Source: Moorena sp. SIO3I8 (GTDB lineage: Bacteria; Cyanobacteriota; Cyanobacteriia; Cyanobacteriales; Coleofasciculaceae). Taken from it: DNA of 38,599 bases. This document shows positions 1 to 38,599 of the stretch, one piece after another. The stretch is taken from positions 1 to 38,599 of the forward strand of contig NZ_JAAHHW010000065.1 of NCBI RefSeq assembly GCF_010692325.1. The letters run 5' to 3'. The translations under genes and the position numbers were made by a program. Position 1 is the stretch's first letter. Each line of letters starts with the position of its first letter. The notes below the pieces were generated by a model. It did not search any database, was not told where the DNA came from, and saw only the letters and a program-made list of their open reading frames with translations.

Positions 1-2423
1 TCAAGACTGTCATTACCCGAAGCTCCAATCAAATAGTCGTTACCAGAGCCACCCTCAAGGCTGTCATTTCCCTGGTCTCCTCTAAGGTAGTCATTGCCAG
101 AGCCACCTTTGAGGGTGTCATTTCCCTCACCTCCTCTGAGAGTATCATCCTCTGTCCCAGCCTCGATGAGGTCATCACCCGAACCTCCGCTTAGAGTGTC
201 CTGACCTGAACTACCTTCTAGGGTATCGTTACCCACATCTCCCATGATCCTATCATTGCCAACACCCCCAAAAAGGTAGTCATCTCCCTGACCACCTCCG
301 AGAGTGTCATCATTATACCCACCATAGAGATTGTCATTGCCCCAAGTTCCTCTGAGAAAGTCGTTACCGGAACCTCCAACAAGAGTGTCATCCTCAGAAC
401 CTCCTGAAAGAGTGTCATGACCCGAGCCACCAATTAGTGTGTCATTATTGCCATTACCCCAAAGCCTATCATCACCATGACCGCCTTCAAGCCGATTATC
501 GTAACGGTCTCCCCTAATCGATTTGCTTTTCCAATTCTGGTTAAGGACTTCAATGGTGAAAGTTTTCTCGTAGCTTTCACCCCCCTGGTCGGTGGTGCGG
601 ATTTTGATCGGGTGACTAGAGTTGATATCAAAGTCTAAGAGAGTGCCATTTTTGACTTTTAGTTGATCGTCAACAATTTTAAAGCGACCTTGAGCATCAT
701 CTAATAATTTATAAGTATGGCTATCTCCGGAATCAACATCCTTAGTAGTCAGCTTAGCAATGGTAGTGCCATTTTTACTGAATTCTTTGACACTCCTGCC
801 ATCAAGGGTGATATCCGTCGGAGCAAAATTCTGGTTAAGGACCTCAATGGTGAAAGTTTTATCGTAGCTTTTACCTCCGGAGTCGGTGGTGCGGATTTTG
901 ATCGAGTGACTAGAGTTGTCATCAAAGTCTATGAGGTGGCCATTTTTGACTTTTAGTCGATTGCCATCAATTTTAAAGCGACCTTGAGCATCATCTAATA
1001 ATTTATAAGTATGGCTATCTCCGGAATCAACATCCTTAGTAGTCAGCTTAGCAATGGTAGTGCCATTTTTACTGAATTCTTTGACACTCCTGCCATCAAG
1101 GGTGATATCCGTCGGAGCAGTGTTGGTAGGTTGAGGCTCCTCTGCCACATACTGAACGTCGCTAATATTTGTTATGGTGTCCGGAATAATAATCTCTTCC
1201 CATACAGGTGGTTGACTATCCTCCTCGAAGGTAATGTTAAGGCGATCGCTTTGAGAGACTGCATAGTAGTCTTTGAGGGTAATCGAACTATCCCAGCCTA
1301 GATCAAGAATCAGGTCATAACCCTCTTGAGTTTGGGTTACACTAGAGGAAGCATATTCGGAAAGATCTAAAGTATCTAGATAGTTCCAACCTTCAATAAT
1401 ATCATCACCCGTGGAAATTCCCAATTCATAACCGCTAAAGATATTGGCTGCACTATTGGCAATGATGTAATCGTTACTGCTGGAGTTGATCAGATTGTGA
1501 AAAATTGTATCGAATGCGATCGCAGTTCCAGATTCAGACGTAAGGTATTTTGTTCCGCTGTCATCGGTCCTAGCTTTATAAGAGCTACCATTGTAAGCGT
1601 TTTGGGTGGTTATAATACCCCCCTCATTCATATCAAAGTGGTAACCTGTATTCAAAAAAGCCAGGTTTGAAAAGTCTAAAGTATTTTCACCACCACTATC
1701 CCAGAGGGTTTGCTTAATCGGTTTGGTTGCACCATAATCCTCACTACCATCTGTGTAGTAATAAACGCTGTCAAAGGAGTAAGTAGTATCCCCGTGGTTA
1801 TACTCCCTAGCTCCATAGATTAACTGTAATGCTTGAATGTCGTAAATCATTGGGGTAATCGCTGATTTCCCAGCAAAGTTATACGACATTACTGTGTTGG
1901 TGGTATTGTCCTCGTTAAAGGGCAAAAATGGACCGTGATCATGGTCCTCGTATTTATTAGGATGTTTGAAACCCAGAGCATGTAATGTCTCGTGAATCAG
2001 GGTCATGTAGCCATGATTCCCTGGGTCGTCAGCAAATCCGTTTCCGTTCTTACCTGTGGTGTCGTAGGCTGGGTTCAAATGCACATCCCCGGCCACATCC
2101 CACCCATTGCCGAAATTGAAGTTAAATCCCTCAGGCAAATAGGCATAGGAATAGCCCGGACCATCAGATACCATGTAGCGCAATAGACCATAGTCTGTTG
2201 TCGTATCTGGTACCTCATGGAAATCAACATCAAGGTATCTTTCCAGAGTTTCGAAGATGCTTCTGATATTGTCTTTGGTTTCTTCTGATATCTCTGAAAC
2301 CCCCGTTTCATCTCCGTAATAAGAACCACCGTTGGCATTGTTATAGAAGCTGTAGCTGATAGTCTGAGTGTCCCAGTGAGCAACACTCAGAAGTGGATGA
2401 GTTGAGGAAAATGTGTCAGACAT
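1..2423 (-). CDS. Serralysin-like M10 metalloprotease with cadherin-like and RTX repeats (C-terminus outside window)
   Basis: A secreted calcium-dependent zinc protease is likely. The frame is open from ATG 2423 to the window edge (about 807 residues visible). Residues 144-154 read HETLHALGFKH, the metzincin HExxHxxGxxH zinc site, and a Met-turn (VMSYN) sits at about residue 179, as in serralysins. Residues 436-533 and 534-631 are two near-identical cadherin-like domains starting APTDITLDG. From about residue 640 to the edge run glycine/aspartate nonapeptides (GGSGNDTL type) that bind calcium and usually mark type I secretion. No N-terminal signal peptide is seen, which fits type I export. 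The start lacks a clear Shine-Dalgarno. The domain assignment is firm; the substrate is unknown. Confidence 0.9.
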   Translation of the reverse strand, partial: MSDTFSSTHPLLSVAHWDTQTISYSFYNNANGGSYYGDETGVSEISEETKDNIRSIFETLERYLDVDFHEVPDTTTDYGLLRYMVSDGPGYSYAYLPEGFNFNFGNGWDVAGDVHLNPAYDTTGKNGNGFADDPGNHGYMTLIHETLHALGFKHPNKYEDHDHGPFLPFNEDNTTNTVMSYNFAGKSAITPMIYDIQALQLIYGAREYNHGDTTYSFDSVYYYTDGSEDYGATKPIKQTLWDSGGENTLDFSNLAFLNTGYHFDMNEGGIITTQNAYNGSSYKARTDDSGTKYLTSESGTAIAFDTIFHNLINSSSNDYIIANSAANIFSGYELGISTGDDIIEGWNYLDTLDLSEYASSSVTQTQEGYDLILDLGWDSSITLKDYYAVSQSDRLNITFEEDSQPPVWEEIIIPDTITNISDVQYVAEEPQPTNTAPTDITLDGRSVKEFSKNGTTIAKLTTKDVDSGDSHTYKLLDDAQGRFKIDGNRLKVKNGHLIDFDDNSSHSIKIRTTDSGGKSYDKTFTIEVLNQNFAPTDITLDGRSVKEFSKNGTTIAKLTTKDVDSGDSHTYKLLDDAQGRFKIVDDQLKVKNGTLLDFDINSSHPIKIRTTDQGGESYEKTFTIEVLNQNWKSKSIRGDRYDNRLEGGHGDDRLWGNGNNDTLIGGSGHDTLSGGSEDDTLVGGSGNDFLRGTWGNDNLYGGYNDDTLGGGQGDDYLFGGVGNDRIMGDVGNDTLEGSSGQDTLSGGSGDDLIEAGTEDDTLRGGEGNDTLKGGSGNDYLRGDQGNDSLEGGSGNDYLIGASGNDSL
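531..1118 (-). repeat. Tandem in-frame duplication of a 294-bp cadherin-like domain
   Basis: Bases 825-1118 and 531-824 are near-identical units of 294 bp (98 codons) inside the protease gene. Both begin with the codons for APTDITLDG. The stretches around 717-820 and 1011-1114 are essentially identical, while a few differences lie elsewhere. This indicates a recent duplication or ongoing homogenisation of the domain. Confidence 0.9.
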
Positions 2424-3584
2424 TGCTTTTATTTAATTCTTACTGCTTGACAAAGCCTAGTTACGGGAATGATTTGGTCGTCAGGGAACTTCCTGATTGT
2501 TGATGTTTAATGGCTTATTGCCAGTTGCCATGAATCGTAGCTATAACCCCATTCGATAACTAGTCAAACGCACTGAATTTCATAGGGTATTGGGTTACAA
2601 ACCATAAAATTTACCTAGTTAAAATCCCTAATATTAAATTAATCATGAAATATCTCTGTTTCCGTTCAAGGTTGATATGTGTATATTTTTTTGGGGGGGG
2701 GTATTTTTTACGGTTTATATGCAAAATTTAAAAAAACGTAAATCCGTACAAAAATCAGAAATTTAAATAAATTAAATATAAATAAAGTAAGGGAGTATTT
2801 TCAGTATTAACTATGAATGTTTATTTAAGGCTTTTATTAGCAATTAAGCCCCATTAATATCAGATAGCGTTTTTATTTTATTTGTGAAAATACTACCTTA
2901 TTAAAATACAAAATACAAAAGGCAAAACGCAATAAGGGCAACAGCTCCAGAGTTTTAGTGTCCAATAAAAAAAGACATCCTACGTTTACATCTCATTTAT
3001 AAACCCTATAAATAAAGCCTAGGGATAGGGATAAACTCTCAAAATTGTCCAGTTTACGTCGAACTCGAATCCTAGTTATGTGAAGTTAGTATAAAGTTCT
3101 AACAAATAGATAGAGGCTAAAATCAGTAGTTTTTCTAGGTCACCGTTTATTGGTAAGCATATGCGCTACGCGCACGCTGCGCGAACAGCATTGAGCTTAA
3201 GCTTTTTTTTGTAGGTGATGTCGCCATGATGCCCTTTTGTTCGGTTCGTTCTGTTGCCAGCATCATGAATGGCTGATAGCTGGCAACCATAGCATGGGCT
3301 TAGTTGCGTAGGGTGCGTAGGGTTGGTTAAGGGCGGGCTTGCCCTCATTTTCAACACCGAGCGCCAGTGTTGCGACAGTCGGTCCCGTAACACACCACCT
3401 AGTAGGCTGAAGGTTTACGTTGATCAAGCCTGCCTTTCAAACATAGAGTCTTTCATCTGTGTATTCTGATTTCTCAAGCTTCCCCTCCCTAAGTTGTTGC
3501 TCAAGTCATTGAGTGGGGTTATCTTAGAACGGAATTGTACTCACAGTATGAGTGTCATTATTTGCTAAGGCTCATAATTGAAAG
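2424..3584. other. Long AT-rich intergenic region
   Basis: No convincing gene is seen. The first 700 bases are very AT-rich and hold a run of nine G after a T run (about 2685-2701). Bases 3158-3190 carry a GC-rich palindromic element (ctacgcgcacgctgcgcgaa) of the type seen elsewhere in the window. Bases 3200-3450 are more GC-rich, but every frame is short and unlike a known protein. Promoters for the flanking divergent genes must lie here, but I cannot place them with confidence. Confidence 0.6.
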
Positions 3585-4931
3585 ATGTTCAGACCCAAAT
3601 TATGGATCAAGATAGGTTTTATCGAGCATATAGGAGAATTTTTTGCGAAATTTAGAACTAAACCGGCTCCTAACACGGTATTTCCTACTGTATTTCTAGG
3701 TTTATCTTTAGTTTTAGTCGCCTGTGCCCCCAAGGGTGGAGACCCTAAAAGCAATACGGTTACTATCCTGGGAGTAATGACAGGGGAAGGGGAGCAAATC
3801 ATGGAACAGATACTAGAACCCTTCACTAAAGAAACGGGTATCAAGGTGGTGTATGAAGCCAGTAGTGATTTCGCCACCCTCCTACCTGTGTTGGTGGAAT
3901 CTGGAAATGCTCCCGATCTTGCCATGTTCCCTCAACCGGGTTTGATGGCTGACTTTGCTAGGGAAGGTCAACTGGTACCTGTAGATACCTTCATGGACAA
4001 ATCTCAGTTATCTGCTGCTTATTCTCAAAACTGGCTAGATTTGGCAACTGTCGATAGTAAAGTATACGGGGTGTGGATTAGGGCGGCGGTCAAAAGCTTA
4101 GTTTGGTACAATCGAGCTGCGTTTAAGGCAGCTGGTTACAAAATCCCTACCACCTGGAATGAAATGATGGCACTGTCCGATCAGATTGTGGCAGATGGCG
4201 GTGTCCCTTGGTGCATCGGAATAGAAAGCGGTGCGGCTACAGGATGGGTTGGTACTGACTGGATTGAGGATATTATGTTGCGCACGGTTGGTGGGGAAGT
4301 GTATGACCAGTGGGTTGCTCACAAGATTCCCTTTAATCACCCAGCGGTTAAGAATGCTTTTGAGCAGTTTGGCAACATTGCCCTTAATCCTAAGTATGTG
4401 TTTGGTGGCACTGTTGGTATTATTAGCACTCCCTTTGGTGACGCAACTGCACCGTTATTTGATAACCCCCCAGGTTGCTATCTGCATCGCCAAGCTAGCT
4501 TTATCACTAGCTTCTTACCTAAAGATGTAGCGCTAGATAAGGATGTGAGTATCTTTCTGTTACCGGGTATTAAACAGGAATTGGGAGTGCCAGTGTTAGT
4601 GTCTGGTATTGTGACTGCTATGTTTAAGGATACTCCAGAAGCACGGAAGTTGATGGAGTATTTATCAACTGCCCAAGCCCATACTATCTGGGCAAGTCAG
4701 GGAGATTATGTCTCACCCCATAAACAGGTTAGTTTGGATGCTTACCCCAATGACATTGTTAAACGTCAAGCGGAAATCTTAGCCAATGCGGATATGGTGC
4801 GCTTCGATGGTTCGGATATGATGCCAGGAGCCGTGGGTACCGGGACATTCTGGAGTGGCATTGTTGATTATATTGGTGGGACAGATGTGGATACAGTTCT
4901 GAAAACTATTGAGGACAGTTGGCCAGATTAA
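3585..4931 (+). CDS. ggtB: ABC transporter sugar/compatible-solute-binding lipoprotein (GgtB-like)
   Basis: Periplasmic substrate-binding lipoprotein of an ABC importer. The 448-residue protein has a hydrophobic segment ending in the lipobox LVAC (Cys 47), then an extracellular solute-binding protein family 1 fold (VTILGVMTGEGEQIMEQ onward, with the typical VWYNRAAFKAAG and TWNEMMALSDQI segments). The N-terminus before the lipobox is longer than usual (about 30 residues), so the true start may differ; no strong ribosome site precedes 3585. Two permease genes of the same importer class follow at 6096 and 7623. By analogy with cyanobacterial GgtBCD, the substrate may be glucosylglycerol, sucrose or trehalose. 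No ATPase gene is in the window; in Synechocystis ggtA is also unlinked. Confidence 0.8.
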   Translation: MFRPKLWIKIGFIEHIGEFFAKFRTKPAPNTVFPTVFLGLSLVLVACAPKGGDPKSNTVTILGVMTGEGEQIMEQILEPFTKETGIKVVYEASSDFATLLPVLVESGNAPDLAMFPQPGLMADFAREGQLVPVDTFMDKSQLSAAYSQNWLDLATVDSKVYGVWIRAAVKSLVWYNRAAFKAAGYKIPTTWNEMMALSDQIVADGGVPWCIGIESGAATGWVGTDWIEDIMLRTVGGEVYDQWVAHKIPFNHPAVKNAFEQFGNIALNPKYVFGGTVGIISTPFGDATAPLFDNPPGCYLHRQASFITSFLPKDVALDKDVSIFLLPGIKQELGVPVLVSGIVTAMFKDTPEARKLMEYLSTAQAHTIWASQGDYVSPHKQVSLDAYPNDIVKRQAEILANADMVRFDGSDMMPGAVGTGTFWSGIVDYIGGTDVDTVLKTIEDSWPD

Positions 4932-5463
4932 GTATGAGGAATTAGGGATTAGTCATTGTAAAAAAAAATATTTATTTAAAATCGCCTTCTAATGTTACTT
5001 TAGCACAATTGCCAAATCGGTAACTATAATATCAAGTCTGGTTGAATACCCATAATTAAGGGGTCCGGGCGCGGGAAGTGTGGCCAGATGGGGGATATTT
5101 TTATTAAGGGTAATTATCCTGACATGATATAAGATACTGAAATCAAATTAAGTCAGTTATTCGCCACCATTTAGCGAAAGGGACAATAGTGCCGTTTAGG
5201 CATTAATTACGATTAAATATCTGAGTACAATATCAGCACTTGCGCTTCGCTCCGCTGTAACGGCAATCCCTTGGGGTGTAAGCAGGCAGGATATAGTAGG
5301 ATGTCAGTGACTACTATAAATTTGGCTTTGCTGAATAGGATTTGGGTACTCAAGTATAGTTGGATCAGTTACCGATTACCTTTGGATCTTCCATAATTGA
5401 GCAACACCGTAAGTTTAGGATTCCCCCTTTAGGCCAAACTCAAGTTTAAATAAGAAATAAGCT
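4932..5463. other. Intergenic region with dispersed repeats inside the importer cluster
   Basis: No gene is recognised. It holds a 24-base element at 5027-5050 (repeated at 22607-22630) and a short GC-rich palindromic stretch near 5238-5266. Such a gap is unusual between a binding-protein gene and its permease gene. Confidence 0.6.
5027..5050 (+). repeat. Dispersed 24-base repeat, copy 1
   Basis: The block reads taatatcaagtctggttgaa followed by tacc. It matches 22607-22630 at 23 of 24 positions (T/A at one site). Both copies lie just downstream of coding genes in AT-rich spacer. Probably part of a genome-wide repeat family. Confidence 0.7.
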
Positions 5464-5532
5464 ATGGATACTAGTCAGATTGATAAATTTGTTTCCTATT
5501 GCCAAGGTTAACAGCCACAAAGTGAAGAAGAT

Positions 5533-6057
5533 ATGAGACGTTTTTTTATAGGGGTTATTGGTTTTCCCTATGATCAGGAACTGCTATTACAGGCATATCT
5601 ATTTTTCAATATCAACTCATTATTTCCAACCTGTAGTCAGCTCATCCTGTTTGAAAAGGCCCTAATCCAAGACTATACAAATTTAGGTAAAGTAGATTTT
5701 GTTTATCTTAGTAAAAACAAAAAAATATTTTTAATTGAAACTAAATATATTGATACTGAAGCGACAGGAAAGCACGAAAGAACTAGAAGAAATAAGCATA
5801 GAAATAAGGTAGTGGAACAAGTCATTGATTGGAAATACAAATTGAGACATTATTGGAATATATCAACTAACCAAATTCATTGTGGAGTATTTACAACCGA
5901 TCCACAAGTAGGTGATCGTGCAAGGAGCACTGACATTATCGCTAAATCAATATCTATCTATGAACTGGAACTGTGGCAAAAAAATTATAAATTTTATAAT
6001 TTAGAGCATGGCAATAAACGGGATTCGGTGAGAGATTTATATGAGGTGATCAAGTGA
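5533..6057 (+). CDS. PD-(D/E)XK-like nuclease-family protein, possibly 5'-truncated by a stop codon
   Basis: The 174-residue product has the spacing of a PD-(D/E)XK core: VDFVY, a short basic turn, then FLIETKYI (Asp ... Glu-x-Lys). This suggests a DNA nuclease-type fold; the exact family is not recognised. The same frame is open upstream from ATG 5464 (MDTSQIDKFVSYCQG) but is cut by TAA at 5509-5511, eight codons before ATG 5533. The gene may therefore start at 5533 (a GAAGAAG lies just upstream) or be a longer gene with a nonsense mutation. It lies between the binding-protein and permease genes of a sugar importer, to which it has no obvious link, and is AT-rich compared with them. This suggests insertion by transfer. 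Confidence 0.55.
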   Translation: MRRFFIGVIGFPYDQELLLQAYLFFNINSLFPTCSQLILFEKALIQDYTNLGKVDFVYLSKNKKIFLIETKYIDTEATGKHERTRRNKHRNKVVEQVIDWKYKLRHYWNISTNQIHCGVFTTDPQVGDRARSTDIIAKSISIYELELWQKNYKFYNLEHGNKRDSVRDLYEVIK

Positions 6058-6095
6058 TAAGGTTATCAGGTGATGAAGTGATGAGGCAATGAAGG

Positions 6096-7118
6096 ATGGT
6101 ATTGCTCAAAATAGTTACTTTCATTCTCGCCGTTGTCATAGGCTGTGGTGGGGTGATAGCTTTATTATATGGCATGAATGGCTTGGTAAATCAGCTACCC
6201 AATAAAACGCGATTGACCTTGGCCAAAAGGCCAAGCTACCCGAACGGTCACGCTACGCGAACGCATTTTGTGGCTTGGGTATACTTAGCCCCTGCTTTAG
6301 CATTACTAACCGCTTACCTGATTCTGCCGACCCTCAATACTATCTATATCAGCTTCTTGGATAAGCGATCGCAAAATTTTGTGGGACTGGACAATTACAT
6401 CTTTGCCTTTACCAACCCTACTATGCTAATCGCTTTTCGTAACAATGTCCTTTGGTTGGTATTGGTAACAGGGTTTAGTGTAGCATTGGGTTTAATTATT
6501 GCGGTGCTGGTGGATCGGGTACGCTATGAACCCGTAGCCAAGTCTATAATCTTTATGCCAATGGCAATTTCCTTTGTGGGGGCTAGCGTGATTTGGCGAT
6601 TTATCTATGCTTTTCGTCCAGCTGGCTCAGAACAAATTGGCTTACTCAATGGCATTATTACCAGTTTAGGATTTGAGCCTGTAGGTTGGTTAGTGGAGCG
6701 CTCGATTAATAATTATGCTCTGATTGTGATTATGATTTGGTTGCAGACAGGGTTTTGCTTGATTTTGCTCTCTGCTGCCATCAAAGGTATCCCCAAAGAT
6801 ATTATCGAAGCTGCACGGATAGATGGAGCTAGTGAGTGGCAAATCTTCTGGACAATTACTATTCCGATGATACGAGGGACTATTGCTGTGGTTGTGACTA
6901 CTGTAGTAATAGCGGTCCTAAAAGTCTTTGATATTGTCTGGGTGATGACCGGTGGTAATCAAAATACGGAAGTGATTGCGTCTCGTATGATTAAGGAAAT
7001 GTTCAATTATCGGAACTTTGGACGAGGTAGTGCGATCGCAGTTATTTTATTACTAGTTATTATTCCGGTTATGATTAGCAATATCCGTCGGTTTCGAGAG
7101 CAGGAGAACAGCCGTTAA
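6096..7118 (+). CDS. ggtC: ABC sugar/compatible-solute importer permease (GgtC/AglF-like)
   Basis: Integral inner-membrane permease, 340 residues. It has an N-terminal hydrophobic helix (residues 2-28), then several membrane segments starting near WVYLAPALALLTAYL, and the MalF-type EAA loop EAARIDGASEWQIFWTITIP that docks to the ATPase. The end (VMTGGNQNTEVIASRMIKEM) closely fits the AglF/GgtC subgroup. It pairs with the permease at 7623 and the binding protein at 3585. Residues about 41-57 (TLAKRPSYPNGHATRTH) are encoded by a GC-rich dispersed palindrome and look like an in-frame insertion in a cytoplasmic or loop segment between helix 1 and helix 2. The importer class is confident; the substrate is inferred. 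Confidence 0.82.
   Translation: MVLLKIVTFILAVVIGCGGVIALLYGMNGLVNQLPNKTRLTLAKRPSYPNGHATRTHFVAWVYLAPALALLTAYLILPTLNTIYISFLDKRSQNFVGLDNYIFAFTNPTMLIAFRNNVLWLVLVTGFSVALGLIIAVLVDRVRYEPVAKSIIFMPMAISFVGASVIWRFIYAFRPAGSEQIGLLNGIITSLGFEPVGWLVERSINNYALIVIMIWLQTGFCLILLSAAIKGIPKDIIEAARIDGASEWQIFWTITIPMIRGTIAVVVTTVVIAVLKVFDIVWVMTGGNQNTEVIASRMIKEMFNYRNFGRGSAIAVILLLVIIPVMISNIRRFREQENSR
6209..6264 (+). repeat. Dispersed palindromic repeat embedded in the permease coding sequence
   Basis: It contains a perfect hairpin, cttggcc-aaaa-ggccaag (6218-6235), followed by ggtcacgctacgcgaacgc (6246-6264). That tail resembles gccacgctgcgcgaacgc in the non-coding repeat at 19872-19890. The frame stays open through it, so the repeat is translated. 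Confidence 0.7.
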
Positions 7119-7169
7119 TAGTAATATATAATTATTATTTGAATTGTGAACATACTCCCGCTTGGGAAA

Positions 7170-7197
7170 GGCAAGAGGGAAGAGGCAAGAGGCAAGA
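7170..7197 (+). repeat. Heptanucleotide tandem repeat
   Basis: Four 7-base units: ggcaaga, gggaaga, ggcaaga, ggcaaga. This resembles the short tandemly repeated repetitive (STRR) sequences known from filamentous cyanobacteria. Confidence 0.75.
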
Positions 7198-7208
7198 GTT
7201 AATCAAGT

Positions 7209-7282
7209 AGCGATGCAGCAAGGGAACAGGTGAGCCAGTGAGGCCAAAGGGGATTTCCCCCATTCGCGACTGCATCAAGACA
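7209..7282 (+). repeat. Dispersed inverted-repeat element, agcgatgcag ... ctgcatcaagaca, copy 1
   Basis: The ends gatgcag and ctgcatc are inverted repeats. The interior has an aaagggga/tcccc-type foldback. The same ends enclose a different-length interior at 21131-21231. No coding potential is seen. Confidence 0.65.
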
Positions 7283-7448
7283 TAGAAGGATTTTGGTTAA
7301 GGTCAAAAACGGTAATTATTATTTATTATTTCTAATTGATTTAGAAATGTTATAGTATTCAGATTAAAGTTAAAATTTGATTCTGATGGCGTCACCGAGT
7401 TAAGCAACTGTTCTAGCTATGGTTGAAATTCTATAAGGCTTGGGGTGA

Positions 7449-7484
7449 TGCGATGCTCCTTTGGAGCCGCTTCGCGAACGCATC
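7449..7484. repeat. GC-rich dispersed palindrome
   Basis: The block begins gcgatgctcctttggagc and ends cgaacgcatc. Outer ends gatgc/gcatc and inner gctcc/ggagc are complementary. It belongs with the other gcgaacgc-containing palindromes in the window. Confidence 0.6.
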
Positions 7485-7485
7485 T

Positions 7486-7537
7486 TGCCCAGTTGTTTTG
7501 CCCAGTTGTTTTGCCCAGTTGTTTTGCCCACTTGTTT
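7486..7537 (+). repeat. Four tandem copies of a 13-base unit
   Basis: Unit tgcccagttgttt, three perfect copies and a fourth with one change (tgcccacttgttt), ending 85 bases before the second permease gene. Confidence 0.9.
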
Positions 7538-7622
7538 AACGACTGCTGTTGTGGGATTGGTTGCACAAAGCGCTTATCTTGGCAAAAAATAGACTAATTC
7601 CAGACATGACTTTAACCCAGCT

Positions 7623-8510
7623 ATGGCACCAAAACCGCTCTTTGTAGCAAAATCCCAACACCTACAGCAATTCTTCTGGAAAATCCCGATTCATCTGACC
7701 CTGATTACCATCTCCTTGATCTGGACTCTACCCACTGTTGGCTTGTTCATTAGTTCCCTACGCTACCGAGATGATGTGCTCAAAACCGGTTGGTGGTCAG
7801 TCTTCCAACACCCCTTCAATTTCACCCAATACCACCTGGGTAACTATATTGATGTGATTACCTCCGAAGGGATGGGACAGGCATTTTTCAATAGTCTGGC
7901 TATCTCGATTCCCGCTACAGTTATTCCGATTGCGATCGCTACTGTTGCTGCCTATGGGTTTGCTTGGATGAAATTTCCTGGTCGCCAAGTCCTGTTTATG
8001 GTAGTAGTTGGCTTGCTGGTAGTCCCGTTACAGATGACTCTGATTCCGGTATTGCGAGTCTACGGATATCTAGGACTTTCCGGTACATTATTAGGTATTT
8101 GGTTAGCCCACACAGGCTATGGTTTGCCCTTAGGAATTTATTTATTGCGTAATTATATTGCTAGTTTGCCTCAGGAGTTAATCGAAGCAGCAGCAGTGGA
8201 TGGTGCGTCTCATCTAACCATAGTTACCCAGCTGATTGTGCCTCTATCCATGCCTGCGATCGCATCATTTGCCGTGTTTCAATTTCTCTGGGTCTGGAAT
8301 GACTTGCTAGTTGCTTTAGTCTATCTCGGAGTTACACCAGACGTTGCCCCGTTAACGATCCGATTAACAAATATAGTAGGTTATCGTGGGCAGCAGTGGC
8401 ATCTTCTTACCTCTGGTGCATTTATCACAATGATTGTACCACTGATTGTGTTTTTTGTTCTACAGCGGTACTTTGTGCGGGGGATTTTAGCCGGTTCGGT
8501 TAAGGGTTGA
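7623..8510 (+). CDS. ggtD: ABC sugar/compatible-solute importer permease (GgtD/AglG-like)
   Basis: The second permease of the importer, 295 residues, MalG type. An N-terminal helix (residues about 22-45) is followed by a periplasmic loop, five further hydrophobic segments, and the ATPase-docking EAA loop EAAAVDGASHLTIVTQLIVP. The C-terminus (VQRYFVRGILAGSVKG type: LQRYFVRGILAGSVKG) is the classic end of MalG-family permeases. Length fits the family. It completes the binding protein-permease-permease order, though separated from its partner by about 500 bases of repeats. Confidence 0.85.
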   Translation: MAPKPLFVAKSQHLQQFFWKIPIHLTLITISLIWTLPTVGLFISSLRYRDDVLKTGWWSVFQHPFNFTQYHLGNYIDVITSEGMGQAFFNSLAISIPATVIPIAIATVAAYGFAWMKFPGRQVLFMVVVGLLVVPLQMTLIPVLRVYGYLGLSGTLLGIWLAHTGYGLPLGIYLLRNYIASLPQELIEAAAVDGASHLTIVTQLIVPLSMPAIASFAVFQFLWVWNDLLVALVYLGVTPDVAPLTIRLTNIVGYRGQQWHLLTSGAFITMIVPLIVFFVLQRYFVRGILAGSVKG

Positions 8511-8566
8511 AACTCTTATCTATAGCAGTTTTTAATTACCAGAAGTACTTTCGTCCTGGGTTGCGC

Positions 8567-8596
8567 GGGAGTAGGGAGTAGGGAGTAGGGAGTAGG
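8567..8596 (+). repeat. Heptanucleotide tandem repeat
   Basis: Four units of gggagta plus a partial fifth, in the short gap between convergent genes. STRR-like. Confidence 0.85.
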
Positions 8597-8619
8597 ATTC
8601 AGTTTATCGAGGGTGAGAT

Positions 8620-9327
8620 TCAGGGCTGACCTACTTTAGGTAATTCTGTTTCATTGGAGAGAGCGAAATTATCTAAAGAAACCTTTGCTGAATAGGCAAT
8701 ACCATCCCGCTGGTACAAAATTAATAGGCTATTTGCGTGTTTGACCTTGTAACCCAAAAATCTATCTACTCCACTTACTACTTCCTGATATTCATTACCA
8801 TTGGGATGTGTAAATGCTATTGTTATACTATCATTGTTTGTTAATCTTCCATCACCATTGGTATCTTGTTTAATAAGGTTGTATAAAACGGCTATAACTG
8901 GTTTAGATTCAACCCTGTTATTAGCTCTATCATTAGTTTCTGAAATGAAGCTATCGCTAGCAATTAAATAGTCATTCTTAGCAAAGAGCCATTTGCTTTT
9001 ACCTGTTTCACTATCCAAAAACAAATAGTTTCTAGTTGAGCGTGTCGATTTGCTATAATAGGATTGCGTATAAGATTGGTCTGAGTAAAGCGGCACCATT
9101 AGATAGGTTGTGCCATCAACTTCCCTGAGATTACCCAGCTCCCACTCTTGAGAGCTTGAGCTATCGTCATCGACATTAACAATGTTAATCCCCTGCCGCT
9201 CTCTCGTAGTGCTTTTGACTATCTCGATAGCAGCAAAAGCCAAAACCGCTATTGCTAGCAATCCAGTAGCCATAATAACAATAGCATTAAAGCGCCACAC
9301 AAAACGAAAAAATTTCTTGTCGTCCAT
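8620..9327 (-). CDS. Membrane-anchored protein of unknown function
   Basis: A 235-residue protein with one N-terminal transmembrane helix (about residues 14-36, IVIMATGLLAIAVLAFAAIE) and a polar remainder expected outside the cytoplasmic membrane. Residues about 150-161 (DTNGDGRLTNND) match the spacing of an EF-hand-type calcium loop. Two further segments are rich in Ser/Tyr. I do not recognise the family. Because the loop is single and lacks an obvious EF-hand helix pair, calcium binding is only a possibility. It is convergent with the second permease gene, separated by a heptad repeat. Confidence 0.65.
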   Translation of the reverse strand: MDDKKFFRFVWRFNAIVIMATGLLAIAVLAFAAIEIVKSTTRERQGINIVNVDDDSSSSQEWELGNLREVDGTTYLMVPLYSDQSYTQSYYSKSTRSTRNYLFLDSETGKSKWLFAKNDYLIASDSFISETNDRANNRVESKPVIAVLYNLIKQDTNGDGRLTNNDSITIAFTHPNGNEYQEVVSGVDRFLGYKVKHANSLLILYQRDGIAYSAKVSLDNFALSNETELPKVGQP

Positions 9328-9341
9328 GATTGTTCACCGTT

Positions 9342-9376
9342 GACAGCTGACGGTTGACTATTGACGGTTGACTATT
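9342..9376. repeat. Heptad repeat (gacagct, gacggtt, gactatt, gacggtt, gactatt)
   Basis: Five consecutive 7-base units starting gac, between the divergent starts of the membrane-anchored protein gene and petL. STRR-like. Confidence 0.7.
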
Positions 9377-9451
9377 GCTCTGAGGAATAAGACTCAATAT
9401 GAGGTAAAATTATGTAATATTATTACACTAGTCAATTTTTGGGAGAATAAT

Positions 9452-9550
9452 ATGATATCTGCAGCAATCGCTTACTTTGGAATTCTAGCTGCTGCCACTG
9501 TTGTGGCTCTGACTCTATTTTTTGGACTTAGAGCAGTTAAGTTGATCTAA
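9452..9550 (+). CDS. petL: Cytochrome b6f complex subunit PetL
   Basis: A 32-residue single-helix protein (starting MISAAIAYFGILAAAT and ending LFFGLRAVKLI), the size and pattern of cyanobacterial PetL, a small peripheral subunit of the cytochrome b6f complex in the thylakoid membrane. The start at 9452 is chosen because gggag lies about 8 bases upstream and the length fits; the frame could extend upstream to 9368, but that would add an unlikely charged tail. A palindrome, gtaatattattac (9414-9426), lies just upstream and a hairpin follows the stop. Confidence 0.85.
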   Translation: MISAAIAYFGILAAATVVALTLFFGLRAVKLI

Positions 9551-9563
9551 CTACTGTTGTTTC

Positions 9564-9610
9564 CAAAACAATTAAGGCAGTATGGCGGATTTAAACATTT
9601 AATTGTTTTG
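9564..9610 (+). terminator. Hairpin after petL
   Basis: Arms caaaacaattaa (9564-9575) and ttaattgttttg (9599-9610) are perfectly complementary over 12 bp with a 23-base loop. The right arm ends in a T-run. The loop plus the sequence after the hairpin (ccgcctactg) could form a competing stem. It probably ends the petL transcript. Confidence 0.55.
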
Positions 9611-9691
9611 AGTATAGCCGCCTACTGTAGCGCTATAGTTAACCAGCTATAATTAACCAGCTATACTTATAGCTATCTATACTTAGCCAGA

Positions 9692-10639
9692 TCAACTCTC
9701 CTTGGCCAAACAAGGTTTAATTGTTGCTACCACCGACTGAGCTAGAGCACTGAGTTCGTACCCCCCCTCTAAACCAAAAACAATCCGACGAGTTAGTTGC
9801 AGACAATACTTGGTAAATAGCCCATAATCATCTGGCTGCAAGGCAATATTTGCCAAGGGATCGGCGGCATTAGCATCATAACCAGCACTGACAATCAATA
9901 AATCTGGCTGAAATTTGGTTAAAAAGGGCATCACTTTCTGTTCAAACATCGGCTGGTAATCTGCTAACGTGCTGCCTGGTGCCATGGGAAGATTAAGGAC
10001 ATTATTGTGAAACCCCTGTTCACTGGCTTGGCCTGTACCAGGATAGCAAGGGGATTGATGAAGGGAGATGTAGGCAATGCGAGCATCTCGTTCCACAACA
10101 TCTTGAGTACCATTGCCGTGATGGACATCCCAGTCTAGGATGGCAACTCGTTCGACTCCCGATTGCTCTAAGGCATAGTAAGCTGCGATCGCAGCATTGG
10201 AAAATAAGCAAAACCCCATCCCTCTCTGACGTTCAGCATGATGACCAGGGGGACGGGCTAGAACAAAGGCTGAATTATTGGTAGTGAGGACTTGATCTAC
10301 CGCATCTAGCCAAGCACTAACGGCGAGTAGGGCAACATCGTAACTGCGGGGGGATATCCCTGTGTCCGCATCTAACCTGCCACCATTACTCCTAGCGATT
10401 TCTTAAACTGTCTCAATGTAGCGCTGGCTATGAATTTGTTGTACTAGAGGCATCACTCGACGAGTTTCTACCGCTGTCGGTAACTGCCACTTAATTTGGT
10501 CAGCCCAAGGTGCAGCTTTGATAGCATCAACAATCGCAGTTAAACGTTCTGGTCGTTCTGGGTGAAACCGACCGTTATCGTGTTCAAGAAACTCATCGGA
10601 GTAAATGACAGGAAACATATTATAGCACGATTCAGCCAA
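9692..10639 (-). pseudogene. Histone deacetylase/acetoin utilization family protein, interrupted by one in-frame TAA
   Basis: The full frame of about 315 residues runs from ATG 10639 to the stop at 9692, broken only by TAA at 10403-10405 (after residue 78, QRYIETV; reading continues EIARSNGG). No frameshift is present. The family motifs are intact: PPGHHAE (active-site His pair) and DWDVHHGNGT (zinc ligands), both downstream of the stop, followed by GFxNNVLNLP-type and FGLEGGY-type segments. In the family this fold removes acetyl groups from small molecules or lysines. A single base change, for example AAA to TAA, explains the break. An internal start (ATG 10219) would lack the PPGHH motif, so a functional downstream fragment is unlikely. 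Sequencing error or stop readthrough remains possible. Confidence 0.8.
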
Positions 10640-10694
10640 AATGATGGAAAAACGCTTTAGATCAAGGTACTTGTGAATAGATTAACCTTACCGA

Positions 10695-10835
10695 TTACTT
10701 CATCAGGTGATCCCTAAACAGACCAAACACGACACCAAAGGCGATCAGAGCTAGAGCGAGGCTGATAGGGATTAAATCTGGTCTCAAAACGATGGCAAAA
10801 ATAGCTAAGCCGATCAAAACATAGGATAGTTTCAT
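10695..10835 (-). CDS. Small hydrophobic protein (46 residues)
   Basis: Begins MKLSYVLIGLAIFAIVLRPD and ends LFRDHLMK. Two hydrophobic stretches are separated by an RPDLIP turn, suggesting a small hairpin-type membrane protein. A strong ribosome site, aaggag, lies 7 bases upstream of the ATG. The frame, hydrophobicity and ribosome site support a real gene. I do not recognise the function. It is just upstream of the deacetylase-like pseudogene on the same strand (56 bases apart), so the two may be cotranscribed. Confidence 0.6.
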   Translation of the reverse strand: MKLSYVLIGLAIFAIVLRPDLIPISLALALIAFGVVFGLFRDHLMK

Positions 10836-11176
10836 CAAAAACTCCTTAGTTGTTGGGAACCTCTGAGGTTTAGTCAGGGGAGGAAAACAACCTGGTGGTA
10901 TAAACCGCCAGTCAACATGAGCAAGAAGAGGTGAAATTCCTAAGCTGCCCTAGGAAATTTTCTGTCTTTTTCCCATAATTTTTGCACAAGAAGCGCGAAT
11001 CTGCTCATTGTCTAAGCCTTGCCCGTGGTTCTGTTACCGGCTATAGTCGAGATTTTGTGTTAAAATTTAAAAATAACCAGCCAAATTTGGAAAAAAAAGG
11101 TGTTAAAAGCCTCTTTTGAGAGATTTTAACCGATTTATTTAGCAAAATCCTCGATAATAAGGGAGTTTGTCCAACT
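10836..11176. other. Leader region upstream of gyrA
   Basis: No gene. At 10892-10911 there is a compact hairpin (ctggtggt-ataa-accgccag, one G-T pair) after a gaggaaaacaa stretch, and an AT-rich segment at 11050-11100 likely carries the gyrA promoter. The segment 10870-10980 might encode a small RNA, but no family consensus is matched. Confidence 0.4.
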
Positions 11177-13786
11177 ATGAGTACATCCCAAGAACGCATT
11201 GTCCCGACAAATTTGCGGAACGAAATGTCCCGGTCTTATTTAGAATACGCCATGAGCGTTATTGTAGGTCGGGCATTACCAGATGCCAGGGATGGGCTCA
11301 AGCCAGTACACCGACGGATTCTCTATGCGATGCATGAGCTGGGCTTAAGCCCAGACCGTCCGTTCCGCAAATGCGCTCGTGTGGTGGGGGAAGTGTTGGG
11401 TAAGTATCATCCCCATGGGGATACTGCTGTTTATGACGCTTTGGTGCGCATGGCTCAGGATTTCTCCATGCGATCGCCTCTGATTAATGGTCATGGAAAT
11501 TTTGGCTCAGTAGACAACGACCCCCCAGCGGCAATGCGTTACACAGAGTGCCGCTTGCAAGCGATCGCTACCAATGCCCTACTTCGGGACATTGAGTCAG
11601 AAACTGTAGACTTTGTTGATAACTTTGACGGTTCCCAGCAAGAACCGACTGTCTTACCAGCACGGATTCCCCAATTACTGCTCAACGGCTCATCGGGGAT
11701 TGCTGTGGGTATGGCAACCAATATCCCCCCTCATAACCTGGGAGAGTTGGTGGATGGCTTAGTCGGCCTGATCCATAATCCCGAAATCACTGATAAGGAG
11801 TTAAGGCGGTATATCCCTGGTCCAGATTTCCCCACTGGGGCACAGATTTTAGGAACATCGGGTATTAAAGATGCTTACACCAGTGGTAGGGGTTCTATCA
11901 CCATGCGAGGTGTGGCAGAAATTGAAACCATTGGGCAACGAGGTCGTCCAGACAAGGAAGCCATTATTATTACTGAGCTACCTTACCAAACCAATAAGGC
12001 AAGCTTAATCGAAAAGATTGCTGAATTGGTTAATGATAAGCGCATTGATGGCATTTCCGATATTCGGGATGAAAGCGATCGCAATGGCATGCGCATCGTA
12101 ATCGAACTAAAGCGCGATGCTTATCCCAAAGTTGTCCTGAATAATCTCTACAAGCAAACCCCCCTCCAAACCAATTTTGGAGCAAATATGCTAGCCCTGG
12201 TGGGCAATGAACCCCAATTGCTGACCATAAAGCAGTTCTTAAATGTTTTCCTGGATTTCCGCATTGAAACCATTACCCGACGGACTCAATATCAATTGCG
12301 CAAAGCTGAGGAACGGGATCATTTACTGCAAGGGTTACTAATTGCCCTAGATAGCTTAGATGCTGTGATTGCTGTGATTCGGGGGGCGGCGGATACCACT
12401 ACAGCACGAGGACAATTAGTGACAGAATTTAGTCTATCTGAAGCCCAAGCAGATGCTATTTTGCAAATGCAGCTGCGCCGTCTTACTGCTTTGGAAGCCC
12501 AAAAGATTCAAGCTGAGCATGAGGAATTACAAGTTCGGATTGCGGATTTACGGGATATCCTAGCTCGCCGAAGTCGCATCCTGGAGATTATTGAAACTGA
12601 AGCCCAGCAACTGAAACAGAGCTTTGCCACACCACGCCGCACACAAATTCAACAGGTTGAAGGGGAACTGGATGATACTGACCTGATTGCTAATGAAAAA
12701 GCTGTGATTCTGCTGACTGAGCAAGGGTATATCAAACGCATGCCTGTGGATGAGTTTAGAGCTCAAGCTCGGGCAACTCGTGGGAAAGCTGCTGCCAGAA
12801 TTAAAGATGATGATGAGGTAGAGCATTTCTTCACTTGCTGCGACCACGATAGCATTTTATTTTTTAGCGATCGCGGTGTAGTCTACTCTCTGCGTGCCTA
12901 CCAAATCCCCGCTGCATCTCGCACCGCCAGGGGGGTACCGATTGTGCAGATGTTACCCATTCCCCACGAAGAAAAAATTACTTCTATTGTACCGGTATCT
13001 GAATTTACAGATGATGAATATCTAGTCATGTTAACCCATAAGGGTTACATCAAGAAAACTGCTCTAGATGCTTTCAGCAAAATTCGGGCAAATGGATTAA
13101 TTGCTATTTCCCTCGGGGAAGGAGACCAGTTGCGGTGGGTACTTCGTGCTAGGGAAGAAGACAGCATCATAATTGGGTCTCGTCATGGCATGGCAATTCA
13201 CTTCAAGTGTGACAATGATCAACTCCGCCCCCTCGGTCGTGCGACCAGAGGAGTTAAGGCTATGAAACTCAAGGGTGATGATGAATTAATCGGTATGGAT
13301 ATTTTGTCCGGTCAAATCATCGCTAGTCTAGCTGCTACTGAGGATTCAGAGGAAGAGACAGAAGACCTTAGTGATTCTGAGATGGTGGAAACAGCGGCTC
13401 AGGGTCCTTGGGTATTAATTGTTACCATGGGAGGCTATGGCAAGCGGGTACCGGTATCCCAATTCCGGCTACAAAACCGTGCGGGTATGGGAGTTCGCTC
13501 AACCAAATTCCGTTTACCCAAAGACCAACTGGCAGCCCTACAGGTAGTTAATGAAGGGGATGAATTGATGATAGTCACTAGTCGAGGGATTATCATTCGT
13601 CAAGCTGTTGATGCTATTTCTCCCCAATCTCGCATGGCAACTGGGGTCAGAGTGCAAAAGTTAGATGATGAAGATGCGATCGCAGCGGTTGCTTTAGTAC
13701 CTATCTCTGATCAAGAGCAGGAAATGGAAGAGCCGGAAATCGAAGAGCCGGAAATCGAAAAGCAGCAAGAGTCAGTAGATCAATAG
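11177..13786 (+). CDS. gyrA: DNA gyrase subunit A
   Basis: Breaks and rejoins DNA in the A2B2 gyrase that introduces negative supercoils. The 869 residues cover the winged-helix/tower core and a C-terminal beta-pinwheel. The catalytic tyrosine is Tyr122 (AAMRYTECR), the same number as in E. coli. The quinolone-determining positions read HGDTAVYD, Thr83 and Asp87. The pinwheel repeats are recognisable. At the GyrA-box position the sequence is [12 protein letters not shown] rather than the canonical QRRGGKG type; I recall such variants in cyanobacterial GyrA. The acidic tail contains a short duplication ([11 protein letters not shown]). The start follows aagggag 9 bases upstream. ParC is unlikely given the pinwheel and overall similarity. 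Confidence 0.93.
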
Positions 13787-13823
13787 AAATAGGCCACTAG
13801 AAGTGAACCTACAATAGGTTTGT

Positions 13824-13850
13824 GTAGACGGTTAACCGTCAACCGTCTAC
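13824..13850 (+). terminator. Hairpin after gyrA
   Basis: gtagacggtt (13824-13833) pairs with aaccgtctac (13841-13850), a 10-bp perfect stem with a 7-base loop, followed by aaaa on the plus strand. There is no T-tract, so a termination or RNA-stability role is inferred only from position, 38 bases after the gyrA stop. Confidence 0.45.
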
Positions 13851-13901
13851 AAAACCCACCTTAACTACACTAATAAACCGGTTTTCTAGGAGGCAACTCA
13901 A

Positions 13902-14468
13902 ATGATTCAAACTGCCAAAAAGTTTTACACATTTGAAGACTATATTTCCTACCATGATGACACTGACTACAAGTATGAGCTTGTTAATGGAGAGCTTGTT
14001 GCTATGCCACCTGCTAGTGGACTACATGCCCTGATTATGCTTTTTCTATTCAAGCAATTTGATAGAGAAATTGACAGGGTTAGTTTAGATTGGGTTGTTA
14101 TGCCTGGTAATCTTGGGGTTCGCACAGCTGAGAATAAATCTAGAATTCCTGATTTAGTCATTATCTCAGAAAATCAGCGGCAAGCTATCCGTTCCATGTC
14201 ATCAGCGGTGCTGGAATCAGCACCACTACTAGCAGTAGAAATTGTCAGTGCAGGTAATCCCCAAGATGATTACCGCTACAAGCGTTCTGAATACGCAGTG
14301 CGGGAAGTGCCTGAGTATTGGATTGTTGATCCAATTAAGTCTAAGGTTTCGGTTTTGCGTTTAGTTGATGGATTTTATGATTTGACAGAATTTACAGGAA
14401 ATCAAAAAATTGAATCACAAACATTTACCGAGTTAGCTTTGACAGTTGAACAAGTATTTGCCGTTTAG
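13902..14468 (+). CDS. Uma2 family (DUF820) PD-(D/E)XK endonuclease-like protein
   Basis: A 188-residue member of the family greatly expanded in cyanobacteria. Key segments: KYELVNGELVAMPPASG near residue 23, the catalytic-type Asp in SRIPDLVII, the ExK-like core around LLAVEIVSAGN, and YRYKRSEYAVREVPEYWIVDP. The fold suggests a nuclease, but the physiological role of these proteins is not established. The ribosome site is aggagg, 9 bases before the ATG. It stands alone, convergent with era. Confidence 0.85.
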   Translation: MIQTAKKFYTFEDYISYHDDTDYKYELVNGELVAMPPASGLHALIMLFLFKQFDREIDRVSLDWVVMPGNLGVRTAENKSRIPDLVIISENQRQAIRSMSSAVLESAPLLAVEIVSAGNPQDDYRYKRSEYAVREVPEYWIVDPIKSKVSVLRLVDGFYDLTEFTGNQKIESQTFTELALTVEQVFAV

Positions 14469-14597
14469 AATAATTGTTAAGGATGAAGTAGTAATGGTTA
14501 ATTGGTATTTAAAAATATCCTGTTACCTGTCCTCTTTTTATATTAATCCTAGGTTTACATATCAAATAAAAATGCTATAGATATAGCGTACTTACTA

Positions 14598-15626
14598 TTA
14601 CTTCTCCACCCGATATCCCAACTCTAATAACCGTAAGCGAGATTGTCGCCATTTCGGTTTTACTTTCACAAACAATTCCAGGTAAACTTGACCAGCAACT
14701 AACTTTTGAAGTTGTTGACGAGCAGCAGTACCAATTTGTTTGAGCATAGTACCCTTTTTTCCAATCAAAATACCTTTTTGGGAGTCTCTCTCTACATTGA
14801 TCGTAGCAAAAATACGGGTGATTTTTGGTTGTTCCTCCACTAAATCAATAGTAATAGCAACCGAGTGGGGGACTTCCTCACGAGTTAGGAGTAAGATTTG
14901 CTCTCGAATCAATTCCCCCATGATAAACCGTTCTGGCTGGTCGGTTACGAAGTCAGGGGGATAATAATATGGTCCTGGTTCTAAGCGCTCAATTAATTTC
15001 TGCTGCAATAGGTCTAAGCGATCAGCTGTCAGGGCAGAAAATTTGACGACTTCCCAGCCTTGAGCAGTAGCTAGTTTAGCATAACTAGCATCGATTGATG
15101 CTCCCCTACTCTGGCGAGGTTGTATATCTGATTTGTTCACACCCAAAATTACTGGTGTCTTGGTATGGCTCAGTAGATCAACAATAAAGCGATCGCCTCC
15201 TCCCGCCTCCACCGTACTATCCACCACCAACAGCACCACATCCACTAACTCAATCGCTATTTGGGCATTTTTCACCAATACCTTACCCAGCTGATGATGA
15301 GGTTTGTGAATCCCTGGCGTATCCACAAAAATCAATTGAGCTTCCGGTGTGGTCAAGATACCTCGCAGCCGATTTCGGGTGGTTTGAGCCACTGGCGAAG
15401 TGATGGCAATTTTTTGCCCTACCAGTTTATTCATCAGTGTGGATTTGCCCACATTCGGGCGTCCCACAATCGCCACAAAGCCAGACTTAAAGCCCTCTGG
15501 AGCAACCGGAATAGTTTCTATAACTGATGGATTGATAACTTTTTCCTCTAGGTTATCTTGGGAAGAGTCTATGGTCGAATCCTCTTCCGAGTTTTGTTCG
15601 TCTTGGATTTGAGAATTGTCAGTCAT
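14598..15626 (-). CDS. era: GTPase Era
   Basis: Ribosome-assembly GTPase acting on 16S rRNA 3'-end maturation. Motifs: G1 GRPNVGKST (residues about 55-63), G3 DTPG, G4 NKSD. A C-terminal KH domain follows (GKKGTMLKQIGTAARQQLQ). The 342 residues include an acidic, Ser/Asp/Glu-rich extension of about 45 residues before the G domain that most bacterial Era proteins lack, though extensions occur in cyanobacteria. A start further in would lose this tail; the acidic composition still looks coding. Divergent from the SLH gene at 15831. Confidence 0.92.
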   Translation of the reverse strand: MTDNSQIQDEQNSEEDSTIDSSQDNLEEKVINPSVIETIPVAPEGFKSGFVAIVGRPNVGKSTLMNKLVGQKIAITSPVAQTTRNRLRGILTTPEAQLIFVDTPGIHKPHHQLGKVLVKNAQIAIELVDVVLLVVDSTVEAGGGDRFIVDLLSHTKTPVILGVNKSDIQPRQSRGASIDASYAKLATAQGWEVVKFSALTADRLDLLQQKLIERLEPGPYYYPPDFVTDQPERFIMGELIREQILLLTREEVPHSVAITIDLVEEQPKITRIFATINVERDSQKGILIGKKGTMLKQIGTAARQQLQKLVAGQVYLELFVKVKPKWRQSRLRLLELGYRVEK

Positions 15627-15669
15627 TGAACCAATCGTAGTTTTTATTGTTTTATTATGAAATTTATGT

Positions 15670-15709
15670 TAGCAACATACATAGGGACTATGTTGAGTAT
15701 GTTGTTAAA
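15670..15709. promoter_or_regulatory. Inverted repeat in the era / SLH-gene divergent intergenic region
   Basis: ttagcaacatac (15670-15681) and gtatgttgttaa (15698-15709) are complementary at 11 of 12 positions with a 16-base spacer. It lies 44 bases upstream of era. It could be an operator or a 5' leader hairpin. Confidence 0.4.
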
Positions 15710-15830
15710 GGGGATAACACCCCGGTTAATTGACCAACATTATCATAAATAGAACTGATCGTGGGCTTGAAGTAAAAAATTTCAAGTTAGTTGCCCAGAC
15801 TCAAGCAGTTTAGACTAAATACTACTACTG

Positions 15831-17708
15831 ATGACCAATACCGCTACTTTCCCTGACCTAGAAAATCATTGGGCGAGAGATTGTATCAACCAACTGCGGG
15901 AGCGTAAGTTGGTCAGTGGTTACCCGGATGGTAAATTTCGTCCTAATTTTAGAATTACCCGCGCTGAGTTTGCTGTCTTAATGCTGAATGCCTTTCCCTC
16001 AGCACCGATTCAGCGGGGTGGTATTCGTTTTAAGGACGTACCTAGTAATCATTGGGCCAAAAATGTGATTCAAGATGCCTACAAGCGAAGATTTTTTTCG
16101 GGCTATCCTGGCAGACGATTTAAACCGAATGAGTCCATTTCTCGAGTGCAAGCGATCGCCGTTTTAGCAGGAGCCAAGAATTACCCTATCCCGTCAGAAC
16201 CCGATGGAACTCTCAGACGGTATTTTACTGATGCTACCCAGATTCCCCAGTATGCTAAAAATGCGATCGCATCCGCAGCAATTAATACTATTGTGGTTAA
16301 CTATCCCAATATCAAACAGGTCAAACCAAATCAGAGTGCTACCCGTGGTGAAGTAGCGGCTTTGCTGTGTCGGGCGTTAAACATCTATGCTGTTCCACCT
16401 CAGTATATTGCTGGAGTGGAAGTCTCTTCTGATGATGTTCGTAGTTTACCAGGGCAATTGGATCAGGTGCCTGTATTTAATAGCAATAGTCCAGAACTAG
16501 TCAGAAGTGAGGGGATTTTGCTGTCTACGTTTTCACCGGAAGGGAAACAAGTTCCTTCAGCCCACCTTGATTATGGCTTTAATGGACGGTTTGATATCTT
16601 TACCCACCATATTGCTAGAGCAGAGACTCAGGCGGAAACCCATCCCCTTTATCAAGGATTGATAGTTTATAATCCCAATGAAACACCTGTTACAGTGGAG
16701 GTCTTGCAAGGGGCGAGTTATCTGTCTACCCCAGATGCACCGTTTATCTCGTTGCCGGATATGGTGGATAATCCCAATGGTACAGTCTATGCTGGTCCTG
16801 GCAGTCGGACAATGAATGATGTACTCAGGGGAATTCTCCAAGAACTATTTCCCGCCAAACTGGTGCTGAAGGCAAAACAAAGCCAAATGTTAATGAATCA
16901 GCCAATTCCAGTTAAACGATCACCAGCTTCTAATGGTCGTTCTACCATGATGCGGTTACGGAGTGATGGGATGGTCTATGTGGCTAACTTAGCCATGAAA
17001 GCCCCTCGTGATGGCAATGGAATCTATCGGGAACCTACGGTAGCAGAATGGCAAGACTTACTGGATACGGGCGGCTTAGCTCAACCCCGTGGACCAATAC
17101 CCACTCCTCTCGAACCACCTCAAGAACCGACGGTGTTTGGTCGGGTGGCTGGTGTTTCCCAAGGTTCTCAATGGCAAGTGCTGATTCAAGATAATCCAAA
17201 TGTTAACTATTTGAGTATTCCTCAGCTAGGGCAGGCATTTTCTTATGTGGTGGGGACTCTACATCTGATTACTCTGAGTACAGGGCAAATTCAAAGTGCA
17301 CCGATGTTAAGGCGCTATGCCGATACGGCCTACTTTGCCCACAGTAATTATGGGGTAGAATACAATATAACTTTACCATTGAAGAATACTACTAATCAAC
17401 CCCAAACGCTGACGGTATCGCTGCAAACGCCATTGAAGGATGAGGGGGGTACTGATCGACTGCTGTTTTTGAACCCACGGGTTGAAAACGTGTTCTTTCG
17501 GGGTACACTCAGAATAAATTATGATGATGATGATCGAAAGGCTCAGACGCGCTATGTGCATTTAGTGCAGCGACGAGGACAGCCAGGGCATCCATTGGTG
17601 ACGTTGAATTTAGCCCCTGAAGAAGTTAGGCAGCTACAGGTGGATTTTCTCTATCCCCCGGATTCGACACCACCCCAGGTGCTTACAGTTCGGACTTTGG
17701 AGGGTTAG
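15831..17708 (+). CDS. SLH-domain protein with C-terminal DUF3370-like domain
   Basis: Residues about 8-190 hold three S-layer homology motifs: FPDLENHWARDCINQL with SGYPDGKFRPN, FKDVPSNHWAKNVIQDA with FSGYPGRRFKPN, and a third ending VKPNQSATRGEVAALLCRA. The remaining 430 residues (LDYGFNGRFDIFTHHIARAE onward) resemble the cyanobacterial DUF3370 family, to my recollection. SLH domains usually bind cell-wall polymer or peptidoglycan. Yet the protein begins directly with an SLH motif, an in-frame TAA lies just upstream of the ATG, and no signal peptide is visible. Export is therefore unclear. The family call for the C-terminal half is moderate; the SLH part is firm. Confidence 0.82.
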   Translation: MTNTATFPDLENHWARDCINQLRERKLVSGYPDGKFRPNFRITRAEFAVLMLNAFPSAPIQRGGIRFKDVPSNHWAKNVIQDAYKRRFFSGYPGRRFKPNESISRVQAIAVLAGAKNYPIPSEPDGTLRRYFTDATQIPQYAKNAIASAAINTIVVNYPNIKQVKPNQSATRGEVAALLCRALNIYAVPPQYIAGVEVSSDDVRSLPGQLDQVPVFNSNSPELVRSEGILLSTFSPEGKQVPSAHLDYGFNGRFDIFTHHIARAETQAETHPLYQGLIVYNPNETPVTVEVLQGASYLSTPDAPFISLPDMVDNPNGTVYAGPGSRTMNDVLRGILQELFPAKLVLKAKQSQMLMNQPIPVKRSPASNGRSTMMRLRSDGMVYVANLAMKAPRDGNGIYREPTVAEWQDLLDTGGLAQPRGPIPTPLEPPQEPTVFGRVAGVSQGSQWQVLIQDNPNVNYLSIPQLGQAFSYVVGTLHLITLSTGQIQSAPMLRRYADTAYFAHSNYGVEYNITLPLKNTTNQPQTLTVSLQTPLKDEGGTDRLLFLNPRVENVFFRGTLRINYDDDDRKAQTRYVHLVQRRGQPGHPLVTLNLAPEEVRQLQVDFLYPPDSTPPQVLTVRTLEG

Positions 17709-18092
17709 GAGAGTTGGAAATCGGCTCACAAATACAAGGTCGCAATTGTGCGATCGCACAATCAAATATTAATCTCGATTCTAGTAGTATCACGGATTTA
17801 GCCTGAATCTGCTATTGTGTAACGTTAGCAGCATACTAAACTTTATCAAAAATAGCTGATGCCAGCAAAAGCGATCAGTATTAACTATTTAGGAGTTTAG
17901 TTATTGCTGACGAAGTTTTGCCTAAGATCATCAAACCAGCAGAAATGCTTACTCTAGATGATAGAGATGATCTAGTTACGGCAGCTACTGCCTAGGGATA
18001 TACCTAGAATTGCTGTCGGCACCAGAACAACTATATCACACTCAGGTTGCTTGATAACTTTTGCTAGATAACTATTGATATCTTGACCACTT
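17709..18092. other. Intergenic region with an extended HIP1 palindrome and a possible gene scrap
   Basis: Bases 17745-17762 are a perfect 18-base palindrome, attgtgcgatcgcacaat, centred on a HIP1 octamer. Bases 17891-17995 hold an open stretch (ADEVLPKIIKPAEMLTLDD, then RDDLVTAATA and stop) with aggag but no ATG/GTG/TTG at a proper distance. It may be the end of a decayed gene; no family is recognised. Confidence 0.4.
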
Positions 18093-19787
18093 ATGCCTTC
18101 TCAAACCTTTATCGTGCGTGCTCACACTCGTACGATCCATACCCGTCCAGTTACCTTTTTTTGCCCCAAATGCAATCATATGACTACTCGTGAGTGCTAT
18201 CCTGGTAAGCCTCCTAAATACTGTCTCGAATGTAGTCCGAGACGAAAACGTCAGCAAGATGAGCTGTATATACCCGAAAAGGGGATGTTCAAGCCAACAC
18301 ACAACTTGGTGAATCTTACCAGTGGGCAGAAGACACCAGTATGTCTGGAGAAGTCCCCCCAAGCTGGGTGGCTTTTCGTGAGGACAGCCCTAGATTGGTT
18401 TAGCGGGGAAAGCATCATCAAGTATCACACAACTAAAGGGGTTTACAGCCAGGAGGTGCCGTTGGCAGATTATATCGTCGAAGCTCTACCAGCTGGCGAT
18501 ATCACCACAGCATTTCCATCAGCTACCTCTGCTAAAAAGAAGATTACTCCTGCTAAATCTTCATCAGAGCTACTTTTAGTAGAACCCTACAGTGTGAAGA
18601 AGATGTGCGATCGCTTCCGGTGCGGGGACAGGTTACTCAAGAGGATGCGCACTGACCCAAACTTCAGCCAGTGGAGTCGCTCTCGGGATCCCGAGGGCAT
18701 CACTTGGGAGTATCGGCAAGGAAAATATTTTCCTTTAGTTGATCAGGTTAATCAGGAATCATCAGCCACCTCTGAACCTGAAATAGAGGAGACTACCCCC
18801 ACGACTAATGGGTCATCCCAGGGGATTTCAGTAGAACCCTACAGTGTGAAGAAGATGTGCGATCGCTTCCGTTGCGGGGACAGGTTACTCAAGAGGATGC
18901 GCACTGAGCCAAACTTCAGCCAGTGGAGTCGCTCTCGGGATCCCGAGGGCATCACTTGGGAGTATCGGCAAGGAAAATATTTTCCTTTAGTTGATCAGGT
19001 TAATCAGGTTGATCAAGAATCATCAAACACCTTTGAACCTGAAATAGAGGAGACTACCCCCACGACTAATGGGTCATCCCAGGGTTTTTCAGTAGAACCC
19101 TACAGTGTCAAACAGATGTGCGATCGCTTCCGTTGCGGGGACAGGTTACTCAAGAGGATGCGCACTGAGCCAAACTTCAGCCAGTGGAGTCGCTCTCGGG
19201 ATCCCGAGGGCATCACTTGGGAGTATCGGCAAGGAAAATATTTTCCTTTAGTTGATCAGGTTAATCAGGTTCATCAAGAATCATCAGAAACCTTTGAACC
19301 TGACATACAGGAGACTACTGCCACCACTAATGGGTCATCCCAGGGTATTTCAGTAGAACCCTACAGTGTCAAACAGATGTGCGATCGCTTCCGTTGTGGG
19401 GACAGGTTACTCAAGAGGATGCGCACTGAACCAAACTTTAGCCAGTGGAGTCGCTCTCGGGATCCAGAGGGCATCTCTTGGGAGTATCGGCAAGGAAAAT
19501 ACTTTCCTTTAGTTGATCAGCTTAATCAGGTTAATCAAGAATCATCAGACACCTTTGAACCTGAAATAGAGGATACTACTCCCACCACTAATGGGTCATC
19601 CCAGGGGATTTCACTAGAACCCTACAGTGTCAAAAAGCTCTGCGATCGCTTCCGTTGTGGGGACAGGTTACTCAAGAGGATGCGCACTGACCCAAACTTC
19701 AGCCAGTGGAGTCGCTCTCGGGATCCCGAGGGCATCACTTGGGAGTATCGGCAAGGAAAATACTTTCCTTTACTTAATCACCAATAA
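18093..19787 (+). CDS. Protein with zinc-ribbon-like N-terminus and five tandem HTH-like modules
   Basis: Not recognised as a named family; 564 residues. Residues 23-53 contain two CxxC pairs (CPKC ... CLEC) with a third Cys between, suggesting a zinc ribbon. Residues about 60-160 are a divergent domain (WFSGESIIKYHTTKGVYSQE). From residue 163 come five near-identical modules starting at residues 163, 247, 334, 421 and 508. Each core is about 53 residues: EPYSVKKMCDRFRCGDRLLK, then RMRTDPNFSQWSRSRDPEG, then ITWEYRQGKYFP. The first part looks like a helix-turn-helix of MerR/excisionase type and the last like a beta wing. Linkers are acidic and Ser/Thr-rich (EPEIEETTPTTNGSSQG). A multi-site DNA-binding protein is an inference. 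The start is the first ATG of the frame, with no clear ribosome site. Confidence 0.75.
   Translation: MPSQTFIVRAHTRTIHTRPVTFFCPKCNHMTTRECYPGKPPKYCLECSPRRKRQQDELYIPEKGMFKPTHNLVNLTSGQKTPVCLEKSPQAGWLFVRTALDWFSGESIIKYHTTKGVYSQEVPLADYIVEALPAGDITTAFPSATSAKKKITPAKSSSELLLVEPYSVKKMCDRFRCGDRLLKRMRTDPNFSQWSRSRDPEGITWEYRQGKYFPLVDQVNQESSATSEPEIEETTPTTNGSSQGISVEPYSVKKMCDRFRCGDRLLKRMRTEPNFSQWSRSRDPEGITWEYRQGKYFPLVDQVNQVDQESSNTFEPEIEETTPTTNGSSQGFSVEPYSVKQMCDRFRCGDRLLKRMRTEPNFSQWSRSRDPEGITWEYRQGKYFPLVDQVNQVHQESSETFEPDIQETTATTNGSSQGISVEPYSVKQMCDRFRCGDRLLKRMRTEPNFSQWSRSRDPEGISWEYRQGKYFPLVDQLNQVNQESSDTFEPEIEDTTPTTNGSSQGISLEPYSVKKLCDRFRCGDRLLKRMRTDPNFSQWSRSRDPEGITWEYRQGKYFPLLNHQ
18579..19784 (+). repeat. Five tandem coding repeats of 252-261 bp
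   Basis: Unit starts are 18579, 18831, 19092, 19353 and 19614, so spacings are 252, 261, 261 and 261 bases, all multiples of three; the final unit is cut after its core. Each unit carries the same HIP1 octamer (gcgatcgc) in the codons for CDRF. Differences between units are few and mostly synonymous or in the linkers. This indicates recent expansion or gene-conversion homogenisation. Confidence 0.95.
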
Positions 19788-19809
19788 TTTATTAATCTCA
19801 AACCGAGTC

Positions 19810-19905
19810 AGCAGATGCGTTCGCGCCCCGCGTGACCTACGGTCAATCGCGTAGCGTCGGCTGTGGCCGTAGGCCACGCTGCGCGAACGCCGAATCGCAT
19901 CTGCT
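19810..19905. repeat. Large GC-rich compound palindrome
   Basis: Outer arms agcagatgcg (19810-19819) and cgcatctgct (19896-19905) are perfectly complementary. Inside are ttcgcg/cgcgaa, tgacc-tac-ggtca (19833-19845) and gtggcc-gta-ggccac (19863-19877). It can fold as a cruciform with two sub-hairpins. It is the most complete copy of the dispersed palindrome family of this window. Confidence 0.8.
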
Positions 19906-19997
19906 TTACTATTTCTGGGATACGAGAAAGTTTGGTCTTTCCCAACTTGGGGTATCTTCGAGTCTGTTCTGCCTCTTCCCCTTCTCCAGTTTCTAGT

Positions 19998-20031
19998 CAG
20001 GGAAAGTAGTTAGTGATTTTTCCTTTCCCTG
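19998..20031 (-). terminator. Hairpin downstream of gap
   Basis: cagggaaag (19998-20006) and ctttccctg (20023-20031) form a perfect 9-bp stem with a 16-base loop, 21 bases after the gap stop on the minus strand. There is no strong T-tract, so the terminator call is tentative. Confidence 0.45.
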
Positions 20032-20051
20032 CGCTAGCTGCTACGGGCGAC

Positions 20052-21600
<1,549 letters not shown>

Positions 21601-22602
21601 ATGAAAGTCGCTGTCTTTAGTACCAAAGTCTACGACCGACAGTTTCTGGAAGCTGTTAATTCCCAATACGGTCATGAATTAACTTTTTTTGAACCGCACC
21701 TCGATACTCAAACGACTATTTTGGCATCAGGATGTCCAGCAGTATGCGTTTTTGTCAATGATTCCCTCAACGGACAAGTGTTGGAAAAGCTGGCGCAACA
21801 GGGAACTCGTCTGATTGCTCTACGCTGTGCTGGTTTTAATAATGTGGATGTCACAAAAGCGACAGAATTGGACATGACAGTAGTGCGTGTTCCCGCTTAC
21901 TCCCCCTATGCGATCGCTGAACATACGATTGGCTTAATGCTAGCCCTGAATCGCAAGATACATCGTGCTTATTCTCGAGTACGAGAAGGAAATTTTTCCC
22001 TAGATGGACTCTTGGGATTCGATATGCATGGTCGAACTGTAGGCATCGTGGGAACTGGTAAAATTGGTGTTATCGTAGCCCAAATTCTCACTGGTATGGG
22101 GTGTCAATTAGTGGCATATGATCCTTATCCAAACCCGGAGTGTCAAGCTTTGGGGGTCAAGTATGTAGAGCTAGCTGAACTCTTTGCTATCTCTGATATT
22201 ATCACGCTACACTGTCCCTTAACTCCTGAAAACTATCATCTGATTAATTCCGAAGCTCTAGAGCAGATGAAACCAGGTGTGATGCTAATTAATACTAGCC
22301 GAGGGGGATTGATTGATACCAAAGCCATTATTGGTGCGCTCAAGTCTAAGAAAATTGGCTATCTCGCTCTGGATGTCTATGAGCAAGAATCTGCCTTGTT
22401 TTTTGAGGATTTGTCTAATGAAGTCATTCAAGATGATATTTTTGAACGTTTACTCACGTTTCCTAATGTAATTATTACTGCTCATCAAGCTTTCTTCACT
22501 GAAAATGCCCTCGATAACATTGCTGAAACTACACTATCTAATATTACTAACTTTGAGAAAGGTGTTCCTTGTCCGAATAAAATTATTATTAATAGGGAAT
22601 AG
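21601..22602 (+). CDS. D-lactate dehydrogenase-like 2-hydroxyacid dehydrogenase
   Basis: NAD-dependent reduction of 2-keto acids (probably pyruvate to D-lactate). The 333 residues show the nucleotide-binding glycine motif VGTGKIGVIVA, the NTSRGGLIDT segment, a catalytic Arg in ALRCAGFNNVD, a Glu after LALDVYEQES, and catalytic His in ITAHQAFFTENAL. FKVAVFSTKVYDR-type N-terminus (here MKVAVFSTKVYDRQFLEAVN) is characteristic of the bacterial fermentative LdhA group. It is next to gap but divergent. It could use another 2-keto acid; the fermentative assignment is by similarity only. Confidence 0.88.
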   Translation: MKVAVFSTKVYDRQFLEAVNSQYGHELTFFEPHLDTQTTILASGCPAVCVFVNDSLNGQVLEKLAQQGTRLIALRCAGFNNVDVTKATELDMTVVRVPAYSPYAIAEHTIGLMLALNRKIHRAYSRVREGNFSLDGLLGFDMHGRTVGIVGTGKIGVIVAQILTGMGCQLVAYDPYPNPECQALGVKYVELAELFAISDIITLHCPLTPENYHLINSEALEQMKPGVMLINTSRGGLIDTKAIIGALKSKKIGYLALDVYEQESALFFEDLSNEVIQDDIFERLLTFPNVIITAHQAFFTENALDNIAETTLSNITNFEKGVPCPNKIIINRE

Positions 22603-22606
22603 GGAA

Positions 22607-22630
22607 TAATATCAAGTCAGGTTGAATACC
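22607..22630 (+). repeat. Dispersed 24-base repeat, copy 2
   Basis: It matches 5027-5050 at 23 of 24 positions and starts 4 bases after the stop of the dehydrogenase gene. Confidence 0.7.
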
Positions 22631-22663
22631 AAATCTTCTCAAGGGGTGACCTCGGCAAAATTT

Positions 22664-22725
22664 AATTAAGATTTTAGTAATTGGTAATTCTAATCTAATT
22701 ACTAAAATCTTAATTACCAATTACT
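22664..22725. terminator. Bidirectional hairpin with two competing stems
   Basis: Bases 22664-22682 and 22697-22715 form a perfect 19-bp AT-rich stem with a 14-base loop. A second stem can form instead: gtaattggtaatt (22677-22689) with aattaccaattac (22712-22724). It sits between two convergent genes and probably ends transcription from both sides. Confidence 0.65.
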
Positions 22726-22733
22726 AAATTGGC

Positions 22734-23798
22734 CTAAAACGCACTAGGAGGAGGGGGAACAAAGGAACGAGGAGGGAAGACTTGTAAATCAATATGCTGC
22801 TCTGGACTGAAATTAAGACCTGCTTGTAGTTGAGCAAATTGTTGCTCTTCAAAAGACAGAGCACCTGTAGTTTTATTGTAGGAGATTTTATCAATATCAA
22901 GTTCTCCAAAACTATCAATTTCAATCCTATCTCCCTCTTGGACATTGAAATCTGTAATCCTGTCAATTCCGCTTTCAGGTCGTGGCACTTCCGAGTCAGA
23001 GTTACTCGATAATAGAAAACTATCAGTTATGTTGATTCCCGTTGAAGGTTGTAGCGGTTGTGATGGAGGCATTGAAGGCGGGAAGATCGGTAATGGACGA
23101 TTTGTAAATGTGAATTTAAAGATATCAGCTCCGTGACCACCAGTAAGGGTATCCCTTCCTTCCCCACCTACTAGAGAATCATCACCATTGCCACCAATTA
23201 GATAATCATTCCCGCCACCAAAGACATTTTGCTCATCACCATCACCAATCAGGGTATCATGGCCAGTTCCACCAATGAGAGTATCACTGCTACCACCACC
23301 TTCGAGGATGTCATTGCCGTCTCCACCATCAAGGATGTCACTACCTGGATTATAGTTTATGGGAATTCCAGTCAAACGCCTACGAACATCACCTAAAAGG
23401 GAATCATCACCAGCTCCGCCTTTTAGGGTATCATTACCATCTGCTCCGTTGAGCGTGTCATTTCCTGTGCCACCGTCGAGGAAATCATGATCAGATGTCT
23501 GTTTAACCTCAAACAAACTCAAGCCAAAGCTAGGACCAGGTCCACCAGTAAGGACATCATTCCCTGAGCCACCAATCAGGGTATCATTGCCCTCTCCACC
23601 GTTGAGAACATCTGAATCCTCCTCCCCTTCAAGACGGTCATTACCCCCTCGACCATTGAGAATATCATCCCCAGCTCTACCTTTGAGGGTATCATCCTGT
23701 GAGCCACCGTTGAGAGTATCGTTGCCACTGCCACCTATGAGAATTACACTAGTATTTGTAGTATTTGTTTCCAACCCCACGAAATTCAAGTTAAACAT
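22734..23798 (-). CDS. RTX (hemolysin-type calcium-binding repeat) protein
   Basis: A 354-residue protein built mainly of nonapeptide calcium-binding repeats (GGSGNDTLNGGSQDDTL and many GGxGxDxLx units) from residue 22 to about 230. Then comes a non-repeat domain (GADIFKFTF onward, DRITDFNVQEGDRIEI) typical of the end of such proteins, and a proline-rich C-terminus (PPRSFVPPPPSAF). No enzymatic domain or signal peptide is visible; these proteins are usually exported by type I secretion. A role at the cell surface is inferred. Compare the protease at 1-2423. Confidence 0.85.
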   Translation of the reverse strand: MFNLNFVGLETNTTNTSVILIGGSGNDTLNGGSQDDTLKGRAGDDILNGRGGNDRLEGEEDSDVLNGGEGNDTLIGGSGNDVLTGGPGPSFGLSLFEVKQTSDHDFLDGGTGNDTLNGADGNDTLKGGAGDDSLLGDVRRRLTGIPINYNPGSDILDGGDGNDILEGGGSSDTLIGGTGHDTLIGDGDEQNVFGGGNDYLIGGNGDDSLVGGEGRDTLTGGHGADIFKFTFTNRPLPIFPPSMPPSQPLQPSTGINITDSFLLSSNSDSEVPRPESGIDRITDFNVQEGDRIEIDSFGELDIDKISYNKTTGALSFEEQQFAQLQAGLNFSPEQHIDLQVFPPRSFVPPPPSAF

Positions 23799-23903
23799 TT
23801 ATTCGATCACCTATTCCTATCCAACTCCGACCTCCTTTATTGTCTGGTCTTAGGTATGGTAAAGCTAGCCAAATTGGCAGTATTTGGCCAATTTGACCGA
23901 TTT

Positions 23904-23955
23904 CTTGCTGCGCGTTCACGCTTGTCGGGAAACCCGAGCGGGGTCGCACGGCAAA
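23904..23955. repeat. GC-rich dispersed palindrome-type sequence
   Basis: The block has tgctgcgcgttcacgc at one side and cgcacggcaaaa at the other, with cgggaaacccg inside as a hairpin. It lies between two minus-strand genes and belongs to the same GC-rich repeat class as 19810-19905. Confidence 0.5.
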
Positions 23956-23978
23956 ATACCGTTAAAAATGCTCAAGAA

Positions 23979-24662
23979 TTATTGACGTTTGCCGAAAATC
24001 TTGCTCCCTAGGCGAATCATCGTTGCTCCTGCTTTAATAGCCTGCAAATAATCTCCCGACATTCCCATTGATACTTCTTTTAAGTTTAACTGAGTTGTTT
24101 GATTAAGCTGTTCCTTGAATTTAGCAACTTCTACAAATGCATCAAAAATTTCATATTCCGATAACCCCAAGGGAAGAATCGTCATTAACCCTTGAATATC
24201 TAAGGAATCGCAAGCTTCTAATTCTGGTAACGTTTCTAATAACTGCTCAACAGACCAACCATATTTATTAGGATCGGGCAAAATCTTAATTTGTAAACAA
24301 ACCTTAGGTCGTTTATTTAACTCATTCGCCCGCCGATTTAAACTCTGGGCTAACTTTAAATCATCAACGGAATGGATCCAGTCCATTGTTTGAACAGCAA
24401 GTTTGGCTTTATTCTTTTGTAAGTGACCGATAAAATGCCAGGAAATACCCTCTAAATCTTGTAACTGTTCCTGCTTAGCACAAGCCTCTTGCAAGCGATT
24501 TTCTCCAAAATCCCGAATTCCAGCACCATAGGCTTCCCGCATTTTGTCTACAGATACGGTTTTGCTAACTGCAATTAAACGGACATTAGGCTTTAACTGT
24601 TGACGAATCTGCTGGATATTATCAGTAATAGGTGTAGTCATAGTTAAAGGTATTTTTTCCAT
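23979..24662 (-). CDS. YggS/PLPBP-family pyridoxal phosphate homeostasis protein
   Basis: PLP-binding TIM-barrel protein that buffers pyridoxal phosphate; not an enzyme with a known substrate. The PLP lysine is in LIAVSKTV and the family signature FGENRLQEA follows. HFIGHLQKNKAK, GLMTILPLG and SMGMSGDYLQAI-(K)AGATMIRLGS match the family. The frame is open up to 24725, but I choose ATG 24662 (MEKIPLTMTTP), preceded by gaggga; ATG 24641 (MTTPITDN) is an alternative. Both give a family-length protein of about 220-227 residues. It stands alone. Confidence 0.88.
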   Translation of the reverse strand: MEKIPLTMTTPITDNIQQIRQQLKPNVRLIAVSKTVSVDKMREAYGAGIRDFGENRLQEACAKQEQLQDLEGISWHFIGHLQKNKAKLAVQTMDWIHSVDDLKLAQSLNRRANELNKRPKVCLQIKILPDPNKYGWSVEQLLETLPELEACDSLDIQGLMTILPLGLSEYEIFDAFVEVAKFKEQLNQTTQLNLKEVSMGMSGDYLQAIKAGATMIRLGSKIFGKRQ

Positions 24663-24739
24663 AGTCTTCCCTCTTGGCTTTTTCCTCCATGGCTTTAACA
24701 AAAATCGGCGAAATTCCCCATCCAACTTTGAAGGTGGGG

Positions 24740-25222
24740 ATGGATAGCCGAACGATTGATTATATGCTATTATGAAAATAACTCGCTTAGGTTTACATGG
24801 TCAGGCATGGGCTGATAATAGTTGAGCTAGGTGGATAAGAGATGTAGTCAAAGCGCGTGAACGAACTCGACCACCGTTCGCCACAGCGTTTCGGGTTTCG
24901 CCGACGCTAAGCGAACCGAAAAGGCAAGCGCAAGATGTCATGAGACATAATCGACTGGAACACCAGTTATAAACCGCGAAAACCAAGCGGCAAAAAAAGA
25001 ATTACTGCCTGTGGAAGACGGGCAGCTGCCTGTGGACGCTGAGTAAGACCATCACCAGATTCAGTTCTGGACTTTCTGTGTACGCGGAAGTACCCAACGT
25101 GGCATCGGCGGATGAAACGGGAAATCCTGTTCGCGAAGCGTCGGCTTTGCCGAAAGACGAATAAGACCGTCCTTGTGACGCCAGTTGGAAGCCCCAACTT
25201 CAGCGGATCTTGTTGGGATACT
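24740..25222. other. Decayed, repeat-rich region; possible transposase (TnpB-type) remnant
   Basis: No intact gene. Plus-strand frames contain short open stretches that resemble the tail of IS200/IS605-type TnpB proteins: SGKKRITACGRRAAACGR followed by a stop, then HRRMKRE in another frame. GC-rich palindromic pieces of the window's dispersed type are present at 24857-24925 and 25130-25160 (gttcgcgaagcgtcggc). The TnpB reading is weak: no zinc finger or catalytic motif is seen. Confidence 0.3.
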
Positions 25223-27619
25223 TCACCCACCAATCACTTTGGAGAAATCTTGCAGGATTACCTCAGCTGACTGGTATCTGTCAGCGAAATGATAGCTTAC
25301 CATCTTTTCTATAATTTGGGCAAATTCTTCAGGTACATCTGCCAGGTTGCGCCAGATCACTTCACCAGTTTCTGGGGAAATGGGCAAATGATAGGGACGA
25401 ATTCCAGTTAATCCTTGAATCCCAATCATACCTAAAGCATAAATATCACTATTGAAACTGGGGTGTCCCGCTAATTGCTCTGGTGGGGCATAACCACGAG
25501 AGCCAATGGCAACCGTATCATTTTTTTCCTCACTTTGCTCTGGGCTTTTAATCTGTTTAACTGCTCCGAAGTCAATTAGTACCAGTTGACCATCAGTTTG
25601 ACGACGGATAATATTGCCAGGTTTGATATCCCGGTGGATGACGCCGTATTTGTGGATAAAGACGAGAATTTCTAAAATATCTTTCAGTATATCTGCGACT
25701 TCCTTCACTCCAAGCCGTTTATCTACTGGTAATTCGTCACTAAGGGACTGACCGGGAATATATTCTTCCACTAAGTAAAATACTTGATCTTCTTCAAAAT
25801 AAGCTAGTAGTCGAGGAATCTTTAAATGATTACCCAAAATTTCTAATATGTCTGCTTCAGTGCTGAATAGGCGTCTGGCAATTTTCAAGAATTGCGGATC
25901 GCTACGAGCCGGTTTCAATTGCTTGACCACACACTGGGGTGAACCAGGTCGCTGAGTATCTTCTGCTAGATGGACTAGACCAAACCCACCCGAACCGAGA
26001 ACACGCTTGGTTTGGTAGCGTCCAGCTAGGAGGTTATTTTGGGGTCGGTACTCTACCGATGTGCCATCAGAGTCTGCACCTGCTGTTGGGTTCCAAATTG
26101 CTGTGGCATCTTCTTGAGATAAATCGGTTTGTGGTATCGGTATAGTTTTGGTGTTAGCGCTGGAGGTGGTTTCGTTTTTTTCCTTCAACAACGCCTGTAA
26201 CAGGGCTAAGTTCTGTTCCTGTTCTTGAGCTTTTGCTTCAATTTTGCGGCGCTCTTGCTCTGCTTTTATGCTCTCCTGTTTAGCTTTGTAACCGGTGTAA
26301 GTCATTACACCAGTACCCGAAAGGATTAATGCCAACGCAGGTGCCACGACAGGTATCCATCCTGAGTTGAGAAATAGCAGGTAGGATGTTCCTACCAAAA
26401 TACCTAAAGCAATACTCTCAGACAGTACTAACTGTCGAGTGTTGCGGCTTACCCCAACTAACACGCCCCCTATTAGTGTCCAACCCCAAAGCCACAAGCC
26501 TTCTGTCCACTCAGACCAAAACCAAAACTGTCCTCTTCTCTCTCCAAGTGCGCCATTGAGCAGTTGACTCACGATTTGACCATGTATCATGACTCCTTGC
26601 ATATGCTTGCTTTCTTTTTGAGCAAAACTGTAGGGTGTTAAGAAGTCATCATCTTTGATACTAGGAGCATTCATACCGATTAGGACAATCCGGTCTTTGA
26701 CCAAGTCTGGTTCAATCTCCTCATTCAGAACCTTAGTTAAGGTAACGGTATCGGCAAGGTGATCAGCAGAGCGGTAATTCAATAAAATTTGGTAGCCTCC
26801 CGTATCCCCCTTTTGGTAACCTCCAGCAGTAGGAGATATCTTTTTATAGACTGTTTTTCCTAGCTTGATCTGTTTTCGGGAGATGTTTTCGGGCTTGATT
26901 CCCCGCTGTTCCAAATAGCTTCGGGCTAACTGAAAGCCGAATGATAATCTGGTGGTGCAACCCACGATGCTGGTATTATCACTGGTATTGTCAAAAAATA
27001 ATGGAGCCCGCCGGACGATTCCATCGGGATCTTCAAGTAGATTAACAAAGCCTACACGATGCTGAGAAATTTTTGGGGGGGCTGCAACACTGGATGCTTC
27101 TGATTGACCCCGATAGCAAATTGGAATTATGCGATCGCTACTTTGCAGTAGTTCAGAAAATTCGCCATGACCCGGTTCTACTGGACTGTCTCGAAAGATA
27201 TCGACACCAATGACAGCGGGTTGATGTTGCTCCAGCTTCTGTAATACCTCATACATTACAGCATCTTTGATTGAAGACCCTCCTGGAGCTGTTGTGCCTT
27301 TTAAATCTGGCTCAGTCACCTCTACTACTAAGAGGCGGTCATCCGGTGGTAAAGCTGGTCGCAGCTCTATCATCCGGTCGAAAGCCTTTAACTCAAAAAA
27401 CTGCAACATTCCTAGGTGCTTAGACCCTAGCATTAAACCAGTTACGGCCAAACTCCCTATCAATGCTGGATTTATCCCAACATATTCCCCCAAGCGTTTC
27501 AGCCGCGACCAAGCTTTCGTCGGTTTTGGGGGCGGGGGGGAGGGATTTTCCGCCTGGGGGCTAAGTTTTGAGTTGTTTGGTGACTCTTCTGTGGCCACTT
27601 TTACCAGCTGAGCACTCAT
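25223..27619 (-). CDS. CHASE2 sensor serine/threonine protein kinase
   Basis: A 798-residue membrane receptor kinase. After a proline-rich N-terminus and one membrane helix (about residues 53-70), residues about 75-355 form an extracytoplasmic CHASE2 domain (FELKAFDRMIELRPA, VIGVDIFRDSPVEPG, VLIGMNAPSIKDDDF). Three hydrophobic segments at about 380-450 and a coiled-coil (KAEQERRKIEAKAQEQEQ) follow. The C-terminal kinase domain has LGSGGFGLVHLAED, VVKQL (ATP lysine), HRDIKPGNI, LIDFGAVKQI and GYAPPEQ, all key residues present. It is a signal-transduction kinase; the ligand is unknown. It reads away from tgt and psbK. Confidence 0.92.
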   Translation of the reverse strand: MSAQLVKVATEESPNNSKLSPQAENPSPPPPKPTKAWSRLKRLGEYVGINPALIGSLAVTGLMLGSKHLGMLQFFELKAFDRMIELRPALPPDDRLLVVEVTEPDLKGTTAPGGSSIKDAVMYEVLQKLEQHQPAVIGVDIFRDSPVEPGHGEFSELLQSSDRIIPICYRGQSEASSVAAPPKISQHRVGFVNLLEDPDGIVRRAPLFFDNTSDNTSIVGCTTRLSFGFQLARSYLEQRGIKPENISRKQIKLGKTVYKKISPTAGGYQKGDTGGYQILLNYRSADHLADTVTLTKVLNEEIEPDLVKDRIVLIGMNAPSIKDDDFLTPYSFAQKESKHMQGVMIHGQIVSQLLNGALGERRGQFWFWSEWTEGLWLWGWTLIGGVLVGVSRNTRQLVLSESIALGILVGTSYLLFLNSGWIPVVAPALALILSGTGVMTYTGYKAKQESIKAEQERRKIEAKAQEQEQNLALLQALLKEKNETTSSANTKTIPIPQTDLSQEDATAIWNPTAGADSDGTSVEYRPQNNLLAGRYQTKRVLGSGGFGLVHLAEDTQRPGSPQCVVKQLKPARSDPQFLKIARRLFSTEADILEILGNHLKIPRLLAYFEEDQVFYLVEEYIPGQSLSDELPVDKRLGVKEVADILKDILEILVFIHKYGVIHRDIKPGNIIRRQTDGQLVLIDFGAVKQIKSPEQSEEKNDTVAIGSRGYAPPEQLAGHPSFNSDIYALGMIGIQGLTGIRPYHLPISPETGEVIWRNLADVPEEFAQIIEKMVSYHFADRYQSAEVILQDFSKVIGG

Positions 27620-28433
27620 ATATAATCATTATCACTAGAAATAATCACCCTTGATGTTCACCCTTGATGATTCTATTAATCATACGATTAACAGTTTAAT
27701 CACCCTGTAGAGTAGTGACTCATTCCTTGATTCTTAGCCCTGATCTAAGTCCGAAAGGTTGCTCTGAATATTTTCCCGATCGATTTAATCGATTGAGCAG
27801 AAGCAATGGAAGCGAAGTTGCTTACACTACCATTTTGCTTTTTTTTGCTTAGGAAGCAAGTCGTGATTATTCTGTCAAGCTATCAATCGGAGCATATTAA
27901 ATTTGTCTTCAAGTTCGCCGTGGTCAACCACCCTTATCCCAATTGTTGATGCCCACCTGACTAATATCTTGGGTAATTCCACATTGACAGTTTTGACGGC
28001 AAAAATTTGCACTTAGCCTATACAAACAGCTTCCTGTATTTTATATCAACCATCAGTGGATAGTATTTATCCCAGATATCGGCAAGCTTTACTACTCACA
28101 GGATACCCTACTACGAACGTTCCTGTTTTTGATTGCTTTATCCACACTATTCGGTTCAATCCCTGGTTGATATTTCCTACAGGCGCACTACTAATCTACA
28201 CCATCATCAACCCTGCCAACTGATCATCCCACCATGACCTAAGTGGTTCATAGGTAGGATGAATCGTAGGGCTTATTGATTACGTAGTCTTTATCAGAGA
28301 CAAACGTTGGTCAGGTATTGAGGTTACTCACCCCCGGATTCATCCGTTGGGTTTGTACTACTCCCTTCTGACACAACTAGCGAGATTTTTGGGAGATATG
28401 TCTAAATTTGTCAATATTTATCCATAAAACCAA
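27620..28433. other. Intergenic region between kinase and psbK
   Basis: No firm gene. Bases 28019-28221 contain an open plus-strand stretch without ATG (GTG 28055 possible) that translates to a hydrophobic tail (NPWLIFPTGALLIYTIINPA then stop), perhaps a relic of a small membrane protein. Bases 27620-27720 have cacccttgat repeats. The kinase promoter should lie at 27620-27800. Confidence 0.4.
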
Positions 28434-28464
28434 CCCCTAGAGCCAAACAGGTTTTCTAGCGGGG
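28434..28464 (-). terminator. Terminator after psbK
   Basis: On the minus strand ccccgctaga pairs with tctagggg (with a small bulge) around a 13-base loop and is followed by ttggttttat. It begins 8 bases after the psbK stop. Confidence 0.6.
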
Positions 28465-28471
28465 CAGAAGT

Positions 28472-28609
28472 TTACCGGAAACCCACGGCGGCTTGCCAGA
28501 CAAAGGCTAGCAGCAAGAAGAACACAGGGATGACTGGTAGAACGTCCACCACTGGACCAAAAATAGAGTAAGCTTCGGGTAATGTTCCTAACAGGAGTGC
28601 AGCTTCCAT
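28472..28609 (-). CDS. psbK: Photosystem II reaction centre protein K (PsbK) precursor
   Basis: Low-molecular-weight photosystem II subunit, 45 residues with a short leader (MEAALLLGT) and the hallmark mature sequence [19 protein letters not shown] then [17 protein letters not shown], a single thylakoid membrane helix. Only 47 bases separate it from tgt upstream on the same strand, so the two are probably cotranscribed. It is too short for ordinary gene callers' cut-offs. A hairpin terminator follows. Confidence 0.95.
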
Positions 28610-28656
28610 ATCTTAAATCTTCCTTTCCAACACAGATTTAATAATTGACATGTATC

Positions 28657-29781
28657 TTAACATGAAGTGAACAGCCAATGAGCAAATTGTGTAGTGAATT
28701 GATCACTTAAGATGGCTGCCCTGATCGCTTGAGTAAACCGAATTAGCTCAGTCACATTGTGGTGAGAGAGTAACATATAGCCTAGAGATTCACGCGATCG
28801 CACTAAATGGTTCAGATAAGCACGACTGAAATTCTGACAGCAATAGCAAGGACAACTGGCATCTAAGGGGGAAAAATCTTCCCGAAACCGGGCATTTTTC
28901 AAGTTCCAGCGTTCCCCCTGCACTAAGGCAGTACCATGACGTCCCAGGCGAGTGGGAATAACGCAGTCAAACAAGTCTATGCCAGATGCGATCGCTAAAA
29001 CCATTTCCCTGTAGGTACCGACCCCCATCAGATAACGAGGCTTATGCCATGGCAGTAATGGAGCGGTTGTCTCGACAATTTGGTGAATCAATTCAGCTGG
29101 TTCCCCCACACTGACACCACCAATGGCATAACCTGGTAAATCCAACTCGACCAAGGATTCGGCAGCCTTTTGACGCAAATCTAGGTACACTCCACCCTGA
29201 ACTATACCAAACAAAGCTTGTTGATCAGGGCGATTGTGGGCAACAATACAGCGTTTGAGCCAGCGATAGGTTCGTTGAGTTGCTAATTCCACCTCAGTTC
29301 GCTCAGCTGGATAGGGGGGACACTCATCAAATGCCATGATCACATCTGCTCCCAAGGCATGCTGAATTTCCATACACCGTTCTGGGGTTATATCAATCAT
29401 CCGCCCATCCCGAGGAGATCGAAAGGTCACACCCTCTTCGGTAATAGTACGGAGCTGACTCAAGCTAAACACCTGAAAGCCACCAGAATCAGTCAAGATT
29501 GGTCCGTGCCAACCCATAAATCGATGCAGCCCACCCGCTTGTTTAATGATGGCTTCTCCCGGTTGCAGATGGAGATGATAGGTATTAGCCAAAACCATTT
29601 GGGCCCCAGCTACCTCTAACTGGGCTGGTGTTAGAGTTTTTACCGTTGCTAGGGTGCCTACTGGCATAAACCTGGGAGTTTCCACCACACCATGGGGGGT
29701 CACAAACACCCCAGCTCTTGCTTTAGTGTGGCTACAGGAAGCCTGACATTGAAATGAAAAATTAATTTTCTGTTGATTCAA
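28657..29781 (-). CDS. tgt: tRNA-guanine transglycosylase (queuine tRNA-ribosyltransferase)
   Basis: Exchanges the wobble guanine of GUN-anticodon tRNAs for a queuosine precursor. The 374 residues show VLANTYHL, the catalytic Asp in [20 protein letters not shown], the nucleophile region [13 protein letters not shown], and the zinc site CPCYCC with a downstream His (YLNHL). Length fits the family. Start at ATG 29781. A nested palindrome lies 24-56 bases upstream. The next gene downstream is psbK. Confidence 0.95.
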
Positions 29782-29804
29782 GTTGATCTAGGTCTTGAAA
29801 TATC

Positions 29805-29837
29805 GTTAACTAGACGATAGCGTCTAATTCAGTTAAC
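29805..29837. promoter_or_regulatory. Nested palindrome upstream of tgt
   Basis: gttaac (29805-29810), tagacg (29811-29816), loop atag, cgtcta (29821-29826), attca, gttaac (29832-29837). The inner 6-bp arms are perfect and the outer gttaac copies are self-palindromic and mutually complementary. Position suggests an operator or leader stem. Confidence 0.4.
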
Positions 29838-29926
29838 CCAGGTGAAACTCTTGCGTCTTTGATATTGTGTATTCGATGCATCCAACTTGAAGCAAGCCAA
29901 TACTTATACCCTTGAATTTCATTTAT

Positions 29927-29985
29927 CAACCTGTAACCTGTAACCTATAACCTATAACCTTCTAACCTTCTAACCTTCTAACCTA
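29927..29985. repeat. Heptamer/octamer repeat running into the stop codon of the next gene
   Basis: Units: taacctg, taaccta, taaccta (7 bases), then three taaccttc (8 bases), then taaccta. The last unit overlaps the stop codon of the minus-strand gene at 29983-30480. Confidence 0.8.
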
Positions 29986-30480
29986 AAAAGGACAATCTCC
30001 ATCATCATCAATTTGCACATCCCATTTCGCGCTTAGAACCTGTGTGACCATAGCTTCAAGGGCTTCTGCCTGAAGTTGCTCAACACACTCTTGTTGTAAG
30101 GGATTCAACAGGGGAATTAGCCGCAACTGACGATTTTCGCTAATTAGGTCAAAGTAAGCTTCTTGCTCTGGAGACTGACTCAGTTGTAAATAGTCAAAAC
30201 TATGGACATTGATGTAAAGTGTCCGATTGGCAATCAGGGTGGAGCAATGGGGATCAGCAAATACTTCCTGAACTAACCCTTCCCCCTGGTTCTTTAGCTG
30301 ACCATCGAGAGTGTGGATGTAACGGACGCAACCTAAATCACCAAGCAAGCGTTTCATATCTCGCTTGTTGATGATAATGCCAGTTTCAATGATGCAAGGA
30401 GCTGGGAGTTGGTGTCTAGATTGGTGGTGACTCATGGATAAAAGCCTATAATGCTTTTCAGGGCTGATATTGACATGCAA
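29983..30480 (-). CDS. Conserved cyanobacterial-type protein of unknown function
   Basis: A soluble 165-residue protein. The segment starting CIIETGIIINKRDMKRLL and later LYINVHSFDYLQL, PLLNPLQQECVEQLQAEALE looks like a conserved globular domain. The C-terminus is acidic (DVQIDDDGDCPF). No signal peptide or membrane segment. The first ATG (30480) has no clear ribosome site; the second (30435, MSHHQSRHQ) is an equally good start. I recognise no catalytic motif. Confidence 0.6.
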   Translation of the reverse strand: MHVNISPEKHYRLLSMSHHQSRHQLPAPCIIETGIIINKRDMKRLLGDLGCVRYIHTLDGQLKNQGEGLVQEVFADPHCSTLIANRTLYINVHSFDYLQLSQSPEQEAYFDLISENRQLRLIPLLNPLQQECVEQLQAEALEAMVTQVLSAKWDVQIDDDGDCPF

Positions 30481-31040
30481 CTGGTTAATTTAATTGATTG
30501 GCGAGGCAACCCTAAAGGTTAAACCAATTGATGAGAACACAGCTACGGCAACGGGTTAAAACCAACAATAAAGGTTAATGGTGTTAGGTTTTGGGTTAAT
30601 GGTTATCGGACTTTATACCTAATCTAAGCATGCTTAATTGTTAATACAAGGGTATAAGCATGTAAGCGTGCGGCGTTGCGCAGCAACAGATAATTCCAAT
30701 AGATGCAGGGAATAATCGCGTGTTAGGTGTTTATCTTTAAATAGTTCACAGTCAACTAGTCAAATCTAGACAACTAGATTACTCCTTATTGAGTAAACAC
30801 CAACAGCTTATACCCCAAATGGGATAAACCCATTGCCAACTACTTTTCGACCAAGGAATGTTGATTGAGCCGTTTTGGTCGGCACGAACTAACTAGATTA
30901 GCAGCCCGTTGCTGTTGAGACCTAAGCCATAGGGTGAGGTAACTTGCTGCTTATAACAACAGCTTATGACACAATACTATCTCAATCTTTCGATGGTGCT
31001 CAAAGGAAAATTCAATAAATTTCAGTAACACCAGTTACCC
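30481..31040. other. Intergenic region upstream of cobS
   Basis: Divergent promoter space of 560 bases with no gene. It has gttaatggt repeats (about 30570-30605), an aagcatg/catgtaagc imperfect foldback with a short GC-rich palindrome (gttgcgcagcaac, about 30674-30686), and a region (30880-30960) that only weakly resembles a B12 box. Confidence 0.5.
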
Positions 31041-31835
31041 ATGAAGTATTTCACTGGACAACAATTTAGGCAATGGGGACGTCAACTTTTCCGTTCATTG
31101 AGTAGTGCTGTAACTTTTTATACTATTATCCCCCTACCAGCTAGCTGGGGAATGGAGTTTCGGGGCATTGCCCGTTGGGCACCGATCATCGGATTGCTGA
31201 TTGGGGGAATACTGATAATATTAGACATCTTATTGCAACAGTTGGGGATGCCAGCACTTACTCGCTCTGTTGCAGTTGTGGTCAGCTGGCTTGCCCTGAC
31301 TGGAGGATTACACTTAGATGGGGTGATAGACACAGCTGATGGTTTAGCAGTTCCAGATCCCCAGCGCCGTTTAGATGTAATGGCAGATAGTGCTACAGGA
31401 GCCTTTGGGGCAATGGCAGCCTGTACTCTATTACTGATCAAAACCGCTGCCCTAACTGATATCGGGGCTTATCGGTGGGCAGCTTTGATGGGAGCAGCTG
31501 CTTGGGGACGCTGGGGACAAGTAGTAGCGATCGCATTTTATCCCTATCTCAAACCCACCGGTAAAGGGGCATTTCACAAACCATGGATACGTATTCCCCA
31601 AGATATTCTCTTGGGATTATTCGTTGTCTTAAGTTTATCTCTAGTGCCAGTGTTGCTAGATCCCACAAATACTTGGTTATCCTTAACCATGGCCATCGGA
31701 GGATGTGCGATCGCTCTACTGACTGGCGGCTGGTTTCACCGCCAGCTGGGGGGACATACTGGAGACACTTACGGAGCAGTGGTGGAATGGACAGAAGCCC
31801 TGTTTCTGTGCTTACTGACCCTGATCCTTAACTAA
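31041..31835 (+). CDS. cobS: Adenosylcobinamide-GDP ribazoletransferase (cobalamin synthase)
   Basis: Joins adenosylcobinamide-GDP and alpha-ribazole in the last steps of (pseudo)cobalamin synthesis, in the cytoplasmic membrane. The 264-residue polytopic protein has the family signature [16 protein letters not shown] (metal-binding Asp residues), [14 protein letters not shown], and the C-terminal [17 protein letters not shown]. Several hydrophobic helices are evident. No other cob gene is adjacent. A cobalamin riboswitch would be expected in some genomes, but the classic conserved elements are not apparent upstream. Confidence 0.93.
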
Positions 31836-31908
31836 TTACTTTTACTAATTCTTTGTCAAAGACGACCTGTTAGTTTATCGAGTACTTACCGACTCGACCA
31901 CTAACCCC

Positions 31909-32358
31909 CTAAATTGGTTTAAGTCTGGTTATCTTTAATCTGAACTTGCCACCGCCGGTTGAGCCAAAGGCACGCACCCTGATAATGTACTCATCTGTCT
32001 CAGTGATGCGAGCAAATAACAAGGAGTTAGTACTGCCATCGGGTCCATCATCATTTTCCGCTACCATAGAACCGTCAGAAGCGATCACAGAGATCATCGT
32101 GTCAAAGTTGTCTGAGATCAGGTCAATGGCAACTTGGTCTCCCGCATCAAGAGTTACTACATAGTCTCGGGCAAAGCCACCATCCCCGATCGGAATATCT
32201 TTCTGAGTCAGGGTGTCAACAATTTCTTTGCTATGAGAAATCGGCTGCGGATTGTACAGGTTTTGTGCTCTGACTACCGGTGCAGTTACGCTCGTTGCCA
32301 ACAACGTTGCTGCCACAGGCATAACCCAGCTAAACCAAGCAGCAAAAGCTTTACTCAT
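31909..32358 (-). CDS. Secreted PPC-domain protein
   Basis: A 149-residue protein. Residues 1-31 are a signal peptide (hydrophobic VMPVAATLLATSVTAP, cleavage after VRA). Residues about 60-145 resemble a bacterial pre-peptidase C-terminal (PPC) beta-sandwich: YVVTLDAGDQVAIDLISDNFD, ISVIASDGSMVAENDDGPDG, and YIIRVRAFGSTGGGKFRLKI. PPC domains normally accompany secreted enzymes, but here the domain stands alone, which is common in cyanobacteria. Function unknown. Convergent with cobS. Confidence 0.78.
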   Translation of the reverse strand: MSKAFAAWFSWVMPVAATLLATSVTAPVVRAQNLYNPQPISHSKEIVDTLTQKDIPIGDGGFARDYVVTLDAGDQVAIDLISDNFDTMISVIASDGSMVAENDDGPDGSTNSLLFARITETDEYIIRVRAFGSTGGGKFRLKITRLKPI

Positions 32359-32721
32359 TTAAATATATCTTTACGTTAGTAACATTTCTAACACTGTACC
32401 CTAAGCCCCTTAAAAAAGGAGGGTCGTGTCGAGTATGGGTCTAAAACAGACCCAGGCTATCCCCTGACGATACAACTAGGTTACTTTACTACTGACGGGA
32501 TGTCTCACCGCCAAATTTATGATATTTTCCGTACTTTACTCTAGTTATTTTAGCGAATGCGATCGCTATTGCCACCTCACTTCGACATCACCAACTTTAT
32601 CCAAGAATTAAAACCTTCGAGTCAGGTCTCCTCTCTCCTCAAAAAAACCGCCAATTTCTGACATCAAACTGAGGGTATTTAACTCAATAGTTACTTCGGA
32701 AGAGATTTTTTTAACTAGACC

Positions 32722-32750
32722 TTGTCAATGATTAATTTATCCTATATAAT
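32722..32750 (+). promoter_or_regulatory. Sigma70-type promoter of the excisionase-like HTH gene
   Basis: -35 ttgtca (32722-32727), 17-base spacer, -10 tataat (32745-32750, consensus). The ATG is 34 bases downstream of the -10. Confidence 0.75.
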
Positions 32751-32761
32751 AGTGATATAGG
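32741..32761. promoter_or_regulatory. Palindromic operator overlapping the -10 box
   Basis: cctatat (32741-32747) and atatagg (32755-32761) are perfect inverted repeats separated by 7 bases. The left arm overlaps the -10 and the right arm covers the expected transcription start. A repressor site is likely, perhaps for the HTH protein itself. Confidence 0.5.
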
Positions 32762-32784
32762 AAGAGTTAAAACAAAAGAGAAAA

Positions 32785-33237
32785 ATGAACAAGTGTGTTT
32801 GTACTACCGAAGCAGCATCTCTCTTAGGTATTTCTTCTCGGCGATTGCGCCAACTTCTAGAGAAGGGTCGGGTTCGGGGTGCCTATAAAAGCGGGAAATT
32901 CTGGATTATTCCCTTGTTTAACAATCTCCCGCAAATCACCAAGGGCACTAGAGGACCAAAAGGGAAATGGCGCACTAATCGTGCTCCGGCTATAGCTAAG
33001 ATCAATGTCAACCGCAATAACATTGGCTCGAATATCCACAAAAGCCCCGAAGAACGGAAGCCAGTGATTTCCGTAAAACGCAGCGGCAACAATATATACG
33101 GCAACCAAGTAGAAATCCTTGGTCCGTGTCGGATTGTCTATAATCCCGATAACCCACTATCTTGTGGAGCTCGTCTATGGATCGAGACTTTCAGTGATGT
33201 CCACTTCATTGGTGGCAGTTTCCCGGCCACTAGCTAA
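32785..33237 (+). CDS. Excisionase-like helix-turn-helix DNA-binding protein
   Basis: A 150-residue protein. Residues 4-45 form an excisionase/MerR-type helix-turn-helix (TTEAASLLGISSRRLRQLLE, then GRVRGAYKSGKFWIIPL). A basic middle part (TRGPKGKWRTNRAP) and a C-terminal domain of unknown fold (GNQVEILGPCRIVYNPDN) follow. Acting as a local regulator is inferred from the HTH and its tight promoter-operator. Its 3' end overlaps the 3' end of the convergent GHL10-type gene by 63 bases, so the C-terminal coding region is antisense to it. The ribosome site is a weak agag. Confidence 0.75.
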   Translation: MNKCVCTTEAASLLGISSRRLRQLLEKGRVRGAYKSGKFWIIPLFNNLPQITKGTRGPKGKWRTNRAPAIAKINVNRNNIGSNIHKSPEERKPVISVKRSGNNIYGNQVEILGPCRIVYNPDNPLSCGARLWIETFSDVHFIGGSFPATS

Positions 33238-36060
33238 TGGTGGATTTTGGAGCGTCCGCTCACCATAGCGCAATAATCGTTGGATCGTTTCCAGACGGTT
33301 GTCCCATACCTGAACTTGATACGGTTGCTCAACCGATTGTCCAAACATCCACGTTTGAAAGCGAGTACGGAAGGATGACATGGACAATTGTGCTGATAGC
33401 AAGCTCATCATGGATGGCTTGTCGGCTAGTCGATTCAGCAACAGGGAGAGGGTATCGGCTTGTTGTCCCCAGTCTGAAAGGTCTGGTTCCCCAATTACTA
33501 TTTGATTATTTGCTAACATAAAACTCCATTCCTGTTGCAGAGCCTGATAACGTTCTGCTGCAGCTAGGAACGGTTGACGGTAAGGTACTTGTACTTCAGT
33601 GGTAGGCTCTTGTTGTCCTTGAGTGCGAGTCAAGATGCCCCTGAGATTATCATTGAGATTTTCTACTGCAAATAGGGCATAGCCAGGAGCTGGTAAATCT
33701 CGCAGCAGTTGAATTTGGTCAACAGCTACAATATCGGGCAAATTCAATAGGCGAATTCCTGGCAAAACTAAGGCTGAGCTTAGGGAGGATTTAGTTAGCC
33801 ATGGCTGGGCTAATTTTTGTAACTCTTCCGTTTCCAACGCATAAGTCATCGGTACCATCAGGTCAATCTCACCCCGAGACGCCCAATCTTCCCAGTTTTG
33901 TTGGATTTTTTGCAATCGGTCTTCCCTAGGCATGGGAAATACAGCAGCAGAGATAATCAACTCGGGACGTTTCTGCCGCAGCATTTGTGACACTGACTTG
34001 ACTAAAGTGTCGATTTGCTCTATACGAAAATCTGTCCACTGTCGCCATAAGTTCTGATTCTTTGGGTCAATCTCAATGGGGTCAACACCGGTCAATTCCT
34101 GGAACTGTTCACGGGCGGCCTTACCATAGCCAAAGGTATGACCAGCTTTGGGGTCTTGAAACGGGTAGCGAATATAGTCGAGCTGAATCCCATCCACTTC
34201 ATAGTTGCTGGCTATCTCTTCCAATAGCTTGGTTAGATAATCCCGCACTTCCGGATTAGCGGGGTCAAGAAAAGCCTTTCTAGTTCTCTTGTGAAACACA
34301 CGTTTTTCGTTATCCAAGATTGCCCAGTCTGGATTCTTGGATAGCACTGGTCCGAGATAGTCTGCTGGTTGATCCAAAACCGCATTGTGCCGCTGGTTAG
34401 CTGCAGCAAACATCCAAACCCAAGCGTGCAATTCCATCCCTCGCTCATGGGCTAACTTCACTGCTGCTTTTAGGGGATCCCATCCCTCAACCAGGGGATT
34501 TTGCTCTGGTGCGATCGCACTCGGGTAAATCGTATAACTAGCGTTAACCGTTTCAAAAAAGATGGTGTGAAAACCAGCTGTAGCCAATTTGTCAAAAATC
34601 TTAGCTAAATCTTTTTCAGACTTGGCTTTAACAATAGTACCCCGGTCTAGCCAAATGGCTCGAATCTCTGACTGGGCTAGTTTACGATCAGTTGGGTAGT
34701 TTTCCCATAGGGTATTTCGTGCTGTCATCCACAGCTGACTTGCCTTTTGATACTCTCTGCGAGCCACTGCTCGACGGAAGTTTTCCAAACCCACTCTGGC
34801 CTGATTCAATGCCTCAATAGCTGAGTCAGTAGCTGAGTTAGTTTCATTCGTTTTACCCTCAGAGGTTTCCTCGGAAGTTTCCGACACTTGCTTAGCACCA
34901 GCAGTGACAAATTGTTCGATAGCAGCACCTGTAGATAAATTCAGATTACTGTTAGCTGCATCGGCTCTTAGCAAAGCACTTTCAAACCGACCAATCAGAT
35001 TTTCTAACTCCATCTCCATTGCAGTAGCTTGCTTTAGGGTTCGAATTCGTCTTCTATATCGCGGTGGTGGGGCTTTTGCTGGCTTGGGTGACGGAGCTAA
35101 TCGGGAATTAGTAGGCTTGGCTGAAGCATCTGTGTTATTGCCAGACTCTGCATCTTCTGTTTCCACCTGTTTCTGGGCAATAGTGGTGTCGATATCCCGA
35201 CAATGTTGTGGAGAGTGATCAGAGGATTCAGACGATGTAGATGAATTAGTGATGAGTTGGACATCAGTGAGATTGACATCAGTGACTTGGACATCATAGC
35301 GACCAAGAGCCGCTCGTAACCAAGCACTATCGACCTCCGCCGGAGCTACCCGATCGATACCCCAGCGCCAACCAAAAAACGTAGCATTATTAGAGGTTAC
35401 TACAGCAGGGGGCTTGTCAACCTGACTCCAGACTGCAACAGTAGTGGAATTAAGATCAGCAGGAATAAGAGTGCCCCCCTGGATGATACCTGTAATTCCA
35501 GTATCCTGCACCCATGTTTGGTTACTGTCTGGGGAAGGATGGAGGATAGAGGGTTGGGTCATCGCAAACCCCCAATAGGCACCCAAAAGCTCACGCAATT
35601 GTTTGCGGATGTCAGGTTTGGAAAGTAACCCAGTAGGACCGCTAACAATAACTTTTCCTCCTTGTGCGATCCATTCCTGTAACGCTTGGAATTGTTTGGG
35701 GTGGAGGAACTCGACATTGGGCAAAAATAGCAAGTTAGTGTTCTCGAAGTCAGAGGCTTTCTTAACGTCAGTCAAGTCAACAATACAGTAGTTAACTCCA
35801 ATTGAATGTAAGCGTTCGGTAATTCCAGACCAATGCCCTTGATTATCCAGACTCTTAACTACTCCCAGTTGCACCGTTTCAGCTCTAGCAGCTGGTAACC
35901 ATGGTAGAGAATTGAGCAAAAGCCCAATCAAGGTACTAACTACAATAGTCTTGGGCTCGATAGGATTAGATTTGACTCTGGTTAAATCTCCGATCAAGGG
36001 GGTTAGCTGCTTGGACAAAGAGCACTGCCAATTGGAACTACTATCGCTACTCCTGAACAC
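33175..36060 (-). CDS. GHL10-type glycosyl hydrolase-like protein (family 10 glycosylhydrolase)
   Basis: A large (961-residue) secreted protein. A signal-type hydrophobic segment lies at residues about 39-60 (VVSTLIGLLLNSLPWLPAARAE), giving a longer N-terminus than needed. Residues about 65-250 form a ThuA/GATase-like domain (LFLPNVEFLHPKQF, GGKVIVSGPTG). A Ser/Thr/Pro linker and helical part follow. Residues about 480-800 match the GHL10 barrel: IRAIWLDRGTIV, TIFFETVNASYTIYPS, GMELHAWVWMFAAA, YEVDGIQLDYIRYPF, with Asp and Glu near the barrel ends. Substrate is unknown; cell-wall or extracellular polysaccharide is plausible. Its last 63 bases overlap the convergent HTH gene. Confidence 0.85.
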   Translation of the reverse strand: MFRSSDSSSNWQCSLSKQLTPLIGDLTRVKSNPIEPKTIVVSTLIGLLLNSLPWLPAARAETVQLGVVKSLDNQGHWSGITERLHSIGVNYCIVDLTDVKKASDFENTNLLFLPNVEFLHPKQFQALQEWIAQGGKVIVSGPTGLLSKPDIRKQLRELLGAYWGFAMTQPSILHPSPDSNQTWVQDTGITGIIQGGTLIPADLNSTTVAVWSQVDKPPAVVTSNNATFFGWRWGIDRVAPAEVDSAWLRAALGRYDVQVTDVNLTDVQLITNSSTSSESSDHSPQHCRDIDTTIAQKQVETEDAESGNNTDASAKPTNSRLAPSPKPAKAPPPRYRRRIRTLKQATAMEMELENLIGRFESALLRADAANSNLNLSTGAAIEQFVTAGAKQVSETSEETSEGKTNETNSATDSAIEALNQARVGLENFRRAVARREYQKASQLWMTARNTLWENYPTDRKLAQSEIRAIWLDRGTIVKAKSEKDLAKIFDKLATAGFHTIFFETVNASYTIYPSAIAPEQNPLVEGWDPLKAAVKLAHERGMELHAWVWMFAAANQRHNAVLDQPADYLGPVLSKNPDWAILDNEKRVFHKRTRKAFLDPANPEVRDYLTKLLEEIASNYEVDGIQLDYIRYPFQDPKAGHTFGYGKAAREQFQELTGVDPIEIDPKNQNLWRQWTDFRIEQIDTLVKSVSQMLRQKRPELIISAAVFPMPREDRLQKIQQNWEDWASRGEIDLMVPMTYALETEELQKLAQPWLTKSSLSSALVLPGIRLLNLPDIVAVDQIQLLRDLPAPGYALFAVENLNDNLRGILTRTQGQQEPTTEVQVPYRQPFLAAAERYQALQQEWSFMLANNQIVIGEPDLSDWGQQADTLSLLLNRLADKPSMMSLLSAQLSMSSFRTRFQTWMFGQSVEQPYQVQVWDNRLETIQRLLRYGERTLQNPPLASGRETATNEVDITESLDP

Positions 36061-36206
36061 CGTTCACTCCTTAAAATTAGTTATCAAAATCTTAACCTCT
36101 GTTGGTAATTAACAAGGTTAGCGAGAAGTGCGGATTTAGATCACACAGATGGTGGCAGGTATTGGTTCAATTGTAGTTTATGACTGGTATAACCCATACG
36201 GGATAT

Positions 36207-36232
36207 CATCTCAGCTAATTCTAGCCGAGATG
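36207..36232 (-). terminator. Hairpin after brnA
   Basis: On the minus strand catctcggcta and tagctgagatg form an 11-bp stem (one G-T wobble) with a 4-base loop. It starts about 19 bases after the brnA stop. The wobble favours the minus-strand RNA. No T-tract follows. Confidence 0.5.
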
Positions 36233-36250
36233 AAGGGAATAGTTTTACCA

Positions 36251-36511
36251 TCAATGATTACTTTTCTTTAGTTGATGATTCACATAACTACGAAGAACGT
36301 TATTAATTGATGATTGATAGCCTTTTCCTTGACTTTTAAACCAGTCTATGATGTCACTATCTAAGCGAATAGAAATCGCTTTTTTAGTAATTGGTTTAAC
36401 CATTTTGGCATTTTCCCAAAAATGATCGTCTAACTCAGGTATATCTGAAGTATCAATTTCAGAGTCAGGAATATTTTTGATTTCTTCAAGTCGTTTGGGC
36501 GAGATACTCAT
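36251..36511 (-). CDS. brnA: BrnA family antitoxin
   Basis: An 86-residue antitoxin. The C-terminal half has the family's ribbon-helix-helix DNA-binding motif (KKAISIRLDSDIIDWFKSQG, then YQSSINNVLRSYVNHQL). The N-terminal half (DDHFWENAKMVKP) is the toxin-neutralising segment. The start lies inside the end of brnT: the two genes overlap by 26 bases (36486-36511), the usual toxin-first order for this family. The operator palindrome upstream of brnT is its probable binding site. Confidence 0.9.
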   Translation of the reverse strand: MSISPKRLEEIKNIPDSEIDTSDIPELDDHFWENAKMVKPITKKAISIRLDSDIIDWFKSQGKGYQSSINNVLRSYVNHQLKKSNH

Positions 36512-36770
36512 AATACTTTCTCTTTTCCTTAGGGGTAGCTTTTCGAGCAGAAATTAATCGAATTTTACTGTTTCTTTCGGTGTGGGCTACGGTGACAATG
36601 ACAACGCCTTGTATGGCACCGATGCTGATTTCTCTGATTTCATCATAATCGTATCGTTCATCAATTGAAGTAAAAACGATTCCAAAGAATATTTCCTGTG
36701 CTTCTTCAAAGCTGATGCCATGTTTTCGCTGATTTTGTCGGTTTTTGTTTTCGTCCCATTCAAATTCCAT
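36486..36770 (-). CDS. brnT: BrnT family ribonuclease toxin
   Basis: A 94-residue toxin, RelE-like fold, cutting RNA. The family signature is complete: EFEWDENKNRQNQRKHGISF at the start, then DYDEIREISIGAI, and RLISARKATPKEKRKYYE at the end. The basic and acidic residues usually involved are present, so it looks active. Expression is probably controlled by BrnA at the palindrome just before the ATG. The pair is a type II toxin-antitoxin module of 520 bases. Confidence 0.92.
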   Translation of the reverse strand: MEFEWDENKNRQNQRKHGISFEEAQEIFFGIVFTSIDERYDYDEIREISIGAIQGVVIVTVAHTERNSKIRLISARKATPKEKRKYYEYLAQTT

Positions 36771-36773
36771 TAA

Positions 36774-36800
36774 ATTGTATATACGTTTTGTATATACAAT
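36774..36800. promoter_or_regulatory. Operator palindrome of brnTA
   Basis: attgtatatac (36774-36784) and gtatatacaat (36790-36800) are perfect 11-bp inverted repeats with a gtttt spacer, 4 bases upstream of the brnT ATG. Location fits BrnA autorepression and overlap with the core promoter. Confidence 0.75.
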
Positions 36801-37204
36801 AACTTTAACATAAAATTTAGTTTTTTTCTATCCTACTTTCCGGGAAATGGTATATGGACGCGATCGCATTCTAGGGTAAGCGCAAGAAAACATTGCCCAT
36901 AGTCTGCATTGGCTAGATATGCTGATTGCTGATTGCTGATTGCTTACCTAGGGAGTAGGAGTATGAAGTAAGGTGAAGAAAATTGGATGGCTCTGATAAT
37001 TATTAAAAACGCTATAATTACTGATAAGGAAATATATAGCGTTTGTGTTTGAGATGTAAATCTTTATGGTTTTTTTTCTTGGAAAATAAAACTCCGAATC
37101 TCTTTCCCCTTTTGCCTCTTTCAGCAATTCCTGTGTTTACAACCCAGATCCAAACGCTATAAACCCTACCGAAATTAATATCCTGGATAGGTTGGGTATC
37201 TCCC
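36801..37204. other. Intergenic region with three copies of an aacgctata motif
   Basis: No gene (the short minus-strand frame here lacks coding features). aaacgctata (37007-37016) can pair with tatagcgttt (37035-37044). The latter, as tatagcgtttg, can instead pair with caaacgctata (37151-37161), allowing two alternative structures upstream of the kinase start at 37205. Confidence 0.5.
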
Positions 37205-38599
37205 ATGAAAACTAATAAGCATCGGTCAGTGTGTGGGAAATTAAAGCAGCAGTTAAATAACAGAGTTAAACGCTGGTTTAATTCCCCTAAAAATGGTCAT
37301 AGCAGCACCACACAACCAATAGCTGTTAATGTGGCAGAGCCTTATGCTCCCTACAAACCTCCCTCAACTACTCAGCCACCTAACCACAGCAACGGCGTAG
37401 GTAATAATACCTGGCTCCCTGGTTATCGGCTACAAAACGGTAAGTACACTATCGAAAAAAAACTAGGAGAAGGTGGGCTGGGTATTACCTATTTAGCCCG
37501 AAATAATAAAACAGGCGATCGCATTGTTATCAAAACTATCGGTAATGATGCACTCCGCCAAAATAATTTATTAGAATATTGGAAAATTTTCGCCAACGAA
37601 GCGGTAAAGTTAGCCCAATGTAGCTGTGGGAATCCTCATCTAGTTAGCTTATGTGAAGAAATCATCCGAGAAGGTGAATTGCCTTGCCTAATCATGGAAT
37701 ACATCGAGGGGGAAACCTTGTCGGCTCTGGTGAAACGGCAGGGTGTGCTTTCGGAAGAGAAAGCCTTGCTTTACATCCAGCAAATTGGTAGCGCCCTGTG
37801 GGACATTCATCAGCAAGGGTTGCTCCATCGGGATGTTAAACCTAATAACATCATGGTTCGGAACGATGGTTCTGGTGCGGTGTTGATTGATTTGGGTATT
37901 GCTACTAAGTTTGTCCCTGGGGTTACCCAAACTCATCTGTGTGGGCGGACTCCAGGCTATGCTCCTCTGGAACAATATGAGTGGCGGTCGCAACAGGGTC
38001 CCTACACTGATGTTTATGCTTTGGCCGCTACCTTGTATGTGCTCTTAACTGGAAAGAAACCAGTATCAGCTGATGACCGGATTGAGGGAGCTGTATTACC
38101 ACCACCAAAGGATTTGAATCCCAAGATTAGCGATCGCATAAATCAAGCCATTCTCCATGGTATGAATTTGGTGGCTAGGGATCGGCCTCAGTCTATACCA
38201 GAATTTTTAAACTTACTGGGTATTGAATTACCAAACGATAATAGCACAAATAGCACCAATAATCAACAACAGACAACCGCTCACGTTGGAGACTTTTATA
38301 TAGAACGTCCTCAAGATGCTGAGTGTTATCAAAAGATTTCACAACCAGGAGCGCTAATTCGGATTAAAGCACCGAAGCTGATGGGTAAAACCTTACTCAG
38401 TCATCGGATTCTTGATTATGCTAAGTCTAGGGGTTATCGCACGGTTTATTTGAATCTTAATGAGTTTCCTTGCCATGACTTGGATATATTTTTACAGTCT
38501 TTTTGTGTGCGGGTTGCTCAAAAATTGAAATTGCCCAATCAGTTGCAAAATTATTGGGAAGATATTTTTTTTACCAGTGAAGTAAAGTGTAGCACCTAC
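37205..38599 (+). CDS. Serine/threonine protein kinase fused to an AAA-like ATPase domain (C-terminus outside window)
   Basis: Open from ATG 37205 to the edge (465 residues visible). After a basic, Ser/Pro-rich N-terminus of about 70 residues the kinase domain starts at GEGGLGITYLARN (glycine loop), VIKTIG (ATP lysine), LHRDVKPNNIM (catalytic loop), LIDLGIATKF (DLG in place of DFG), and GYAPLEQY. After about residue 350 an Asn/Thr/Gln-rich linker leads to an AAA-35-like segment: YIERPQDAECYQ, GALIRIKAPKLMGKTLLSHR (Walker A, APKLMGKT), YRTVYLNLNEF. Such kinase-AAA fusions occur in filamentous cyanobacteria. Function: signalling or conflict-type ATPase; not settled. Confidence 0.9.
   Translation, partial: MKTNKHRSVCGKLKQQLNNRVKRWFNSPKNGHSSTTQPIAVNVAEPYAPYKPPSTTQPPNHSNGVGNNTWLPGYRLQNGKYTIEKKLGEGGLGITYLARNNKTGDRIVIKTIGNDALRQNNLLEYWKIFANEAVKLAQCSCGNPHLVSLCEEIIREGELPCLIMEYIEGETLSALVKRQGVLSEEKALLYIQQIGSALWDIHQQGLLHRDVKPNNIMVRNDGSGAVLIDLGIATKFVPGVTQTHLCGRTPGYAPLEQYEWRSQQGPYTDVYALAATLYVLLTGKKPVSADDRIEGAVLPPPKDLNPKISDRINQAILHGMNLVARDRPQSIPEFLNLLGIELPNDNSTNSTNNQQQTTAHVGDFYIERPQDAECYQKISQPGALIRIKAPKLMGKTLLSHRILDYAKSRGYRTVYLNLNEFPCHDLDIFLQSFCVRVAQKLKLPNQLQNYWEDIFFTSEVKCSTY

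Follow-up and report, generated by a model that had tools for sequence, protein, structure and literature searches.

The window analysed here, i.e. the whole stretch of 38,599 nucleotides from Moorena sp. SIO3I8 (host genome 7.99 Mb), contains a gene that starts with ATG, has no internal stop codons and encodes a cysteine-containing head followed by five near-identical modules on acidic linkers (table 1). The gene stands alone between a gene at 15831-17708 (+), which we take to encode an SLH-domain-like protein, and one at 20052-21074 (-), presumably gap (GAPDH). An orthologue with the same neighbours is present in Moorena sp. SIO3H5, M. bouillonii PNG and Moorena sp. SS36440bin_2, and the other Moorena loci examined have orthologues of the same build at the same chromosomal position, an argument against an artefact of assembly. 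This constancy of the neighbours within Moorena reads as plain synteny, and no operon partner was found, the genes adjoining the one-module and two-module relatives described below not being shared. A promoter consensus scan of the upstream intergenic region detected no promoter-like site on the strand of the gene and a single one on the opposite strand, compared with 2.6 in shuffled sequences.

Table 1. Features of the array gene and its upstream region (positions in the window).
Feature	Residues or length	Coordinates	Strand	Remarks
Upstream intergenic region		17709..18092	+	strongly conserved in 5 aligned Moorena loci
Whole gene	564 aa	18093..19787	+	ORF reading
Cys4 ribbon-like segment	1-60	18093..18272	+	C24, C27, C44, C47
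Second domain	61-135	18273..18497	+	no Pfam match above cut-off
Hinge	136-163	18498..18581	+	length variable among Moorena
Module 1	164-215	18582..18737	+
Linker 1	32 aa	18738..18833	+	net charge -6
Module 2	248-299	18834..18989	+
Linker 2	35 aa	18990..19094	+	net charge -7
Module 3	335-386	19095..19250	+
Linker 3	35 aa	19251..19355	+	net charge -6
Module 4	422-473	19356..19511	+
Linker 4	35 aa	19512..19616	+	net charge -7
Module 5	509-560	19617..19772	+	close to protein end

The first-pass annotation of this DNA had described five near-identical modules of about 53 residues, joined by acidic Ser/Thr-rich linkers in one polypeptide. This picture is borne out by the intact reading frame, by Tandem Repeats Finder, which reports 4.7 copies of a 261-bp period at 18574-19780 (94% matches, score 2064, threshold 50), and by charge counts, with the size of the modules corrected to 52 residues each. 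In pairwise comparison the modules of the gene are 93.5-98.7% identical at the DNA level (51 codons); they carry a net charge of +4 or +5, whereas the linkers, with a Ser/Thr content of 29-34%, are at -6 or -7.

Every module also contains one HIP1 octamer (GCGATCGC) in the same place (18607, 18859, 19120, 19381 and 19642). There is no evidence for HIP1 being bound as the DNA target of the array, since the octamer encodes part of a Cys-Asp-Arg sequence and is frequent across the whole window, where it occurs 32 times compared with 0.33 expected from base composition. Other repeats were also seen in the window: directly 3' of the gene lies a short dispersed repeat (19869-19890), the 21-base core of which is found in seven copies in the genome and in none in a reversed control, and a 294-bp unit is present in two copies with 94% identity at 533-1119. 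A gene at 9692-10639 (-), presumably deacetylase-like, appears as two ORFs in the window (9692-10219 and 10403-10639) and is a single 315-aa ORF in another Moorena genome (G001, L065).

The N-terminal head

The cysteines of the N-terminal segment form a CxxC...CxxC arrangement (Cys24/27 and Cys44/47), and all four are invariant in the six rows of an alignment of ribbon-headed relatives. With two conserved CxxC knuckles, the zinc-ribbon-like N-terminus proposed earlier stands as an assignment from sequence. Elsewhere, open frames of some 74-104 aa consist of the Cys4 segment on its own, and most of them have both knuckles; the stand-alone heads of 74-77 aa (in Moorena and in genomes G004/G015) have an altered second knuckle. 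For the second domain, structure prediction yielded only low-confidence beta strands. Ribbon and second domain are found together without the module in two genomes (G017, with L071 and L072, and G042, with L075).

A profile of the head matched 47 of the 386 genomes in the phylum sample at E <= 1e-5, i.e. two Moorena, 41 members of family f33 and four genomes from other families. The full head is present in 8/20 genomes of Moorena's own family, corresponding to 4/12 genera with Moorena included, as well as in G045, a member of another family. A one-module relative (L009) matched 34 plasmid records, 20 of them from Nostoc, and among the matches listed all cover the ribbon except one over the second domain. 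The exception is an AIPR family protein from a plasmid of Crinalium (L127:2807-4216), the C-terminal end of which resembles the second domain (36.8% identity over 68 residues). One further protein (L076:1404-2195, minus strand) joins the Cys4 head to an extended region rich in Ser, Thr and Pro and to another kind of C-terminal part, for which Pfam gave no convincing match.

Cysteines at both positions 13 and 18, which we take to be classical HTH positions 5 and 10, are present in 7/7 ribbon-headed modules in the 27-row alignment of the module family (A1, numbered as in its row 1) and in none of the other 20, one of which (L014) has only the second cysteine.

Fold and sequence family of the module

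That the module is an HTH with a wing, as the first reading of the sequence had suggested, is supported, though not proven, by structure prediction and by matches of its relatives. AlphaFold2 was run on an alignment of 15 Moorena modules with almost no diversity, and only two of the five resulting models are confident, with pLDDT values of 82, 76, 54, 51 and 50. The best model (pLDDT 82.3) consists of three helices (residues 5-12, 16-24 and 28-35) and two strands (41-45 and 48-52), i.e. the predicted fold is a tri-helical core with an HTH followed by a beta-hairpin wing. This H-H-H-E-E topology has the element order of the earlier claim, at a confidence that three of the five models, at 50-54, do not share. 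A longer model covering ribbon, second domain and module 1 was unusable (pLDDT 40.9), and in this weak model the order of elements in the module is unchanged.

Comparing the module model with the PDB by Foldseek gave 90 matches at E <= 10 and none at E <= 0.001. Among the 50 matches listed of these 90, query TM-scores were 0.26-0.45, and 47 are, by our own assignment, winged-helix/HTH-containing proteins (a few of them doubtful, e.g. 6a51 and 5fmf), the other three (TARG1) lacking such a domain; this tally refers to whole proteins, as aligned ranges were not printed. By sequence, no convincing solved relative of the module was found (best E 0.073).

In Pfam a single module of the window has no match, and its assignment as an HTH is therefore based on homology and the model. 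Members of the module family never reached a curated Pfam or NCBIfam cut-off over the module, the NCBIfam scan having used whole proteins rather than single modules. At E <= 1, however, six of ten family members (out of 27) matched Pfam families named or known as HTH, or seven when Phage_NinH, which we take to be an HTH family, is counted, compared with 0/10 in a shuffle control of ten members, which gave one other match (Cas_Csy1). Two of the HTH-matching members each had one additional, non-HTH match (WKF and Phytase-like). The best Pfam match of L009 (E 0.027) and of L003 (E 0.0084) is HTH_17 (PF12728), presumably a MerR/excisionase-like winged HTH, with the best score (16.8 bits, L003) below the gathering cut-off of 27. 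A helix-turn-helix followed by a hairpin is common to HTH_17 and the module, but the module has an extra helix with a conserved W and a DP motif between recognition helix and hairpin.

Five residues, i.e. R15, W35, D40, P41 and W46, are invariant in 27/27 rows of A1, and all five modules of the window match the family profile. In the modules of a group of membrane proteins, a textbook HTH sequence (e.g. QAELAKRLNVHSSTVGKRK in L002) precedes this W, DP, W pattern. Basic residues are conserved at position 25 (K/R, 24/27), position 27 (K/R, 27/27) and position 39 (26/27), counts that refer to A1 and thus leave out a group of plasmid proteins, in which the second helix is less basic and ends in mixed charge, e.g. 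ERE (A5, six rows). Among the 15 aligned Moorena modules, 9/52 columns vary, and none of these lies in helix residues 16-24 (A6 numbering), which are invariant in 15/15.

Several other identities and origins were considered and dropped. A phage or mobile-element origin found no backing, since neither the one-module protein L009 nor the plasmid protein L043 matched any of 50,697 phage records at E <= 0.1. Five scans of viral contigs gave no confirmed relative; one of these scans is a weak negative, because hits were confirmed with the window module (58 aa), whose identity to the other rows is only 30-37%. Low-E matches of the whole protein to Pfam, NCBIfam and PHROG families (e.g. UBact, queuosine salvage and Pol III epsilon) have scattered boundaries and are probably inflated by summing over five repeats; a single module has no such match in Pfam, and its PHROG matches are at E 0.095 and 0.19. 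Glyoxalase scored 24.7 bits over the whole protein, above the cut-off of 20.6, but no single stretch passes the limit.

Relatives, copy number and history

The module turns out to be a widespread C-terminal domain for which neither Pfam nor NCBIfam has a model. At E <= 1e-6 its profile matched 89 of the 292 cyanobacterial genomes in the phylum sample, a lower bound with usually only 21 candidates per genome scored; 'cyanobacterial' here means that it was found there and does not imply absence from other phyla. In a search of 57 genomes including the host, it was also found elsewhere in the host genome and in others. Twenty regions picked by hand placed it on open frames of plasmid type (about 100-270 aa) and in other proteins. 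Small frames of 68 and 86 aa (L003 and L031) carry it as well. It is located behind a response-regulator receiver in L058 and within a GIY-YIG protein in L052. In a DprA protein (L056:1024-2190, TIGR00732 above cut-off) it forms the C-terminus, for which Pfam offered no other domain at E <= 0.01, and a diverged module is the C-terminal tail of a heavy-metal P-type ATPase (L055:117-2654).

Closest to the array protein are four one-module relatives (L008-L011; 60-63% identity, 202-207 aa from the first start codon), which have the same ribbon, second domain and module and no long linker array. These come from three other genera of Moorena's family (genomes G004, G005, G012 and G016). A two-module protein of G045 (L012, 286 aa) likewise has the same ribbon, second domain and module (51% identity). 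Membrane proteins such as L002, L016, L023, L032 and others share the C-terminal module, which in them has a classical HTH sequence, but differ in having a membrane anchor, a central HTH-like region, a single module and no ribbon. The open frames that have the module near the C-terminus and two hydrophobic stretches (judged by eye) at the N-terminus are about 230-463 aa long, and the second HTH-like region of the two-helix membrane proteins matches HTH_11 in six of nine members (best E 7.8e-5; the match of the member shown lies below cut-off).

The plasmid proteins (L042-L049 and L051; further loci L077-L080 and L130-L137) share the C-terminal module in single copy behind a coiled coil (judged by eye) and a start that is presumably ribbon-helix-helix-like, and lie near tyrosine recombinases. 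Relatives of one of them (L043) were found on 95 plasmid records (E <= 1e-3), and in 51 of these the match spans at least 80% of the query. On 11 of the 12 plasmids inspected, all chosen by hand, a tyrosine recombinase or integrase is encoded within 2.5 kb of the module gene. Proteins of this type may belong to a system for recombining or maintaining plasmids.

The absence of any known family with this build, as noted by the first-pass annotation, is thus upheld for the array and has to be given up for the module, which is widespread and exists in a one-module version in three other genera. Counting modules in homologues gave one, two, four and five copies: five in the window and in SIO3H5, four in G001 and in M. 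bouillonii, and at least two in SS36440bin_2, where a run of N interrupts the array. The four Moorena arrays free of such an interruption all have at least four modules. Amplification of a single unit is supported.

Its timing is a different matter. Synonymous divergence among modules of one genome is 0.03-0.33 (mean 0.16), compared with 0.036-0.203 (mean about 0.11, ten values) between Moorena genomes over codons 1-130. Since divergence within a genome overlaps with and on average exceeds that between genomes, the 'recent amplification' originally put forward cannot be maintained as stated; near identity of modules is not equivalent to very recent origin here, and the amplification appears to predate the Moorena species sampled. 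In a tree of the modules, with uneven and in several cases low branch supports, the first modules of Moorena group together with module 2 of the window and of G001 close by, module 5 of the window groups with module 5 of SIO3H5 and module 4 with that of G001, and modules 3 and 4 of M. bouillonii group with each other. Taking tree and divergence together, the array has the look of a trait of the whole genus, in which units were later gained and lost and to some extent homogenized. The modules are under purifying selection and the linkers less constrained, with mean dN/dS values of 0.12 (32 within-genome pairs) and 0.54 (13 equal-length pairs), respectively, which are descriptive only because pairs are non-independent and modules short.

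Possible functions of the array

On balance, we lean slightly towards the array protein being a multivalent DNA-binding protein that reads one site several times, with DNA binding, the shared site, multivalency, the role of the head and the direction of evolution being what we infer from the comparisons above. The ancestor would have been a protein of about 200 aa with a zinc ribbon, a small second domain and one C-terminal winged-HTH-like module, and the last module with its linker would have been duplicated in the Moorena lineage to give four or five beads. Having the same putative recognition helix, these beads would read the same short site; identical helices point to one site used repeatedly rather than to a composite code. 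The flexible acidic linkers could hold one molecule on several clustered copies of the site with high avidity or, alternatively, could bridge separate copies. With 32-35 residues, a stretched linker would reach up to about 110-120 Angstrom (estimated at about 3.4 Angstrom per residue), which would be enough for adjacent or separated sites. Ribbon and second domain may act as an effector, an anchor or a metal-dependent part. The array may thus read or bridge DNA, as was proposed at the outset; a DNA target array for the modules was not found.

Multivalent DNA binding is in line with the predicted HTH topology and the HTH matches in relatives that disappear upon shuffling, with the conserved basic positions in A1, the invariant helix and the low module dN/dS, and with a company that is largely DNA-related, i.e. 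DprA, a response regulator, a GIY-YIG protein and plasmid recombinases, as well as the second HTH-like region in the two-helix membrane proteins. It fits less well with a window module that has no Pfam match and a family below every Pfam and NCBIfam cut-off, with the lack of a significant Foldseek match and of confidence in three of the five AlphaFold2 models, with the mixed charge of the second helix in the plasmid group, and with a locus for which neither operon partner nor target array was found. P-type ATPase and membrane-protein carriers are also odd company for a domain that only binds DNA. These carriers count in favour of a rival reading, in which the module would be an HTH-derived protein-interaction module and the five beads a multivalent scaffold for a partner protein, without DNA contact. 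The top Foldseek match, ScpB, whose winged helices we take to be protein-interaction domains, and the less basic second helix of some carriers (e.g. L003 and the plasmid group) point the same way, but we find such a scaffold rather doubtful in view of the K/R that closes the putative recognition helix in all 27 rows of A1 (plasmid group excluded) and of the DNA-related company just mentioned.

The alternation of positive modules and negative linkers, the low complexity of the latter and the near identity of the beads could also suit a protein that binds RNA, or DNA non-specifically, and acts as a chromatin-like or ribonucleoprotein organizer, with charge alternation driving condensation. This seems quite improbable, as a helix that is identical in every bead compared suggests specificity and acidic linkers would be expected to weaken non-specific binding. 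Finally, the number of repeats might mostly be a by-product of unequal recombination, with one or two beads doing the work and the rest being tolerated: close relatives do differ in copy number (5, 4, 4, 5 and at least 2, the last with an N-gap), and three other genera of the family make do with one bead, G045 with two. Yet the protein has changed little while synonymous sites diverged (dN/dS 0.12, helix 16-24 invariant in 15/15 modules) and no uninterrupted Moorena array (n=4) has fewer than four beads, which makes this explanation very improbable.

A bolder version of multivalent DNA binding, which we put forward as unlikely, is a DNA-clustering protein of tuneable avidity that is switched by metal or redox state, its five heads gathering dispersed copies of one site and its bead number being tuned by recombination. 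Confinement of the Cys pair at positions 13 and 18 to the ribbon clade in A1 means that each head could switch by oxidation or metal; speculatively, this clade-specific pair could be redox- or metal-sensitive, and the Cys4 ribbon could be a further metal site beside it.

HTH proteins and duplications of HTH domains are already familiar, and in bacteria HTH proteins usually make several DNA contacts by way of oligomerization. Several small DNA-binding units per chain are known from eukaryotic multi-finger and multi-Myb proteins, for which we claim no sequence kinship; in contrast to these, the beads of the array are near-identical and widely spaced, such that no composite code is expected. What is new, as far as we can tell, is the arrangement, in one chain, of a ribbon followed by four or five near-identical HTH-type beads that are joined by charged linkers, and in a small exact-term literature search no bacterial protein of this build was described in titles and abstract openings. 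If the array protein binds DNA, valency would be written into one chain by duplication within a gene, and with natural versions of one, two, four and five beads available for comparison, the relation of bead number to avidity, site clustering or bridging becomes directly testable. Beyond Moorena, the array draws attention to a widespread module that has no Pfam or NCBIfam model and recurs in DprA, plasmid and membrane proteins of cyanobacteria.
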